NCBI RefSeq assembly: GCF_900166635.1
Contig: NZ_LT800497.1
Location: forward strand, 1,278,303-1,342,302
DNA: 64,000 nucleotides
Source of the DNA: Oceanobacillus timonensis
GTDB lineage: Bacteria > Bacillota > Bacilli > Bacillales > Amphibacillaceae
Direction: 5' to 3'
Made by a program: the position numbers and the translations under genes. This document shows, in pieces, positions 1 to 64,000 of this stretch. Every line of letters begins with the position of its first letter. Position 1 is the stretch's first letter. The notes beneath the pieces were generated by a model, which saw nothing but the letters and a program-made list of their open reading frames with translations, ran no database searches and was not told the DNA's origin.

Positions 1-1083
1 GATCACAGAGGAAAATGGGTGAATCCTGTGTGGTATAACGGAAAATGGCTGAATTCTTTGGGGATAGAGAAGTTGCCTGAATCAACAGATGACCTTTATG
101 ATTTATTAATTCAATTCAGGGATGAAGATCCAAATGAAAATGGAAAAGCGGATGAAATTCCAATCAGCAGTGAAGGAATAGAACCTATTAGAATGCTATT
201 TCTTAACGCTTTTGGTTTAAAAAGCCAAGGTATAGAAGAAATTGATGGAGAAGTTCGCTATGCGCCAATAACGGAAAATTATAAAGAATATCTAATATAT
301 ATGAGCAAATTATATGAGGAGAACTTGTTGGATCCCGAGATATTCTCTCAATCTGAAGACCAGGTAACCGCAAAAGGACAGGAAAATAAAATTGGTCTGC
401 TTGGTGGCTACTATTCTTACTTTTTAACTGGGGAGGCAAATGATGAAGCCATAAATAATCCAATGACTGTTCCATTAACGAGTCCGGTATCGGATGAGTT
501 AATCGTAACTGCATCGCAAGGTTTTAGCCGCGGCGCTTTTATTTTAACGAAAGAAAACCTTTATCCTGAGGCATCTATCAGATGGGTAGATTATTTTTAT
601 ACCGAGGATGGAGGAGTTTACCTCGATCAGGGACCTGAGGGATATAGATGGGAATGGGCTGATGAAGAAAAAAATAAAAGAAATCAGCTTCCTCTACCTG
701 AAGAGTATGACAATACAGAAGATTACCGTAAAACGTTAACACCGTCGTATGGAATTGCAGCACCATTTTTGAATCCTCCTCTAGATGTAAAAGAAGAGCC
801 TGATAATTTTGCTCTTTTTACAATTGATGAAACAGAAGAAAAAAGAGAACCATATTACCAGGTTGCTATTCCTGAAGTAAGTATAAAAAGAGAAGAGCAA
901 AAAGAAATAAATGCGATTGAAGTAGATTTGGAGTCATATGTGGAACAGATGGAAGCAAAATTTATCACCGGTGTGGAACCAATTTCAAATTGGGATAATT
1001 ATGTAGAAACAATAAAAGGAATGGGTATTGAGAGATATGTTGAAATTCATCAGGAAGCCTATGATAGCTGGAAGAGTAACTAG
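1..1083 (+). CDS. Extracellular solute-binding lipoprotein of an LplA/YtcQ-type sugar ABC importer (5' end outside window)
   Basis: This is the C-terminal two thirds of a substrate-binding protein that delivers an oligosaccharide to the membrane permease. The reading frame is open from base 1, so the gene starts upstream of the window; the GTG at 19 is an internal codon. The residues align closely with the intact paralog at 3843-5462 from about residue 185 on: both share a LWYNGKW/VWYNGKW motif, an EDPN-NGKADEIP calcium-loop-like stretch, EGLLD/ENLLDPEIFSQS, PEASIRW, and a nearly identical end, VEQMEAKFITGVEP...YVEIHQ. The signal peptide and lipobox lie outside the window. Its permease partners are probably those encoded at 1875-3788, which lie downstream of a degraded third copy. 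The exact sugar is not readable from sequence. Confidence 0.9.
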   Translation, partial: DHRGKWVNPVWYNGKWLNSLGIEKLPESTDDLYDLLIQFRDEDPNENGKADEIPISSEGIEPIRMLFLNAFGLKSQGIEEIDGEVRYAPITENYKEYLIYMSKLYEENLLDPEIFSQSEDQVTAKGQENKIGLLGGYYSYFLTGEANDEAINNPMTVPLTSPVSDELIVTASQGFSRGAFILTKENLYPEASIRWVDYFYTEDGGVYLDQGPEGYRWEWADEEKNKRNQLPLPEEYDNTEDYRKTLTPSYGIAAPFLNPPLDVKEEPDNFALFTIDETEEKREPYYQVAIPEVSIKREEQKEINAIEVDLESYVEQMEAKFITGVEPISNWDNYVETIKGMGIERYVEIHQEAYDSWKSN

Positions 1084-1263
1084 ATTTCCTAGTTATTGGT
1101 AGAATTTTTTCGTTAATATATAAATACTAAAAGTTCGTCGTCTTGTGCAGTATTTCAAAAAAGCCTTTGTCGAGTTATTGTTCTATATACAGAGAAGCAA
1201 GGAAAAGCTCTATTGTAATACTATCGCAATGATTGCTGGACTTGTTGCGCGACTTCAAATATA

Positions 1264-1560
1264 GAAGGTTTTCCTATCGTATATAAAGAGATAGAGTTAA
1301 ACTGATGGCGCTAGGTGGCGATATGGAGGGGTGGAGCAATATGAAATCATTAATTCCCTATTCAAATATGATAAATATCAAATTTAAATACACCATCCCT
1401 CTAATAAATGAAGTTTAATTTGGTTTTTGCAAGTAAAGACGATGGAGACATTTTCACAAGCAGATGAACAAACGAAGGCAAAAGAACAGAATAATTGAAT
1501 AGGGGAGTTTCTCAGATTACTTTTCATTTGTCTTCTTCTCACAAAAGTCTAAATATATTT
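1264..1560 (+). pseudogene. Degraded third copy of the solute-binding protein
   Basis: Scattered frames here match successive parts of the intact binding protein at 3843-5462. At 1264 the frame reads EGFPIVYKEIEL, like EGFPIVDEEIQL of the intact copy. At 1305 a second frame reads MALGGDMEGWSNMKSL...NIKFKYTIPLI, matching MAPGSGVEEWENMELL...NIQFQYVTPPI. At 1442 a third piece reads METFSQADEQTKAKEQNN followed by a stop, matching the SETFSQSDEQKKAKGQ region. Frameshifts, stops and a large internal deletion rule out a working product. It shows that at least three tandem binding-protein copies once lay around this transporter. The rest of the 1084-1874 gap shows no other gene. Confidence 0.75.
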
Positions 1561-1844
1561 CTTATGCATTGTTCTTTTTTGGAGTAAACGCATTCTTTTT
1601 GTTTCAGTTTTATAATTTCTAAAAGTGTCAAACGGGTTTTGCTTCTAATACATAGAGAGAAAAGAAAATAGCATCATTACAGTGTTTATCATAATTGTGT
1701 CATATTTAACATAGGTGAACAAATTCAACATATCTTAAATATTTAAGTTTATTGGTGTGCGGGTGGTAAAGTGATTTTTGCAGGATAGAGAGACAATTTT
1801 TAACCAAATATACATATTGAACCTCTATTCTGAAAAATTTAGAA

Positions 1845-1858
1845 TGAAAGCAGTTACA
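1845..1858 (+). promoter_or_regulatory. Possible CcpA (cre) site before the permease genes
   Basis: The 14-mer TGAAAGCAGTTACA matches the cre consensus TGWAANCGNTNWCA except for one central base (CA instead of CG). It sits just upstream of the ribosome-binding site of the first permease gene, where roadblock or repression by CcpA would make sense for a sugar importer. A single mismatch in the conserved CG core weakens the call. Confidence 0.4.
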
Positions 1859-1874
1859 TGAAGGGGGAGAAGAT

Positions 1875-2867
1875 ATGGATTCAAATACAGCAACGGTCTT
1901 AACCGAGGAGGAAAAACGACAAACACCAAAAAACAGGAAAGCCTCGACAAAATTGCCGAAGCCAAAAAAGAAGAAGAAAAAAATACTACAGAATTGGCAA
2001 CTGTACATTTTTATTTTACCTGCCTTTTTGTACTTTTTTATTTTTCATTATATTCCTATGTACGGTGTTCAAATTGCCTTTAAAGATTTTATTCCTTCGA
2101 GCGGTATTTGGGGAAGCGAATGGGTAGGGCTGGAACATTTTAAACGATTTTTTGATTCTTATTATTTCTGGGATCTTATAAAGAATACGTTGGGACTCAG
2201 CGTGTATGAATTAATTATCGGATTTCCACTACCTATTATTTTGGCGTTGGCTTTGAACGAAGCAAAGGATGGACTGTATAAAAGAACGGTACAAACGGTC
2301 ACTTATGCGCCTCATTTTATATCAGTCGTAGTAATGGCCGGTATGATTATTGCTTTTCTCTCTCCTGCAACGGGGATTATAAACCATGGGCTTACATTAT
2401 TGGGATTTGATCCAATTCCTTTTATGAGTGATCCGAAATGGTTTAAGACAGTATATGTTTTTTCCGGCGTATGGCAAAGTACGGGCTGGGGAACGATTAT
2501 TTATTTGGCGGCGCTTTCAGGAGTGGACCCTCAGCATCATGAAGCAGCGATTGTTGATGGAGCATCTAGGTTGCAGCGAATCTGGCATATCAACATTCCC
2601 GCTCTCGTACCGACAATGATTATATTGTTAATTATGAATCTAGGAAATATCATGGCGATGGGGTTCGAGAAAATCTTACTTTTACAAAATCCGCTTAACT
2701 TGGAATCGTCTAATGTTATTGCAACATTTGTTTATCAGGCTGGTTTATTAGATGCACAGTACAGTTTTGCATCCGCCGTCGGTCTATTTAACTCAGTAAT
2801 TAACGCAATTCTACTTATTACTGTCAATCAAATTGCAAGAAAACGGTCAGAAACAAGTTTATGGTAA
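1875..2867 (+). CDS. Sugar ABC transporter permease, LplB/UgpA type
   Basis: One of two inner-membrane subunits that form the channel of the carbohydrate importer. The protein has 330 residues with about six hydrophobic segments and a lysine-rich cytoplasmic N-terminus (KPKKKKKK around residue 32-40). The EAA loop that contacts the ATPase reads EAAIVDGASRLQRIWHINIP. LPAFLYFFIFHYIPMYGVQIAFKDF near the start is typical of the LplB family. An AAGGGGGAGAAG ribosome-binding site precedes the ATG. No ATPase gene is present in the cluster; such importers commonly share a general MsmX-type ATPase encoded elsewhere, so that is inferred here too. The second permease starts about 15 bases after its stop. 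Confidence 0.93.
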   Translation: MDSNTATVLTEEEKRQTPKNRKASTKLPKPKKKKKKILQNWQLYIFILPAFLYFFIFHYIPMYGVQIAFKDFIPSSGIWGSEWVGLEHFKRFFDSYYFWDLIKNTLGLSVYELIIGFPLPIILALALNEAKDGLYKRTVQTVTYAPHFISVVVMAGMIIAFLSPATGIINHGLTLLGFDPIPFMSDPKWFKTVYVFSGVWQSTGWGTIIYLAALSGVDPQHHEAAIVDGASRLQRIWHINIPALVPTMIILLIMNLGNIMAMGFEKILLLQNPLNLESSNVIATFVYQAGLLDAQYSFASAVGLFNSVINAILLITVNQIARKRSETSLW

Positions 2868-2882
2868 AAGGAGAAGATGTTA

Positions 2883-3788
2883 ATGAATTCAGCTATCAGT
2901 GAAACAATGACCGATAAGATAATAAAAATGCTGATTTATGTTTTCCTGGGTTTTGCTACATTGATTGTGCTGTATCCTCTGATCTATATAATCAGCGCAT
3001 CCATTAGTGATCCTGCTGATGTGAACTCAGGAAAAATGTGGCTTTTTCCTAAAGGAATAACGTTTGAAGGGTACCACATTATTTTTGAGAATGGTGCAAT
3101 CTGGAAAGGGTATTTAAATACCGTATTCTATACAGTGTTGGGGACAACCATTAACCTTGCAGTCACGATACCTGCAGCATATGCCTTGTCGAGAAAGGAT
3201 TTTAAGGGAAGAAATTTATTCATGGCTATGTTTGTACTTACTATGTTTTTCAGTGGTGGGCTGGTTCCAACTTATCTGGTTGTCAAAAGTCTTGGGTTAA
3301 TAGACACTATTTGGGCGATGGTTTTACCAAATGCTGCAGCTGTCTGGAATATCGTTATTGCAAGAGTATTTTTCCAGTCAACGATTCCGAAAGAACTGGA
3401 GGAAGCGGCAATTATTGACGGGGCATCTAATTTTAAAATGTTTTTCAAAATTATATTGCCTTTGTCTATGCCGATTATTGCAGTAATGGGACTATTTTAT
3501 GGTGTAGGTCATTGGAATGGCTATTTTAATGCATTAATTTATTTATCGGACAAAGAATTGTTTCCGCTTCAGCTTGTTCTGAGGGAAATACTTGTTCTAC
3601 AAGAAATGGCTTCACAAAATACGGATATAACAGGAAGTATGGCAGAAGCGATGCACAGTAAACAACAACTTGCAGCAGTTATCAAATATGGTGTAATGAT
3701 TGTTTCCACCTTGCCAATTATTATTGTTTATCCATTTTTACAACGTTTCTTTGTAAAGGGGGTTATGATCGGTTCGCTAAAAGGTTAG
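2883..3788 (+). CDS. Sugar ABC transporter permease, LplC/YtcP type
   Basis: The second channel subunit, with six hydrophobic segments and an EAA loop ELEEAAIIDGASNFKMFFKIILP. The C-terminus YPFLQRFFVKGVMIGSLKG is the usual ending of this family. Two ATG codons are possible at 2877 and 2883. The AAAGGAG site at 2867-2873 is only three bases from the first but nine from the second, so 2883 is preferred, giving 301 residues. Co-transcription with the upstream permease and the downstream binding lipoprotein is likely because the gaps are short and there is no terminator. Confidence 0.92.
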   Translation: MNSAISETMTDKIIKMLIYVFLGFATLIVLYPLIYIISASISDPADVNSGKMWLFPKGITFEGYHIIFENGAIWKGYLNTVFYTVLGTTINLAVTIPAAYALSRKDFKGRNLFMAMFVLTMFFSGGLVPTYLVVKSLGLIDTIWAMVLPNAAAVWNIVIARVFFQSTIPKELEEAAIIDGASNFKMFFKIILPLSMPIIAVMGLFYGVGHWNGYFNALIYLSDKELFPLQLVLREILVLQEMASQNTDITGSMAEAMHSKQQLAAVIKYGVMIVSTLPIIIVYPFLQRFFVKGVMIGSLKG

Positions 3789-3842
3789 AGATAAATAGTA
3801 TGAATTTTAAGTATTATTTAGAAAATGGAAAGGAGAATAACA

Positions 3843-5462
3843 GTGAAACATACTTGGAGGTTGCTTCTAACTTTAATTTTATTCATTGCCATATTGGCAG
3901 CATGTGGTTCAGATGAAGAAACGCAAAAAAGAGATGCAAACGCGCAAAAAGCAGCAGAAGCTGAGGTCAACAAAGAAGGATTCCCCATTGTGGATGAAGA
4001 AATACAGTTGACAATGATGGCTCCAGGAAGTGGAGTCGAAGAATGGGAAAACATGGAACTGCTGAAGGACTATGCAGAGAAGACCAACATTCAATTCCAA
4101 TACGTTACGCCACCAATCAGTGATTTTCAGACAAAACTGAACCTGGCTTTTACCAGCGGAGATACAGGTGATATTATTTATGGGGCAGGAACGGATAATT
4201 TGACTCCTGGGATGGAAGTGGATTATGGAGAGCAGGGTGTACTCATGCCGCTAGAAGAATTGATAGAAGAGTATGCACCAAATCTGAAAAAATTGCTGGA
4301 AGAAAGACCGGATATTAAAAAGTCGATTACAACCGTTGATGGACATATCTATTCCTTGCCAATGGTTAGTGATGAAACCACAGCTCAGTGGTATACAGGC
4401 CCATTATGGTATAACGGGAAATGGTTGGAAGAACTAGGGGTTGAAGAATTACCTAAAACAACAGATGAATTTTATGAATTATTGAAACGGTTTAAAGAAG
4501 AGGATCCAAACGGAAATGGACAAGCTGATGAAATTCCATTACTGGACGTGAAAATGGAGAGCTCTCGTCCATGGCTGCTTGCCGCATTTGGCATCAAAGA
4601 ATGGGGGATTGAAGAAAATAACGGAAAAGTGCGTTATACACCAATGGAGGAAGCATATAAAGAATATTTAACATATATGAATAAACTATATGAAGAAGGA
4701 TTATTGGATTCAGAAACATTTTCCCAGTCTGATGAACAGAAAAAGGCTAAAGGACAAGACAGCCGCATAGGTGTTTTCCCGGATTGGTACTCTTTCTTTA
4801 CTACAGGAGAATCAGAAGAAGAAGCTGTTGAGAATCCAATGTTCTATCCTTTGACAAATGATGATTCAAAAGATCCTGTCATCCCTCTGGGGCATGGGAT
4901 GACAAGAGGTATCTTCTCTATTTCAGAAAACAATCCGAATCCAGAAGCATCGATTCGCTGGATTGATCATTTCTATTCCAGCGAAGGATTTGAATATTTG
5001 AATATGGGACCAGAAGGGTATCTATGGGAGTGGGAGGACGAAGAAAAAGGAACAAAGCAGAAGCTTGATACACCGGAAGGATATGAGTCTTCGGAGGATT
5101 ATCGAGGTTCGCTCACCCCTGACTATGGTATTACGACACCATCATTAAGAAATGATTTGGACAGTCTAGGAGAAGATACTGTATTTGAACAATTTATTAA
5201 GAAAGAAACAGCTGAAAAGATTGAACCATATGGTGAAATCGGATACCCGCTTGTTTATTTGACAAAGGAGGAGCAAAAAGAAGTAAATAATATTGAAGTA
5301 GACTTGAAATCTTATGTAGAACAGATGGAAGCGAAATTTATTACAGGTGTGGAGCCATTATCTAACTGGGATAACTATGTAGATACCATTGAAAAAATGA
5401 ATATTGAACGTTACGTCGAAATCCATCAAGATGCTTATAATCGTTGGAAAGAAAACGATTAA
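3843..5462 (+). CDS. Extracellular solute-binding lipoprotein, LplA/YtcQ type
   Basis: The substrate-binding lipoprotein of the importer, anchored on the outside of the membrane. The start is GTG 3843, seven bases after AAAGGAG; the ATG at 3825 lies upstream of that site and is not supported. The signal peptide is VKHTWRLLLTLILFIAILAAC, whose lipobox ILAAC gives lipidation at the cysteine. An acidic mature domain of about 515 residues follows, with a D/N-rich calcium-loop-like segment (EDPNGNGQADEIP). The C-terminus is almost identical to the partial copy at 1-1083, which indicates recent tandem duplication. It is the only complete binding protein in view, so it is the probable functional partner of the two permeases. 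Confidence 0.93.
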   Translation: MKHTWRLLLTLILFIAILAACGSDEETQKRDANAQKAAEAEVNKEGFPIVDEEIQLTMMAPGSGVEEWENMELLKDYAEKTNIQFQYVTPPISDFQTKLNLAFTSGDTGDIIYGAGTDNLTPGMEVDYGEQGVLMPLEELIEEYAPNLKKLLEERPDIKKSITTVDGHIYSLPMVSDETTAQWYTGPLWYNGKWLEELGVEELPKTTDEFYELLKRFKEEDPNGNGQADEIPLLDVKMESSRPWLLAAFGIKEWGIEENNGKVRYTPMEEAYKEYLTYMNKLYEEGLLDSETFSQSDEQKKAKGQDSRIGVFPDWYSFFTTGESEEEAVENPMFYPLTNDDSKDPVIPLGHGMTRGIFSISENNPNPEASIRWIDHFYSSEGFEYLNMGPEGYLWEWEDEEKGTKQKLDTPEGYESSEDYRGSLTPDYGITTPSLRNDLDSLGEDTVFEQFIKKETAEKIEPYGEIGYPLVYLTKEEQKEVNNIEVDLKSYVEQMEAKFITGVEPLSNWDNYVDTIEKMNIERYVEIHQDAYNRWKEND

Positions 5463-5785
5463 CAATTAAAGTCTTATTCATTATCAGCCTACTTTGAACG
5501 AATACACCAAAGGAATTTATTGAAGAAGTCGTTAGAGTGAAAAAACATGTCAATATGTTTAACCAATTGAGCATAGAATACATGATGATATGTAATCGCT
5601 TTCTGTTTGTCATCAAGAAATATATGATTGGATATTACGAAATAAAGGATGGTTTGAAAGCACACAGGACAAGTATCGATAATATCGTCGTATTTCTGGA
5701 GAGGTATCGTTTGTTCAGATATGAAAATTTTAATTGCACTAGATTATATGAAAGGGAAATAAATAACTACTGGAGGTATTCGTAG
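5463..5785 (+). other. Gap without a supported gene
   Basis: An 82-codon open frame at 5537-5785 has no ribosome-binding site, ends inside the ribosome-binding region of the next gene, and resembles nothing recognisable. No clear terminator is seen, so the transporter transcript may read through into the catabolic genes. Confidence 0.5.
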
Positions 5786-6652
5786 ATGAAGCTTGGTATA
5801 AGTTCTTATAGTTTAGTGAAAACGCTGAATGACGGGGAAATGACCATTTTAGATGTTATTGATTGGACAGCAGCCCAGGGCGGAGAGCATATTGAACTGG
5901 TGCCGATGGGTTACACGTTGACCGATAACCCGGATTTAATTAAAAAAATTAAAAAAAAGGCAAAAGAGGTTGGAATTGAAATATCTAATTATGCTATTGG
6001 AGCAGATTTTCTGCCGGCTACAGAAGAAGCATTTGAACAGGAGGTGGAACGTGTCAAAAAAGAAATAGATATTGCTAACGCGTTAGGTGTTAAGCGGATG
6101 CGGCATGATGTTTCATTTAATCCAACTCAGGAAACATCGATTCAACAGTTTGAAAAAGACTTGCCAAGGTTGGTGGAAGCCTGCCAACGGATAGCTGACT
6201 ACGCAAAGAAATACGATATTGTTACCAGCATTGAAAATCACGGTTTTTATGTTCAGGCAAGCGATCGGATTCAGCGTCTGCTTAGTATTGTGGACCGGGA
6301 AAATTTTAAAACGACTTTGGATGTCGGAAATTTCCTCTGTGTGGATGAAGACCCTGTTGCTGCCGTGAAGAAAAATATAAAAGATGCCTCCATGGTGCAT
6401 ATCAAGGATTTCTATTATCGTCCAGCATCTTCGCATCATCTTGGTGAGGGCTGGTTTCAAACAGCTTCAGGTAATTTTTTGCGCGGAGCAATCAGTGGAC
6501 ATGGAGATATCAACCTGTACGATATCATCCATATTATCAAGCAATCCGGCTATGATGGATACATTTCGATTGAATTCGAAGGAATGGAAGAATGCAAACA
6601 AGCTACAAAAATCAGTTTGAACAATGTTCAGAACATCTGGAACAAAATCTGA
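5786..6652 (+). CDS. Sugar phosphate isomerase/epimerase, xylose-isomerase-like TIM barrel
   Basis: A 288-residue AP-endonuclease-2/xylose-isomerase-fold protein that probably isomerises or epimerises a sugar or cyclitol derivative using a divalent metal. Metal-ligand motifs typical of the fold are visible: SIENHG (about residue 150), LDVGNF (about 178), VHIKDF (about 205) and SIEFEG near the end. A strong GGAGG site precedes ATG 5786. It opens the catabolic half of the cluster, 21 bases ahead of the first Gfo/Idh/MocA gene. The substrate cannot be deduced; inosose, keto-sugar or glycoside derivatives are common for this gene combination. Confidence 0.88.
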   Translation: MKLGISSYSLVKTLNDGEMTILDVIDWTAAQGGEHIELVPMGYTLTDNPDLIKKIKKKAKEVGIEISNYAIGADFLPATEEAFEQEVERVKKEIDIANALGVKRMRHDVSFNPTQETSIQQFEKDLPRLVEACQRIADYAKKYDIVTSIENHGFYVQASDRIQRLLSIVDRENFKTTLDVGNFLCVDEDPVAAVKKNIKDASMVHIKDFYYRPASSHHLGEGWFQTASGNFLRGAISGHGDINLYDIIHIIKQSGYDGYISIEFEGMEECKQATKISLNNVQNIWNKI

Positions 6653-6673
6653 AATAAGAAAAGAGGATGCATA

Positions 6674-7738
6674 GTGAAGAGGATCAAAGTTGGTATTATT
6701 GGCGCCGGTTCCATTTCTGAAATGCATTTTGAATCCTATAAAAATAATATGGAGACAGAGATTTATGCTGTTTGTGATTTAAATAAAGATCGAGCATACA
6801 GGAAAGCCGAGAAATATGGCGCTTCCAAATATGTGACGGACTATCATGATTTATTGGCGGATTCTGAAATTGATGCAGTAAGTATCTGCACATGGAATAA
6901 TACACACGCAGAAATCGCAATTGCAGCGTTGCAGGCAGACAAACATGTTTTAGTTGAAAAGCCGCTTTGTAAGACAATGAAGGAAGCATATCAGATAGAA
7001 AAAGCAGTAAAGAAAAGTAATGGAAAGACACTGCAAGTTGGATTTGTCCGCCGCTTTGGAACAAACACACGTGTTTTAAAGAAATTTATCGATACCGGTG
7101 ATTTGGGAGAGATTTATTATGCTAAAGCATCTTGTATTCGTGCGCTTGGTAATCCAGGAGGATGGTTTGCTGATAAAGATCGTTCGGGAGGCGGACCACT
7201 AATTGATTTGGGTGTTCATGTCATTGACTTGTGCTGGTATCTGATGGGGAAACCCAAAGTAAAATCAATTAGTGGAAACACCTATAATAAGCTTGGAAAT
7301 CGTTCGAACATTGCTAATAAATCTTTTTATCAAGCGGCAGATTATGATCCTGGAAAAAATACAGTGGAGGATATGGCAAATGCAATCATTCGTTTTGAGA
7401 ATGGTGCTTCATTGATGGTAGATGTTAGCTATACACTTCATGCAAAAGAGGAATCTGTTAATGTCAGTCTGTTCGGAGACAAGGGAGGAGCTGAAATTGA
7501 ACCGAAATTACAGATTATTGCGGAGAAAAATAATACGATTTTAAATACAACACCACAGATTGATTTTCTGTCTTTTGATTTTAATAGAGGATTTCAAAAG
7601 GAGATAGACCATTTCATCTCCTGTGTAAAAGGAGAACAAAAAAACATCAGTCCAGTAGAGGATGGAGTAGAAGTGATGAAGATACTCACTGGCGTGTATG
7701 CATCCAGTGAAAAGAAATCAGAAATTTGCTTTGATTAA
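6674..7738 (+). CDS. Gfo/Idh/MocA family NAD(P)-dependent oxidoreductase 1
   Basis: A 354-residue dehydrogenase acting on a sugar or cyclitol. The N-terminal Rossmann fold has GIIGAGSISEMHF, the nucleotide-contacting VEKPLCKT lysine motif lies near residue 97, and the second domain begins with GGGPLIDLGVHVIDL, the family's catalytic Asp-His region. GTG 6674 follows an AAGAGG site. It is the first of four adjacent family members. The four differ too much to be recent copies, so they probably catalyse different steps or act on different sugars of the same diet. Confidence 0.9.
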   Translation: MKRIKVGIIGAGSISEMHFESYKNNMETEIYAVCDLNKDRAYRKAEKYGASKYVTDYHDLLADSEIDAVSICTWNNTHAEIAIAALQADKHVLVEKPLCKTMKEAYQIEKAVKKSNGKTLQVGFVRRFGTNTRVLKKFIDTGDLGEIYYAKASCIRALGNPGGWFADKDRSGGGPLIDLGVHVIDLCWYLMGKPKVKSISGNTYNKLGNRSNIANKSFYQAADYDPGKNTVEDMANAIIRFENGASLMVDVSYTLHAKEESVNVSLFGDKGGAEIEPKLQIIAEKNNTILNTTPQIDFLSFDFNRGFQKEIDHFISCVKGEQKNISPVEDGVEVMKILTGVYASSEKKSEICFD

Positions 7739-7783
7739 ATGAAGAGAATATAAATATTTTTGAAAAACAGGAGGAATTTGAAT

Positions 7784-8863
7784 ATGACGAAAAAATTAAA
7801 TATAGCTATTATCGGATGTGGAGGAATTGCTAACGGGAAACACCTTCCAAGCCTATCAAAAATAAAGGAAGTAACATTAGTAGCATTCTGTGATATTGAG
7901 AAAGAAAAAGCAATAAAAGCAGCTCAGGAATACGGAACAGAAGACGCAACCGTATATGAAGACTACCAAAAATTATTGGAAGATCAGACGATTGATGTGG
8001 TGCATGTTCTAACTCCGAATATCTCTCATGCAGAAATAGCGGTTGCTGCACTGGAATCCGGGAAGCATGTAATGTGTGAGAAACCGATGGCTAAAACTTC
8101 GGAGGAAGCAAAACAAATGGTAGAAACAGCACATCGTACAGGAAAGAAATTGACGATTGGCTATAATAACCGTTTTAGACCCGACAGTCAGCATCTGCAT
8201 CAGGTAACAGAACGTGGAGATTTAGGAGAGGTGTATTTCGCAAAGGCACACGCGATTCGTCGTCGCGCTGTACCGACATGGGGAGTATTTTTGGATGAAG
8301 AAAAGCAGGGGGGCGGCCCGCTAATTGATATCGGAACACATGCGCTTGATCTTACCTTATGGATGATGGACAATTATAAACCCAAATCGGTTATGGGAAA
8401 CACGTATCATAAATTAGGCAAAAAGAAAGATGCTGCAAATGCATGGGGACCCTGGGATCCGAAAAAATTTACAGTAGAAGATTCTGCATTTGGTTTTATT
8501 ACAATGGAGAACGGGGCAACAATTACCCTGGAGGCAAGCTGGGCATTAAATTCATTAGATGTTGACGAAGCGAAGTGTACGCTTAGTGGTACTGAGGGCG
8601 GCGCAGATATGAAAGACGGTTTGCGAATTAATGGGGAAGATTTCGGAAAACTATATACTAGAGAGATTGATCTCTCTACTAGTGGTGTAGCATTTTATGA
8701 AGGAAAAGCAGAAAATGACGCCGATTTGGAATCAAGATTGTGGATAGAGAGTATTATAAATGATACAGAACCAACGGTAAAACCTGAAGAAGCACTTGTG
8801 GTTACGCAAATTTTGGAGGCAATCTATGAATCTGCGAAGACAGGAAAAGCAGTTTACTTTTAA
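7784..8863 (+). CDS. Gfo/Idh/MocA family oxidoreductase 2
   Basis: A 359-residue member with the dinucleotide motif AIIGCGGIANGKHL, CEKPMAKT and GGGPLIDIGTHALDLTLWMM. The ATG at 7784 is preceded by AGGAGG at good spacing; the TTG at 7760 lies before that site and is rejected. An HAIRRRAVPTWGVF segment is shared with the fourth family gene (HAIRRRGIPGWGVF), so these two are the closest pair in the cluster. Substrate unknown; by family a sugar or inositol-type polyol. Confidence 0.9.
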   Translation: MTKKLNIAIIGCGGIANGKHLPSLSKIKEVTLVAFCDIEKEKAIKAAQEYGTEDATVYEDYQKLLEDQTIDVVHVLTPNISHAEIAVAALESGKHVMCEKPMAKTSEEAKQMVETAHRTGKKLTIGYNNRFRPDSQHLHQVTERGDLGEVYFAKAHAIRRRAVPTWGVFLDEEKQGGGPLIDIGTHALDLTLWMMDNYKPKSVMGNTYHKLGKKKDAANAWGPWDPKKFTVEDSAFGFITMENGATITLEASWALNSLDVDEAKCTLSGTEGGADMKDGLRINGEDFGKLYTREIDLSTSGVAFYEGKAENDADLESRLWIESIINDTEPTVKPEEALVVTQILEAIYESAKTGKAVYF

Positions 8864-8938
8864 TCGGAGTGTTTCCTGTAAATAAAATAAAAGATATTTA
8901 CCTAAACGATACGTTGTCTTATATAGAGGAGGAAAAAA

Positions 8939-9949
8939 ATGATAAATGTTGCATTACTTAGCAGATGGCATGTACATGCAGATGATTACGCAAGAGAAGT
9001 GAACGAAAACGAGTATCTTTCTGTCCAGCTTGTCTGGGATGAAGAGGAAGAGCGGGGAAGAAAATGGGCAGAGGAGCTGGGAGTTCCCTTTGAAAGGGAC
9101 TTCCAATCTGTCATGGACAATTCGGAAATAGACGCTGTCGTTGTTACGACACCGACAAGTTTGCATAAAGATATCATTATCACTGCAGCAAAACATAAAA
9201 AGCATATATTTACGGAAAAGATATTGGCATTTACAGTTGAAGAATGCGAAGAAATCTATGAAACTGTGAAAGCAAATCAGGTACACCTGATGGTTTCCCT
9301 ACCAAGACTCACAACGAATTATTATGTGTATGCACAAAAAGCAGTAGACGAAGGATGGCTTGGTAATTTAACCACAATACGCTGCCGTTTTGCACATAAT
9401 GGTGCTGTAGCTGCTGGAGAGGGGGATTATGGATGGCTGCCGGAACGTTTCTTTAATATAGCACAGAGCGGAGGAGGGGCACTCATTGACCTTGGAGCGC
9501 ATCCGTTCTATTTGACTAACCGGCTTGCTGGTCCTGTGAAAGCATTGCAAGCATCACTCCGTTCCACAAGAAACCTTGGTGCAGATGATAATGCTATTGT
9601 TATTTTGGAATATGAATCAGGCAGCTTGGGAGTTATTGAAACAAGCTTCTTATCAGATGGAAGCCCTTTTCAATTAGAACTTTACGGAACAGAGGGGACA
9701 CTGCTTATTGAAGATGAACAGATTCGTTTAAGAAGCAGCCAATTCGCTGGGAACGGATGGATAAAGCCTGAGGATGCGACGGAATCTCTTCTAATTCCAA
9801 TGGAACAGTGGGCTGCAGCAATACAGGGCAAATCGAAACCATCCATCACAGAAGAAGATGTTATTCAATTAACCCGTCTGAACGAAGCGGCAGTTTTATC
9901 ACAGGAAGAAAATCGGCGGATTGAACTAATTGAATTACTGGGGGAATAG
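8939..9949 (+). CDS. Divergent Gfo/Idh/MocA family protein 3
   Basis: A 336-residue protein with the family's second-domain motif GGGALIDLGAHPFYLTNRL and general Rossmann pattern. Its N-terminus VALLSRWHVHADDYARE lacks the usual GxGxxG, and the EKP motif reads TEKILA, with Ile in place of Pro. The conserved lysine is kept. It may therefore bind a cofactor differently or favour another substrate. GAGGAGG lies upstream of ATG 8939 and the next gene starts two bases after its stop, so translation is probably coupled. Confidence 0.82.
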   Translation: MINVALLSRWHVHADDYAREVNENEYLSVQLVWDEEEERGRKWAEELGVPFERDFQSVMDNSEIDAVVVTTPTSLHKDIIITAAKHKKHIFTEKILAFTVEECEEIYETVKANQVHLMVSLPRLTTNYYVYAQKAVDEGWLGNLTTIRCRFAHNGAVAAGEGDYGWLPERFFNIAQSGGGALIDLGAHPFYLTNRLAGPVKALQASLRSTRNLGADDNAIVILEYESGSLGVIETSFLSDGSPFQLELYGTEGTLLIEDEQIRLRSSQFAGNGWIKPEDATESLLIPMEQWAAAIQGKSKPSITEEDVIQLTRLNEAAVLSQEENRRIELIELLGE

Positions 9950-9951
9950 GA

Positions 9952-11004
9952 ATGGACAAGGTTTTACGTGTCGGTATTATAGGAGCAGGAGGTATTGCGA
10001 CGGCGGTGCATATCCCCAATTATCTGAAACAGAAGAATAAGGTGGAAATTGTTGCTATCACAGATGTGTCCAAAGACAATGCGAAAGCCGCTGCTAAAAC
10101 ATTTAATATTAATCAAGTGTTTACAGATCACCAGAAAATGTTGAATGAAACAGATCTTGATGTAGTAAGTGTTTGTACGCCCAATAAATTTCATGCTGGT
10201 GTAACAATTGCAGCACTTCAGGCAGACTGTCATGTTATTTGTGAAAAACCTCCCGCGATGACTGTGGAGGAGGCTCAAAAAATGGCTGAAACAGCAAAGC
10301 GATACGGGAAAATATTGACTTATGGGCTAAGTTTTCGACATACACAGGAAGTAGATACCTTAAAGCGGTTTATTGATGCAAATGAACTTGGTGAAATCTA
10401 TGCTGCAAGAGTACATGCAATCCGACGCCGTGGAATCCCGGGCTGGGGTGTTTTTACGAACAAGGAACTCCAAGGGGGAGGCCCGCTTATTGATATTGGT
10501 GTACACATGTTGGACACTGCACTTTACTTGATGGGATACCCGGAACCGGATACTGTTTTTGGTGTTACTTATCAGAGGCTCGGTAATAAACCGGGTGTCG
10601 GCTTAGCAGGACATTGGGACTGGGAGAACTTCTCTATAGAAGATATGGCACGAGGAATGGTAACGTTTAAAAATGGAGCGTCGATTATTTTGGAATCGGC
10701 ATTTGCCGCAAATACAGAGAAACATGATGAAATGTCTGTTTCGTTGATGGGCGAGGATGGAGGAGCAGATGTTTTTCCTTTAAAAATGTACCAAGAAAAA
10801 CATCATACATTAATAGATATTACACCATCCTTTCTACCAGTAAAAGGTAATTATGAATTACAAATGGAACGATTTGTAGATTGCTGTTTGAACGAAGAGC
10901 AGCCAATCAGTACCGCAGAACAGGGAGTGATTATTCAAAAAATTATTAATGGACTTTATGAATCTGCTGACAAGGGAGAACCGGTGAAATTTTTTGCTGA
11001 ATAA
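9952..11004 (+). CDS. Gfo/Idh/MocA family oxidoreductase 4
   Basis: A 350-residue family member: GIIGAGGIATAVHIPNYL at the start, CEKPPAMT near residue 96 and GGGPLIDIGVHMLDTALYLMG around residue 180. It is closest to the second member in this cluster, sharing VHAIRRRGIPGWGVF. It is separated by two bases from the previous stop. The function is inferred as NAD(P)-dependent oxidation or reduction of a sugar or cyclitol in the pathway fed by the importer. Confidence 0.9.
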   Translation: MDKVLRVGIIGAGGIATAVHIPNYLKQKNKVEIVAITDVSKDNAKAAAKTFNINQVFTDHQKMLNETDLDVVSVCTPNKFHAGVTIAALQADCHVICEKPPAMTVEEAQKMAETAKRYGKILTYGLSFRHTQEVDTLKRFIDANELGEIYAARVHAIRRRGIPGWGVFTNKELQGGGPLIDIGVHMLDTALYLMGYPEPDTVFGVTYQRLGNKPGVGLAGHWDWENFSIEDMARGMVTFKNGASIILESAFAANTEKHDEMSVSLMGEDGGADVFPLKMYQEKHHTLIDITPSFLPVKGNYELQMERFVDCCLNEEQPISTAEQGVIIQKIINGLYESADKGEPVKFFAE

Positions 11005-11089
11005 ACTAATCTATATACGGCGTTTCTATCAAATCAATTGTACAAAAGTGACTATGTAAAGAATTTACAAACAGATAGGGGATGGATTG

Positions 11090-11842
11090 ATGGGTACATT
11101 TGGATTGCAGCTTTATTCTGTACGTGAAGCAGCAGCAGATAATTTAGTAGAGACTATCAGTCTTGCGGCAGACATGGGATATCAGGGAATCCAATTTGCA
11201 GGATTTTTTCAGACACCTGCAAAGAAATTGAAAAGATTAATGGACGATAAACGAATTGATGCAGCAGGCAGCCACACAGGGCTTGATGAATTGGTCGGAG
11301 ATAAGCTGAAAGAAACGATGGCTTATAATCAAGAGATTGGAAACAGCCTGCTGATTTGTCCCTGGCTACCTGAAAAAGACCGGAAAACCAAAGAAGACTA
11401 TCAACGGACAGCTGAAAAATTAAATGAAATTGGACAAAGATGTAAAGATAACGGGATGACATTTGCCTACCATAATCATCACTTTGAATTTGAGACATTT
11501 GGTGGAGAAACAGGTTTTGATCTTTTATTTGGTCAGACGGACCCAGAATTTGTGCAGATTGAACTGGACTGTTTCTGGGCAACATATGCGGGTTACGAAC
11601 CGACTGATATTATCAATAAATATGGGAACCGGATTGTATCCCTTCATATAAAAGATATGAAAGAAGAGAATGAAAAAAAACGGAGTATAGAAATAGGATC
11701 GGGTATACTTGATTTAAAAACATTACTCCGCGTTGGAAAAGAGCATGATGTCGAATGGTTTATAGTGGAGCAGGAAGATTTTAATGGTAATCCACTGGAA
11801 AGCGCAAGAGTCAATATTGATAATTTAAATAAGATTTTTTAA
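11090..11842 (+). CDS. Sugar phosphate isomerase/epimerase, TIM barrel 2
   Basis: A 251-residue xylose-isomerase-like TIM barrel closing the cluster. Metal-site motifs are YHNHHFEFE (about residue 126), ELDCFWA (about 153), SLHIKDM (about 182) and VEQEDF (about 225). ATG 11090 is chosen over TTG 11087 because AGGGGATGG lies just upstream. The HNHHFE signature is common in IolE/IolI-like and 3-keto-sugar enzymes, but substrate assignment is not possible from sequence. Confidence 0.88.
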   Translation: MGTFGLQLYSVREAAADNLVETISLAADMGYQGIQFAGFFQTPAKKLKRLMDDKRIDAAGSHTGLDELVGDKLKETMAYNQEIGNSLLICPWLPEKDRKTKEDYQRTAEKLNEIGQRCKDNGMTFAYHNHHFEFETFGGETGFDLLFGQTDPEFVQIELDCFWATYAGYEPTDIINKYGNRIVSLHIKDMKEENEKKRSIEIGSGILDLKTLLRVGKEHDVEWFIVEQEDFNGNPLESARVNIDNLNKIF

Positions 11843-11871
11843 TAGGAAGATCCCTGTTAAGAAGAGATTAC

Positions 11872-11915
11872 AAGAAAGAGCTCTCTATTTAAGTAAGAGA
11901 GAGTTCTTTCTTATC
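11872..11915 (+). terminator. Terminator-like hairpin after the sugar cluster
   Basis: A long inverted repeat, AAGAAAGAGCTCTCT with AGAGAGAGTTCTTTCTT, closes over a nine-base loop and ends in a T-rich run. It lies 30 bases after the last catabolic gene and probably ends the operon. Confidence 0.7.
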
Positions 11916-12798
11916 CAAACAAGGGGATTCTGATTATTTTGAACACTGTTCTAGCAAGTATAGGAGTAGCATCAAGAACAATTTAATACATAAATATATT
12001 TTAACGTTGCCTTCCGGGTAGCTTTTTTAACATTTAAAAATCAGGGTATACATACTAATAAGAAGTATATAATGATTGATATTGATTGTGAATTATTGAG
12101 ATAGTCTAAAATTGCTGAAAGAAAAAAAGGTACTATTTGTAATGAGCCTACATCAAGATTGGTTAAGTTGTTTCATTATTATATCATTGCAGGAACATCT
12201 ACGTTCCTTTTCAACTTCCTTTTAGTAAACGGTCATCAAGAGTGCGATTTTGAACAAGATAATATCCATTGTTTTTTTACACTTTATATGCTTTTGCAAT
12301 TACGGAACCAAGGCTTTTATATGGTGGATTAGTGCTTTATATAAAATTAAATTAGCACAGTCTGGCTTTAAACTAGTCTTATTTGTTATGATCAAGCATA
12401 AAAGAAAAAATAGAATAGCTGCTGCATTGCTTTTTAGCTACTGCTAAAATTGGTTTAGAATAATGACTTTCTATTATAAATGCAATACCGATGTCAGATA
12501 GAGTTTTTGAATAAATTCCACCTCTCATCCTATATCTGTGGCATACTGAATAGAATAATGATATCAATAAAATTTTAATCTTGTCTTTCCAAGCTTTATT
12601 CGCTTCTTGTGCAGTATAACTGTACGTATTATACTTGCTGCGAAAATCCAAAGGTCCCTCCTACCATGATGAAAGTTGTTATATTTAAGCATAATAGTGC
12701 TTTTTAATAGGAGTAGCTAAGAAAATATTATATTAAAGTTATTCAAGGTATGTTTAAATAATAAAAGAAATAAATAGTTAAAAAGGATGGGAAAATAA
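11916..12798. other. Long AT-rich gap with no convincing gene
   Basis: No plus-strand gene is supported. The 65-codon frame at 12250-12447 has no ribosome-binding site or family resemblance. The only candidate with a plausible start is the short minus-strand frame at 12379-12651, listed separately. The base composition and broken frames suggest decayed DNA. Confidence 0.5.
12379..12651 (-). pseudogene. Short ORF, possibly the remnant of a TIR-like (DUF1863/ThsB type) domain
   Basis: A 90-codon frame starts at TTG 12651, five bases after GGAGG. The segment GIYSKTLSDIGIAFII...SKPILAV faintly follows the pattern of the TIR-like fold used in Thoeris proteins, where a (G/A)(M/V)Y(S/A)...WI..EI is followed by KPIIAV. 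The N-terminal half of such a domain is absent. This is a pattern-level guess only; the frame could equally be a chance ORF or another small protein. Confidence 0.2.
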
Positions 12799-13209
12799 AT
12801 GAATGAGTGTTATCAAATCAAGTACAAAATTCCGAGTATTGAAGCATTTAACCAGCTCCGTGTCGAGGCAGGATTAAGTAATAAGGAAAAAGAAGCGATT
12901 AAAATTGGGCTACCAAATACGTTGTTTGCTGTGACAATTTATGATGATAATAAGTTGATTGGTATGGGTAGAGTAGTAGGTGATGGGGCAATTGTTTTTC
13001 ATGTAGTAGATATTGTGGTTAAACCAAGTTATCAAGGAAAAGGGCTTGGGAAGCGTGTTATGCAAGAAATTGTGAACTATTTAGATAGTCATACATACAA
13101 AGGTTCTTACGTCAGTTTAATCGCTGATATTCCTGCTGATAAATTATATGAAAAATTTGGATTTCGTTATACTACTCCTAACTCGCAAGGAATGTACCGG
13201 ATGTATTAA
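12799..13209 (+). CDS. GNAT family N-acetyltransferase
   Basis: A 136-residue acetyltransferase. The acetyl-CoA binding region VVKPSYQGKGLGKRVMQEIVNYL (about residues 73-96) carries the classic Q/RxxGxG/A loop. The protein ends with YEKFGFRYTTPNSQGMYRMY, the usual fold terminus of the small YitI/PhnO-like group. It stands alone between a decayed region and a convergent ptsI. Substrate unknown. Confidence 0.85.
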   Translation: MNECYQIKYKIPSIEAFNQLRVEAGLSNKEKEAIKIGLPNTLFAVTIYDDNKLIGMGRVVGDGAIVFHVVDIVVKPSYQGKGLGKRVMQEIVNYLDSHTYKGSYVSLIADIPADKLYEKFGFRYTTPNSQGMYRMY

Positions 13210-13214
13210 AATAA

Positions 13215-13262
13215 AAATCCTCGATGGTTGTTTGATTATAACAATCACCGAGGACTTAATTT
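13215..13262. terminator. Bidirectional terminator between GNAT gene and ptsI
   Basis: A hairpin with TCCTCG...CGAGGA outer arms and TTGTT...AACAA inner arms is flanked by an A-rich run on the left and T-rich run on the right, so it can serve both convergent genes. Its right edge meets the ptsI stop codon. Confidence 0.75.
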
Positions 13263-14977
13263 TATTTTTTAATTTTACTTTTCGCCAACGCAAGAACTTC
13301 TTCCGCAGTGCTTGAAGATAAGAATTGTTCTTTCAGATTAGAAAGTTCTTTTTTATCCAGTCCAAGAATCTGTGTTCTTGCCGGCAGGATAGAAGTGGCA
13401 CTCATGCTGAACTCATCCAGGCCGAGGGCAAGAAGCAATGGAATAGCTGTAGAATCTCCAGCCATCTCTCCACACATGCCAACCCATTTTCCTTCAGAGT
13501 GAGCGGCTTCAATGACGTTATTTACCAGGTTCAAAATTGCTGGATGGTATGGTTGATACAGATAAGAAACCTGTTCATTCATACGGTCAGCAGCCATGGT
13601 ATATTGGATTAAATCATTTGTACCGATACTGAAGAAGTCAACTTCTTTAGCGAATTGTTTTGCAATCACTGCCGTAGACGGGATTTCTACCATGATTCCG
13701 ACCTCAATACTGTCAGAAACTTCTACACCGTCTTTTTGAAGATTGTCTTTTTCCTCCATTAATAACGCTTTTGCTCGACGGAATTCCTCAAGTGTAGCAA
13801 TCATTGGGAACATAATTTTTAAATTACCATAAGCACTTGCACGCAGTAGTGCACGCAATTGCGGACGGAATACATGTTCATTTTCTAAACAGAAACGGAT
13901 AGCACGGAAACCTAAGAATGGGTTCATTTCATGTGGTAAATCTAAGTAGCTGATTTCCTTATCGCCGCCGACATCGAGTGTTCTTACAACGACAGGCTTG
14001 TCATCCATCTTTTCTAAGACTGATTTATACGCTTCAAACTGAACATCTTCTGAAGGTAATTCCGAGTTGCCCATGTATAAGAATTCAGTGCGGTAAAGAC
14101 CAACGCCCTCGCCGCCATTATTTAGCACACTTTCCACATCGTTTGGTGTGCCAATATTTCCGGCCAGATCGACTTGTTCGCCATCTGCAGAGAAGGTAGG
14201 CTCGTCTTTTAATTTTGCCCATTCTTCCTGTTGTCTGGCAAATGCAGCTTGCTTTTCTTCATATACCTTAATCTCTTCATCTGTCGGATTAATAATAATC
14301 TCGCCATCAATACCATCCACGATAATTTGATCATCTTTTTTCACTGCGCCGGTAATTTCTTTTGTACCTACCACCGCAGGGATTTCTAAAGAGCGGGCCA
14401 TAATGGCAGAGTGGGAAGTTCTGCCGCCGATATCCGTTGCAAACCCTTTTACAAATTCACGGTTTAACTGTGCGGTGTCAGAAGGCGTTAAGTCTCTTGC
14501 GACAACAACGACCTGTTCATCGATAAGCGCCGGATCCGGGAAGGAAACCTGCAGTAAGTGAGACATTACGCGTTTCGTTACATCATGAATATCCGCTGCA
14601 CGTTCACGCATGTATTCGTTATCCATATCTTTAAACATGTTGATGAACATGGTAGCAACTTCATCTAAAGCAGCTTCCGCGTTAACTTTATCATTTTTAA
14701 TTTTATCTTTGATCGGATTGATAAGCTCCGGATCACCTAATACAAGCAAATGTGCAGAGAAAATTTCTGCATGTTCTTCGCCGATTTCTTTTAATGTATG
14801 TGCTTTAATTTTCTCCAGTTCTTGTCTGGAGGTTTCGAGTGCGCTTTCAAGACGCCCAATCTCTTGTTCTGGATTATCAATTGATGTCTTGTCAAAGTTT
14901 AAATCAGGTTCTTTGAGTTCATATACTTTAGCAATGGCAATTCCACTGGAAGCAGCAATTCCATTCATTCTTTTCAT
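13262..14977 (-). CDS. ptsI: PTS enzyme I, phosphoenolpyruvate-protein phosphotransferase
   Basis: The general energy-coupling protein of the sugar phosphotransferase system; it transfers phosphate from PEP to HPr in the cytoplasm. The 571-residue length is standard. The swivelling domain has [21 protein letters not shown] with the phosphorylated His. The PEP-binding TIM barrel shows [39 protein letters not shown] and the active-site cysteine CGEMAGD. AAAGGA precedes the ATG. In most Bacillaceae ptsH lies directly upstream; here the upstream neighbour is an unrelated hydrolase, so HPr must be encoded elsewhere. Confidence 0.97.
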
Positions 14978-15105
14978 GATAAGAGCATCCTTTCTTTAAT
15001 AGAACTATAGTTATAATTATAACATATCTATGTTAAAATAGCGTGTGCCAATATGCAAGGCTGGCGGGACGACACGTGCGCAGATAAAATAAATGGATTT
15101 TGTTT

Positions 15106-16011
15106 CTATTTTCCATGATTTAAAAGCCAGGCTCCTATAAACGCAAACACCTCATTCCGACAGGTATCGTTTAATAATTCATGCTTTCCCCCGTCATAAA
15201 CGTGAACGAGAATATTTTCCAGCCCGCTTTTTTGAAAAAGAGCAGCTGTTTTCCATATGCCTTTTCCATATTGCCCAATTGGATCTTCCCCGCCACTGAT
15301 AAGGAGAAGAGGGAGGTTATTCCGTATATTTTGGTTGAGATTTCGGTTTCTGGTTTGGTAAATACCTTCTAATAAATCATAGAAGAAACGGGCTGTCGGA
15401 ATAAAGCCGGTATAGGAATCTGCTTCATAAGCTGCGGCATATGCTTCGTCTCTTGTAAGCCATTCGTGCTTGAAATGTTTATCCTGTCTCATACCATTTC
15501 CTAAAACGAGCCAATTCATGAAAGGGGAGGTTTTCTTAGGTGGCAAGAGAGAAGCTACCATTTTCCCTGTTGTTGCGAGCACTTTGGAATAATGTCCAGT
15601 TCCAGTTAGTATGAGTCCATCCATTTCGGTACTATGATGCTGAATGAAGTGTCGCATTAAAAAAGAACCCATACTATGCCCAAAGCAGTAATAAGGAAGA
15701 GATGGAAAGGCTTTTTTTCCGTATTGCATGATTTCGTATAAATCTGTAACTACTCGCTGAAAGCCATTTTCTTCTGTAAAGTAACCTTGTATTCCTAAAT
15801 CGCCTGTTCTGCCATGACCGCGGTGATCATTGCCAATGACGATAAAACCTAACGAAGTACAATAAGCAGCAAAGTCATGATAACGTTCGATGTGCTCCAC
15901 CATACCGTGGGCAACTTGCAAGATACCGATTGGTCTGCTGTCGGGTAACCATTGTTTGATAAAAATGCTTGCGCCGTCAGAGACCTCCAGCCAGTCGTTT
16001 TTAATTTCCAT
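15106..16011 (-). CDS. Alpha/beta hydrolase, lysophospholipase/monoacylglycerol-lipase type
   Basis: A 301-residue serine hydrolase of the S33-like Hydrolase_4 group. It carries the oxyanion region VAHGMVEHIERYHDFA near residue 35, GNDHRGHGRTG, and the nucleophile elbow GHSMGSF near residue 110. Likely Asp (GGEDPIGQYGKG) and His (GGKHELLND) complete the triad. AAAGGAGGG precedes the ATG. It may act on lysophospholipids or monoacylglycerols, by analogy with B. subtilis YtpA-like proteins. It probably has its own promoter, since the next gene upstream (secG) runs the other way. Confidence 0.85.
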   Translation of the reverse strand: MEIKNDWLEVSDGASIFIKQWLPDSRPIGILQVAHGMVEHIERYHDFAAYCTSLGFIVIGNDHRGHGRTGDLGIQGYFTEENGFQRVVTDLYEIMQYGKKAFPSLPYYCFGHSMGSFLMRHFIQHHSTEMDGLILTGTGHYSKVLATTGKMVASLLPPKKTSPFMNWLVLGNGMRQDKHFKHEWLTRDEAYAAAYEADSYTGFIPTARFFYDLLEGIYQTRNRNLNQNIRNNLPLLLISGGEDPIGQYGKGIWKTAALFQKSGLENILVHVYDGGKHELLNDTCRNEVFAFIGAWLLNHGK

Positions 16012-16242
16012 GAAAATCTCCCTCCTTTGGTAACTTTACAGGTATGGTTATTATTTCTGTTAACACCGCAATTCTAATTTCATTATACGTGGAGGACAGG
16101 TTTGGAACAAATGGAAAGAGGGAATAAAAAATTGTTATTAATGTGGATGAAGACCACGTGCACAACTCCATCTTGCGCAACAAATTAAAAGTATGATAAA
16201 GTATAGAGTAGGATTGTCGGAACATAGGAGGAGTTTGAAAAC

Positions 16243-16479
16243 ATGTGGTTAACTGTGGTTAATGTTTTATTAGTGGTAGACGTTATCGTGATGATTACGC
16301 TAGTGTTACTGCAGTCTGGAAAGAGCGCAGGCTTATCAGGAGCGATTTCAGGCGGTGCAGAACAGCTATTTGGAAAGCAAAAGGCGCGCGGACTTGATTT
16401 AGTACTTCACCGTTCAACAATTGTTACGGGTGTACTGTTCTTTATATTAGCTTTTATAGCAGCATACGTATTGCAATAA
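16243..16479 (+). CDS. secG: Protein translocase subunit SecG
   Basis: A 78-residue membrane protein with two transmembrane segments around the conserved loop [23 protein letters not shown], which is diagnostic of SecG. It assists the SecYEG channel during protein export. AGGAGG precedes the ATG. Position ahead of a carboxylesterase, rnr and smpB is the usual Bacillus order. Confidence 0.97.
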
Positions 16480-16486
16480 ATACTAC

Positions 16487-16518
16487 CCTTATCGCAGTTT
16501 TGTGATAAGGTTTTTTTA
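16487..16518 (+). terminator. Terminator after secG
   Basis: The arms CCTTATCGCA and TGTGATAAGG form a ten-base stem with a short T loop, followed by seven or more T residues. Confidence 0.85.
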
Positions 16519-16598
16519 TTTTCGCTTTGCGTGATACAGGGTATACTAAAATAGAATGGGCTAAAATGATTTATGGAAGATGAAGGGAATGAATAATT

Positions 16599-17345
16599 GT
16601 GAAAATAAAATTACCACAGCCGTTTACATTCGAAGCAGGTGAGCGGGCTGTTTTATTATTACATGGATTTACCGGACACTCCGCGGATGTCCGGATGCTG
16701 GGACGTTTTCTCGAGAAAAAAGGATACACGAGCCATGCACCAATATATCGCGGACATGGACTGCCTCCGGAGGAATTAATAAAAAGTAATCCGGATCAGT
16801 GGTGGGCAGATGTGAAAGCTGCATATAACTATTTGAGAGATTTAGGCTATAAGGAAATTGCAGTGGCAGGTCTATCTTTAGGTGGCGTATTAGGTTTAAA
16901 ACTTGCTTATTCGGAGAAAATTAAAGGAATGGTATCTATGTGCGCGCCGATGTATTTTGATAATGAGAAACAGCTGACAAAAGGCTTCAAGAAGTTTTCC
17001 AGAGAGTTTAAACAATTCGAGCAGAAGGACGAAACGGCTATTGACAAAGAAATGGACGCGCTTATAGAGCAATCAGAGAGTCTCTTTCGGGGAGTAGGCG
17101 AAACCGTTAAAGAGGTAAAATCAAATATTGATATGATTTATACACCTACCTTTGTCGTACAGGCAGAAAAGGATGAAATGATTAATACAGACAGTGCGAA
17201 ATACATCTATGATAATGTAGAAACTACCCATAAAGAGATAAAATGGTATCCGAATTCCCATCATATTATTACAATGGATAAAGAAAAGGAACAGCTGCAC
17301 GAGGATATCTATATGTTTTTAGAGAGCCTGGATTGGGAAGTATAG
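16599..17345 (+). CDS. Carboxylesterase, Est30/YvaK type
   Basis: A 248-residue alpha/beta hydrolase hydrolysing short-chain carboxylic esters. Motifs: LLLHGFTGHSADVRMLG near the start, the nucleophile elbow AGLSLGGV around residue 94, and a catalytic Asp-His pair in QAEKDEMIN and NSHHIITMDKE. Length and motifs match Geobacillus Est30 and B. subtilis YvaK, which share this genomic position between secG and rnr. The start is GTG with a weak AAGGGA site. It probably belongs to the rnr transcription unit. Confidence 0.9.
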   Translation: MKIKLPQPFTFEAGERAVLLLHGFTGHSADVRMLGRFLEKKGYTSHAPIYRGHGLPPEELIKSNPDQWWADVKAAYNYLRDLGYKEIAVAGLSLGGVLGLKLAYSEKIKGMVSMCAPMYFDNEKQLTKGFKKFSREFKQFEQKDETAIDKEMDALIEQSESLFRGVGETVKEVKSNIDMIYTPTFVVQAEKDEMINTDSAKYIYDNVETTHKEIKWYPNSHHIITMDKEKEQLHEDIYMFLESLDWEV

Positions 17346-17384
17346 AGTATAAAGCAGAAAAGATAAAAGAAAGAAGGTGAAATA

Positions 17385-19652
17385 ATGAAAGAACGCATTT
17401 TAGATTATATTAAAGAAAACAGCACCAAGCCTTTATCAATACAGGAATTAGAAGAAGGCCTGGCTTTAGAAGATGCGACAGAATTTAAAGAATTGGTTAT
17501 TGCCCTAAATGAATTGGAATTAGAAGGAGAACTCGTCCGCACAAGGAAAAACCGATTTGGTCTTCCCGACAAAATGAATCTTATCAAGGGAACAATCCAG
17601 ATGCATGCAAAAGGTTTTGCTTTTCTTATTCCAGAGGACGAAAATCAAACCGATGTGTATATTCATGCAAATGATATGGGTTCAGCGATGAATAAGGATA
17701 AAGTACTTGTTCGACTGGAAAAGAAAAACATGGATGAAGGCCGCCCCGAAGGAAAGGTTATCCGTATTTTAGAACGAGCTGTTGTTACAGTGGTCGGCAC
17801 GTTTGAAGATAATCGTTCTTTTGGATTTGTCATCGCGGATGATAAGCGGATACCCAATGATATTTTTATTTCAAAGGGAAGTATGCACGGAGCTGTGGAT
17901 GGCCATAAAGTACTTGCGCGCATCACCAAATATCCGGAGGGAAGAAAAAGTGCAGAAGGAGAAATTGTTCAAATTCTCGGTCATAAAAACGACCCGGGCA
18001 TTGATATTATTTCCATTATTTATAAGCACGGGATTCCCATCGATTTTCCGGAAGAGGTCATTGAGCAGGCAAATAACGTCCCGGAAGAAATTCACCCGGA
18101 TGATATACAGGGAAGAAAGGATTTACGGGATGAAGTTATTGTAACTATTGACGGTGCAGATGCTAAAGACCTTGATGATGCTATTAGTGTTAAACGTTTG
18201 GATAATGGGAATTACCAGCTTGGCGTTTATATTGCAGACGTCAGTCATTATGTAGATGAAGGAACACCTCTGGATAAAGAGGCCTTTGAGCGGGGAACGA
18301 GTGTTTATTTGGTTGATCGGGTGATTCCGATGATTCCTCATCGTTTATCAAATGGGATATGTTCTTTGAACCCGCAGGTTGACCGTTTAACACTCGGCTG
18401 TCAAATGGAGATTGATACAAGTGGACATGTCGTCAACCATGAAATTTTTCAAAGTGTGATTAATTCGAATGAGCGAATGACTTATTCTGATGTGAATAAG
18501 ATTTTAGTAGATAAGGATGAAGAACTGCGCAAAAAATACGAGCCGCTTGTGCCAATGTTTGAAGATATGGAGCAACTCGCAGCTATTCTGCGTAAAAAAC
18601 GCTTCGGACGCGGTGCGATTGATTTTGATTTTAAAGAAGCCAAAGTACTTGTCGATGAAAAAGGTCATCCGACTGATGTCGTTATTCGCGAACGCTCCGT
18701 TGGGGAAAAATTGATTGAAGAATTTATGCTTGCTGCGAATGAAACGATTGCCGAACATTTTCATTGGATGGATGTTCCGTTTATTCACCGCATTCACGAG
18801 GAACCGGATGAAGGAAAACTGGAGAAATTCTATGAATTCTTAGCCGGTTTGGGTATTTCCGTGAAAGGAACAGCCAATGAGGTCCATCCGCAGCAGTTGC
18901 AAAAGGTCTTGGACTCGATTAAAGATGATCCAGAGGAAATGATTGTTTCGAAATTAATGCTGCGTTCGATGCAGCAGGCGAAATATTCTCCACAAAGTGT
19001 AGGTCACTTTGGGTTGGCAACGGATTTTTATACGCATTTTACATCGCCGATTCGACGTTATCCAGATTTAATTGTGCATCGATTAATTCGTACCTATTTA
19101 ATTGAAAAGAAAATGGACAAGAAAACGATGAAGCACTGGAAGGACAGAATGCCGGAAATCGCCCGCCATACTTCCGAAATGGAACGCCGGGCCGTTGATG
19201 CGGAACGCGATACCGATAATATGAAGAAAGCGGAATTTATGAAAGATAAAATTGGGGAAGAGTTCACTGGTATTATCAGCTCTGTAACGAATTTCGGTAT
19301 GTTTGTCGAACTGGAAAATACAGTGGAAGGACTCGTTCATGTCAGCTACTTAACAGATGACTATTATCATTATGATGAACGCAGTCAGGCCATGATTGGA
19401 GAACGGACGGCAAAAGTATTCCGGGTTGGTGATGAAGTTGATATTAAAGTGGCCGATGTTAATTTGGAAGAATATACGGTTGATTTTGAATTGACATCCC
19501 TGGGTTCTCCGCGCCGGAAAGAAAGAAAACAGAAACCTTCCGGGAAAGTGATTCCGTCTTCAACCAAGACCAAAGAGAAATCAAAAACGAAATCGAAATC
19601 AAATGGCAAACCAAAAGCCAAAAATAAGAAAAAAAATAAACCAAAACGATAA
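17385..19652 (+). CDS. rnr: Ribonuclease R
   Basis: A 755-residue processive 3'-5' exoribonuclease that degrades structured RNA and takes part with tmRNA-SmpB in ribosome rescue and mRNA decay. In order: an N-terminal helix-turn-helix-like segment, cold-shock domains ([21 protein letters not shown]), the RNB catalytic domain with [14 protein letters not shown] holding the metal aspartates, and a C-terminal S1 domain ([28 protein letters not shown]). A lysine-rich tail ([21 protein letters not shown]) typical of RNase R follows. GAAGGTG lies before the ATG. The stop codon is embedded in its own terminator. Confidence 0.97.
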
Positions 19653-19683
19653 AATCTCTAGAAAAGAGATTTTATCGTTTTTC
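19643..19683 (+). terminator. Terminator overlapping the rnr stop codon
   Basis: The arms CGATAAAATCTCT and AGAGATTTTATCG form a 13-base perfect stem followed by a T run; the rnr TAA lies inside the 5' arm. smpB therefore probably has its own promoter or depends on readthrough. Confidence 0.88.
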
Positions 19684-19812
19684 GAGGGAAAACAATATAT
19701 TTTTGAGATAAGGCAAGTTTTTTGGTAAGATATATAGAGGATTCGGTTGTGGGCACTATATCTACAGCTGGACAGGGACTTTTAAAAGTTCAATGGAAGA
19801 GGATGATGTCAA

Positions 19813-20280
19813 ATGCCAAGAGGAAACGGAAAAACCATTGCGCAAAATAAAAGAGCTTCCCATGATTATTTTATTGAAGATACGTTTGAAGCAGGTATTG
19901 TGCTGCAAGGAACGGAAATCAAGTCTATTCGCAATGGCAGAGTGAATATTAAGGATGCACATGCCAGAATAGACAGAAAAGGGGAAGTGCAATTAGTCAA
20001 CCTGCATATTGCTGAATATGAGCAGGGGAACCGTTATAATCATGACCCGACTCGTTCGAGAAAATTACTGCTTCATCGGAAAGAAATCGATAAATTAATC
20101 GGTTTGACGCAGCAGCAGGGTTATGCATTGGTTCCATTGAAGATTTATATTAAAAATGGGTATGCAAAAGTATTAATTGGTCTTGGAAGAGGGAAGAAGA
20201 AATACGATAAACGTGAAGATATGAAACGGAAACAGATGAAGCGGGATGTGGATCGGGCCATAAAAGAAAATATGCGTTAA
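19813..20280 (+). CDS. smpB: SsrA-binding protein SmpB
   Basis: A 155-residue RNA-binding protein that escorts tmRNA to stalled ribosomes. The sequence opens with [29 protein letters not shown] and contains [13 protein letters not shown], the standard OB-fold core. The basic tail [24 protein letters not shown] inserts in the mRNA channel. The tmRNA gene follows directly, as in other Bacillus-group genomes. Confidence 0.97.
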
Positions 20281-20292
20281 TTCGCTCGATAC

Positions 20293-20320
20293 TTGACTTT
20301 TTAGTTTTATTTGTTATAAT
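20293..20320 (+). promoter_or_regulatory. Sigma-A promoter of ssrA
   Basis: A -35 box TTGACT at 20293-20298 and a perfect -10 TATAAT at 20315-20320 are separated by 16 bases. The mature tmRNA begins about 100 bases downstream, so a 5' leader must be trimmed. Confidence 0.75.
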
Positions 20321-20428
20321 GAAGAATACCCTTGTTCCTAGTATGACATTGTATATACAGACAATACTACTGAAACAAGGTACAGCTGAATAATTGAAGT
20401 GAGTTTCAATATTCCCTGTATGTTATAC

Positions 20429-20790
20429 GGGGACGTTACGGATTCGACAGGGATAGATTGAGCTCAAGTTGCACGTCGAGGTTACGGCTCGTAAAACGTT
20501 ACGCCTAAATATAACTGGCAAAGAAAACAATCAACCTGTTTTAGCAGCTGCGTAAGTAGCCTAAAACGATCCTTCCTGCCATCGCCCGTGTGGCAGATTG
20601 AAGGGTCTCAAATGAAGCGGGCTATACTGCTATCCACGGTCTGAGGATGGGCAGAAGAACTTAATCAGACTAGCTCCATGGAAGCCTGTTGGTAGGCTGA
20701 CATGAGAGCGAATGATAATATACCAACTAAGCGTGTAGATACTTGAGTGGCGATATCTCTGGACGAGGGTTCGACTCCCTCCGTCTCCAT
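20429..20790 (+). ncRNA. ssrA: Transfer-messenger RNA (tmRNA)
   Basis: The RNA rescues stalled ribosomes and tags the nascent chain for proteolysis. The 5' end GGGGACGTTACGGATTCGAC is the conserved tRNA-like start. The 3' end carries the T-loop GGTTCGACTCC and pairs CGTCTCC with the GGGGACG acceptor strand. The tag frame at 20517-20555 reads GKENNQPVLAAA then TAA, ending in the ALAAA/VLAAA-type degron and presumably preceded by the alanine charged on tmRNA. The 3' CCA is not fully encoded; only CCA-like TCCA is seen before TTAG. Boundaries are read from pairing and may be off by a base or two. Confidence 0.97.
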
Positions 20791-20794
20791 TAGA
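20762..20794 (+). other. Probable integration (att) site: 3' end of ssrA
   Basis: The tmRNA 3' end lies 60 bases from the end of a broken tyrosine integrase that points toward it, the standard arrangement for islands integrated in ssrA. I found no second copy of the 3' segment within the window, so the far boundary is unproven. Confidence 0.55.
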
Positions 20795-20853
20795 TGTCTA
20801 TAAATGCTGTCATATCAACATTTGCAAATCGCTGGCAACAAAACTGGCAACAC

Positions 20854-21578
20854 TTATTTAAAATTGTATATCTTAGCGGGTTTGAAGTCGTCTTCCATTT
20901 GAAGTACGGCTTCTTTTTCTGTACTCGGGTATAAGTGACTATATATATTTAAAGTTGTACTTATATTTCTGTGACCTAATTGCTATGCAATGATACTAGG
21001 CATTGCGTTTTTATTTATTAGATAACTGGCGTGACTGTGTCTGAAATCGTGTATACGTATCTTTTTAACTCCTGTTGCTTTTACATATTTATCGAAATTG
21101 TTATCTATGGTAGTTGTAGAAACATGATCGTGAAATTCTCCAAATGCCACATATCCGGGTTTGTAATGTTCCCAGGATGCTTTTAATTGGGATAAGACTA
21201 GCATAATAACTGTTCTGTGACTGGCTTGTGTCTTTGTGATTGTTACCTTTCTGTTATAAGCTGTTTTGGTGATGCTTATTTTATTTTCTTACGTCCGAAA
21301 AACGGTTTTAAATGAATACGCACCACGTTTTCTATTTTCGTGTAAGATGATTCTTTCCTTCTTTTTTTATACCAACTCAAGTATATATCAGCTATTTTCT
21401 CAAAAGATAAATTTTCTTCATCTTCTATATCAAAATTGTAAAGGAAATCAATTTCAGCATTTTTAGCTTCTTTCTTGGTTTTAAAACCTCTTTTCATATC
21501 TCGTTTTCTTTCTCCATTTGGTAAATTCACATACGTACTGTAATAGTATGTTTTCCTCTTCTTATCTTTGTAAATTTC
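20854..21578 (-). pseudogene. Tyrosine recombinase (phage/island integrase), deleted and nonsense-mutated
   Basis: The minus strand encodes pieces of an integrase. The N-terminal arm-binding part at 21276-21578 reads YYYSTYVNLPNGERKRDMKRGFKTKKEA and SFEKIADIYLSWYKKRRKESSYTKIENV. The C-terminal catalytic part (20854-21260) contains ITKTAYNRKV, RIHDFRHSHASYL with the R..H residues, and QLGHRNISTTLNIYSHL with the tyrosine. An in-frame TAG at 20983-20985 interrupts between SIIA and QLGHRN. Roughly 80 residues of the central domain, including the first catalytic arginine, are missing around 21262-21276. The gene cannot work. Confidence 0.88.
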
Positions 21579-21890
21579 TTCGGCAGATAAATACATCAGA
21601 TTAATGCCAACCCGAAGTGTATTTTCTTCATTATCATAAAAGGAAACGACAAGAAAACGATGTTCTGATTGTTTTTGTACCTTTCCTATTTCGGCTGTGT
21701 AATCGTCTAAAACATGTCTGTCTTCCATCTTCAAACGGCGCATGCTTTTTCGATTTGGTGTATACATGGATTTTTTCAAGCGAATCAAAAAGTATTTGTC
21801 ATGCTTATCCAATGCATCAAACTCTTGAATGGTCGCATAATCCCGATCACGAACAGACGTGGTGACCTGATGCGAAAATTCATCAGCCCT
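21578..21890 (-). pseudogene. IS4-family transposase fragment fused to the integrase remnant
   Basis: The minus-strand frame reads QVTTSVRDRDYATIQ, EFDALDKHDKYFLIRLKKS and further to LMYLSAEEI. This is the central DDE-region pattern of IS4-group transposases (RDRDY...KYFLIRLK). At about 21578 it continues in the same open frame into integrase sequence, giving a chimeric 178-codon ORF (21276-21812). The chimera is a deletion scar, not a designed protein. The other edge meets a truncated LXG toxin at about 21895. Confidence 0.78.
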
Positions 21891-21897
21891 GCAAGAT

Positions 21898-22581
21898 GGA
21901 AGAATTGTTCGCTCTTACATGGATCACGATGGAGTTATGAAATATCATTTCGTAGAGAAAATTCCTGAGGAGAGATTAAAGCCGCCGGAAGTGGAGGAAG
22001 AAGACTTCTTTACGGAATTAGGTAATAGTTTCAAGAAGACCGTTAACAATACAGTAGAGTTAGGGAAGGATACAGTTACTCGTTTCGAAAATAATCAAAA
22101 AGAATTATACGATAACAAGATGAATTCATTTTATGACTTTTCGAATTATCTAACGCTAGGTGCCTTAGATATCGGGAAAGATACGTATAGAGGCATAGTT
22201 GGCTATGGTGAAAATATGCTTAACTCTCCAGCAGACTTTGCTAATTGGTTAACAATGGGAGGAGTAGACACAGCGAAAGGCGCAATTGCGCCAGAGGATC
22301 CAAATTCCAAAGAACATATAGCAAACGTACTCTCCTTGGGAACGTTGATGTTTATTCGTAGACCAACACCAAGTCCAGATGTCCCATCACCAAGTAGTAA
22401 ACCATCGGGATCACAAGCTGTGCCACAGACTGATAACAATACAAATTCTTCCACAGCAAGTAGTTTTATACTACCTAATGGTGTAAAATAACCAACACTT
22501 ACTAATATCCGAGAGTGGATTCGACAACAAATGCCGGAGATTGGGCTTGTGCAGGATGCTACTGGGGCTTATCATTTAGTT
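21898..22581 (+). pseudogene. Linker region of an LXG-type (T7SS) polymorphic toxin, N-terminus lost
   Basis: An open frame from 21898 reads GRIVRSYMDHDGVMKYHFVEK and then the pre-toxin linker typical of Bacillus LXG proteins: SNYLTLGALDIGKDTYRGIVGYGENMLNSPADFANWLTMGG...KGAIAPEDPNSKEHIANVLSLGTL. The N-terminal LXG secretion domain is gone, replaced by IS4 sequence. A TAA at 22489-22491 follows LPNGVK. Beyond it the same frame continues as NIREWIRQQMPEIGLVQDATGAYHLV and then shifts into the nuclease domain frame. Such proteins are exported by the type VII secretion system to kill competitors; this copy can no longer be exported. Confidence 0.75.
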
Positions 22582-23048
22582 AGGACAGTCAGAGTAATGG
22601 TAATAGTTCAACTAAGAATAGTGGAGACTTTAATAAGGGTATAGATAGTTCAAGAACAAGATTACCAAGAACAAATGGTAAATGGGAAGGAAACCCTGGT
22701 AATGGAAAATGGTATTCAGATAATCCAGAGGTGAAAAAAGTAACAAACGGTGAAGGGGTAGAATTTACTGATGGAAGGCCTAATTTCACTCCATGGAGTA
22801 AAGGTACTATTAAATTTAAAAAAGGTGTGTTAGATGGAACTAAAAGGGATTTTAACCTAGTTTATGAAAAAATTAAACAGTTAAAAGGATTTAAAACAAA
22901 CAATCTGGCCAAAGCTTGGCTTAAAGAAAAGGGATTAACGCCACACCATAAAAGTTCTACTGAAATTGAATTGATACTAACTGATCTGCAAGGGAATATA
23001 CCACATATTGGTGCTGCATCTGATTTCAGAGGAGGAAAAACTAAGTGA
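22582..23048 (+). pseudogene. HNH/EndoVII-superfamily nuclease toxin domain (C-terminus of the LXG toxin)
   Basis: The frame from 22582 reads NGNSSTKNSGDFNKG...TRLPRTNGKWEGNPGNGKW, then GEGVEFTDGRPNFTPW and the terminal motif KGLTPHHKSSTEIELILTDL...IPHIG. The paired histidines with a following LxPTDLHxNIPHxG pattern mark the HNH/Endonuclease VII toxins found at LXG C-termini. The domain itself looks whole, but it is frameshifted from its export region. It ends four bases into the SUKH immunity gene (overlap GTGA), so toxin and immunity were translationally coupled. Confidence 0.72.
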
Positions 23049-23608
23049 ATGAAATAATAAAAAGTAAGTTAAATGAAATTATTGATATGGATATGAGTAC
23101 AATAAGAAGGGATAATTATAATGCCAGTACTAATGAGATAGAACGTATTTATAATATAAATATTCCATTAGATTATAAAGAATTTTTACTGGAATATGGC
23201 GGAAGCTTTATAAAAGATGGCATAATGTATCAACCAATTGAGAGTACTCCAGTAACCCCAGAGGATGGTTTTGATTCGATAAACTATTTTTATGGCATTA
23301 CAAATGATAACTACGATATTGAATTAGCTATACAAACTTATATTGAGGTTTTAGGTACTGATATTATGCCTATTGCAGATGCTGGTGGAGGAGACTTGAT
23401 ATGTATAGGTTTAAAAGAGGAGTATAGAGGAAAAGTGTATTATTGGTATCACGAAAGAGAAAAGACTATAGAGGGTAGAGAACATTTTTATTTAATTGCA
23501 AATTCTTTTAAAGAGTTTATTTTAAAATTTATGTCTCATGAAAGGGAATATAATATAAATTTAGATGATATTGATATTTCTTTAGATGATGATTTATTAA
23601 AGGATTAA
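23045..23608 (+). CDS. SMI1/KNR4 (SUKH) family immunity protein
   Basis: A 187-residue intracellular antidote that probably binds and blocks the adjacent HNH nuclease toxin. SUKH features: YNINIPLDYKEFLLEYGG near residue 40, PIADAGGGDLICIGL around residue 115 and VYYWYHERE. AGAGGAGG precedes GTG 23045. The gene is intact although its toxin is broken. Retention may protect against the same toxin from sister cells, or may simply be recent decay. Confidence 0.85.
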   Translation: MNEIIKSKLNEIIDMDMSTIRRDNYNASTNEIERIYNINIPLDYKEFLLEYGGSFIKDGIMYQPIESTPVTPEDGFDSINYFYGITNDNYDIELAIQTYIEVLGTDIMPIADAGGGDLICIGLKEEYRGKVYYWYHEREKTIEGREHFYLIANSFKEFILKFMSHEREYNINLDDIDISLDDDLLKD

Positions 23609-23939
23609 ATTTAATCTACTCAACTTTCACAGACTGAAATAGACATGTGGTACTAAGGGACAGAAGATTCCACCTGAAGGTCATGATAAACCGTTTCTGA
23701 AAGAATTAGTTGAGCTAGAAACGCTTTTTAAGTAAAATTACACTTATACAATTGTTAATCTTAAAAGTAAGAGGATACTATGGATACCTGCCCCCGCATC
23801 TCTCTAGTTATTAGATTTAGTTGAGCAAGAAATATAACAGGCCACAGGGACAGGTTCACTGTCCCAATTTTTTCTCTAACCTAGCAAGGCATCTGTCCCC
23901 TGCCTGTCCCCGTGTTCTTTATTAAGGAAAGTCCCCACC
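23609..23939. other. Gap without a gene
   Basis: Only short frames are seen. Two stretches contain repeats of words such as GGGACAG and CTGTCCC (23845-23920), which look like eroded repeat DNA. No promoter or terminator stands out. Confidence 0.4.
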
Positions 23940-24260
23940 CTATTTCCATTGCTTTTTTGTAAGTAAACTCCTCACCTGCTTCCAAAACGCTCGATTCATT
24001 TCTCTTTTCATTCCAGCAGCCTCTTCTTCCTCGATTAATAAGTGATTTACACCTGTTGGATTACGATAATTTCCACTCGTTGTATCTACTTGATATTGCT
24101 GTTTGAATTTTGCCAAGCGCTCCTTTGCTCTTTCATCTTTGCGTATGGTATCGATTAATCGGTGACGAATCATATAGTTCATCCTGAATTTCGAACCAAT
24201 TTTATAAAAAAACATAAAAAAGGGCTCTAAACTTTGGTAGAATAGGATTAACCGGTCCAA
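23940..24260 (-). CDS. Hypothetical protein, unrecognised
   Basis: A 106-codon frame with a hydrophobic start (LILFYQSLEPFFMFFYKIG) and a charged body (RHRLIDTIRKDERAKERLAKFKQQYQ, then TTSGNYRNPTGVNHLLIEEEEAAG). The composition looks protein-like, but the upstream ribosome-binding site is weak and I recognise no family. It overlaps the start of a SUKH fragment on the other strand and may itself be a fragment. ATG 24180 (MNYMIRHRL) is an alternative start. Confidence 0.35.
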   Translation of the reverse strand: MDRLILFYQSLEPFFMFFYKIGSKFRMNYMIRHRLIDTIRKDERAKERLAKFKQQYQVDTTSGNYRNPTGVNHLLIEEEEAAGMKREMNRAFWKQVRSLLTKKQWK

Positions 24261-24263
24261 ATG

Positions 24264-24404
24264 TGTTTAGGAGTAAATGAAAAATATTTTGAACAAATTT
24301 ATTTTTGGAACCATGAACAGGAAACGGATGAACTTATGGAAAATATGCATTATTTAGCCAGAAATATTAATGGGTTTTTAGATAGTTTATATGAACCTGA
24401 GTAA
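24264..24404 (+). pseudogene. C-terminal fragment of a SUKH immunity gene
   Basis: The frame reads CLGVNEKYFEQIYFWNHEQE and ends NGFLDSLYEPE. It corresponds to the ICIGLKEEYRGKVYYWYHERE region and tail of the intact SUKH protein at 23045-23608. The N-terminal two thirds are missing. It marks a further toxin-immunity pair lost from this island. Confidence 0.75.
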
Positions 24405-24523
24405 AAAGCTTGGCATCATCAAGGTGGAAAAATAATGATCATCAGGGACAACAGGTTCACTGTCCCTGGTTTTAATAGAGAAGATGCGTAAGTTTGAAGA
24501 TAAAAATAATCAGTAAATATAGA

Positions 24524-24564
24524 AACAGCACTTGACATTTTGGCTAGTCATCAAGTGCTGTTTT
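24524..24564 (+). terminator. Hairpin after the SUKH fragment
   Basis: The arms AACAGCACTTGA and TCAAGTGCTGTT form a perfect 12-base stem, followed by TTTT. A related weaker hairpin at 25455-25490 follows the DUF600 gene, suggesting that each cassette once carried this terminator. Confidence 0.7.
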
Positions 24565-24570
24565 ATTTAG

Positions 24571-24954
24571 AATGCTTTTCAAATTAAAGAAGTACCGTAT
24601 GGGGAACATATCGTTAGAGGCAGATATGGCAGAAAAGAATTGACGCCTAATACCCGTTATGTAACAGAAGACGGTTATAAGTATACAACGGATGAAATTG
24701 GTAGAATCGTAGATGTGGATGCCGATAATTTGGTTGCGCAAAATAGTCAGCTTAATCGTGCTGGTGGAGAATGGTATAACATGGAAACAGAGTGGGCGAA
24801 TGCATTAAAAGAAGTGCCGCCTAAAAAAGTATCAGTTAGTATTAAACCTATGTATTCTAATAATTCTATGCGACCAAATTCTTTTATAGTGGAGTACGAG
24901 ATAGAAGGTCAATTCTCGGTACTACGTGAAATTGCTAATCAATCAGGAGGATGA
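24571..24954 (+). pseudogene. DNA/RNA non-specific endonuclease-type toxin domain with its catalytic core deleted
   Basis: The open frame reads GRYGRKELTPNTRYVTEDGYKYTTDEIGRIVDV, then jumps to DNLVAQNSQLNRAGGEWYNMETEWANALK and VSVSIKPMYSNNSMRP. This is the start and end of the NucA-like toxins that terminate YeeF-type LXG proteins. The middle part, which should carry the DDGGHLI-type catalytic histidine before NLVAQN, is missing. No LXG export domain precedes it. Its stop overlaps the region of the immunity gene's ribosome-binding site. Confidence 0.72.
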
Positions 24955-24959
24955 GTTTA

Positions 24960-25448
24960 ATGAGTTTTGAAATGGAACTAAACAGAGCATATAGAGAAAT
25001 TGCCCAACAAATTAATGAGATGATACCAATAGAATGGGAGAAATTTTATTTTAATGGAGAAGCGATAGATGAAGAAGGAGGTATATTTTTCTTTTTTACA
25101 CCAAAAGGAAAAGAAGAATATATTTTTTCACACTATATATCTAAACTATTTAATATAGATAAAGTCACTTATTATAAAGAATTCCATAAATTATTTCAAA
25201 AAACAATAGAACTTCAAAAAGTATTTATTAATAATGACCAAGTTCCGTGGTTTTCTGTGACAATACTATTGAGTGCAGAAGGAAAATTAAAAGTACATTA
25301 TGATTATGCAGATTGGCATAAAAGCGAATTTGGTCCAGCAGCAAGAACAAAGTATTTCGAGTATAAGTATATAAGTAAAGATAAGGAGCATTTTGATTTA
25401 GATTTAATGGAAAAGATGAGTAAGTTTGAAGAGAAAAATAATCATTAA
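24960..25448 (+). CDS. DUF600/YezG-type immunity protein
   Basis: A protein of about 162 residues whose pattern (REIAQQINEMIPIEWEKFYFNGE, then FFFFTPKGKEEYIFSHYI, and LKVHYDYADWHKSEFGPAARTKYFEYKYI) fits the YezG/DUF600 antitoxins that neutralise YeeF-like nuclease toxins in Bacillus. ATG 24960 is chosen because AGGAGG ends nine bases upstream; ATG 24951 would abut it. The gene is intact beside a catalytically dead cognate toxin domain. Confidence 0.85.
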   Translation: MSFEMELNRAYREIAQQINEMIPIEWEKFYFNGEAIDEEGGIFFFFTPKGKEEYIFSHYISKLFNIDKVTYYKEFHKLFQKTIELQKVFINNDQVPWFSVTILLSAEGKLKVHYDYADWHKSEFGPAARTKYFEYKYISKDKEHFDLDLMEKMSKFEEKNNH

Positions 25449-25454
25449 TTATAG

Positions 25455-25490
25455 AAACAGCATTTGATGTTTTAGGTCAGGTGCTGTTTT
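25455..25490 (+). terminator. Weak terminator-like hairpin after the DUF600 gene
   Basis: AACAGCA and TGCTGTT arms are separated by 19 bases and followed by TTGTTAT. The same arms begin the stronger hairpin at 24524-24564. Confidence 0.45.
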
Positions 25491-25639
25491 GTTATAATTT
25501 GCTTGGAATATAGTAAAAAGAAGAAGCATTGAAATACTAAATAGTTGAATGGGGTAAACAAGGGTTTCCGAGTAAATATTACAAAGAAAGTTTCCGAATA
25601 GCTGGAAACAAAAGTTGCAATACATAAGCCAAACCAGAC

Positions 25640-25830
25640 AGTAGCTAATCCATTAAAAATGATTTTAAGAAAAATAGTGAAGTCGAAGAAAGCGCAATTA
25701 ATAAATATAAAGATTTGCTTTCAAAAGAATTAATTGAAGCATGGAGAACTTATGGATATGGCGTTTAAGGGAAGGGTACTTAAAAATAATTAACCCTGAA
25801 GGATGGTTAGCAAAAGATACATTTCTTTGA
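25640..25830 (+). pseudogene. Remnant of a GAD-like domain immunity protein
   Basis: Frames read INKYKDLLSKELIEAWRTYGYG then, after a shift, GYLKIINPEGWLAKDTFL. This follows the GAD-like immunity pattern of INKYK..LP.ELIEFWE.YGFG followed by GYLKVINPEEY. Stops and frameshifts break it. Upstream bases 25500-25640 hold no gene. Confidence 0.6.
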
Positions 25831-25862
25831 AAACATGGGAAGAATGCATTGGTAAGAGTAGT

Positions 25863-26286
25863 AGTAGTTCAACTAAGGACAATGGAAGTGGAGATAAGGG
25901 TGTAAATAATCCAATAACAACAAGATTACCAAGAACAAATGGTAAATGGATGGAAAATGGTGTTCTGATATACCTGAAGTAAAAAATATAACAAATGGTG
26001 AAGGTGTAGAATTTATTAATGGTAGACCTAACTTTTCACCTTTGTCAGAGGGTGAGTATTTGAGAAAGGAAAACTAACAGGTACACCAAATGACTTTTCA
26101 TTAGTGTATGAACAAATTCAGCACCAATATAATTTGCCATCAAAAAATGCTGCAAAGAAATTACTAAAACAAGCGGGTGTTACACCACACCATAAGTCAA
26201 GTACAGTAATAGAATTAATACCAACTGATTTGCATGGAAATATTCCGCATATTGGTCCGGCATCAGATTTACGAGGAGGGTATTAA
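25863..26286 (+). pseudogene. Second copy of the HNH/EndoVII toxin domain, frameshifted
   Basis: The DNA repeats the plan of 22582-23048: a serine/threonine-rich lead, TRLPRTNGKW, GEGVEF, and finally YEQIQHQYNLPSKNAAKKLLKQAGVTPHHKSS with ELIPTDLHGNIPHIG. Several frameshifts lie between 25940 and 26100, so only the last 60 residues are in one frame. The C-terminal histidine motif is kept. It is followed four bases later by a truncated SUKH gene, the same toxin-immunity order as the first copy. Confidence 0.78.
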
Positions 26287-26289
26287 AAA

Positions 26290-26493
26290 ATGGAACAATT
26301 TAAAAAAAAGCTTGAAACAATAATTGATTTCGATGTAAAAGAGATTGATATTAGTTGGAATGAAAACCATATAAATAATCTAGAAGGAAAATATAATATA
26401 AAGTTACCTCAAGATTATTCATATTATCTGCAACATTATGGTAATGATTATATTGTAAACGAGCACATTATTTCTTCTAAAAAAGCAATATAA
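26290..26493 (+). pseudogene. Truncated SUKH immunity gene
   Basis: The first 67 codons of a SUKH protein (FDVKEIDISWNENHINNLEGKYNIKLPQDYSYYLQHYG) end where transposon-like DNA begins. The start has a GGAGGG site. Loss of the rest is best explained by insertion or deletion at the left end of the element at about 26.5-29.7 kb. Confidence 0.75.
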
Positions 26494-26527
26494 TTTTCAA
26501 ATTTCTCCGGCTTTACTGCTGTACTTC

Positions 26528-26559
26528 TCTGAAGAAATGTGCTAATTTTTGTTCAAATT
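26528..26559 (-). repeat. Left-end transposase-binding repeat
   Basis: Read on the minus strand, this site has TTTGAACAAAAATTAGCACA then TTTCTTCAGA. It closely follows the right-end repeat TTGAAAATCGGAGCACATTA then TTTCAGA at 29611-29637, in opposite orientation. Confidence 0.6.
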
Positions 26560-26576
26560 CCTTCGGAGGTTTTTGA

Positions 26577-27107
26577 ATGATTCTATCCCATGATTTTCAA
26601 ATAAGTATAGAGGAATACGTCCAAAGAGGTAAAGAAAATGAATTTCCAGTATTGGATCAATGTCCAAATTGTCATTGTACGGGTGGAGGAAATGTTTATC
26701 GTCACGGTTTTTATTGGAGAAATGGAATCACAGAAGATGCCACATTACGTATTCCAATCTGCCGATTGAAATGTCTTTTGTGTGAAATGAGTTTTTCGAT
26801 CCTGCCGGACTTTCTTCTTCCTTATTTTCAATACACTCTTCACACGATTTTAAAAAGGATAAGAGAAGTTCTGGAAAACAAAAAAGGAAATGGTCCCCGT
26901 CAATTATGTACATTCCATGTGCGACGTTTTTTAAAAGGGGTTCCTTGGATACATAGTTATTTCGTAGATGAGGAGAAGAGAAAAAATACAATGGAGAAAG
27001 GAAAAAAAGAGCCTCTAAACTATTTGAAAAGGATTATGCATATTGGCGAATCTTCCTTCTTACGAAGGAGCTGGAATCACTTATCGACCTACTTTATGGC
27101 GAATTAA
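26577..27107 (+). CDS. DUF6431 domain protein (zinc-ribbon, transposon-associated)
   Basis: A 176-residue protein with paired cysteine motifs CPNCHCTGGG near residue 28 and CRLKCLLC near residue 63, giving a zinc ribbon, then a basic C-terminal part. This arrangement is typical of the DUF6431 proteins that travel beside ExeA-type transposons in Bacillaceae. A CGGAGG site precedes the ATG. The role is unknown; DNA or target recognition, or regulation of the transposase, are reasonable guesses. Confidence 0.7.
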   Translation: MILSHDFQISIEEYVQRGKENEFPVLDQCPNCHCTGGGNVYRHGFYWRNGITEDATLRIPICRLKCLLCEMSFSILPDFLLPYFQYTLHTILKRIREVLENKKGNGPRQLCTFHVRRFLKGVPWIHSYFVDEEKRKNTMEKGKKEPLNYLKRIMHIGESSFLRRSWNHLSTYFMAN

Positions 27108-27241
27108 TCCAGCCGTATTTCAAAACCCAAAAAAATAATTACGATTCCACATACCTTTTGCGTTTTCAAAGGATGTCGTAAAAGATAGAATAAATTTATG
27201 GATGACCGGTCGTCCTTCTCATCAAAAAGGAGGAAGATTCC

Positions 27242-28495
27242 ATGACAGAAAAAGAACGTGAACAAGTAGCTTTATTTCGATATGGCTTAATTGCGCCATT
27301 ATTAAATGAACAGATCGATGCCAAGACTTATTTTGAACAGTTGGAAGGCAAGGTGCATTCGGTTCCTTATTATGGTAAGCGAACTGTGGCAGAAAAAACA
27401 ATAAAGGAATGGCTGTATCACTATCGACAACGTGGATTCATCGCATTAAAGCCGAAGAAAAGAACAGATCGGGGGAATTCCAGGAGATTAACGCCGGAAG
27501 ATCAGGATCAAATCCTGTATATAAGAAAAAAATTTCTCCATATGCCTGTGAGTGTTTTCTACGAACAGCTCATCAAACAAGGAGAAATCAACAAAAATAA
27601 TATATCTTACTCTACTATAAACCGATTATTGAAAAAACACAACCTTGTTGGCAAAAAAATAAGTGCCATCCCGGAGCGAAAAAGGTTTGCACATGAACAT
27701 GTTAACCATTTATGGCAGGCGGATTTGTCGCATGGTCCTTATATTTCGATAGATGGAAAAAAGAAAAAAACATTTTTGATTCTGTACATTGATGATTGTT
27801 CCCGATTGGTGCCATTTGGCCAATTCTTTACTTCGGAAAAATTTGATGGTGTTAGAGTAGTGACTAAGGAAGCACTGCTTCGAAGAGGGAAACCCAATCT
27901 CATTTATGCGGATAATGGAAAAATCTATCGTTCGGAAACCCTACAATATGCTTGTGCACAATTAGGGATTACGTTAATACACACACAACCGTATGATCCC
28001 CGTGCTAAAGGCAAGGTAGAAAGGATTTTTAAAACGATCCAAACCAGATTTTATCCTCTTCTGCAGGCCGACCCCGTTGACTCTTTGGAGGAATTGAATG
28101 AGCGATTCTGGCGCTGGTTAGAAGAGGAATACCATCGCCGGGTTCATGCTTCTTTAGAAGGAAAGACACCACATGAAGTGTATCAAAGTCAATTAGAAAA
28201 CGTGCATTTCTTGGAGGATACATTGATTCTGGATACGGTTTTCTTGAAAAGAGAGCATCGAAAAGTAAAGGCAGACAGCACGATTACGCTAAACGGAAAG
28301 CTTTATGAGGTGCCTCCACGTTTTATCGGACAATCTATCGATGTCCGTTTTGATGAAAAAGGTATTTTTGTGTTCGAGGACGACCAAAAAGTAGCAGAGG
28401 CAGTCCCCGTATCAATGAAAGATAATGCCCACGCCAAACGTGTCCGGTCTCCATTTACCAAACGGGAAGAGCTGGAGGAGGATACCCATGTATAA
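27242..28495 (+). CDS. DDE transposase with rve core and Mu-type C-terminal domain
   Basis: A 417-residue integrase-superfamily transposase. Helix-turn-helix segments come first, then the rve core with the D-D-E residues in LWQADLSHG, IYADNGKIY and DPRAKGKVERIF. A C-terminal beta-barrel (TITLNGKLYEVPPRFIGQSIDVRFDEKG) of the Mu transposase C type follows. This architecture is that of TniA/IS481-like enzymes. AGGAGG lies before the ATG. The gene overlaps the ATPase gene by eight bases. All visible catalytic residues are present, so the enzyme may be active. Confidence 0.88.
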   Translation: MTEKEREQVALFRYGLIAPLLNEQIDAKTYFEQLEGKVHSVPYYGKRTVAEKTIKEWLYHYRQRGFIALKPKKRTDRGNSRRLTPEDQDQILYIRKKFLHMPVSVFYEQLIKQGEINKNNISYSTINRLLKKHNLVGKKISAIPERKRFAHEHVNHLWQADLSHGPYISIDGKKKKTFLILYIDDCSRLVPFGQFFTSEKFDGVRVVTKEALLRRGKPNLIYADNGKIYRSETLQYACAQLGITLIHTQPYDPRAKGKVERIFKTIQTRFYPLLQADPVDSLEELNERFWRWLEEEYHRRVHASLEGKTPHEVYQSQLENVHFLEDTLILDTVFLKREHRKVKADSTITLNGKLYEVPPRFIGQSIDVRFDEKGIFVFEDDQKVAEAVPVSMKDNAHAKRVRSPFTKREELEEDTHV

Positions 28496-29288
28496 AACAT
28501 TCTATTCTTTGGCACAAACACCGTTTTCTAAAGATATACGTGCAGAAAATGCGTTTTTATCCACCGATTATCAAGGAGCACTTGGCGCTCTTGATTACTT
28601 GAAAGAAACAAAAGGGATGGGACTTCTCGTAGGTGAAGCCGGAACCGGCAAAACATTCACGTTGCGTTCTTTTAAAGAATCGCTCCATCCGTCTCTATAT
28701 CATATCGTCTACTTCCCTCTTTCCACAGGAGGAGTGATGGACTTTTATCGCGGTTTAGCGTATGGACTTGGAGAAGAACCGAAATTCCGGAAAGTTGATT
28801 TATTTCGTCAAATTCAACAAGGAATGGAACAACTGAAACACGAACGAAAAGTGACGCCCGTTTTTATACTGGATGAAATGCACCTGGCGAAAGATTCGTT
28901 TCTTCAGGATTTAGCACTACTATTTAACTTTCAAATGGATTCAACGAACCCATTTATCTTAGTTTTATCTGGTCTTCCCTATCTCAAAACACGCTTATCG
29001 ATAAACCACCATCGCCCCTTAGCGCAGCGACTGATTATGAAGTATGAGATGCAGCCTCTGGAGAAAGAGGAAATCGCAAAGTATATAGAGCATCATCTCA
29101 ACTTAGCTGGTGCAAACATGCCTATTTTCACGGATACAGCAATAGAGGCTATTGGTTTGCGTTCTCAAGGCTGGCCGAGGGTCGTTAACACATTGACAGT
29201 GAATAGTCTTCTGTTTGGAGCCCAGTTAAAGAAAAATCAAATTGATGATGAAGTTGTACGCTTGGCTATCGAGGATAGTAGTTTATGA
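28488..29288 (+). CDS. ExeA/TniB-like AAA ATPase, transposition accessory protein
   Basis: A 266-residue P-loop ATPase that probably helps the transposase choose or capture target DNA. Walker A GEAGTGKTFTLR lies near residue 49, Walker B PVFILDEMHLA near 127, and an arginine-rich sensor region GWPRVVNTL near the end. ATG 28488 follows GAGGAGG and overlaps the transposase stop; the longer frame from 28425 is not supported. Confidence 0.88.
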   Translation: MYKTFYSLAQTPFSKDIRAENAFLSTDYQGALGALDYLKETKGMGLLVGEAGTGKTFTLRSFKESLHPSLYHIVYFPLSTGGVMDFYRGLAYGLGEEPKFRKVDLFRQIQQGMEQLKHERKVTPVFILDEMHLAKDSFLQDLALLFNFQMDSTNPFILVLSGLPYLKTRLSINHHRPLAQRLIMKYEMQPLEKEEIAKYIEHHLNLAGANMPIFTDTAIEAIGLRSQGWPRVVNTLTVNSLLFGAQLKKNQIDDEVVRLAIEDSSL

Positions 29289-29545
29289 TGACAAAAGGGA
29301 TCTTGGTTTTTCATTATGATGATAGAGAATGGAGGCTATGGATTGGCCATGAAGCATATTGGTTAGATCAAGGATATACGTTTCATCTTCTTATTCAGCA
29401 GCAGTATTTTGAAGCATTTCTGGAGAAGGATACAGATTGGTTTATCACATTAGAGAAAGAAGTGAAAGTCGTGCTTCATCGAGAAGTAGTTTACAAAGTA
29501 AGTGTAGATTTAAATCAATATGCGAAAGTTGACGACCCGCTTTAG
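29285..29545 (+). CDS. DUF5348-like small protein of the transposon
   Basis: An 86-residue protein (VFHYDDREWRLWIGHEAYWLDQGYTFHLLIQQQYFEAFLEKDTDWFITLEKEV) overlapping the ATPase stop by four bases, so it is translated as part of the operon. The pattern fits the DUF5348 group often found next to ExeA-type transposons. No function is known. A small hairpin GACCCGCTTTAGGGTC followed by Ts overlaps its stop and may terminate the operon. Confidence 0.65.
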   Translation: MMTKGILVFHYDDREWRLWIGHEAYWLDQGYTFHLLIQQQYFEAFLEKDTDWFITLEKEVKVVLHREVVYKVSVDLNQYAKVDDPL

Positions 29546-29577
29546 GGTCTTTTTTCTGGAGTATGGAGCTGAATTAT

Positions 29578-29684
29578 TTTGAAAATAGTTGAGCACATTC
29601 CAGAATAGCTTGAAAATCGGAGCACATTATTTCAGATTTTATACCGAATTAATTTGAAAAATGGGAGCTGAGATAATGTGCTCG
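29578..29684 (+). repeat. Three right-end repeats of the transposon
   Basis: Three degenerate sites in tandem: TTTGAAAATAGTTGAGCACA at 29578, CTTGAAAATCGGAGCACATT at 29610, and ATTTGAAAAATGGGAGCTGA at 29652 followed by an inverted AATGTGCTC. Multiple spaced sites are normal for Mu/Tn7/Tn5053-type transposase binding. Confidence 0.6.
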
Positions 29685-29754
29685 TTTACAATATATGAAC
29701 GGCAAGATAAAAAAAATCTTACTAAATCCGCAATTTATTTGAAGAAAATGAGAA

Positions 29755-29793
29755 AATGACCCACGCACCATCGCTTGGAACATGGGTCATTAT
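29755..29793. terminator. Terminator of the small minus-strand gene
   Basis: The arms AATGACCCA and TGGGTCATT form a nine-base stem, with T runs on the right and A/T on the left. It lies just after the stop of the gene at 29799-30017. Confidence 0.65.
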
Positions 29794-29798
29794 TTTTG

Positions 29799-30017
29799 TT
29801 ATTGGGATTCTGATTGTTGGGTCATTATGGCACTTTGAATTTGGCTTACCGTTGTTTGTGCTGAAGCAATTTCAGTAGAAGCCTGCTTTATTGCTTCTTG
29901 TGCCAGTGCTTGATCTGATGTGCTTTTTTCGATAGCTTGCGTTAACAATTCCTGTGTTAATGTAACATTTGCTTTCGCTTGATTTAATTGGTTTACGTCA
30001 ATTTGTTGTTGAGCCAA
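29799..30017 (-). CDS. Small glutamine-rich hypothetical protein
   Basis: A 72-residue soluble protein, rich in Q, A, S and T, with heptad-like helical spacing (LNQAKANVTLTQELLTQAI, LAQEAIKQASTEIASAQTTV). TTG start eight bases after AAAGGGGAG, and a terminator directly downstream, so the gene looks real. Composition resembles small coat or helical spore-associated proteins, but this is only a compositional impression. Confidence 0.6.
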   Translation of the reverse strand: MAQQQIDVNQLNQAKANVTLTQELLTQAIEKSTSDQALAQEAIKQASTEIASAQTTVSQIQSAIMTQQSESQ

Positions 30018-30099
30018 TATAATCTCCCCTTTGTAATATTTATTACGTGTATATCTTGTACATATTTTAAAAATTTATTAGTCATCTTACATCCAATTT

Positions 30100-31186
30100 T
30101 TATGACATTAATATTTTTTCTATTATTTGTGAAACATCGTTTTTTGCAAAGCATATATAAAAGGACTCTAACCGTTCATTAAAAGCTGATAAATCGTTCA
30201 TTAAGATATCAGTTATCATATTCTCTATGTTATTTGTTGAATTCCAAATATCCAAATGAAATATTAAACCTTGACTTTTCAAATAATTTAAATTGAATTC
30301 CTCCTGTCCTGGTAATGCTTCAAATACAAAGATAGGAAGTCTTTTCCATAAGCATTCGGAAATGGTTACGCCTCCAGGTTTAGTAATAATTGCATTTGCC
30401 TCATCGTATAATTGATTCATTTCTTCTTTTGAATTGAGATAAGGAAGCGGTTTGATGAATGGATAATTTAGATGTTCTATATGTTGAAATAACATTTCAT
30501 TTTTTCCACATAGTACTTTATAAAGAATAGAACCTGAGGGATTTAAAGTTTGCAGCAGTTGCTGAATCGAACCAGCACCCATGTTACCTCCACTTATCAA
30601 TTTTCATTGTTTCCGGATATTTTCTTTTTTTTGAGTATGGAATCGATAGGAATTCCTGTTACGAAAATTTGCTTCGGTTTTATACCTCGCATTACCAATT
30701 CCTGCTTAAAGTGCAAACTTGGTACAAAGTGATAATTAATATGTTCAATCCCCCATAAATCATTTATAAAATAATCGGTGTACACATTAATAACTGGTCC
30801 AGTCCATATATTCTCTTTTTTTAACTGATTTAGAAGGTAGGATGGCAGGGCATGTGTACAAATAATTATATCCGGCTTGGTTTGTTTAATTAAATTTTTT
30901 ATTTTATTTAAAATAAGACTTCGTATATATAATAGCTTTTCCTGCTTTTTCTTCTTTTTACGACAGCTTTATAGATTTTGCTATATATCCTTGGAAATTT
31001 ATCAATCCATTGTAAATAAAAGGATGAAATAAACATTTCCACCTTGCCATAACAGTGTGATAACATTTCCACTTTTTCAAAATGAAAGTCGTTTGATGAT
31101 TGATTTAAATGATTTTCTATCGTGTCAGCAACATGATGATGTCCTGAAGGAATTTGTAAAAAAGGCATAAATAAAATCCTGTACAT
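30100..31186 (-). pseudogene. YkoN-like / MGDG-synthase-type glycosyltransferase, two frameshifts
   Basis: Three consecutive frames together give one glycosyltransferase. The N-terminal part starts at ATG 31186 after AAGGAGG and reads MYRILFMPFLQIPSGHHHVADTIENHL, the MGDG synthase N-domain. The middle part reads KPDIIICTHALPSYLLNQLKKE and VPSLHFKQELVMRGIKPKQIFVTGIPID. The C-terminal GT28 part reads ISGGNMGAGSIQQLLQTL...ANAIITKPGGVTISECL. Single-base shifts lie near 30915 and 30600. Neighbouring ykoP and ykoQ homologs support a ykoN ortholog. The frameshifts may be genuine or sequencing errors. Confidence 0.82.
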
Positions 31187-31324
31187 CACGCTTTCGCCTC
31201 CTTCAAGGTTTAGTTTGTGAAACAAAAGAATTTTGATTCATAATACTTAATTTTTCAAGTAATAGTTAAGCAACGATTAATGAAGAATAAAACTGTCACT
31301 TATATCATTTAGAGGGGTAATAGA

Positions 31325-31825
31325 TTGCGTATTAACTTTAGGAAAACTGGACTTTTTGTTTGGAATGTCATTGATCCGATTTATTTCCATTTTACACGTT
31401 TAGGTTATATTGAAAGTAAATTTGACGATCGGAGAATTATGCGTGTCCGTTTAACAAAATACAAAGGAAGAAAAGTTACGTTATCGGATGGTACAGAAAT
31501 TAATAAAAACGATTTGCTTCTAAAAATTCATTTACACAATATTAAAATACTGGGGCAAATCCAAAACAATGATAGTGAAGTTAGAAGAGCATTAATGATT
31601 TATAAGTTTGTACAGGAATCACTCCCAGAAATTGTACATTATATTGAAATAAGAGGTAATACGAATGAGATTAAAGGGTTAATTGGTATTACAATGTTAC
31701 ATAGAGGATGTAAGAAATTAGGGGTTGAAATTTATCCTATTCAAAACCGATATTACAAAATGTTTAAACAAATCGCTCTTTTACCAATTTATTTATTATC
31801 AAGCAGTAAAATAAAGAAAAAATAA
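31325..31825 (+). CDS. ykoP: YkoP-like protein
   Basis: A 166-residue basic protein with LFVWNVIDPIYFHFTRLGYIE at the start, resembling the YkoP family next to ykoN and ykoQ in B. subtilis. TTG 31325 is seven bases after AGAGGGG. No catalytic motif is recognisable. Its presence between a lipid-glycosyltransferase-like gene and a membrane phosphoesterase suggests a cell-envelope role, but this is context only. Confidence 0.7.
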   Translation: MRINFRKTGLFVWNVIDPIYFHFTRLGYIESKFDDRRIMRVRLTKYKGRKVTLSDGTEINKNDLLLKIHLHNIKILGQIQNNDSEVRRALMIYKFVQESLPEIVHYIEIRGNTNEIKGLIGITMLHRGCKKLGVEIYPIQNRYYKMFKQIALLPIYLLSSSKIKKK

Positions 31826-32095
31826 TACCCCCTATGTATTTATTCATGTCAAAGGATGAGCTGCTTAACAAATATAAAAGGGTTAAATAGAAGACGAATC
31901 CTGCATAAATAGACAGCAAGACATCATATACAGGGAATAATCAATGAAAATTGTAGTCAAAACCTTCTGTAAGTGCATAAATCTGTTTCAAATAAAATAC
32001 GTTAGTAAAAGTTGTATGAAGTTTTCCTTTTTATCTATAAATTACAACTAAAAATTCCGCCAGAATTTTATTATAATGATGGATAGGAGGGGGGA

Positions 32096-32968
32096 ATGTT
32101 ATATTTTATCTTCACTGTATTTACAGCACTAACAGGGTGCTTTTTATATAAAGGTTATAAGAATACACATTCGGTAGCAATCAATCATATTAAACTAGAA
32201 AAAGATTTTCCACCAACCGATTCCACTTCATTACGTGTACTTCATATTTCTGATATGCATATTGAAAACATATCCATTATACTAGAACAGTTATTTATGG
32301 ACTTGAAAGATCAGCCTATTGATCTTATTGCCTTGACAGGGGATTTTCTCGATCGAAAACGAAGCATCCCAAAGCTTGTTCCGTATTTAGAGGCACTAAA
32401 TAAGTTGAATCCTGTTTATGGCTCCTATGTTGTTTTTGGCAATCATGATTATGTTTTGCACAATTCGAATTTTAACCAGTTAAAAGAATTATTAAATGAA
32501 TATGGATTTAAAACGATGCAAAATGAACATGAAATTATAGAGGTTGGTGGGAAAAAAGTAAATATCATTGGGATTGATGATTTTAGTACAAGTCGCAGTA
32601 ATATAGATAAATCCTATAAAGAAATCCAAAAAGGATACAATTTAGTTCTAACACACGATCCGAATATCGTTCTTGCAATGCAAAATCATCACTTTGACTA
32701 CCTTTTGTCTGGCCATTTTCATGGCGGGCAAATACATTGGCCTAAACCGTATCACCTTGCAAAAATGGGAGAATTGGTTCATAAAAGTATAATCAAAGGT
32801 TTGCATTACCAAGATGGGAGACCGTTCTATATAAGTGAAGGGCTAGGTCAAACAGGCATAAACATCCGAGTTGGAAGCCGTCCAGAAATCACTTATCATG
32901 ATTTACAGCTGTATGATGAGGCAGAAAAGAATAACGTAGAATTAAAAGAAGCTACAGTAGCCGGATAA
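32096..32968 (+). CDS. ykoQ: Membrane-anchored metallophosphoesterase, YkoQ type
   Basis: A 290-residue calcineurin-like phosphoesterase with an N-terminal membrane anchor (LYFIFTVFTALTGCFLYKGY). Metal-binding motifs in order: HISDMHIE (about residue 51), LTGDFLDRK (about 79), FGNHDYV (about 118), LTHDPN (about 183) and GHFHGGQIHWP (about 206), a complete set. It probably cleaves a phosphodiester or phospho-lipid at the outer membrane face, as suggested for the YkoQ/YaeI group. AGGAGGGGGG precedes the ATG. Confidence 0.85.
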   Translation: MLYFIFTVFTALTGCFLYKGYKNTHSVAINHIKLEKDFPPTDSTSLRVLHISDMHIENISIILEQLFMDLKDQPIDLIALTGDFLDRKRSIPKLVPYLEALNKLNPVYGSYVVFGNHDYVLHNSNFNQLKELLNEYGFKTMQNEHEIIEVGGKKVNIIGIDDFSTSRSNIDKSYKEIQKGYNLVLTHDPNIVLAMQNHHFDYLLSGHFHGGQIHWPKPYHLAKMGELVHKSIIKGLHYQDGRPFYISEGLGQTGINIRVGSRPEITYHDLQLYDEAEKNNVELKEATVAG

Positions 32969-33159
32969 TTTATTATCCGGCTTTAATAATGCATTTTAAA
33001 TGGATAGTGACAACTTGAAGAGATGTTATATGACTCTGTTTTATTCATTTATTGCATATTTTGATTATTATTTCCATTTGTTGTAATTTGTTTGAACCTT
33101 GCTATACTGTATTTGTTAATTATTGACTACCTTGGTTGCCTGCTATATTCTGTCAAAAT

Positions 33160-33452
33160 AGAGTGGAGCTGGTTCCTCGTATGAAAGGTGAACATGGGCC
33201 GGTTCCTGTTATCCAGTACACGCCGGCAAGCAAGATGCGAAAAAGAGAAATAAGTTAGCGAAAATTATGGCAAATATCATGCGAATGGGTTTTGTCGTAG
33301 ATGCTAATTGCGAAGCCTATCAAGTAAAACGGCTTTTCATCGCTAACTCTAGTGTCGAGCATAATAGTGGTGGAGGAGTGAATCCTAGGCTGACTGCTCA
33401 AGCGTTAGCAATACGAACAGCAGAAAAATTAGCGATGAAATACTTTTATTGA
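33160..33452 (+). pseudogene. C-terminal remnant of a GMC-type oxidoreductase
   Basis: The frame from 33160 reads ELVPRMKGEHGPVPVIQYTP...MRKREIS and stops. One missing base at about 33253 shifts it into IMANIMRMGFVVDANCEAYQVKRLFIANSSVE and then NSGGGVNPRLTAQALAIRTAEKL, the conserved substrate-domain end of GMC flavoproteins. The flavin-binding N-terminal two thirds are absent. Confidence 0.7.
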
Positions 33453-33905
33453 AGCTGCAGCTATAATTATCTTCTCCTGTGTTCAAATTTCTTTTATTGC
33501 AGAAAGTGAAAGTTTTAGTAATTCTACTTGCAAACGGGATTTTAAATCATGTGGTCATACAACTTATTTGTCAAATGGAGGCGAGCTTGCCTAACCATTA
33601 TCGTATGTAGTGTTCTAAGTTAGGAAATAAAACATACCTATATAAATGAGTGGTTAAATTTAAAAATAGTGCGTGTTCAAAATACGGGAAAAAAGATCAA
33701 ATCAACTAAAGTCCCTGGCATCTTGGGACTATGATTACTCATCTCATCAAAAACCGTTTGGGACTGCGGTTACTTGCCCATCCAAAACATTTGTGATGGT
33801 TTCTGCGGCCGTCCCAATGACGCGGGCGATCTTAGTAGAAGTTCCTTTTCCCGATACATCATTTTTATTGAACTTTTTGAACATCCTCTAATAGGAGGCG
33901 ATTGA
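33453..33905. other. Gap upstream of the first catalase
   Basis: No gene with good support. A 45-codon minus-strand frame (33764-33888: MFKKFNKNDVSGKGTSTKIA then RVIGTAAETITNVLDGQ) is protein-like in composition but lacks a clear ribosome-binding site. A 30-base word starting AATAGTGCGTGTTCAAAA at about 33666 recurs as AATAGTGTGTGTTCAAAA at about 36119, on the other side of the catalase. Confidence 0.4.
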
Positions 33906-35969
33906 ATGGATAAGGATAGAGACAAAAAGAGAACTGACGATGATGCTAAGGATAAACAACTAGAACAATACCGTAAACAAAACACTGGCCCCGGAAAGCA
34001 GATGACAGAAGAGAGCGGAGTGAAAATTTCAAATGATCAACAGAGCTTAAGAGCAGGAAAGCGTGGCCCCCATTTATTACAAGACTTTCATTTTTATAAA
34101 AAACAGACCGATTTTAATAGAGAACGAATACCGGAAAAAGTCGTTCATGCCAGAGGCTTCGGGGTATATGGGGATTTTGAAGTTTATAAATCAATGAAAC
34201 ATATTACAAAACTTCATTTCTTGGGAGCGCCTGGGCGGAAAACTCCTGTATTTACTCGATTCTCTAACTTTATCGGCAGTAAAGGATCAAAGGATACAGC
34301 AGTCGATATACGCGGGTTTGCAGTGAAGTTTTATACACAAGAAGGAAATTATGATCAACTCTCTCTTCAGTTTCCTGTCTTTATTCTTGAAGACGCGATG
34401 AAATTTATGGATGTGACACATGCGGCTAAACCAGATCCTAGAACAGAGGTTCCACAGGCTACAACCGCTCATGATAGTTTTTGGGACTATGTTGCAAATA
34501 ACCAGGAATCAGCACACATGGTCATGTGGCTTATGTCTATGCGGGGACGCCCAAGAAGCTGGCGCATGATGGCAGGCTGGCCAATCAATACATTTCGATT
34601 TATAAATGAACAGGGAAAATCAACTTTTGTCAGATTTAAATGGGAACCTAAACTTGGTGTTCATTCATTGTTACTCGATGAAGCAAATTTAATTGGAGGA
34701 GTGGATCCAGACTTCCATCGTCATGATATTATAGAAGCGATAAAAAAAGAAGCATACCCTGAATATGAATTAGGTGTACAGTTAATAGCGGAAGAAGATG
34801 AATTTAAATATGATTTCGATGTTTTAGACGATACAAAACTTTGGCCAGAAGAAGAAATACCTGTTGAAATTATCGGTAAGCTGACATTAAACAGATTGGT
34901 AGATAATTTCTTTGCAGAAGAAGAGCAATCTGTATTTGACCCTGCCAATCTTGTTCCAGGGATCGATTTCACAAATGATCCTGTATTACAAGGTAGAGCA
35001 ATTGCTTACAGGGATACTGAACTACATCGACAACATTCCTCAAATATAGAAGATATCCCTGTTAACAAACCAATCGTAGAAAGAAATTACAATTATCGAG
35101 ATAGCTACCAGAGACATCGAATTGATGTGGATTCCGTAAATTATCATAACAACTCATTAGCAGGTAATACACCAGCAGAGACGCCTCCTGAGGAAGGTGG
35201 ATACGCCAATTATCCTGGAGCAGTGGAGGGACACATTACGAGGGATCTCCCTAGCGAATCGTTCGATGATCATTTTTCACAAGCTAGACTTTTCTGGAAC
35301 AGTTTATCATCTTTCGAAAAGCAAGATCTTGTAAAAACATTTAGCTATCATCTTGGAAAAGTAAAAAGTGAATCAGTAAGACAGCAGAATGCCGATATGT
35401 GGGTCAACGTAGATAAAGAAATGGCTACGACAATTGCTGAAAATATTGGAGTAAATCCGCCTACGGGATCTCAAGTTCCAGTAACAGCAAGTTCCCCTGC
35501 CATTAGCCAAGCTAATACACCGCATTATGCATACACACAGAAAGTAGGAATATTAATCGGTAATGGTTTTAATGGTGATGAAGTAAAAAGAACAATGAAC
35601 TTCTTGCAGCAACAGGGAGTATTCATGGATGTTATTAGTAGAAAGCTTGGAACTGTTGCAGCGGCACACGGTACAAAGATTGAAGTTGAAGAGACATTTG
35701 TTACAACAAATCCAGTCTTGTATGATTCCATCTATGTTGTAGGTGGAACCACTGCGAATCAAGAAAAATTTCAACAGGATATCTTGAATTTCGTACATGA
35801 AACCTATAAACACTATAAACCGATTGGCGTTGCAACAACCGGGCAGTCATACATTCAAGCTTCAAAAGATAATAACTTAGATGGTGTTGTTTTTGCTGCA
35901 AATAATCCTGATTTTGAGGAAGATTTTGTCTCTGCAATTGCCAAGCAACGCTTTTGGAACAGAATATAG
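33906..35969 (+). CDS. katE: Large-subunit (clade II) catalase with DJ-1/PfpI C-terminal domain, copy 1
   Basis: A 687-residue haem catalase that decomposes hydrogen peroxide. Catalytic core: VVHARGFGVYGDFE with the distal His, TPVFTRFSNFIGSKGSKDTAVDIRGFAVKFYT, NNQESAHMVMWLMS, and later FTNDPVLQGRAIAYRDTELHR with the haem-ligand Tyr region. The extra C-terminal flavodoxin-like domain (KVGILIGNGFNGDEVKRTMNFL onward) places it with HPII/KatE and B. subtilis KatX2-like large catalases. AGGAGG precedes ATG 33906. A close paralog lies at 39612-41672. The N-terminal lead is lysine-rich and charged. Confidence 0.95.
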   Translation: MDKDRDKKRTDDDAKDKQLEQYRKQNTGPGKQMTEESGVKISNDQQSLRAGKRGPHLLQDFHFYKKQTDFNRERIPEKVVHARGFGVYGDFEVYKSMKHITKLHFLGAPGRKTPVFTRFSNFIGSKGSKDTAVDIRGFAVKFYTQEGNYDQLSLQFPVFILEDAMKFMDVTHAAKPDPRTEVPQATTAHDSFWDYVANNQESAHMVMWLMSMRGRPRSWRMMAGWPINTFRFINEQGKSTFVRFKWEPKLGVHSLLLDEANLIGGVDPDFHRHDIIEAIKKEAYPEYELGVQLIAEEDEFKYDFDVLDDTKLWPEEEIPVEIIGKLTLNRLVDNFFAEEEQSVFDPANLVPGIDFTNDPVLQGRAIAYRDTELHRQHSSNIEDIPVNKPIVERNYNYRDSYQRHRIDVDSVNYHNNSLAGNTPAETPPEEGGYANYPGAVEGHITRDLPSESFDDHFSQARLFWNSLSSFEKQDLVKTFSYHLGKVKSESVRQQNADMWVNVDKEMATTIAENIGVNPPTGSQVPVTASSPAISQANTPHYAYTQKVGILIGNGFNGDEVKRTMNFLQQQGVFMDVISRKLGTVAAAHGTKIEVEETFVTTNPVLYDSIYVVGGTTANQEKFQQDILNFVHETYKHYKPIGVATTGQSYIQASKDNNLDGVVFAANNPDFEEDFVSAIAKQRFWNRI

Positions 35970-36003
35970 TATTGATTTCGAGCTATTATAATTTTAAGTA
36001 TAA

Positions 36004-36042
36004 ATGAAGAGCATGAATCCTAAAGGGGCTCATGTCCTTCAT
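36004..36042 (+). terminator. Terminator-like hairpin after catalase 1
   Basis: AAATGAAGAGCATG and CATGTCCTTCATTT arms pair with two mismatches around a GGGGCT-containing loop, about 35 bases after the stop. Confidence 0.5.
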
Positions 36043-36117
36043 TTATACAAGGTTTTAATCACAGATCTAATTTGGTTTTAAACTGCTGCATCGTCTTAGA
36101 ATTATTTTTTGGAATTC

Positions 36118-36903
36118 TAATAGTGTGTGTTCAAAAAAATGCCGGAAAAGAGGTAGTCATTGTTTCAAGGTCAAAACCAAACTCGGGAAATTCGGCCGTC
36201 CGAGATTGTAGGTGAACTGCAGGAAACGTTGTTCATATTTAATAAGTGCGCGAGCTTGTCTTCTACCCGGCTGCTGAAAAGCATTGATAAAAATTTTATT
36301 CTTTCCTATGTAAAAAAAGAGGGTAGCGTTCCGTACAATGAAGTACGAAGGCTACCCCCTTCAGCCTAAACTCAAGACTAGTAGATTTCTACTTCCGATT
36401 TCAGCATACTGTTAATTACAGGGTCATGAAGCTATAAATAGCCTATCGCCATTACTTTTTACGAATATTCGTCATGTTCATCTCTTTTCAATTCTTAGCT
36501 TTTTCACCCCTCTCCGCTCGTTTCTTTATTTCATTTTTTAATATCTACAAATATTTTGTTCCAACTTTAATTTGATTGCATTTATCAAAGACTCTTTTAA
36601 GAGTTCATCTGATAAATGCCTCAGACTATTCATTAATATTCCTCCCACGTTTGCATTTTGATTCCTTAAATTTTGAATAATCGGAAGTAGAATCTATTTA
36701 AAATATTACAAAATGGGATAAAAAAGATACAATAAGTTGACAATAATTATATGAATATTAGAAATTTTATTGAATTTAAAGTAGTTAAATTAATAGTGAT
36801 AAAGGATAAAATCATAATATAAAGCTTGGTATAAGTACGAATCGATGCTTAATTCCGACGAAAAGGACAATAGTTCACTGCGATATTCTCGTAATGAAAT
36901 GAT
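36118..36903. other. Non-coding or decayed stretch with a strong hairpin
   Basis: A direct-repeat word shared with 33666 begins this stretch. A near-perfect hairpin (GGGTAGC and GCTACCC arms with inner GTAC pairs) lies at 36330-36358. A 69-codon plus-strand frame at 36160-36369 overlaps the hairpin and lacks a ribosome-binding site, so it is not called a gene. The remainder to 36903 is AT-rich with no supported feature. Confidence 0.4.
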
Positions 36904-37761
36904 TTATTTTAAATAAGGTTCTAAAATAGATTGAACTTGATTCATATTTTTACTGCATCTTTGATAAATTTCTTTGGAGTTCTGATTATCCGTAGCTAAG
37001 GAAAATATTTCTAAATCTGCTTGACATTTCTTAATCGTAGCTAGTAATAGTGCAGACTGTGAAGGTTCAGCAACAGCTAGATGGTCATCGTATAAATCTA
37101 AATACAATTTACCTTGATCATCTACTTGTCCCAGAAATACATTCTCCAAAGCTACATCTTGTTTTTCTAACTCTGTTCTCAGCCAATCAGGATTTAAAGA
37201 GGCGTTGGCCAATGGTTCCAGCATTATATTTCCGTCCATAATGACCGTTTGAGGTTCTTTACCTGGATCTACCGTTAATCCCAAATCCTTTGCAGTTAAA
37301 GGTCGGTTTTCTTTTTAAGGAAGTACATTTAATGTGCCAGTTGGCTCCAATACAGCAAATTCAACATCAGAAGCTAAAAAAATGTTTTTATCTCTTAATT
37401 TTTCCAACAATTCATCTGTAGAGTAACCTTCTTTTTTTAAGTTTTCTTCCATGATTTTACCATCTTGAATAAATATAGTCGCCTTACCTTCTGTAAAATC
37501 TCTTGTTCGTTTACTTTTCAGCGATAACTTTTCAATTCCAAACGGTACGATAAACCAGATAAACATAGCAAGTATTGCGTAAAAAAAGTTTGTTTCAGGA
37601 TCCATTGTATGAACTGCAGCAATTCCTCCAAGTACGATACCTGCAATGGTTTCAAAAATATTCAGTTGAGCTAATTGTTTCGTCCCTAACCATTTGATTA
37701 AAGAAAAAAGAAATAAAATCAGAATAAGGGAACGAAGGATGACAATAATCCATTCTGGCAT
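36904..37761 (-). pseudogene. DUF421 (YetF-like) membrane protein with C-terminal DUF1657 part, single nonsense codon
   Basis: The N-terminal part (37315-37761) has three membrane segments (IVILRSLILILFLFSLIKWLG, TIAGIVLGGIAAVHTM, AILAMFIWFIVPFGI) and the DUF421 domain. A TAA at 37315-37317 follows TLNVLP. The same frame continues as KENRPLTAKDLGLTVDPGKEPQTVIMDGNI, the normal second half of DUF421, and ends in a DUF1657-like tail (LLLATIKKCQADLEIFSLATDN...). Removing one stop restores a protein of about 285 residues. DUF421 fused to DUF1657 is the last gene of the mobile spoVA operon of heat-resistant Bacillus spores. Confidence 0.85.
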
Positions 37762-37771
37762 AGTAATCCTC

Positions 37772-37975
37772 CTATGATTTAAATTGTGGCTCTTCTTTCA
37801 TTAATTCAATCACTTGATGATGCATATCACTTTTAACTTGGGCAACAAGCTTATTCGCATCTTCAATTGCAGTTTGTAAAGATGGATTTCTAGTTGTTTC
37901 ATATAAAGACTCTAATGTACCTTCAATACTTTTTATAGAAGCGTAGCAGCTTTTTACTTGTGTTCCTACAGTCAT
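37772..37975 (-). CDS. DUF1657 protein of the spoVA2mob-like operon
   Basis: A 67-residue small soluble protein (MTVGTQVKSCYASIKSIEGT, then NPSLQTAIEDANKLVAQVKSDMHHQ), the DUF1657 family. It sits between spoVAEb and the DUF421 gene, which matches the order of the mobile spoVA2mob operon. Its role in spore heat resistance or calcium-dipicolinate uptake is not defined. The frame is intact, but both neighbours are broken. Confidence 0.8.
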   Translation of the reverse strand: MTVGTQVKSCYASIKSIEGTLESLYETTRNPSLQTAIEDANKLVAQVKSDMHHQVIELMKEEPQFKS

Positions 37976-37989
37976 TGATGATCGACTCC

Positions 37990-38350
37990 TATCCTTTTGG
38001 TTTAAATATCAAAGCTCCATCAAAGCTCCAATGACACCAAAGATAATCGCAGCGGATATTCCAGCACTTGTCACTTCAAAAATGCCAGTTACTACACCAA
38101 TAAGTCCATGTTTTTCAGTCTCTTGCATGGCACCATGAACAAGTGAGTTACCAAAACTGGTTATAGATACCGTGGCTTCTGCACCAGCAAAATCAATTAA
38201 AGGCTCATATAGACCAATACCATCTAATATTGCACCACTAATAACTAGGATGGTTAGGGTATGAGCAGGAGAAAGTTTAAAAACATCAAACATAAGTTGG
38301 CCGATTACACAGATTAGGCCACCGATAACGAAAGCTCAGAAAAAAAGCAT
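37990..38350 (-). pseudogene. spoVAEb: Stage V sporulation protein AE (SpoVAEb type), nonsense codon and 11-bp duplication
   Basis: SpoVAE proteins form part of the spore inner-membrane channel for calcium dipicolinate. The frame from ATG 38350, preceded by AAGGA, reads MLFF, then TGA, then [20 protein letters not shown]...[20 protein letters not shown]...[13 protein letters not shown]. The stop probably replaces a Trp codon. At the 3' end an exact tandem copy of GGAGCTTTGAT (38014-38035) shifts the frame to GALMEL and stop. Deleting one copy restores GALIFKPKG, the family's usual ending. An internal ATG at 38293 leaves 94 codons but without the first membrane helix. Confidence 0.88.
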
Positions 38351-38549
38351 TTATTACCATTCCTTGATTCAAATGCTATCGAATAGGAAATTCTCTTCAT
38401 TCGCTAATGTGATGGATTAAAAAGATCCAACTCGTTCTCATGAAGGGCTATTCTCGTCTTTATGACGTCGCCGTTTGTTGAGGGGATATCAATAAAGATG
38501 ATGTTCACATCACGCAATAACCAGCAATGTATGCGCAGAATTAATAGTA

Positions 38550-38666
38550 AGTACTTCCTTTATTTTGTTATTCTGTAATACTTCACTTTTCACAAGTATG
38601 TTCAAAATTAGCTTGTGAACGCTTTAATTAAGCAATCGTTTGCTTTACTTCTGTTCCAATAGTCAT
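38550..38666 (-). pseudogene. Degraded first DUF1657 gene of the spoVA2mob-like operon
   Basis: From ATG 38666 the frame reads MTIGTEVKQTIA, stop, LKRSQANFEHTCEK, stop, matching the DUF1657 start MTVGTQVKQTLASLKSAQ. Three in-frame stops make it dead. In mobile spoVA operons a DUF1657 gene is first; the yhcN-like, spoVAC and spoVAD genes that should follow are absent here, indicating an internal deletion. The bases between 38351 and 38549 hold no identifiable gene. Confidence 0.68.
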
Positions 38667-38895
38667 TTCAGTCACGCTTTCTTTGATAATACGTAATACT
38701 ACTCTGCAATAACATAAGCTTTTTATTCTTGTGATTTATTTCCAGTTTTTAGTGATTTAATAATCACTTGTTATAGAGAAATCATAGTTTCTGATTCTTC
38801 TTTTTGTAAATTCTAGAATGATTTAAAAAAAACGTATATTTAACTGTTATTTTAGTCACCATATTATTGAAAGAAAATTAACTAGGAGGGTTATT

Positions 38896-39495
38896 ATGGA
38901 AAATAACCAAATGCAAAACGAACAAATGAACCATGGTGGCCATGAAATGTTTGATGTCCACGAGGTGTTATCAGGAGCAATTAATACGATGAACACCTAT
39001 ACAATGCTAAACGAACATATAAAAGACCCGGAACTTCGCGATATTTTAGAACGTCAAAAAACGTTTATGCAGGATGAATATAATATTACGTTAGAATGTT
39101 TTAAAACGGGACAAGATCCTGCAAAACCTACGCAAAGTTATAAAATGAAGCAAGATAATCATTTCACTTATGGGTTAAAAGCTTCTCAACCTAAAAAACC
39201 AATGCAAGCATCAACAGAAATAAATGATGAAACGATTTCTAATGGCATGTTAAGTGCCGTTAAGTCAACTGTACCAGCCAAAGCTGGAGCAGCATTAGAA
39301 GTTACGAATCCTGTTGTACGCAGAGTTCTTGCTGATTCTGTTCCAAACTGTATTGAAATGGCTTATGAGATTTCTTTGTATCAAAACAAACATGGATATT
39401 ATCAGGTGCCACAACTTACGCCGCAAGATATGATGCAGATGAAAGAAGGGTATGCACCCACTACCGTTCAACCGCAAAAACCTCCATTACACTAA
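38896..39495 (+). CDS. Spore coat protein, CotF family
   Basis: A 199-residue coat protein with the CotF-type helical core: DVHEVLSGAINTMNTYTMLNEHIKDPELRDILERQ near residue 20, and VRRVLADSVPNCIEMAYEISLYQNKHGYYQVPQL near the end. The start and tail are rich in Q, N, M, H and P, as in many coat proteins. AGGAGG lies before the ATG. It lies directly upstream of a catalase gene; coat-associated catalases occur in Bacillus spores, so co-expression during sporulation is plausible but not shown. Confidence 0.82.
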   Translation: MENNQMQNEQMNHGGHEMFDVHEVLSGAINTMNTYTMLNEHIKDPELRDILERQKTFMQDEYNITLECFKTGQDPAKPTQSYKMKQDNHFTYGLKASQPKKPMQASTEINDETISNGMLSAVKSTVPAKAGAALEVTNPVVRRVLADSVPNCIEMAYEISLYQNKHGYYQVPQLTPQDMMQMKEGYAPTTVQPQKPPLH

Positions 39496-39502
39496 AGAAC
39501 AA

Positions 39503-39535
39503 GCCCTTTCATTTTTGAGGGGGTTTTCATATTAT
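39503..39535 (+). terminator. Weak terminator after the coat gene
   Basis: CCCTTTC and GAGGGGG arms (with G-T pairs) around an ATTTTT loop, followed by GTTTTC. Confidence 0.45.
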
Positions 39536-39611
39536 TTTAGCCTTCATTTTAATCCATTATTAGCTAAAATAATAAAATGTTACTACATTTAGGAAGGGAG
39601 TTTGTCTACAC

Positions 39612-41672
39612 ATGATAAATGAAGATAAAAAGGTAAATGCAAACAGTAAAAATGAACAGTTAGAATATTTTCGGAGTGCGGACAGCGAGGATAAAGAGCT
39701 GACCACGAACCAAGGTGTTAAAGTAACGGAGGATGAATTATCTTTAACAGCCGGAGAAAGAGGTCCAACTTTAATGGAAGATTTCCATTTCCGTGAAAAA
39801 ATGACCCACTTCGATCATGAACGAATCCCAGAACGTGTTGTTCACGCACGTGGCTTTTCAGCTCACGGTGAATTTGAGTTATATGAATCCATGAAACCTT
39901 ACACGATGGCAAAATTCCTACAAAATCCGAATGTGAAAACACCAGTCTTTACTCGTTTTTCTACTGTTGTTGGTTCACGTGGTTCCAAAGATACACCAAG
40001 AGACGTAAGAGGATTTGCAACGAAATTCTATACAGAAGAAGGGAACTTTGACTTAGTGGCAAATAATTTTCCTATCTTTTTTATTCAAGACGGCATGAAA
40101 TTTCCTGATATTGTTCATGCCATCAAACCTGAGCCCCATAATGAAATGCCACAAGCAAGTGGTGCGCACGATACATTCTGGGATTGGGTTTCACAAAATC
40201 AGGAAAGTGCGCATATGGTTATGTGGCTTATGAGCGATCGAGCGATTCCTCGCAGCTTTCGCATGATGGAAGGGTTTGGTGTTCATACATTTCGCTTTGT
40301 GAACGATGAAGGGAAAGTGCATTTTGTGAAGTTTCATTGGAAACCGGTATTAGGGACACATTCTCTTGCATGGGATGAAGCGGAAAAACTAGGCGGGAAA
40401 GATCCTGATTTTAATCGTCGTGATCTCTGGGATTCGATTAATATGGGTAACTATGCTGAATTCGAGCTCGGTGTTCAAATTTTAGAAGAAAAAGATGAGT
40501 TTAAATTTGATTTTGATATTCTTGATTCAACGAAATTGTGGCCAGAAGAGGATGTTCCTGTCCGTATTATTGGAAAAATGACTTTAAATCGAAATGTAGA
40601 TAATGTTTTTGCAGAGAACGAACAAGTTGCTTTTCACGTAGGAAATGTAGTACCTGGAATCGACTTTACCAACGACCCATTGCTGCAAACACGCTTATTT
40701 TCCTATACGGATACACAGCTGCTCCGTCTTGGCGGTCCAAACTTTCATGAGATACCGATTAATCGCCCCGTTTGTCCGTTTCATAATAATCAGCGTGATG
40801 GGTTTCATCGACAAACCATTAATAAGGGACAAGTCTCTTATCGAAATAATGCTTTAGCAGGTAATTCACCGCATACGGTAGATGAAAAGAATGGCGGCTT
40901 TGCTCATTATCAGGAAAAAGTTGAGGGAAGAAAAATTCAATCCCGAAGTAAAAGTTTTGAAGACCATTTCAGTCAAGCAAAATTATTTTGGAATAGCATG
41001 AGTAATGCGGAAAAACAGCATATTATTGATGGTTTTTGTTTTGAAGTTGGGAAAGTACAGTATAAGCCAGTGCAACAAAAGATTGTCGACATGTTTGGTA
41101 ACGTTGACCACGGGCTAGCAGCTGCAATTGCACAAAAACTTGATGTAAGCGTACCGCCTGCAAATATTCAAAGCAAGATTACAAAAGCATCCCCTGCATT
41201 AAGTCAGGAGAACACGCCAAAATTAGCTAAAACCCGTAAAACAGCTGTCATTATTTCAGATGGATTTAATGGCGTTGAAGTAAAAAAAGTTATCGAGAAT
41301 TTGCAAGCATCCGGAGTTCAAGCTGCGATATTAAGTGACAAGCTAGGATCTATAGTAGCAGATGACAACAGCAAACTGAAAGCTAAGCATACGTTTCTTA
41401 CCGATTCATCGGTTGCTTTTGATGCGGTATACATTGCTGGTGGATCGAAAGCAGATAAAATGTTTGAGAAAAAGGCTAAAATGTTTATACAGGAAGCATT
41501 TGATCATTTTAAACCAATTGCTGTCTCGAACGAAGGCGAACAATGGTTTAAAGATAAACAATTACCAAGCAAAACAGGTGTTGTTATAAATAAGCAGCAA
41601 CCAGATGATTTTTCAAAACAATTCATTGATGCGATTGCAACTCATCGTTTTTGGGATAGAACGATATCATAA
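39612..41672 (+). CDS. katE: Large-subunit (clade II) catalase with DJ-1/PfpI C-terminal domain, copy 2
   Basis: A 686-residue catalase, the same architecture as the copy at 33906-35969. Active-site segments: VVHARGFSAHGEFELYESM, TPVFTRFSTVVGSRGSKDTPRDVRGFATKFYT, NQESAHMVMWLMSDRAIPRSFRMM and FTNDPLLQTRLFSYTDTQLLRLGGPNFHEIPINRP. The TPRDVRG and PNFHEIPINRP segments match canonical catalases better than copy 1, which reads TAVDIRG and SNIEDIPVNKP. The C-terminal domain begins KTAVIISDGFNGVEVKKVIENL. AGGAAGGGAG precedes the ATG. Confidence 0.95.
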   Translation: MINEDKKVNANSKNEQLEYFRSADSEDKELTTNQGVKVTEDELSLTAGERGPTLMEDFHFREKMTHFDHERIPERVVHARGFSAHGEFELYESMKPYTMAKFLQNPNVKTPVFTRFSTVVGSRGSKDTPRDVRGFATKFYTEEGNFDLVANNFPIFFIQDGMKFPDIVHAIKPEPHNEMPQASGAHDTFWDWVSQNQESAHMVMWLMSDRAIPRSFRMMEGFGVHTFRFVNDEGKVHFVKFHWKPVLGTHSLAWDEAEKLGGKDPDFNRRDLWDSINMGNYAEFELGVQILEEKDEFKFDFDILDSTKLWPEEDVPVRIIGKMTLNRNVDNVFAENEQVAFHVGNVVPGIDFTNDPLLQTRLFSYTDTQLLRLGGPNFHEIPINRPVCPFHNNQRDGFHRQTINKGQVSYRNNALAGNSPHTVDEKNGGFAHYQEKVEGRKIQSRSKSFEDHFSQAKLFWNSMSNAEKQHIIDGFCFEVGKVQYKPVQQKIVDMFGNVDHGLAAAIAQKLDVSVPPANIQSKITKASPALSQENTPKLAKTRKTAVIISDGFNGVEVKKVIENLQASGVQAAILSDKLGSIVADDNSKLKAKHTFLTDSSVAFDAVYIAGGSKADKMFEKKAKMFIQEAFDHFKPIAVSNEGEQWFKDKQLPSKTGVVINKQQPDDFSKQFIDAIATHRFWDRTIS

Positions 41673-41682
41673 GAAATAAAAG

Positions 41683-41717
41683 GGATCCTCTGAATGTAAG
41701 AGGGGCCTTTTTTCTTC
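41683..41717 (+). terminator. Terminator after catalase 2
   Basis: AAAAGGGATCCTCT and AGAGGGGCCTTTT arms with a seven-base loop, followed by a T run. Confidence 0.8.
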
Positions 41718-41888
41718 AATGAATAGATATGTAATCAATACCATAGGCCTGATTAGCTTTAGAAATGTATCTTCTATATTCAAATGAGATGAAATCAAAT
41801 GGTGAATCGGGCTTATTTTCGAGAATAGAAAAGAGCAGGTTACGAAAAAATAGAAATAGTATTTAATAAAGGGGGTGGAGTTTTACTT

Positions 41889-42872
41889 GTGACAAACTCA
41901 AAACGGATGCCAAAGGAATAAAGTCTTGATTATACTCTGAGCCTATTAAGAGAAGGATATATGTATATTCTAAACCGGCGTCATACATTTCATTCGAATG
42001 TATACGAGACACGTCTGTTCGGGAAAAAAGCTATTTGTATGGGTGGAAAAGCAGCCGCAGAAATTTTCTATGATACAGATAAATTTAAGAGAGCAGGTGC
42101 AGCACCTAATCGAATTCAAGAAACGTTATTTGGAAAAGGAGCTGTTCAAGGTTTAGACAATCACCCTCATCACCACCGTAAAAAGTTATTTATGTCAATG
42201 ATGACGCATGAACAACTCAGCTCCCTTGCTGATATCTGCAGCAAACAATGGGAAAAAGCTTTAATTAAATGGGAAAAAAAGAAGAAATTATGCTTTATCA
42301 AGAAGTAAAAACAATTTTGTGCAGGACTGCTTGTCACTGGGTAGGTATTCCTCTAGGAGAAAATGAAGTAATACCATTTACAAATGATCTAGCAGAAATG
42401 TTTGAATCCCCAGCTGATATAGGTCCTCCTCATTGGAAAGGACGATATTCCAGAAACAAAATAGAACAATAAATGAAAAAACGAATAGATAAAGTACGGG
42501 AAGGGGAGTTAGAAATCCCTAAACATACGATACTTTATCGTCTTTCTTGGCACCGCGATATGGAAGGAAACCTTCTTAATCCAGAAACAGTTGCTGTGGA
42601 AGTTATCAATTTATTGAGACCGATTGTTGCCATTGCCATTTATATAAACTTTACATTCCTTTCACTCTACCAGAACCCTAACGAAAGGGAGAAACTCAAA
42701 AAAGAAGATGACATCTATTCAGAGATGTTTGTCCAAGAGGTGCGTCGTTTTTATCCATTTTTCCCAGCTGTTGTTGCTTTGGTGAAAAAAGATTTTACAT
42801 GAAATAATTTTCTTTTTAAAGAGGGGACATTAACTTTATTGGATTTATATGGTACGAATCTGGATCTATGTC
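41889..42872 (+). pseudogene. Cytochrome P450 of the CYP152 fatty-acid peroxygenase type, 5' part
   Basis: From GTG 41889 the frame reads TNSKRMPKE, stop, then [42 protein letters not shown], as in BSbeta/CypC (YbdT)-like peroxygenases that hydroxylate fatty acids with hydrogen peroxide. A frameshift lies near 42285, a TAA after SRNKIEQ at 42470, and a TGA replacing Trp at about 42800 after KKDFT. The sequence then reads GTLTLLDLYGTNLD and is cut by an IS3 element. At least four lesions make it dead. Confidence 0.88.
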
Positions 42873-42935
42873 AAGAAATTGGACAATAGAAATGGTGAAT
42901 TTATTCAAATTCCTACCGCACTCCGCTTGCTTCCC

Positions 42936-42982
42936 TCTGTGTTAAAGGAAGGGGAAGTCCGTCCCTTCCTTTAACACAGAGG
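42936..42982. terminator. Strong palindrome downstream of IS3 orfB
   Basis: The arms CCTCTGTGTTAAAGGAAGGG and CCCTTCCTTTAACACAGAGG form a 20-base near-perfect stem around GAAGTCCGT. It is next to the left end of the IS and could block readthrough from outside into the transposase region or end its transcription. Confidence 0.6.
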
Positions 42983-42996
42983 CTAATTACGCTTTT

Positions 42997-43817
42997 CTAT
43001 GAAGCTATTTTACGTAGATACATTTTTTCATACGCCATTGGTGACATATATCCAATGGTTGAGTGAATTCGCTTGGAATTATAAAATGTCATGATATAAG
43101 AAAAGATACTACGCTTTGCTTCTTCTCGGCTTTGATAATCTTCATGAAAGATTAATTCCTTCTTGATCACGCTATGAAACGACTCGATACATGCATTATT
43201 ATAACAGTTGCCTTTCCGACTCATACTTGTGGTGATATGATGTTTTCTTAAAAGTGCTTGATACTCTTTAGCCGCGTATTGGCTGCCTCTATCGGAATGG
43301 TGAATTAATCCTTTTTGCGGCGTTTGCTGATTAATTGCTCGTCTTAAAGCTGTGAGTGTTAATTCTTTGGTCATTCGATGACTCATTGCCCAACCAATAA
43401 TCCTTCTGGAAAACAAATCCATGATGGTCGCTAAGTACAACCATCCCTCTCTGGTCCAAATGTACGTGATATCGCTTACCCATACTTGTCCTGGTTTATC
43501 TGCCTGGAAATTTTGGTTTAGTAAATTCGGATAGACAGGATGCGAATGTTTGGAGTTCGTTGTCGCCTTATATTTCTTCACTGTTTTCGAACGTAAACCA
43601 TTTTCCTTCATGATACGAGACACTGTTTTTTGAGAAACAGGTACCCCTTCATTGCGTAAAACCTGCGTGATTTTAGGACTGCCATATCTTTTTTTGATGC
43701 GATAAATATGCGTTTGATTTGAGCTGTTAGCTTTTGTTTACGTTTAGATTGATCGCTGACAGGGCGATCTTTCCACTCATAATAGCCACTCTTGGAAACA
43801 CCTAATACTTGGCACAT
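42997..43817 (-). pseudogene. IS3-family transposase OrfB, frameshifted
   Basis: The 5' part (43608-43817) reads MCQVLGVSKSGYYEWKDRP...IFIASKKD and then leaves the frame. The 3' part (42997-43623) resumes with VSRIMKENGLRSKTVKKYKATT and carries the DDE core: VWVSDITYIWTREGW, IHHSDRGSQYA and NACIESFHSVIKKELI. One missing base in the A/T-run near 43700 explains the shift; restoring it gives KKRYGSPKITQVLRNEG. It is therefore inactive unless the shift is a sequencing error in the homopolymer. Confidence 0.85.
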
Positions 43818-43864
43818 CTTCTCTACACGAAATTCGTGGTGGTGTTCTTGAATAAATCCATAGA

Positions 43865-44161
43865 TTACTTCTGTTTTTTTGCGAAGATGCCCATAGCCTT
43901 TTTTAAAATAGCTACCTCCTCTTCCAAATCACGAATCCGTTTATCTTTTTCATACCCAGCTTGATCTTTGGGACTGCGATTACCGCTTCCTACAAAGCTA
44001 TTCTCTTGGTCCTCTTTGTACCTAGCTACCCATTTTTGCAGCGTCTGGGGAACTAAGTCTAATTCTCTTGCCACTTCGGCTGCTTTCCTTCCATCTTCCA
44101 CTACTAATTTTACTGCATATACTTTAAATTCTTTATCATATCTTTTTGCCATTTTAGACAC
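43865..44161 (-). CDS. IS3-family transposase OrfA
   Basis: A 98-residue helix-turn-helix protein (MAKRYDKEFKVYAVKLVVEDGRKAAEVARELDLVPQTLQKWVARYKE) that binds the IS ends. It ends in a leucine-zipper-like helix. Near its stop the run CGCAAAAAAACAG is a typical IS3 slippery site: a -1 shift leads into TEVIYGFIQEHHHEFRVEKMCQVLGV, joining OrfA to OrfB. This is the usual way the fused transposase is made. Confidence 0.88.
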   Translation of the reverse strand: MSKMAKRYDKEFKVYAVKLVVEDGRKAAEVARELDLVPQTLQKWVARYKEDQENSFVGSGNRSPKDQAGYEKDKRIRDLEEEVAILKKAMGIFAKKQK

Positions 44162-44221
44162 TCCTAGAGATTATTATATTTAGTATAAAAATCCCCATTT
44201 GGTATGTCCAATTATTAGACT

Positions 44222-44525
44222 ATCATCAAATTCACACCCTGCCATTTGGGATAATCCGAGTGTATTCGATCCAAATCGATTTGCTGATTGGTCGGGCAGT
44301 CCATTTGAATTCATCCCTCAAGGCGGCGGAGATTATTTCTTAGGACACCGATGTGCTGGTGAACAGGCTACAATGGAAATCATGAAAATAAGTCTTCAAT
44401 ACTTAAATAAAATATCTTATGAAGTTCCTGACAATCAAAACTTAAGCTTTAGTATGGTGAAGATTCCAAGTATCCCGAAAAGTGGAATCATTTTAAGGAA
44501 TATTAATAAAAAGGACAGGTATTAA
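44222..44525 (+). pseudogene. Cytochrome P450 of the CYP152 type, 3' part
   Basis: Past the IS, the frame reads SHPAIWDNPSVFDPNRFADWSGSPFEFIPQGGGDYFLGHRCAGEQATMEI. This contains the haem-binding loop with the cysteine ligand in GHRCAGE. It continues YEVPDNQNLSFSMVKIPSIPKSGIIL to the natural end. It joins the piece ending at 42872 if the IS is removed. Bases 44526-45086 downstream hold no supported gene. Confidence 0.88.
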
Positions 44526-45086
44526 TTAATTTTTCTTTTTTGTCACGTAGCGGACCAAGGGTGCATAAAATATAAAAATTAAAAGTCCCCTAATATCTAA
44601 ATCAAACTAACTTAGAATGTATCTGTTTCAGATATAAAATAATGTAAATAGAAAAGGAATTTATGATATAGGGACTAAGAATTTTTTAGCAATAATTAAT
44701 CAAAAAAAGAAAGTTGATTTTAAGTACAAATTACCTTCTTTTTGGCGCATTGGAAATGTTAACTTGTTAATCTTTTATATTAAAAACCTGTTTAGGAACA
44801 TTATTCCTTTTTGCTAGTTACCTCTCATTCTGTTGGAATAAAACCCAGTTTACAAAATAAACTCCTAACTATGATTTAAATTTAAACTACAAAGAATAAA
44901 TTCCCCTAAAATTGATTTGAAAGTAGCGAGAACAAGTCTGGTACTTATTGAATTTTTTTCCTTAACTGCTGCGATTAGACTATTGATACTCTCATATAAT
45001 TCTTCCTATTCATCTTCATCTGCCAGTAATTGAATTTTCCATTTATAAATATTCTGTAATATGAATATACAACTCCAAAAGTTAGA
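44526..45086. other. AT-rich gap before the ABC-F promoter
   Basis: Several poly-T and poly-A tracts are present, but there is no coding frame with a ribosome-binding site on either strand; the minus-strand frame at 44975-45181 overlaps the promoter and leader and is treated as chance. Confidence 0.45.
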
Positions 45087-45115
45087 TTGACGTAAACAGA
45101 TAAACCCCTTATAAT
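45087..45115 (+). promoter_or_regulatory. Consensus sigma-A promoter of the ABC-F leader
   Basis: TTGACG at 45087-45092 and a perfect TATAAT at 45110-45115, spaced 17 bases. Transcription should begin near 45122, leaving an untranslated leader of about 435 nt before the ABC-F start codon. So long a leader with such a strong promoter implies control after initiation. Confidence 0.85.
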
Positions 45116-45152
45116 AAAGTTAAATATAGAATGGAAAGGAAATTGTGCTAAG

Positions 45153-45185
45153 ATGAGAATTCGATTCCTAGACTTGAACAACTAA
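45153..45185 (+). CDS. Leader peptide 1, MRIRFLDLNN (ErmD-leader-like)
   Basis: A ten-codon ORF begins 12 bases after AAGGA and close to the predicted transcript start. Its sequence resembles the macrolide-sensing end of the ErmD leader (MRLRFPTLNQ, as I recall it): both have the R-x-R (+x+) motif at which macrolide-bound ribosomes stall, then a hydrophobic and an LN ending. A hairpin with CTCTGC and GCAGAG arms lies just downstream at 45204-45233. The gene is inferred from position and motif; there is no experimental support. Confidence 0.6.
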   Translation: MRIRFLDLNN

Positions 45186-45315
45186 TTGGATAACATGTTC
45201 AAGCTCTGCCTGTGCTTTGGCACTCGCAGAGAAATAGGAGTCGTCTGTCTTTTTTTAGTTATTATAATGAAGGTATACATGAGGTATATCTTTTTCCTGA
45301 AAGAAGTATGTAAAA

Positions 45316-45345
45316 GGACAGCAGACGATTTGCTGTTCTTTTTTA
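45316..45345 (+). terminator. Intrinsic terminator inside the leader
   Basis: The arms AGGACAGCA (45316-45324) and TGCTGTTCT (45332-45340) form a nine-base stem with one G-T pair, followed by TTTTT. An upstream segment GTCGTCTGTC (45240-45249) can pair with GACAGCAGACGA and would compete with the terminator, as in transcription attenuation. Confidence 0.75.
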
Positions 45346-45438
45346 ATGATGAAATACAGATATAAAGAAAAGTTTTCTATTTCTTTGTGTGGAAAAGCAG
45401 GGCATTCGTTCTAATAATAAAAATAAGGAGAGATTCCT

Positions 45439-45462
45439 ATGCAGATGCTATTGTTCTTTTGA
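45439..45462 (+). CDS. Leader peptide 2, MQMLLFF
   Basis: A seven-codon ORF preceded by AAGGAGAGA at good spacing ends three bases before the first arm of an alternative hairpin set. A ribosome paused on it would cover arm A and free arm B to pair with arm C. The position is what is expected of a sensing ORF; its actual translation is inferred. Confidence 0.55.
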   Translation: MQMLLFF

Positions 45463-45464
45463 TT

Positions 45465-45544
45465 GATACGGGCTTGTTAGAAGAACACACAAGCTCGTAT
45501 CGATACAATGACAGGCTATCGGTACGAGAAAATAAAAATTCTCG
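45465..45544 (+). promoter_or_regulatory. Mutually exclusive hairpins before the ABC-F ribosome-binding site
   Basis: Arm A GATACGGGCTTGT (45465-45477) pairs with arm B ACAAGCTCGTATC (45489-45501). Arm B extended (CTCGTATCGATA, 45494-45505) pairs instead with arm C TATCGGTACGAG (45517-45528). A third small stem CGAGAA/TTCTCG (45525-45544) shares bases with C and touches the GGAGG at 45544-45548. This is a typical three-arm attenuator architecture in which A:B, B:C and C:SD-flanking pairings compete. Confidence 0.72.
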
Positions 45545-45556
45545 GAGGTAGCAAAA

Positions 45557-47008
45557 ATGCAAAACATTCAATTTGAAATAAAAGATGTCGACTTAACGTA
45601 TTTAGATAAAGATATTTTTTCCATTCACCGGTTAGCTGTTCATTTTATGGATCGGATTGGTATCGTTGGACCGAATGGGTCAGGAAAAACAAGCCTGATC
45701 CGTTTGCTTGCAGGGGAATTAGAACCGTCAAAAGGGGAGATTCACCGTCATGCGAGCTTTGCCTATTTAAAACAAATGGAAGTGCCTGAGGATGCGGAAG
45801 TCGATCCAAAGGTTTTAGGCAAACTGCAAGTCCCCGATTTGGAAGAGGGAATAAGCGGCGGCGAGCAGACCAAAATAAAAATCGCGCAGCTCTTGGCGAA
45901 TTATCAGGAAGCATTATTGATTGATGAACCAACCACGCATCTTGATCAACAGGGAATCCGTTATTTACGGAGAGAATTGGAAAATTATTATGGAACACTA
46001 ATTTTGATCAGCCATGATCGCAAACTTTTAGATCAACTTGTCACAACGATTTGGGAAATTCGTGATGGGGAAATCCACATTTATTCTGGTAACTATACGG
46101 ATTATGAAGAACAGAAAGCATTGGAAGAAAGTCAACAGCAGGAAGCACATGAGCAATATCTGAAGGAAAAATCCCGTTTAGAAGCTGCAGCACAGGATAA
46201 AATGCAAAAGGCAGCGAAAATGACAAAAGGTGCGAAAGCAAATGCGCGAAAAAAAGAAGGCGCAGATCGGCGGCTCGCTACAAAGCCTAAAGATGTTTCG
46301 CAAAAAGGGATGCAAAAAAGTGCCAAAGCAATAGAAAGACGGATGGAGCAGTTAGAAAAAGTAGATGCTGTTCAGCATGAACGTCCTATTCAATTTCACC
46401 GGTCCAAGGCACTAGAGTTGCATCATTCCTTTCCTGTAATGGGGAATCAGCTGACGTTAAAGGCTGGTGAGAAGCTGCTTTTAGAAGCTGCCCGTTTTCA
46501 GTTTCCTTTAGGTAAAAAAATCGCAATTACAGGAGCCAATGGTTCTGGAAAAAGTACCTTACTTCAGGCGATTTACAAGCGGAAGGAAGGATTAGAGATT
46601 TCACCAAAAGTGGAATTTGGTTTCTTTGAGCAGCTTGCTTATCAGGAAAAGTCAGATGAAACTGTATTGGCCAGCTTAAGAAAAACAACGGATTATGAGG
46701 AAGGCTTTTTACGCAGTGTGCTCCATTCTATGTATTTCAGGGGAAATGATATTTATAAAAAACTGCGTTATTTAAGCGGTGGTGAGGCTATCCGATTGCA
46801 ACTGTGCAGATTATTTCTTGGTTCCTATCACATCTTGTTACTAGATGAACCGACGAACTTTTTGGATATCCAGACAACGAAAGCATTAGAATCCTTTTTT
46901 AAAGGGTATCCAGGTACGATTATTTTTGTTTCCCACGATGCTGCTTTTATCGAAAATGTGGCAGACCATGTATATGAAATGAAAAATAACCAAATCATCG
47001 AAAAGTAA
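45557..47008 (+). CDS. ABC-F subfamily ATPase, probable ribosome-protection antibiotic resistance protein
   Basis: A 483-residue soluble protein with two ABC cassettes and no membrane domain. Cassette 1 has IVGPNGSGKTSLIRL, ISGGEQTKIKI and ALLIDEPTTHLD; cassette 2 has ITGANGSGKSTLLQA, LSGGEAIRLQL and ILLLDEPTNFLD. The linker between them (residues about 185-270) is long, charged and helical, as in Vga/Vml/Msr-type proteins that displace antibiotics from the ribosome. Housekeeping ABC-F proteins (EttA, Uup) are usually longer. The leader with stalling-type peptide supports drug-inducible expression. Substrate drugs (macrolide, lincosamide, pleuromutilin, streptogramin) cannot be decided. Confidence 0.85.
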   Translation: MQNIQFEIKDVDLTYLDKDIFSIHRLAVHFMDRIGIVGPNGSGKTSLIRLLAGELEPSKGEIHRHASFAYLKQMEVPEDAEVDPKVLGKLQVPDLEEGISGGEQTKIKIAQLLANYQEALLIDEPTTHLDQQGIRYLRRELENYYGTLILISHDRKLLDQLVTTIWEIRDGEIHIYSGNYTDYEEQKALEESQQQEAHEQYLKEKSRLEAAAQDKMQKAAKMTKGAKANARKKEGADRRLATKPKDVSQKGMQKSAKAIERRMEQLEKVDAVQHERPIQFHRSKALELHHSFPVMGNQLTLKAGEKLLLEAARFQFPLGKKIAITGANGSGKSTLLQAIYKRKEGLEISPKVEFGFFEQLAYQEKSDETVLASLRKTTDYEEGFLRSVLHSMYFRGNDIYKKLRYLSGGEAIRLQLCRLFLGSYHILLLDEPTNFLDIQTTKALESFFKGYPGTIIFVSHDAAFIENVADHVYEMKNNQIIEK

Positions 47009-47046
47009 CAAAGAACAGGAGCAGCGCGTTGCTCCTGTTCTTTTGT
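47009..47046 (+). terminator. Terminator after the ABC-F gene
   Basis: The arms AAAGAACAGGAGCA and TGCTCCTGTTCTTT form a 14-base perfect stem with a GCGCGT loop, followed by T residues. Confidence 0.92.
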
Positions 47047-47186
47047 ACGTATACGTGTTGATCATTGAAAATGTGCTTTATCTATAGATAGAATAAATTC
47101 ATACACTTTTCTAGTGGACAAAATACTTCATTATATCAATAATAAAAAAGACAATGAATTTACAGCAAGAAAAGGAGCAAGTCTGT

Positions 47187-47633
47187 ATGAAAAAGATACT
47201 TATCATTACATTCATCATCGCAGCAGGAGTGTTTTTCCTTGTTGGGAAGTTAGAGGGGGATACCAAGCTGTTTGCAGATGAATTACCTGCCAATATGAAT
47301 GAAACAAACGAAATTGAAGAAATAACAATATATGAAGTAAAGCCGTCCGGGAAACCCAAATCGATTTCATTAACGGAAAAAGAGGAAATTGATAAGATTT
47401 TAAAAGCTGGTCAATCACTGAAACTCAAAGAAACCGATGAATTTGTAAATGCTGGATATTTGCTGTTATTCCAAGGTTCTAAGGAAAATTATACAATGAC
47501 AGTCGATAAAGATGGACATATTGATATGAACGGACATGAGGAACATTTTGAAATGAAAGGAGAGAACGAGTTGTTTCAGGCTATCCAAGCGTTTCGAGAT
47601 AAATGGGAAGTATTGGATGAAGAAGAAGTGTAA
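47187..47633 (+). CDS. Exported hypothetical protein
   Basis: A 148-residue protein beginning MKKILIITFIIAAGVFFLVG, a signal peptide or membrane anchor, then an acidic domain (ELPANMNETNEIEEITIYEVKPSG...YTMTVDKDGHIDMNGHEEHFEMKG). ATG 47187 follows AAAGGAG by nine bases; the longer frame from 47154 begins before that site. No cysteine lipobox is present. The gene is alone, with terminators on both sides. Family not recognised. Confidence 0.72.
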   Translation: MKKILIITFIIAAGVFFLVGKLEGDTKLFADELPANMNETNEIEEITIYEVKPSGKPKSISLTEKEEIDKILKAGQSLKLKETDEFVNAGYLLLFQGSKENYTMTVDKDGHIDMNGHEEHFEMKGENELFQAIQAFRDKWEVLDEEEV

Positions 47634-47667
47634 AGAATGTTTGAGAAAATAGCTGCTTTTTTGATAT

Positions 47668-47705
47668 AAAAAAGATTGCATGGTTATCCAGTGTAATCTT
47701 TTTTT
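47668..47705 (+). terminator. Terminator after the exported protein gene
   Basis: AAAAAAGATT and AATCTTTTTT arms (with a GCATGG/CCAGTG inner part) form a stem followed by Ts. Confidence 0.7.
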
Positions 47706-47890
47706 ATGCGTGAAAAAAAGCGAAAATATTGGTGCTGTAAACGGCTTTGTAAGGGTGTATACATCTAGCATGCATGTTGCAGAAATATGCCAAAATTTGT
47801 CGGAAAAAAAGGCAAAAAATTTTAAGCAAAAATATATCTGAAATAAGAAAGATATGATATGATGTATCAGATTCCTAAGGGAGGTTTTAA

Positions 47891-47902
47891 ATGAAATTTT
47901 AG
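47891..47902 (+). CDS. Three-codon upstream ORF (ATG AAA TTT TAG) before the MFS gene
   Basis: AAGGGAGG lies six bases before this ATG, and the mini-ORF ends 17 bases before the MFS start, which has its own AAGGAG. An ideal ribosome-binding site serving a three-codon ORF suggests a translational leader, as is known for some drug-efflux and erm genes. It might also be a relic start. Confidence 0.4.
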   Translation: MKF

Positions 47903-47919
47903 TTAAGGAGAAATGAAGT

Positions 47920-49107
47920 ATGAAAAAACAAAATATGACGCTGTCTATCTTACTGATGAATTTGTTTATTGCATTTTTAGGTATTGGATTAGTTATTCCA
48001 GTTTTACCTACGATTATGAATGAGTTGAATTTGTCTGGATCTGTTGTAGGTTATTTGGTAGCAGCTTTTGCCGTTGCGCAGCTTATTGTTTCACCACTTT
48101 CCGGCAGATGGGTTGATGCGTTTGGACGTAAACGCATGATTGTCACCGGACTTTTGATTTTTAGTTTTAGTGAGTTTCTATTTGGTATCGGAAAGACCGT
48201 AGAAATTTTATTTATCTCACGAATTTTAGGTGGAGTAAGTGCTGCTTTTATTATGCCTGCAGTAACTGCATTTATTGCTGATATAACAACACTTGAGACC
48301 AGACCGAAAGCATTAGGTTATATGTCTGCAGCGATTAACACCGGATTTATTATCGGTCCGGGTGTTGGTGGATTACTGGCAGAAGTGGGACCGAGAATCC
48401 CGTTTTTTGCAGCGGCAGGTTTGGCGCTATTTACAGCTATCTTATCGACAATAACACTGCGTGAACCAGAAAGAAACTATGAGGAACAAGGAGATGCAGA
48501 AGCTCCAAAACCCGGCTTAGGAAGAATCTTTGTTCCTGTATACTTTATCGCGTTTATTGTTATATTTATTACCGCATTTGGTTTATCTTCCTTTGAATCA
48601 TTATTTTCTTTATTTGTGGATCATAAATTTGGATTCGCACCAAAGGATATTGCAATTATTATCACCGGCGGAGCGATTGTTGGTACGATTGCGCAAATTG
48701 CCTTGTTCGGCAAATTGGCAGACAAATGGGGAGAAATTCGTTTGATTCGTTATTGCCTGATTTTCTCTGCCATGCTTGTTATGGCGATGACGGTTGTGGA
48801 AAGTTATGCGATGATTTTATTCGTAACGATTGTTGTTTTTATTGGTTTCGATTTAATCCGGCCTGCTGTTACTTCTTATTTATCGAAAGCAGCAGGAAAT
48901 GAACAAGGTTTTGTAGGTGGAATGAACTCAATGTTTACCAGTATCGGAAATGTTTTTGGACCAATCATCGGCGGGATTTTATTTGATATAAATTTAAATT
49001 ATCCGTACTATTTTGCAGCAATGGTACTCATGGCAGGAATTGCTGTGGCAATGGTTTGGAAAAGTCCCAAAACAGGGGCGGAGCAAGCTGTTGAAGAAAT
49101 GAAATAA
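47920..49107 (+). CDS. MFS drug efflux transporter, Bmr/NorA-like
   Basis: A 395-residue proton-driven exporter with 12 hydrophobic segments. Motif A reads GRWVDAFGRKRMIV between TM2 and TM3, and the exporter-specific motif C reads NTGFIIGPGVGGLLAE in TM5. This places it in the DHA1 group with Bmr, Blt and NorA. Regulation may involve the three-codon leader and an ATCTGA/TCAGAT inverted repeat at about 47836-47872 that could be an operator. The downstream terminator is split by an IS66 element. Confidence 0.87.
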   Translation: MKKQNMTLSILLMNLFIAFLGIGLVIPVLPTIMNELNLSGSVVGYLVAAFAVAQLIVSPLSGRWVDAFGRKRMIVTGLLIFSFSEFLFGIGKTVEILFISRILGGVSAAFIMPAVTAFIADITTLETRPKALGYMSAAINTGFIIGPGVGGLLAEVGPRIPFFAAAGLALFTAILSTITLREPERNYEEQGDAEAPKPGLGRIFVPVYFIAFIVIFITAFGLSSFESLFSLFVDHKFGFAPKDIAIIITGGAIVGTIAQIALFGKLADKWGEIRLIRYCLIFSAMLVMAMTVVESYAMILFVTIVVFIGFDLIRPAVTSYLSKAAGNEQGFVGGMNSMFTSIGNVFGPIIGGILFDINLNYPYYFAAMVLMAGIAVAMVWKSPKTGAEQAVEEMK

Positions 49108-49151
49108 CTGTTGGTAATTAACATGGATAGAAAAATGCACTTGTGAAATGG

Positions 49152-49159
49152 GAATAACC
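49152..49159 (+). repeat. IS66 target-site duplication, left copy
   Basis: GAATAACC directly abuts the left inverted repeat; the same eight bases lie at 51497-51504 after the right repeat. Eight bases is the normal IS66 duplication length. Confidence 0.92.
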
Positions 49160-49245
49160 GTAAGCGGGAAATAATAGACCGCATTCTATTATAACGGAAC
49201 TACCTCTATACTTGGATTTAACAAGTAACAGGAGGTAGTTTTTTC

Positions 49246-49416
49246 ATGAAGGAAAACCCGATTGTTCCCGTAACGATCCCAGCACCATCTTCCTCTACGC
49301 CTGTAAATCCAGTAGCGGAAGTTTCTTGTCATTCTCTACAGCTAACAATCTTTGAAGGTTGTCAGGAATCTTTGGCAGTAGCCTTGATAAAGGAGGTGTG
49401 CCGTCATGCTCGTTGA
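49246..49416 (+). CDS. Short TnpA-position ORF of IS66
   Basis: A 56-residue ORF (MKENPIVPVTIPAPSSSTPV, then SLQLTIFEGCQESLAVALIKEV) starts after GGAGGTAG and overlaps tnpB by 11 bases. The ending resembles the C-terminus of IS66 TnpA accessory proteins, but the N-terminal helix-turn-helix seen in usual TnpA (about 110 residues) is missing. The element may carry a natural internal deletion. Confidence 0.6.
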   Translation: MKENPIVPVTIPAPSSSTPVNPVAEVSCHSLQLTIFEGCQESLAVALIKEVCRHAR

Positions 49417-49762
49417 CTTCTCCCAGATGAAAAATTGTTATTTAGTCTGTGGCTATACAGATCTTCGCAAAGGCATTGATGGTCTGGCTTCCGTAATCAC
49501 CAGTCAATTTCAATTAGATATTTTAGATGAATCTGTTTTCTTATTCTGCGGGAGAAGAACGGATCGATTTAAAGCTCTCTGGTTTGATGGAGAAGGTTTT
49601 TATTTGCTTTATAAGCGATACGATCAGGGAAAGTTAACTTGGCCGCGTTCGCAAACCGACGTTGAAAAACTGACACCAAAACAAATCGAGTGGCTGTTTG
49701 ACGGCTTTTCCATCTATCAAAAACAAAAAATTCAACCTGCCAAATTAGGTGTCCTCACTTAA
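49406..49762 (+). CDS. IS66 Orf2 (TnpB) accessory protein
   Basis: A 118-residue protein with the TnpB signature YLVCGYTDLRKGIDGLASVI near the start and LFCGRRTDRFKALWFDGEGFYLLYKRYDQGKLTWPR in the centre. It is required for IS66 transposition in known elements. AAAGGAGGTG precedes the ATG. Confidence 0.92.
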   Translation: MLVDFSQMKNCYLVCGYTDLRKGIDGLASVITSQFQLDILDESVFLFCGRRTDRFKALWFDGEGFYLLYKRYDQGKLTWPRSQTDVEKLTPKQIEWLFDGFSIYQKQKIQPAKLGVLT

Positions 49763-49859
49763 TCATGGGGGAGAGAAATTGTTTTTTAAATTTTTTCTTC
49801 CCTTTTTGATAAAGTGTGGTACGATAAAAGAAATTATTTGGACACAGGGGGTGAATACG

Positions 49860-51416
49860 TTGACAGAATTGGAAAAGAAGCTGATGAAACAAATCGAACA
49901 TTTGACAATTCAAAATGAAAAACAAGCAAAACAAATTGAACAGCTGATTAACCAGCTGACCAATATGAATCGTCGACTATTTGGAACATCATCCGAAAAG
50001 AATTCTCAAGGTCAACTCTCCTTCTTCGAAGAAGACAATAATCCCCCTTTTAGCGAGGCAGAGCAACCTGCAGACAAAGCCGTTGAAATAGAGACCATCT
50101 CTTATCAGCGAAAAAAATATCAAGGGCAGCGGGCCGATATCACAAGAGACTTGCCTATCGTGGTAGAAGAACACACTCTTCCGTCCGATAGCCAGGTCTG
50201 TTCGTGCTGTGCCAGCCCATTAAAACATCTTGGGAAGCGAGAAGCTCGAACGGAGTTAGAGTTTATCCCAGCTCATTTAGTAAAACATGTACATTATGAA
50301 CATGCTTATGAATGCTTAGCCTGTAAGAAAACCGGTCAGAATCACATTCTCCGACAAAAAGCACCGGAACCAGCCTTAGCTAAAAGTTTAGCTGGACCGA
50401 GCGTGTTAGCCTATAATCTCTATCAAAAGCTGGAGATGAGTATTCCTTATCATCGTCAGGAAAAAGAATGGGCAAGATATGGGTTGAAGGTTTCCCGGAG
50501 AACGTTGGCAAACTGGGCGATTCGAAGTTCCGAAGAATGGCTGGAGCCATTGTACCAACAAATGAGAGAAAAATTACTTCTAGAACCTGTGCTCTCCGCT
50601 GATGAAACGACCTATCAAATTTTACGCCGGGCAGACGAAAAGTCAGCTACAGCCGATGCGAGGATATGGTTATTTCGAACAGCGGAAGCTGCCAAACATC
50701 CCATTATTCTCTACCATTCTTCCGAGACACGCCGGTTTGAAGTAGCAGAAACCTTTCTCAAAGGATTTCAAGGACTTCTTCATTGTGATGGATATTCCGT
50801 CTATCAAAAATTAGAAGATGTGCAACTTCAAACGTGCTGGGCGCATGTTCGGAGAAAGTTTTTAGAGACCAATGATTCAAATGGACAAGGCGCCGTCGGC
50901 GTCCATTACTGTGACCAGCTTTTCAAGCTGGAAAGGCAATGGAAAGATTTATCTCCAGAGGAACGCCTGCAGCAACGCCAGCTGGAAAGCAAGCCGTTAC
51001 TGAAGGAGTTTTGGGGATGGCTGGACGCTCTCGTTACAATGAAAGGTCCTTTACAAAAAGCTGTGGATTATACACAAAAGTTAAGGGATTCCCTTCAACG
51101 CTTTTTAACAGACGGACGCCTTTTCATTAGTAATAATCTCGCAGAACGTTCCATTCGGCCTGTCACCGTCGGACGTAAAAACTGGTATTTTTCAACCAGC
51201 GTAGCTGGAGCTCATGCGAATACCATTGGATACAGTGTTATCCAAACAGCTAAAGAAAATGGAATTGATCCGTTTGAATACTTAACCGTTTTATTTAAGG
51301 AACTTCCCCAGCTTAATATTTTTCAAGACTCGGAACAATGGGAAAACTATTTTCCATGGAGTCCTTATATCCAAGCCAAGGTGAAGCCACTTTCAAAACA
51401 TATAAAACGAGCATAA
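49860..51416 (+). CDS. IS66 transposase (TnpC)
   Basis: A 518-residue DDE transposase. An N-terminal coiled coil (IEHLTIQNEKQAKQIEQLIN) precedes the zinc-binding CSCCASPL...CLACKKTG part. The catalytic domain shows LSADETTYQIL, HCDGYSVYQKLEDVQLQTCWAHVRRKF and FISNNLAERSIRPVTVGRKNW. TTG 49860 follows AGGGGGTG; the longer frame back to 49749 has no site. Frame intact, so the element is probably active. Confidence 0.93.
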   Translation: MTELEKKLMKQIEHLTIQNEKQAKQIEQLINQLTNMNRRLFGTSSEKNSQGQLSFFEEDNNPPFSEAEQPADKAVEIETISYQRKKYQGQRADITRDLPIVVEEHTLPSDSQVCSCCASPLKHLGKREARTELEFIPAHLVKHVHYEHAYECLACKKTGQNHILRQKAPEPALAKSLAGPSVLAYNLYQKLEMSIPYHRQEKEWARYGLKVSRRTLANWAIRSSEEWLEPLYQQMREKLLLEPVLSADETTYQILRRADEKSATADARIWLFRTAEAAKHPIILYHSSETRRFEVAETFLKGFQGLLHCDGYSVYQKLEDVQLQTCWAHVRRKFLETNDSNGQGAVGVHYCDQLFKLERQWKDLSPEERLQQRQLESKPLLKEFWGWLDALVTMKGPLQKAVDYTQKLRDSLQRFLTDGRLFISNNLAERSIRPVTVGRKNWYFSTSVAGAHANTIGYSVIQTAKENGIDPFEYLTVLFKELPQLNIFQDSEQWENYFPWSPYIQAKVKPLSKHIKRA

Positions 51417-51562
51417 TAGCCCTAATGGAGCTTCTTTACAAAAAGTTTACTCCTTTCAGGGCTATTTGTCATGGCGTCATATTATTTCCCGCTTACGAAT
51501 AACCCAAATGACAAGTGCATTTTTTTGCTTTTAAACGTTAGCATATTCTTTTGGAAGACATT

Positions 51563-53140
51563 TTATTTATCTGTATCTGAATGTTCAATGGTGATAGATT
51601 TTGGTTTTCTGGCATCCCGCTGTTTGTTCAAATCTTCTGTGGAAGCCCGCATAAACGACCATGCCAGCAGAATCATGATAAAGATAACCGGGAAGCCGGC
51701 AACAATACTGGCGGTCTGTAATGTTTCCAACCCGCCGATAAACATTAACGCCATTGGTAAAATCATTAACACAAACGCCCAGAAAATACGATGCCAACGC
51801 ATTGGTTCGCCGCCAACAAGTCTTTTTTGAGCAACGGCTGCCAGAATATAGGAAGCCGAATCAAAAGTAGTCGCCAGGAAGATAATAGCGAGTATCGTAA
51901 AGACTGGAATAACGAACCATGAAATCGGCAGCTGATCCAAAATAGCAATAATCGCAGCCGGAGCTCCGTACTCATTCATAAAGCCGATTACATCGAAGCC
52001 GCCGGAAAGTTGCAGATAAAGACCATAGTTCCCTAAAATTCCAAAGAATAGTACACAACCGAGTGTCCCGTAAATCAATGTTCCAAGCACCATTTCTTTG
52101 ATTGTTCTTCCGCGTGAAATTCTCGCTACAAACAGCCCTACGAACGGCGCGTAAACAACCCACCATGCCCAGTAGAAAACGGTCCAGGATTCCGGGAAGC
52201 CCGTTTCTTCATGTCCGGGAATAGACGCAAGCGGTTCGAGCCAGGTCGCCATCGAGAAAATATTGTTAACAATCCGACCGATACTTGTAAAGGTCATTTC
52301 GCTGATAAATAAAGTTGGGCCAAAAATAAACACAAACCCTAAGATAAATAGTACAAGCCATATATTTAAATCACTCAGTACTTTAATCCCTTTTTGAATA
52401 CCGGAGTAAGAACTTACTGCAAAGATGGCTGTACAAATCAGCATAATAACAGCCTGCATTACCAGAGATACAGGAATTCCGGTGATATGATTAATCCCTT
52501 CCGCAATCATTGGTGTTCCTAATGCCAAGGTGGTTCCTGCTCCGCCGAGTAAACCGAAAATAAATAATACATCAATAATCGTACCAAGCGGCCCGTCAGC
52601 ATATTTTCCAATTACCGGTCTGGAGGCTTCACTAATTTTGAGGACGGGTTTTTTTCGAACATAATAAAAGTAGGCAATTGGCAATGCGGGTAATGTATAT
52701 AAAGCCCATGCTACTGGTCCCCAGTGAAACATTCCATAACTCGCAGCCCAGTTGATGGCTTCTTCCGATTCAGGAGTGATTCCAAATGGCGGTCCCTCAT
52801 AATAATACGCCCATTCAATCATCCCCCAGTATAGTATACTAGAGCCGATGCCTGCGGAGAAAAGCATAGCCGCCCATGAAAATGTTCCAAATTCTTTTTT
52901 TGTATTTCTCTCCCCAAGTTTTATATTTCCATTTTTACTGAAAGACACATATAGTAAAAATATGAGGACACCAAGCCCCAATAATAAGTATAAAATTCCG
53001 AAATTTCCTGTAACAAATTCATTCGCCTGATTAATAACAGACGCACCTGCTTCCGGAAACAGAATTAATGGAATAACGACACTGAGTAAAAGTACTAACG
53101 CCAATATAAAAGTTGGCCAGTCAATTAAACGTTTATTCAT
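51563..53140 (-). CDS. BCCT family betaine/carnitine/choline transporter, OpuD-like
   Basis: A 525-residue sodium- or proton-coupled transporter with 12 membrane segments that takes up glycine betaine or a related trimethylammonium osmolyte. The aromatic substrate box is in TM8 (SWTVFYWAWWVVYAPFVGLFVARISRGRTIKE), and YWGMIEWAYYYEGPPFG lies in the early part. The short charged C-terminal tail (KQRDARKPKSITIEHSDTDK) could sense osmotic stress, as in related carriers. AAGGAGAT precedes the ATG. Substrate choice among betaine, choline and carnitine is not resolved. Confidence 0.92.
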   Translation of the reverse strand: MNKRLIDWPTFILALVLLLSVVIPLILFPEAGASVINQANEFVTGNFGILYLLLGLGVLIFLLYVSFSKNGNIKLGERNTKKEFGTFSWAAMLFSAGIGSSILYWGMIEWAYYYEGPPFGITPESEEAINWAASYGMFHWGPVAWALYTLPALPIAYFYYVRKKPVLKISEASRPVIGKYADGPLGTIIDVLFIFGLLGGAGTTLALGTPMIAEGINHITGIPVSLVMQAVIMLICTAIFAVSSYSGIQKGIKVLSDLNIWLVLFILGFVFIFGPTLFISEMTFTSIGRIVNNIFSMATWLEPLASIPGHEETGFPESWTVFYWAWWVVYAPFVGLFVARISRGRTIKEMVLGTLIYGTLGCVLFFGILGNYGLYLQLSGGFDVIGFMNEYGAPAAIIAILDQLPISWFVIPVFTILAIIFLATTFDSASYILAAVAQKRLVGGEPMRWHRIFWAFVLMILPMALMFIGGLETLQTASIVAGFPVIFIMILLAWSFMRASTEDLNKQRDARKPKSITIEHSDTDK

Positions 53141-53874
53141 TTTTTCATCTCCTTATCTATGTTGAACCCTTCTTTGTTGTTTTGAAAACGATTTATAAAG
53201 TGCTTGATAAAAAATTTGGTCATATATTTAAAATGTTTCCCTATTTATCACTTTACAAACATGTTTGAAAGGCTGATGAGGCCTTTTATTCCACGCAAAG
53301 CAAAAGTAAAAAGAAAAACGAATGGCGCGTTTTTCCAATGTAAGGGAGTTATTCAAGAGCAGGAACATGGCACATCTTAGAACCAAAGCAGGATAATCGC
53401 TTGTTTTGTACGGATTAGACAGCGAATCATGAAAGATACTGTCTGATGCATGGGTCATATTTTGCGGAGAACCGGTCGACAAGAAATGATAAAGTTTATA
53501 CTAACATATTAAAGAATAATATCAAGTTTAGTAAAAGACCTATTTTATTATTACTCAACTTTCATACCTGAGAATAAGCGTATAAACCTTGCTGTTCCAG
53601 GATGAATATGATTGCTATTATCAAGCTAGCTTTTGGTTAAATCGTCCTTCTATTTTTTTAAAGGATAGGCTGTATAGCTCCGCTCCGGCCAACCACTCCG
53701 CTTTCCATGGGGACGGCTTCAGCTAACTTGAAAAGAAAAGCTTTTTTTTAATGGATTTTCCCTGCTCGTAATGATAATCTGTAACCAAATAAATGTAAAC
53801 GCCGTTGTATTCCAGCTCGTCATCAACTGGTTCCATGATGCAGGAAAGGGATACATAGGAGAGGGAGTGCAAAA
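53141..53874. other. Long gap with one repeat-like word
   Basis: No supported gene. At about 53680-53725 the words GCTCCGCTCCGGCCAACCAC, CCGCTTTCC and GGCTTCAGC resemble a short G+C-rich dispersed repeat that I have seen scattered between genes in Bacillaceae. The minus-strand frames at 53228-53482 and 53719-53946 have no ribosome-binding sites. Confidence 0.4.
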
Positions 53875-55365
53875 ATGCAGTTTCATGAATATAAGAACTA
53901 TGATGCAACCGGATTGGCAGAACTTATCCGGCAAAAAGACATCCATCCATCCGAATTAGTCGAAATTGCTTTTAAACGGCTGCATGCGGTGAATCCTGCG
54001 TTAAATATTACAACACATCACCGGGAACAAGCAGTAAAAAAAGAAGCAAATCATTTTCCGGTTCAGGGAGCAGCTTTTTCAGGTGTACCGATGTTAATGA
54101 AAAATATTTCTCAGGCTATTGAAGGGGAAAAGTTGACTTCAGGCTCGAAACTTTTACAAACACAAGTGCAAAAGCATGATTCTTATTTTGTGAAAAAGTT
54201 TCGAGAAGCGGGATTTCTATTTATGGGACATACCAACAATCCGGAGTTCGGCCTGAAAAATATTACGGAACCAAAGTTGTATGGACCAACTCGAAATCCA
54301 TGGAATACGGCATATTCTCCGGGTGGCTCAAGCGGAGGTGCTGCAGCAGCTATTGCCTCTGGTGTTATACCTGTAGCCGGGGCAAGTGATGGCGGCGGGT
54401 CTATCCGAATCCCTGCGTCTTTCAGCGGGCTGGTCGGGTTGAAGCCGACACGCGGCAGAACTTCGGTTGGTCCGGGAGAGGGCAGACAGTGGCAAGGAGC
54501 GTCTATCCATTTTGCTTTAACAAAATCAGTCAGGGATTGTGCGGCGATGCTGGATCAATTACAAGTAATAGAATCTCATGCTGCTTTTCAAACCCCTTTA
54601 TTTGAAAAAGGGTATCAAAACAGCTTGTCTGAAACGTTGCCTAAGCGGATGCGGATTGCTTTCAGCACAGCGTCTCCGGTAGGGACTGAGGTGGCCGCGG
54701 ATGCTAAAAAAGCAGTACTGCAATTGGTACGTTATCTGGAACAAAGCGGACACATGGTCGAGGAAAAGCAGCCGCCCATTGATGGCGTTCAATTAATGCG
54801 GGATTACTACGTGATGAACAGTGGTGAAATGAATGCTGTTGTGCGTGGATTGGAAAAAGCAATGGACATTCCTTTGACAGCCGAAGATATGGAAATAGAA
54901 TCCTGGCTATTGCATCAAGCAGGAAAGTCTTTGTCGGCTGCAGATTATACAGATAGTCTGGCATCATGGGACTGGGCAGCAGAAATCATGTCTATTTTTC
55001 ATCAAACATATAATTTCTATATTACTCCAGCAACAGCTTTTCACGCTCCAAAAGTTGGGGAACTGACGATGACAGCGCAGCAGGCAAATGAATTTAAAAC
55101 AAGGATGGCTGCGGAAAAGGACAAGCAATCCATTATTTACGAGATGTTTTTACCAAGTTTAACGTATACACCATTTTCACAGCTTGCTAATTTAACAGGA
55201 CAGCCGGCAATCTCCCTTCCCCTGTATATAACGGATGACGGGTTACCGATTGGCGTTCAAATAATGGCGAATAAAGGAAAAGAACATCGTCTCTTACAGC
55301 TTGCATATGAAATGGAACGCAGCGATTTATGGAAGGGCATGCAAGGCAACCCTTATTTTCAATAA
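53875..55365 (+). CDS. Amidase signature family enzyme
   Basis: A 496-residue amide hydrolase. The Ser-cisSer-Lys triad is readable: the lysine in GVPMLMKNISQAIEG near residue 78, and the serines in YSPGGSSGGAAAAIASG and ASDGGGSIRIPASFSGLVGLKPTRGR around residues 143-185. It belongs with GatA-like amidases but lies alone, without gatC or gatB, so it is a catabolic or detoxifying amidase and not the tRNA amidotransferase subunit. GGAGAGGGAG precedes the ATG. Confidence 0.9.
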   Translation: MQFHEYKNYDATGLAELIRQKDIHPSELVEIAFKRLHAVNPALNITTHHREQAVKKEANHFPVQGAAFSGVPMLMKNISQAIEGEKLTSGSKLLQTQVQKHDSYFVKKFREAGFLFMGHTNNPEFGLKNITEPKLYGPTRNPWNTAYSPGGSSGGAAAAIASGVIPVAGASDGGGSIRIPASFSGLVGLKPTRGRTSVGPGEGRQWQGASIHFALTKSVRDCAAMLDQLQVIESHAAFQTPLFEKGYQNSLSETLPKRMRIAFSTASPVGTEVAADAKKAVLQLVRYLEQSGHMVEEKQPPIDGVQLMRDYYVMNSGEMNAVVRGLEKAMDIPLTAEDMEIESWLLHQAGKSLSAADYTDSLASWDWAAEIMSIFHQTYNFYITPATAFHAPKVGELTMTAQQANEFKTRMAAEKDKQSIIYEMFLPSLTYTPFSQLANLTGQPAISLPLYITDDGLPIGVQIMANKGKEHRLLQLAYEMERSDLWKGMQGNPYFQ

Positions 55366-55370
55366 CCAAT

Positions 55371-55397
55371 GCTCCCTTGAAGCAGCCTTCAGGGAGC
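55371..55397 (+). terminator. Hairpin after the amidase gene
   Basis: GCTCCCTTGA and TCAGGGAGC arms, loop about eight bases, followed at a short distance by a T-rich stretch. Confidence 0.6.
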
Positions 55398-55638
55398 ACC
55401 ATTGCCGGTTTATTTTTCTAATCTACTTTTTGTTTTGATTTCAAAAAAATGAAACCGCATACAAAATGAACATTATTTACGAAGCGTTGAAATGACAGTG
55501 TTTGAAAAATTCCCTCTAGTGTTACTTTTATTATTTGTAAAGAAAGGGTATTCATTGTCAATGAAACTATGTATAATAAAATTGATTTCTAGCCACTTCA
55601 TTATCAGAATATTATTGTTATAAAAAAGGAGTGACAGT

Positions 55639-57168
55639 ATGGAGAAAGAGAAGACAAATGTATTTCAACGATTTTTAAACATGGTAGAAGTAGTAGGGAA
55701 TAAACTGCCGCATCCAGCAACTCTATTTGCGATTCTGGCATTGCTGGTTATCATCTTATCTGCGGCATTGCAGCCATTCAATATAAGTGTAGAAAATCCG
55801 GGCGATCCAGGAGAAACGGTAGAAATTAATAATCTTCTGAATGCAGAAGGGATTGAATATATTTTCGGGAGTATGACCGATAACTTTATTGGATTCGCGC
55901 CGCTGGGCGTTGTACTGGTGACGATGCTTGGTATCGGCGTGGCAGAACGGACAGGACTGATTAGTGCATTATTACGAGGTTTTGTTTTATCCATTCCGAA
56001 CCGTTTTATCACGCTTGGTATTGTTTTTGCCGGTGTCATGTCCAGTGTAGCATCCGATGCAGGATATGTTGTATTGCCCCCATTGGGCGCATTGATTTTT
56101 GCGGCACTCGGCCGTCATCCGTTAGCAGGTCTTGCTGCAGCATTTGCCGGCGTATCCGGCGGGTTTAGTGCGAACTTATTCATATCCGGAACCGATGTAA
56201 TGCTTGGTGAATTAACGATTGCCGGAGCTTCCATTATTGATCCGGCATATGCAGATCAAATGAATATTGCCATGAACTGGCTGTTTATTGCTGTTTCTGT
56301 ATTTTTACTTACATTTGTTGGTGCCTGGGTAACGGAAAAAATTGTAGAACCACGTTTAGGAGCTTACAAAGGAGAAGCAAACGAAGATATAAAAGGTATT
56401 ACAGCAACAGAGAAAAAAGGACTTATCTGGACAGGTGTTTCGTTTGTTGTTTCTATTATTTTAGCAGCATTGCTGGTTATACCACAGAACGCGCCGTTGC
56501 GTGGAGAAGAATCAGGAATGGATGGAATTATTATGTCTCCATTTATGGATTCTCTCGTTCCGATAATCGCATTGTTATTCTTAATACCAGGACTTGTCTA
56601 CGGGTTAGTGACCAAAGAAATTAAGAGTGATAAAGATGTCGCCGCGCAAATGAGTGATACGATGGCATCGATGGGCATGTTTATTGTACTTGCTTTTACA
56701 GCCGGTCAATTTGTTGCTTACTTTAATGAAACCAATATGGGTCTCGTTATCGGTGTTTATGGAGCTGAATTCTTAGACAGTGTCAATTTTAGCGGTATTG
56801 GTTTAATACTTTTATTTATTCTGATTGCAGCTATTATTAATATCTTTATTGGCAGCGCCTCTGCGAAGTGGGCGATGATGGCTCCTGTATTTGTTCCGAT
56901 TATGATGCAGCTTGGCTATGCACCGGAATTCACACAGATGGCGTATCGTATCGCTGACTCGGCGACTAATATTATATCACCGTTAATGACTTACTTTGCG
57001 GTTATCATCGCTTTTGCCCAGAAGTATGATAAGAAAATGGGGATTGGAACACTAGTATCTACCATGATTCCATACTCTATCTTCTTCTTAATAGGCTGGA
57101 CAATTATGCTTGTTGTTTGGATGTGGATTGGCATTCCGCTTGGACCAAATGGACCGATTCGTTATTAA
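55639..57168 (+). CDS. AbgT family transporter
   Basis: A 509-residue secondary transporter with about 11-12 hydrophobic segments. VEVVGNKLPHPATLFAILALLVI at the start, ASDAGYVVLPPLGALIFAALGRHPLAGLAAAFAGVSGGFSANL in the middle and SASAKWAMMAPVFVPIMMQLGYAPEFTQMAYRIADS near the end are family signatures. Known members import p-aminobenzoyl-glutamate or export sulfonamides. An M20 peptidase of AbgB type lies four genes downstream in a separate unit. AAAGGAG precedes the ATG. Confidence 0.93.
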   Translation: MEKEKTNVFQRFLNMVEVVGNKLPHPATLFAILALLVIILSAALQPFNISVENPGDPGETVEINNLLNAEGIEYIFGSMTDNFIGFAPLGVVLVTMLGIGVAERTGLISALLRGFVLSIPNRFITLGIVFAGVMSSVASDAGYVVLPPLGALIFAALGRHPLAGLAAAFAGVSGGFSANLFISGTDVMLGELTIAGASIIDPAYADQMNIAMNWLFIAVSVFLLTFVGAWVTEKIVEPRLGAYKGEANEDIKGITATEKKGLIWTGVSFVVSIILAALLVIPQNAPLRGEESGMDGIIMSPFMDSLVPIIALLFLIPGLVYGLVTKEIKSDKDVAAQMSDTMASMGMFIVLAFTAGQFVAYFNETNMGLVIGVYGAEFLDSVNFSGIGLILLFILIAAIINIFIGSASAKWAMMAPVFVPIMMQLGYAPEFTQMAYRIADSATNIISPLMTYFAVIIAFAQKYDKKMGIGTLVSTMIPYSIFFLIGWTIMLVVWMWIGIPLGPNGPIRY

Positions 57169-57213
57169 TCGGTTGTCCTTCATAAAGCATATTTGATTCA
57201 TGTTCGTGTGTAT

Positions 57214-57276
57214 AAAAAATCCGGATTATCATAAAGCAATTCTTTTATCAGAATTGGAATGATGATCCGGATTTTT
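57214..57276. terminator. Terminator after the AbgT gene
   Basis: AAAAAATCCGGAT and ATCCGGATTTTT arms enclose a 38-base loop that carries further weak pairing (TATCAT...ATGATG). The symmetric A and T runs could serve both directions. Confidence 0.75.
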
Positions 57277-57426
57277 ATTGTTTATCAGGAGGACGTTTCA
57301 TTTTATAATGATGGTTTTAAATAAACAGATGGCGTATGATAGTGAAATAATTAGTTATTTAATAGCAACATTTTATTTATCGGTTAATTATAAGTAATTT
57401 ATATAACATATAAAGAGAATGAGAGA

Positions 57427-57810
57427 TTATAGTGATTTCAGAAATTCTATCAAGTTCTTTCGAGCATTTGGTTTAAGCTCTTTCATAGCTTTCATCATTT
57501 GAATCAAATCTTCAGATATCATCGGCTCTTCAGACTGATACTCCGTCTCTTTTTCCTTAGTTACTTCTGCAAGCAGCTTCTTCAACGTTTCTTTATCGCT
57601 AGGGTGGTATTCATCTCCCCGAATTAAATAATCTAAAGAAACTCCATATATATCTGCCAGTTTGATCATTGTTTCAAATGTAGGTCTTCTCGTTTCTCTT
57701 TCGTACGAGCCATATACATTCTGAGAAAACCCAAGTTTATAACTAATTTCAACTTTGGAGTAACCATGCTTATCTCTTAGATTTTCTAAACGCATACCAA
57801 ACCCTTTCAT
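57427..57810 (-). CDS. XRE family transcriptional regulator
   Basis: A 127-residue DNA-binding protein. The N-terminal helix-turn-helix (LENLRDKHGYSKVEISYKLGFSQNVYGSYERETRRPTFETMIKLADIYGVSLDYLIRG, residues 7-65) is of the Cro/CI type. An acidic linker and a helical C-terminal part (ELKPNARKNLIEFLKSL) follow. It is divergent from the GltS-like/M20 operon, and two perfect palindromes in the shared region are its likely operators. Confidence 0.87.
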   Translation of the reverse strand: MKGFGMRLENLRDKHGYSKVEISYKLGFSQNVYGSYERETRRPTFETMIKLADIYGVSLDYLIRGDEYHPSDKETLKKLLAEVTKEKETEYQSEEPMISEDLIQMMKAMKELKPNARKNLIEFLKSL

Positions 57811-57874
57811 ACCAGCACCTCAATCTTATATTTTCTGAAAACGTAACACGAAGTGATGGAATAATTAGATTTAT

Positions 57875-57944
57875 AACACAAATTGTGTTGACATTTTAAA
57901 AACGAAACTTTATTATTAGTTAATAACACACAAGTTGTGTGTTA
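57875..57944 (+). promoter_or_regulatory. Promoter with two palindromic operators upstream of the GltS/M20 operon
   Basis: A sigma-A promoter has TTGACA at 57888-57893 and TATTAT at 57911-57916 (17-base spacer). The first palindrome (57875-57889: AACACAA, A, TTGTGTT) overlaps the -35 box; the second (57924-57944: arms TAACACACAA and TTGTGTGTTA around one G) covers the start point. Both share the half-site AACACA-A, so one repressor, most likely the adjacent XRE protein, could bind both and shut the promoter off. Confidence 0.82.
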
Positions 57945-58157
57945 AGGGAATAATATATAAATATTATATTATTTTCATACTCTAGTGAAAAAAGGAGGGA
58001 ATAGAAATAATTGTATTTTAAAATTAATAAGGAGCTGATGTTCATTCAAATTACAGAAAAAAATATAATTTTGAAATTGTTCAATCTAGATTAGTAATAT
58101 TTTTCATTTAAGTTGCAGGGATGTCTATACGACGATTAAGTCTTAATACGTTAAATA

Positions 58158-58171
58158 TGTAAGCGTTTTAT
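58158..58171 (+). promoter_or_regulatory. Weak cre-like word before the GltS gene
   Basis: TGTAAGCGTTTTAT matches the cre consensus for 12 of 14 positions, failing at the terminal CA. It lies 40 bases ahead of the start codon. Confidence 0.25.
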
Positions 58172-58210
58172 TTAAGAGTAGAATTCATTTTTTACGAAAA
58201 GGGGGAAACT

Positions 58211-59659
58211 ATGGATTTACTAATTAGTTTTTCTGCGTTAAGTGGTTTTTTATTGCTGGGAACTTTTTTAAGAGCGAAAGTAAAATTCTTGCAAACTATA
58301 TTTTTACCGGCATCTGTTATTGGCGGGTTTATCGGATTATTCTTAGGTCCAGCAGTATTAGGTAATAATGCAGTAATTCCGATTCCTGAAGATTGGATAA
58401 GCACATATGCTTTGCTTCCAGGAATTTTAATTGTGCCAGTTGTTGCTACAGTACCTTTTGGGGTTAAGTTCAAATCAAGACGTGATAAGCAAAAGCAAAA
58501 AGCGTTACATAAAGATCTTAATTATCACGAGAATAAAAAGAGCAGCCGGACAACCAGAAATATACTTATTATGTTTGCCATAATGGTCATCGTTTCACAG
58601 GGGCAACAAGCATTGGGAATTGGAATTCATTATATTTCCGAAAAGATTGGAATGTTAACAGATGCTTATCCATCCTTTGGTACAGAGATAGGAGGAGGAT
58701 TTTCCGGAGGACATGGAACGGCAGGAGTTATTGGAAGCATGTTGCAATCTATGAATCAGCCTTACTGGGAGACTGCACAAGGGGTTACAGTAACAACAGC
58801 TACATTTGGAATTATCGGTGGTATTTTGATAGGAATTGTTCTTATTAATTTTGGTGCAAGGAAGGGGTATACACAATACTTAAGTGGTTCAGAAAGCTTC
58901 CCAAAAGACATGAAACAAGGATATCAGTCAGATGTAGACAAACAGAATAAGTTTGGAAAAGAAACAACTTTAAGTTCGTCTGTTGACACATTAGCATTCC
59001 ATGTCGCATTAATTCTTGGAGGCAGCGGCGTTGCATATGGATTACTTACGCTTGTCCAATACTTTAATGTTCCTATCATTGGAAGTGTTCCTATTTGGGC
59101 TTACGCTATTTTAGTTATGTACTTAATCTGGTGGGCTATGTGTCAATTGAATCTCAGCTGGATAGTAGATAGCCAAATTGCATCGAAAATAGCTAGTATG
59201 TTTACTGATTTTGCTGTTGTTGCAGCAATCGTCAGCATGCCTGTTCAGGCTGTCTTCAGCTATTTTATTCCAATTCTTATTATGATTATAGTAATAGGAG
59301 CATTTACTATTTTAGCTGCCTATTTTCTCTGTAGAAAGTATTTTAGTGACTTTTGGTTCGAGAAAAGTGTTGCAGTACTTGGGACATCAACCGGAGTATT
59401 TATCTCAGGATTATTATTATTGAAAATGTGTGATCCGGAATATAAATCACCAGTATTGACGGAATATTCTGTTGGTTATTCTGCAAACTCTGTATTAGGT
59501 TTTATCATGATGCCTTTTATGTTTGGGTTATTGATTAATCAAGGACTGCTAACAGGCTTTTTACTAATAACAGGGGTTGTTGTATTAGCAATCATTTTAC
59601 TACTAAGTGTAAATAAACCTAAAAAATCAACTATAAATGAGGAGATGAATGTATCATGA
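58211..59659 (+). CDS. Sodium/glutamate symporter (GltS/ESS family)-like transporter
   Basis: A 482-residue membrane carrier. The N-terminal SGFLLLGTFLRAKVKFLQTIFLPASVIGGFIGLFLGPAVLG and the repeated re-entrant-like glycine-rich stretch GTEIGGGFSGGHGTAGVIGSML are typical of the GltS fold. GVFISGLLLLKMCDPEYKSPVLTEYSVGYSANS near the end is the second half signature. It probably imports glutamate or an acidic conjugate that the overlapping M20 gene hydrolyses. AAGGGGG precedes the ATG, and its stop overlaps the next start (ATGA). Confidence 0.87.
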   Translation: MDLLISFSALSGFLLLGTFLRAKVKFLQTIFLPASVIGGFIGLFLGPAVLGNNAVIPIPEDWISTYALLPGILIVPVVATVPFGVKFKSRRDKQKQKALHKDLNYHENKKSSRTTRNILIMFAIMVIVSQGQQALGIGIHYISEKIGMLTDAYPSFGTEIGGGFSGGHGTAGVIGSMLQSMNQPYWETAQGVTVTTATFGIIGGILIGIVLINFGARKGYTQYLSGSESFPKDMKQGYQSDVDKQNKFGKETTLSSSVDTLAFHVALILGGSGVAYGLLTLVQYFNVPIIGSVPIWAYAILVMYLIWWAMCQLNLSWIVDSQIASKIASMFTDFAVVAAIVSMPVQAVFSYFIPILIMIIVIGAFTILAAYFLCRKYFSDFWFEKSVAVLGTSTGVFISGLLLLKMCDPEYKSPVLTEYSVGYSANSVLGFIMMPFMFGLLINQGLLTGFLLITGVVVLAIILLLSVNKPKKSTINEEMNVS

Positions 59660-61107
59660 CAATCGTAAATAGTGTAAATGCATTTGTAAGTGATATTTTA
59701 GCGGAAAAACAAGATTTTCTTACTGATGTTAGTGATTTTATTTGGAAGCATCCGGAAACAAGGTTTGAAGAATATACCTCAATGAACCATTTATGTACTG
59801 CATTAGAAGCAGAAGAATTTATTGTGGAAAAAAATATAGCTGATATAGAAACAGCATTTACGGGAACTTATGGTTCTGGCCATCCCATTATCGGTATTCT
59901 AGGTGAGTTTGATGCGCTGTCCGGTTTAAGTCAAAAACCTGGAGTAAGTAATCCTGAAGCTGTTATCCCCGGAGGAAACGGTCATGGCTGTGGTCATAAT
60001 CTTTTAGGTACAGGCTCTTTAGCAGCTGCTATTGCGATAAAAGAATATTTAAAAGCCAATAACTTATCGGGAACAGTTCAATATTTTGGTTGCCCAGGAG
60101 AAGAAGGCGGATCCGGAAAAACCTTTATGGCCAGAGAAGGGGCTTTTGATCATCTGGATTTTGCACTAACCTGGCATCCATCTGCAGCAAATGGAATGAT
60201 GAGCCTCAGTTCCTTAGCAAATTATCAGGTGTATTTCCGCTTTAAAGGGATCAGTTCACATGCCGCTGCTTCACCGCATTTAGGCAGAAGTGCATTAGAT
60301 GCCGTAGAATTGATGAATGTGGGAGTTAATTATCTTAGAGAGCATGTTAAACCGGATGCCAGAATGCATTATTCCGTTACCAACACCGGGGGAAAATCAC
60401 CCAATGTAGTTCAATCAGATGCAGAAGTATTATATTTAATTCGCTCACCCAAAATGCAGGATGTCAAAGATATTTATGAAAGAATATGTAAAATTGCGCA
60501 TGGAGCCGCTCAAATGACAGAAACTACCGTCTCGATAGAAATGGACAAAGCGTGTTCTAATTATATACCTAATAGAAATTTAGAAAAGGTAATGTATGAG
60601 AAACTTAAGGAAGTCGAAGATACAATCTTGTATACGGATGAAGAAATGAATTATGCCAAGCAAATTTGGGATTCATTATCTGTTAATGAGAAAGACAGTG
60701 CTTTTGATTCCTTAAAAGCGTTTGGTGCCATTAAGGATACAGATAAATTAAAAGAGGCATATCTTAGTAATGTTGTTAGTGATTATGTTCCTTTGGATAT
60801 GGCAATGCCAGGGTCAACAGATGTTGCAGATGTCAGCTGGGTGGTTCCAACGGCACAGTGCTCTACAGCAACATGTGCTATTGGAACTCCGGCACATTCT
60901 TGGCAAATGGTTACCCAAGGTACGACTTCGGTAGCCCACAAGGGAATGCTGCGCTCAGGGAACGTTATGGCATTAACAGCCATTGATGTACTGCAAAATC
61001 CTGATAAATTAGAAGAAATTCAAAAAGAATTTAAAGAGAAATTTAAAGATACACCTTATGAATGTCCTATTCCAAAAGATGTGAAACCCTCTGCATTAAA
61101 GGAATAA
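59656..61107 (+). CDS. M20 family amidohydrolase, AbgB-like
   Basis: A 483-residue metal-dependent amidohydrolase. Metal-binding motifs: GEFDALSGL (residues about 88-96), GHGCGHNLLGTGSLAAA (about 112) and CPGEEGGSGK (about 148), then a dimerisation domain (FKGISSHAAASPHLGRSALDAVELM) and the final AIGTPAHSW...HKGMLRSGNVMA. The full-length pattern fits p-aminobenzoyl-glutamate hydrolase subunit B and related peptidases. It overlaps the transporter gene by four bases; uptake and hydrolysis of an N-acyl amino acid or short peptide are inferred. Confidence 0.9.
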   Translation: MTIVNSVNAFVSDILAEKQDFLTDVSDFIWKHPETRFEEYTSMNHLCTALEAEEFIVEKNIADIETAFTGTYGSGHPIIGILGEFDALSGLSQKPGVSNPEAVIPGGNGHGCGHNLLGTGSLAAAIAIKEYLKANNLSGTVQYFGCPGEEGGSGKTFMAREGAFDHLDFALTWHPSAANGMMSLSSLANYQVYFRFKGISSHAAASPHLGRSALDAVELMNVGVNYLREHVKPDARMHYSVTNTGGKSPNVVQSDAEVLYLIRSPKMQDVKDIYERICKIAHGAAQMTETTVSIEMDKACSNYIPNRNLEKVMYEKLKEVEDTILYTDEEMNYAKQIWDSLSVNEKDSAFDSLKAFGAIKDTDKLKEAYLSNVVSDYVPLDMAMPGSTDVADVSWVVPTAQCSTATCAIGTPAHSWQMVTQGTTSVAHKGMLRSGNVMALTAIDVLQNPDKLEEIQKEFKEKFKDTPYECPIPKDVKPSALKE

Positions 61108-61215
61108 TATTGTGAAAGTAGCTTTCCATATAAGATGGAATAAGTTATTTTTACAGTTAGTCTATTAAATACACTTGAGATACTAATAACAAATGATATG
61201 TATACGAAATATTTT

Positions 61216-61262
61216 AGCTCCTCCTTCTGTTATATTGTTTATAAAGAAGGGGGAGTTTTTCA
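61216..61262 (+). terminator. Terminator after the M20 gene
   Basis: The arms CTCCTCCTTCT and AGAAGGGGGAG pair with one G-T, followed by TTTTTC. Confidence 0.83.
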
Positions 61263-61532
61263 TCGCATTATTATTTGACTCCCCCTGAAATCCTGTCTTA
61301 TCCATTTTTCTTCATATAATTTGATTACGTCATATGAATAACTGTATCTCATATCGTATGATATTGTATTAACATCTTTGTTTTATTTTGGCGTGGGATT
61401 AAGTATAAGGGGGATAGTAAAGGTAGTAATTATTGCAGCGAACAAATAATTAGCAGAAGATTGAATGACTGAAAGTTTTACAAACATCGTTATTCTAGCG
61501 AATGAGGCAAAAACACTGAAGGAGTCATGATA

Positions 61533-62198
61533 ATGGAAATACGGATATTAAGATACTTTTGGACAATTGCTGAAGAGGGGAGCATTTCAAAAGCTGCCGA
61601 TCTTCTGCATATTACACAGCCGACTTTGAGCCGGCAGTTGCGAGAACTAGAAGAAGAATTGGAAACAGAACTGTTTTATAGGGAGAAGAAACAATTGCAA
61701 TTAACAGAAGCCGGTGTCTTTTTAAAGGACCGTGCGGAGGAAATTCTTACACTTACAGACCATACCGAGTAAGCATTTTTTGACCAGAAAAAACAGTTAT
61801 TCAGCGGGCATATATCAATTGGCTGCGTGGAAGCAGATAATTCTGATACGTTGGCAATGATGTTAGAAGAAATGGTCAGTGATTATCCGCAAGTAACCTT
61901 CCATATCTTCAGCGGGACAAGCGATTATATCACAGAGAAATTAGATAAAGGGCTGATTGACCTTGCCGTGTTACTGGAACCGATAGCAGTGGAGAAGTAT
62001 GAACGAATGACATTACCGAGACCAGAGAAATGGGGCGTTTTAGTTTCCAAGGATTCTTTTTCAGTACCCAAAAAGGAAATGATGCCGGAAGATCTGGTTG
62101 GCTTTCCGCTGCTTTGCTCGGGCAGAAAAGAAGTACAGAACATGATTGCTGATTGGATGAATATTTCCATAGATCTTTTGCGTTTTGTTTTCCTCTAA
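61533..62198 (+). pseudogene. LysR-type regulator with nonsense codon and lost C-terminus
   Basis: From ATG 61533 (after GGAG) the frame gives the LysR helix-turn-helix MEIRILRYFWTIAEEGSISKAADLLHITQPTLSRQLRELEEELETELFYR. A TAA at 61770-61772 follows LTDHTE; the same frame then continues FFDQKKQLFSGHISIGCVEADNSDTLAMMLEEM into the effector domain. It ends at 62198 after MIADWMNISIDLLRFVFL, some 80 residues short of the family length. Two lesions make a regulator product unlikely, though a free DNA-binding domain could still form. Confidence 0.83.
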
Positions 62199-62247
62199 TC
62201 GTGGAACAAACATAGAAAACAGATTCCAAAAAGAGGAGTGGGGAGCA

Positions 62248-63096
62248 ATGAAAAAAGTGAACATTGCCGGCAGAGAAGTGTTTCCAATTGGTTTAGGTAC
62301 CATGAACATGGGAGATAAAGCAGCGACTTTTGATCAGGAAGTAGCGGCGATTCGAACCGGACTTGATAATGGTGTGCAGCTGATTGATACCGCTGAAATG
62401 TATGGAAGCGGGAATGCGGAGAAACTCGTTGGAAGTGCCATTCAACCGTATACCCGTGAAGATGTATTTCTTGTTTCCAAAGTGCTTCCTTCCAATGCGT
62501 CCAAAAAGAATCTTCCAGTCAGCTTAGATCAAAGTTTAAAAAGATTAGAAACAGATTATCTTGACTTATATTTACTGCATTGGCAAGAAGATATTCCCCT
62601 TGAAGAAACGGTGGAAGCTTTAGAGAAAGCTAGAAATCAAGGCAAAATCAAAGCATGGGGCGTCTCCAATTTAGACGTGGATGATCTGGATTATGTTATC
62701 GATTTACCAGGAGGAGAAAATTGTAAGGCCAATCAGGTCCGCTATAATATTGCAAACAGAGGCATTGAATTTGATTTAGTTCCTATGATGAACAAGTACC
62801 ATATGCCGGTGATTGCATATTCTCCAATTGACCGCGGTGATAGTTTTGGAGCGAACCTGACGAAACAAAACGTGTTAAAGGAGATTGCGGAAAAGCATGA
62901 GGCAAGCGTATTTCAAATTTTGTTAGCTTGGTCGATTCGGAATGGAAACACGATAGCGATACCGCAATCCAGTAACCCAGATCATGTTCTCCATAATATA
63001 GAAGCAGCAGATATTTCCTTAACAGCGGAGGATTTACAGGAAATAGACACCGTGTATCCGGAGCCTGTTTCGAAACAACGTCTTGTTTTATGGTAA
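62248..63096 (+). CDS. Aldo/keto reductase
   Basis: A 282-residue NADPH-dependent reductase of aldehydes or ketones. The catalytic tetrad is visible: Asp and Tyr in LIDTAEMYGSGNAEKLVG, Lys in FLVSKVLPSNAS, and His in DLYLLHWQEDIPLEET. The cofactor segment IPQSSNPDHVLHN lies near the end. ATG 62248 follows GAGGAGTGGGGAG; the longer frame from 62185 overlaps the LysR remnant and has no site. The neighbouring LysR gene, on the same strand, may once have regulated it. Confidence 0.92.
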   Translation: MKKVNIAGREVFPIGLGTMNMGDKAATFDQEVAAIRTGLDNGVQLIDTAEMYGSGNAEKLVGSAIQPYTREDVFLVSKVLPSNASKKNLPVSLDQSLKRLETDYLDLYLLHWQEDIPLEETVEALEKARNQGKIKAWGVSNLDVDDLDYVIDLPGGENCKANQVRYNIANRGIEFDLVPMMNKYHMPVIAYSPIDRGDSFGANLTKQNVLKEIAEKHEASVFQILLAWSIRNGNTIAIPQSSNPDHVLHNIEAADISLTAEDLQEIDTVYPEPVSKQRLVLW

Positions 63097-63131
63097 GAAA
63101 CAAATAACACACTTTTATAAAGAATGGATAG

Positions 63132-63168
63132 AAGCAGTTGGAGGAAAAGAAACTTCGGCTGCTTTTTT
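63132..63168 (+). terminator. Terminator after the aldo/keto reductase
   Basis: AAGCAGTTGGAG and CTTCGGCTGCTT pair over 12 positions (including G-T pairs), then TTTTT. Confidence 0.8.
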
Positions 63169-63238
63169 TAGTAGGAAAAAGGCCCATGCAGTTTCAAAAA
63201 AGAATGGAAGGTAACACGAAAAAAGATAGACTTATTCG

Positions 63239-63269
63239 TTGACATGAAGTGCACTTCAGCTTGTATGCT
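63239..63269 (+). promoter_or_regulatory. MerR-type promoter with palindrome in a 19-bp spacer
   Basis: TTGACA (63239-63244) and TATGCT (63264-63269) are separated by 19 bases, the over-long spacing that MerR-family activators correct by twisting DNA. The spacer contains the perfect palindrome TGAAGTGCACTTCA (63245-63258). No gene controlled by it is seen before the MoxR gene at 63516, and no MerR gene lies in the window. Confidence 0.6.
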
Positions 63270-63515
63270 TCTACTGTAAAACAAAGAAGAAATGAGACTG
63301 TTTCTGCTTTCAACATGTGTAAAGAGATCGTGTTACTGAAAAATAGCTATCAAATTCCCCTAAGTTGATAAAAGCTGTTGAATAACCATTTCAGAATTTG
63401 TCCATAATAAGAGATATATCAATCTTTAGAATGCATTTCATTTCATTATGATTGCTAATATAGTAACATAAAAGATAGAAAGATTCAGGCAAATTAGTAG
63501 TTAAGGAGGGCGATG

Positions 63516-64000
63516 ATGGAACAGGAGAAGATAGTGGAAAATACACATATTCAAGATGTGTTAAATAATATGAATAGCGTCATTTTTGGTAAAGAAGAAA
63601 TCGTTAAGCTTAGTTTAGTGGCATTATTAATAGAAGGCCATGTCTTATTAGAAGATGTTCCTGGAGTGGGGAAAACGATGCTGGTCCGTACATTGGCCAA
63701 GTCGGTCAATTGTGATTTTAGCAGAATTCAATTTACACCGGATCTGCTGCCGTCGGACGTGACAGGCGTATCGATTTATAATCCCAAGGAATTAGCATTT
63801 GAGTTTCGGGAAGGCCCTGTGTTTGGAAATATTCTATTAGCGGATGAAATTAACCGGACATCTCCAAAGACTCAATCTGCGCTACTGGAAGCAATGGAAG
63901 AAAAAAGCGTGACAGTGGACGGAGAAACACGACAGCTGAAAAGTCCTTTCTTTGTAATGGCAACGCAAAATCCGATTGAATATGAAGGGACGTATCCGTT
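63516..64000 (+). CDS. MoxR family AAA ATPase (3' end outside window)
   Basis: The first 161 residues of a MoxR ATPase, a chaperone-like enzyme that assembles or activates protein complexes, usually beside DUF58 and transglutaminase genes. Visible motifs: Walker [18 protein letters not shown] near residue 48, [22 protein letters not shown], Walker [25 protein letters not shown] near residue 107, and [20 protein letters not shown] 63516 lies six bases after GGAGG; ATG 63513 is a close alternative. Confidence 0.92.

Follow-up and report, generated by a model that had tools for sequence, protein, structure and literature searches.

A probable two-gate composite attenuator in front of an Msr-like ABC-F gene of Oceanobacillus timonensis

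An Msr-like ABC-F gene of Oceanobacillus timonensis lies behind a leader that, we consider, is likely to be a composite attenuator, with two serial gates acting on this one gene. Its two conserved RNA switches, each centred on a very short ORF, probably restrict first the transcription and then the translation of the gene to times when a drug blocks ribosomes. On its sequence, the first module is an ErmD/ErmK-type transcription attenuator; the second resembles translation attenuators of the ErmC style and has a hydrophobic peptide like that of MsrDL. The parts of the leader, their conservation, their pairings and the linkage of the two modules are read from the DNA, both in the 64,000-nucleotide stretch analysed here (the window; Table 1) and in related genomes. 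The parts listed in an earlier note on this DNA (promoter, both ORFs, hairpins and terminator) all lie where it had placed them. Its intrinsic terminator stands as T2, but its count of a single terminator does not, since a second one, T1, is predicted around uORF1.

Table 1. Parts of the leader and the gene that follows it, in window positions
Feature	Position	Strand	Basis or detail
Promoter TTGACG-17-TATAAT	45087..45115	+	11/12 consensus letters; TTGACG and TATAAT invariant in 7/7 aligned leaders
uORF1 MRIRFLDLNN, ErmD-like, 10 codons, R-x-R at codons 2-4	45153 (ATG)..45185 (TAA)	+	
Terminator T1 / anti-antiterminator (predicted)	45150..45256	+	folding; base stem 45150-45170/45235-45251 around two inner hairpins, followed by U5
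Inner hairpin a, CTTGAACA/TGTTCAAG	45173..45203	+	fold
Inner hairpin b, CTCTGC/GCAGAG; upstream strand of outer antiterminator	45204..45231	+	folds
Hairpin between T1 and T2, possible pause hairpin (putative function)	45270..45294	+	fold; conserved alignment columns
Intrinsic terminator T2, AAAAGGACAGCA/TGCTGTTCTTTT and U-tract	45312..45345	+	stem 45312-45323/45331-45342
Inner antiterminator strand GTCGTCTGTC	45240..45250	+	partner within 45317-45328 (T2 5' arm); masked fold
Outer antiterminator downstream strand, CTATTTCTTTG ... GCAG	45377..45400	+	partner 45206-45237
uORF2 MQMLLFF, 7 codons, preceded by SD AAGGAG	45439 (ATG)..45462 (TGA)	+	same peptide in 7/7 of close group
Match of model R1 (translation attenuator module)	45417..45559	+	80.4 bits, E 7e-14
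Stem 1:2, GATACGGGCTTGT/ACAAGCTCGTATC	45465..45501	+	arms 45465-45477/45489-45501
Alternative stem 2:3, CTCGTATCGATA/TATCGGTACGAG	45494..45528	+	pairing search and stall-mask folds
Stem 3:4, contains main SD GGAGG (45544-45548)	45515..45552	+	folds
ABC-F gene, Msr-like, 483 aa	45557..47008	+	family models; solved relative

The fold energy of the leader lies 8 sd under that of its own dinucleotide shuffles, none of 100 being as low. Promoter-like sites of at least nine letters are about as many as in shuffles (4 observed, 3.6 in shuffles), so only the quality and conservation of the site in Table 1 count in its favour. The Shine-Dalgarno (SD) sequence of uORF1 is weak in the window (AAGGA, ~12 nt before the ATG) and throughout the window group. 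The R-x-R-F-L part of uORF1 is the 5' arm of T1, and a block at 45375-45385, in or near the downstream strand of the outer antiterminator, is nearly invariant in the alignment of close leaders. The ABC-F protein has the Msr family (NF000168) as its best family by far, at 674.8 bits against a cut-off of 680, and scores 511.4 bits with the general ABC-F protection model (NF000355), above the cut-off of 380; its best solved relative is a 5zlu chain (E 2.5e-119). Because the gene is Msr-like, its cognate drugs are, going by the family, more likely to be macrolides and streptogramin B than the pleuromutilins that the earlier note also listed for testing.

In the mechanism that we infer, from uORF translation, stalling and drug identity to termination and induction, gate 1 would act on transcription in the ErmD/ErmK manner, with a ribosome translating uORF1 once the polymerase has left the promoter. 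With no drug, the ribosome would finish uORF1, the 5' arm of T1 would pair with 45235-45251, T1 and T2 would form, and most transcripts would stop short of the gene. A macrolide-type drug would halt the ribosome at R-x-R, where it covers the 5' arm; T1 would be blocked, and the freed 3' strand (45206-45250) would pair with 45317-45328 and 45377-45400 and compete with T2, letting transcription continue. Gate 2 would act on translation in the ErmC manner, stem 3:4 hiding the ribosome-binding site of the gene in the full-length RNA. A drug-halted ribosome near the end of MQMLLFF would cover arm 1, a strand that touches or overlaps the stop codon; arms 2 and 3 would then pair, leaving arm 4 and its ribosome-binding site free. 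The two successive checkpoints of the earlier note are partly upheld: the first half appears built as a transcription gate and the second as a translation gate, with mixed outcomes from simulated stalls.

Both uORFs are kept in six Oceanobacillus orthologues. The RxRF of uORF1 is present in all seven leaders (the window and these six), the close group reading MRFRFLDLNN, and its stop is kept in six of the seven; locus L013 has lost one base and reads on to 27 codons. Distant relatives of uORF1 read MTHAMRLRFPALNQ and similar, next to MTHSMRLRFPTLNQ in published ErmD/ErmK leaders (PMC4335068, PMC10314930), which bears out the description of uORF1 as ErmD-like. The codons of uORF2 show one synonymous change within the close group, in L013; among relatives the peptide varies as MQFLLFF, MQILLFF, MYMLLFF and MHMLLFF, and codons 4-7 vary synonymously only (13 variants taken from most loci). 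Both terminator regions and the pairing arms are kept in close orthologues. The earlier note had staked its reading on conservation of both mini-ORFs and of the pairings among homologues, and all of these are conserved.

Covariance models of the first module (R2, from 16 sequences with no Erm leader among them) and of the second (R1) were built without the window and its six orthologues. R2 matches the window at 45122-45263 (57.3 bits, E 9e-10). R1 has one convincing match in this genome, and the next best matches of the two models there (E 2.7 and 1.26) are not convincing. Conservation, together with these independent matches to both halves, rules out chance mini-ORFs. The pairs of module 1 are 95.9% standard in 16 relatives, with compensatory changes in 4 of 23 pairs, a number reached by 6 of 500 shuffles. 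In module 2 such changes occur in 3 of 21 pairs (reached by 20 of 500 shuffles), as counted from alignment A3 without the window group, whose inner 3:4 stem is one column out of register in alignment A2. With Rfam, the window gave only a tmRNA elsewhere, with nothing near the gathering score in 45000-45700, and four relatives gave no match at E up to 1.

The two modules are closely linked. Among 159 genomes of the family, 37 of 38 R1 matches have R2 upstream on the same strand; 29 of these pairs are adjacent, with a gap of 82-362 nt, and 8 have a gene between the modules. Outside the class, too, there is a tandem (G869, with 113 nt between the modules). In G075, as in 6 of 20 order-wide matches, module 2 has no module 1 within ~3 kb. 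R2 itself is present in 76 of the 159 family genomes, in 129 of 397 genomes sampled from the order and in 8 of 348 sampled from the phylum. Genes of the erm, mph, hflX, rlmA-type, mef and lmrB-like classes also follow it, by labels that come from one or two scanned representatives per cluster. Erm is the first gene after R2 in 23 of 77 first-gene calls (79 R2-only loci minus two without an ORF); of the 16 first genes labelled 'msr', three are short or distant ORFs (L141, L160, L174). Since R2 finds both the window and Erm-preceding leaders, the RNA around uORF1 is homologous with leaders before Erm genes. Attenuation by such leader peptides has been published for ErmK and MefEL (PMC4335068), and erm(K) has two adjacent terminators (PMC4335068). 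The window module resembles the ErmK/ErmD leaders in having the same kind of R-x-R peptide, inside terminator-forming RNA, with more than one terminator, but has a second uORF module and then an ABC-F gene behind it.

The long-range antiterminator was assessed at 49 loci chosen before any result. The own-locus duplex has -34.0 kcal/mol, against -31.0 (sd 0.49) with downstream strands swapped, and none of 5000 swaps is as low; the same swap on a control segment had no effect (3553 of 5000). By this measure, the long-range antiterminator of the first module covaries. When the footprint of a ribosome stalled on uORF1 is hidden from folding, the expected pairs in the last terminator go from a mean of 8.9 to 3.9 over 40 loci, with a fall of more than one pair in 27. 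In the window T2 goes from 9.6 to 0.6, and the outer antiterminator pairs rise from 2.1 to 25.5. The last terminator does not fall by more than one pair in 13 of the 40 loci, and one rises; T2 in L013, of the close group, stays (9.6 to 9.4). With the polymerase at 45345 instead of ~45340, T2 of the window goes down only from ~1.0 to 0.69. When the mask is extended to include hairpin a, the last terminator returns in most of 28 loci, though in the window it reaches only 3.0. The 28-locus means are 9.7 unmasked, 6.1 masked to just before R-x-R, 2.8 stalled and 9.5 masked further, and they flatter the model, these loci being a subset of the 40 whose 12 omitted members include several non-responders; the 40-locus count is the fair one. 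Since the upstream control masks also lower the terminator (to 6.1), covering the R-x-R footprint does not account for the whole effect. As modelled, the first module comprises the terminators T2 and predicted T1 with a competing antiterminator.

An ErmC-type attenuator has four arms, in which stems 1:2 and 3:4 are set against 2:3 and the SD lies in arm 4; the general mechanism is described in PMC5418344. Module 2 of the window is likened to it by arm layout, with 1:2 and 3:4 mutually exclusive with 2:3 and the SD in arm 4, and differs in its peptide, which is a seven-codon hydrophobic one that ends at arm 1. When the uORF2 footprint is hidden, 2:3 pairs before arm 4 go from a mean of 1.9 to 8.8 (0 to 9 in the window), with a gain of more than 3 pairs in 24 of 27 loci. 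The main SD opens further on this simulated stall in 10 of 28 loci and less in 2; there is no opening in the window (0.35 to 0.28), where the masked fold has 2:3 formed and a weak pairing of the SD with the part of arm 1 that was left unmasked.

This weak opening, absent in the window, speaks for a reading in which gate 1 is the sole drug sensor and no drug-dependent stall occurs on uORF2; this ORF and its hairpins would keep translation at a fixed low level or serve as a translational coupler. A literature search also found no paper testing a peptide of the uORF2 sequence. We regard this reading as unlikely, though it is the alternative we take most seriously, because uORF2 is conserved at the codon level, the three mutually exclusive stems of module 2 are conserved over deep divergence, and erythromycin makes ribosomes stall on a short hydrophobic peptide in the matching position before msrD (PMC10314930).

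A single sensor might instead act at both levels, a stall on uORF1 both preventing termination and freeing the main ribosome-binding site by refolding, with uORF2 as an accessory. Such control has been published in Bacillus subtilis for vmlR, an ABC-F gene with leader termination and a hairpin over the SD (PMC9226507), and for tlrB (yxjB), with an R-x-R peptide, a terminator and an SD-sequestering hairpin (PMC6851288). The former has one three-codon uORF (MIN) and one switch where the window has two uORFs and two modules, and the latter has one uORF for both levels and a different gene. The outer antiterminator strand does end near the SD of uORF2 in the window. However, hiding uORF1 alone in a fold of the whole leader does not disturb 1:2 or 3:4, the stems over the main SD, and refolding at uORF1 cannot easily reach the second module in the 8 family loci with a gene between the modules, so we hold this reading to be improbable. 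More improbable still is a second gate that attenuates transcription by an intrinsic terminator, as MsrDL does before msrD (PMC10314930), since no U-tract follows 1:2 or 3:4 in the window or 23 aligned modules, T2 is the sole terminator found between module 1 and the gene in the window, and stem 3:4 contains the SD. An MsrDL-like terminator as the second module was ruled out, no hairpin with a U-tract lying between uORF2 and the gene.

For two gates in series, the nearest published case is the mefA/msrD operon, where msrD is under two erythromycin-sensing leader peptides, MefAL (MTASMRLR) and MsrDL (MYLIFM) (PMC10314930). There too an R-x-R peptide comes first and a short hydrophobic one second, both upstream of msr, and the window shares with MsrDL a very short hydrophobic peptide just 5' of an Msr-like gene. 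In that operon, however, mefA lies between the peptides and both act by transcription attenuation, whereas the window leader is contiguous, has no mef, and has a second module apparently built as a translation attenuator; as no terminator lies between uORF2 and the gene, we do not file this module as MsrDL-type. With two leader peptides over msrD already published, the principle is known. The suggestion that the layout may be undescribed thus holds for its contiguity, and not for two-level control of an ABC-F gene (vmlR, with one uORF; PMC9226507) or two-peptide control of msrD (PMC10314930). The covered parts of PMC8116656 and PMC11264731 contain nothing on the tandem layout. Each kind of switch is known; the contiguous fusion of transcription and then translation control before one gene, and its breadth, seem to be new.

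More tentatively, the tandem leader may be a widespread modular two-sensor gate, in which the resistance protein would be made only if two ribosomes stall with drug bound, one at R-x-R during transcription and the other at a different, hydrophobic peptide during translation, so that drugs would be sensed twice, by two tunnel chemistries. On this proposal mef-msr operons, perhaps including the clinical mefA/msrD, would have arisen by insertion of a pump gene between the gates. Each module would then represent an RNA family not yet registered, and the first would serve erm, msr, mef, mph, hflX, rlmA-type and lmrB-like genes in common as the macrolide-sensing element of a regulon.

The leader offers a compact natural system with two different putative arrest peptides in series on one gene, so that what is gained by sensing twice, in tightness of shut-off, drug discrimination and noise, could be measured directly. 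With R1 and R2, the isolated cases of ErmK, MefAL and MsrDL become RNA families that can be aligned. Since R2 stands before several unrelated classes of ribosome-drug resistance genes, the annotation of inducible resistance could use the leader besides the gene.

The leader belongs to a gene for a 483-aa ABC-F protein. Against the Msr family of NCBIfam the protein reaches 674.8 bits, short of the cut-off of 680; the general model for ABC-F ribosomal protection gives 511.4 bits, above its cut-off of 380. Its top relative among solved structures is chain 5zlu_EE (E 2.5e-119), which we take to be MsrE. Its closest orthologues lie in six Oceanobacillus loci (88-90% identity), and its plasmid relatives are all below 60% identity, the top one at 58.4%. 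A second ABC-F in the same genome (G000:C3:3696314-3697666, locus L002; 39% identity) has an open frame of 548 aa, and its locus is matched by neither R1 nor R2, our covariance models of the two leader modules.

Features of the leader and its surroundings, in window positions
Feature	Positions	Remark
tmRNA gene	20429-20792	the window's only Rfam match that reaches gathering score
Putative P450 ORFs	41961-44525	presumably fragments of a cytochrome P450 gene, by motif resemblance
IS3-like transposase pair	42997-44161	minus strand; splits the putative P450 ORFs
Leader of the ABC-F gene	45087-45557	
R2 match (module 1)	45122-45263	57.3 bits, E 9e-10
uORF1	45153-45185	MRIRFLDLNN
Terminator T2	45312-45345	
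Conserved block	45375-45385	among the best-kept parts of the close leaders
R1 match (module 2)	45417-45559	80.4 bits, E 7e-14
uORF2	45439-45462	MQMLLFF
TTCTTT	45454-45459	within uORF2
MFS efflux gene	47920-49107	Tet(A)/(B)/(C)-like, 165 bits (cut-off 475); barely over the TIGR00880 cut-off
Genes downstream of the MFS gene	49406-51416	presumably IS66-like transposition genes

The mini-ORFs and pairing that the earlier note had read from a single sequence are kept in relatives. Across seven close leaders (the window and the six Oceanobacillus orthologues), the promoter hexamers are invariant and uORF2 encodes the same peptide in all seven, with a synonymous change in the orthologue L013; uORF1 reads MRFRFLDLNN in five orthologues, and its end is changed in L013. 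The T2 region and the arms of the final switch are also among the best-kept parts. Both elements recur upstream of Msr genes at 53-63% identity: uORF1 and uORF2 read MTHAMRLRFPALNQ and MQFLLFF in L029 and L032, MRLRFPTLNQ and MQILLFF in L039, and MTHSMRLRFPALNQ and MCMLLFY in L035. In L051 and L052, two mef-msr loci, the uORF ahead of mef is of the MTHSMRLR type, and MQFLLFF lies between mef and msr. The first element stands alone in some loci (e.g. L040, L043, L048, L049 and L053). Among 13 variants of uORF2, codons 4-7 show synonymous changes only, and in most distant loci the uORF2 stop codon contacts arm 1 of module 2, so a ribosome arrested as it finishes uORF2 would sit on arm 1. TTCTTT in uORF2 fits the TTNTTT NusG pause motif, although two Phe codons yield such letters anyway; the motif is named for the vmlR and msrDL leaders in PMC9226507 and PMC10314930, and in uORF2 it could couple polymerase and ribosome.

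Pairing is standard in 95.9% of cells for module 1, the ErmD/ErmK-type transcription attenuator around uORF1, on 16 relatives (26-48% when slid), and in 96.6% for module 2, the putative translation attenuator around uORF2 (22-48% when slid). Two-sided changes fall at four pairs of module 1 (reached in 6/500 shuffles) and three of module 2 (20/500). A predicted long-range duplex also joins the 3' part of module 1 to a strand downstream of T2; tested over 49 loci, it scores -34.0 within loci versus -31.0 (sd 0.49) between loci, with 0/5000 permutations as low; a control segment gave no effect (3553/5000), and L027 holds a perfect 16-nt match. In many distant loci the downstream strand forms the 5' side of the stem of a third terminator directly before uORF2, which makes the duplex a predicted antiterminator. 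A terminator search between module 1 and the gene found no third terminator in the window group, which retains the duplex together with nested pairing that occupies the T2 5' arm.

R1 (module 2) was built on 14 sequences and R2 (module 1) on 16, with the seven close sequences left out of both, and no Rfam family matches either module. The only convincing match of each model in the whole own genome is the one in the window (runners-up at E 2.7 and 1.26). R1 and R2 occur in 36 and 76 of 159 family genomes, 19 and 129 of 397 in the order sample, and 2 and 8 of 348 in the phylum sample (own genome included), counts from searches of >40 genomes, where stricter filters apply and weak copies may be missed. 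In the family, 37 of 38 R1 matches are preceded by a same-strand R2 match no more than 1.5 kb away, spaced by 82-362 nt in 29 pairs and 909-1482 nt in eight; genome G075 has R1 with no R2 upstream, nor any within about 3 kb. Adjacent pairs precede msr genes in 28/29 cases (by msr search and BLASTP clusters) and mef in one (G021). In the order sample, 14/20 R1 matches have an upstream R2 and six have none within about 3 kb; G869, of a different class, carries both modules 113 nt apart. Since weaker copies of module 2 (53 and 51 bits) also precede mef, at G021:C11:144379-146113 (L021) and G026:C17:182899-184231 (L034), the module is not restricted to msr. In a tree built from 34 Msr proteins, which gives neither root nor direction of layout change, the tandem layout (20 rows) takes 5 changes versus 11.2 with shuffled labels. 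The layout with mef between the modules takes 3, forced by starred branches, so tandem relatives gained or lost it on more than one occasion.

First genes, obtained for 77 of 79 R2 loci lacking R1 and classed via cluster representatives, were erm (23), msr (16, three doubtful), hflX (13), mph (8), lmrB-like efflux (7), rlmA-type methyltransferase (6), mef (1) and other (3). These are ribosome-drug resistance classes, as expected for a shared drug sensor. Across the samples at family, order and phylum level, module 1 often precedes operons such as hflX-mph and rlmA-msr (loci with the module include L124, L127, L161, L162 and L176).

Stalling was simulated with equilibrium folds, which ignore co-transcriptional kinetics. 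With RNA hidden up to 15 nt past the first base of the R-x-R P-site codon, the last terminator averaged 3.9 expected pairs against 8.9 unmasked (40 loci); the number dropped by >1 pair in 27 loci and rose in one. In the window, T2 fell from 9.6 pairs to 0.6 when the transcript was cut near 45340, but in probability only from about 1.0 to 0.69 with the end at 45345; L013 showed no T2 drop. Hiding the footprint of a ribosome on the last uORF2 codon raised 2:3 pairs before arm 4 from 1.9 to 8.8 (>3 pairs in 24/27 loci). Under this mask the main SD was predicted to be more open in only 10/28 loci, and that of the window was not opened (0.35 to 0.28).

PMC10314930 places msrD under the control of two leader peptides that sense erythromycin, MefAL ahead of mefA and MsrDL ahead of msrD, both acting transcriptionally, whereas the second gate of the window is proposed to be translational. 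Further comparison systems are vmlR (PMC9226507) and tlrB (PMC6851288). We found no contiguous two-uORF leader of this kind in the open-licence literature, and there may be more in earlier work on ermD, ermK and msr leaders that appeared in subscription journals; nor did the open-licence literature, including the portions covered of PMC5418344, PMC8116656, PMC11264731 and PMC10219788, yield the peptides MQFLLFF or MQMLLFF or a shared RNA family. The parts are of known kinds, so the suggestion that the layout may be undescribed narrows to their combination, which was not found described in the open-licence literature.

Our best reading, from folding models and sequence comparison, is of two gates in series: a ribosome stalled at the R-x-R of uORF1 would lift termination, and a subsequent stall on the hydrophobic uORF2 peptide would lift sequestration of the ribosome-binding site. 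As judged from comparative and structural modelling, the composite leader of the earlier note is a real, conserved attenuator, and by analogy the relation of its gene to Msr, together with published examples of R-x-R and MsrDL peptides (PMC4335068 and PMC10314930), points to macrolides as the probable inducing drugs.
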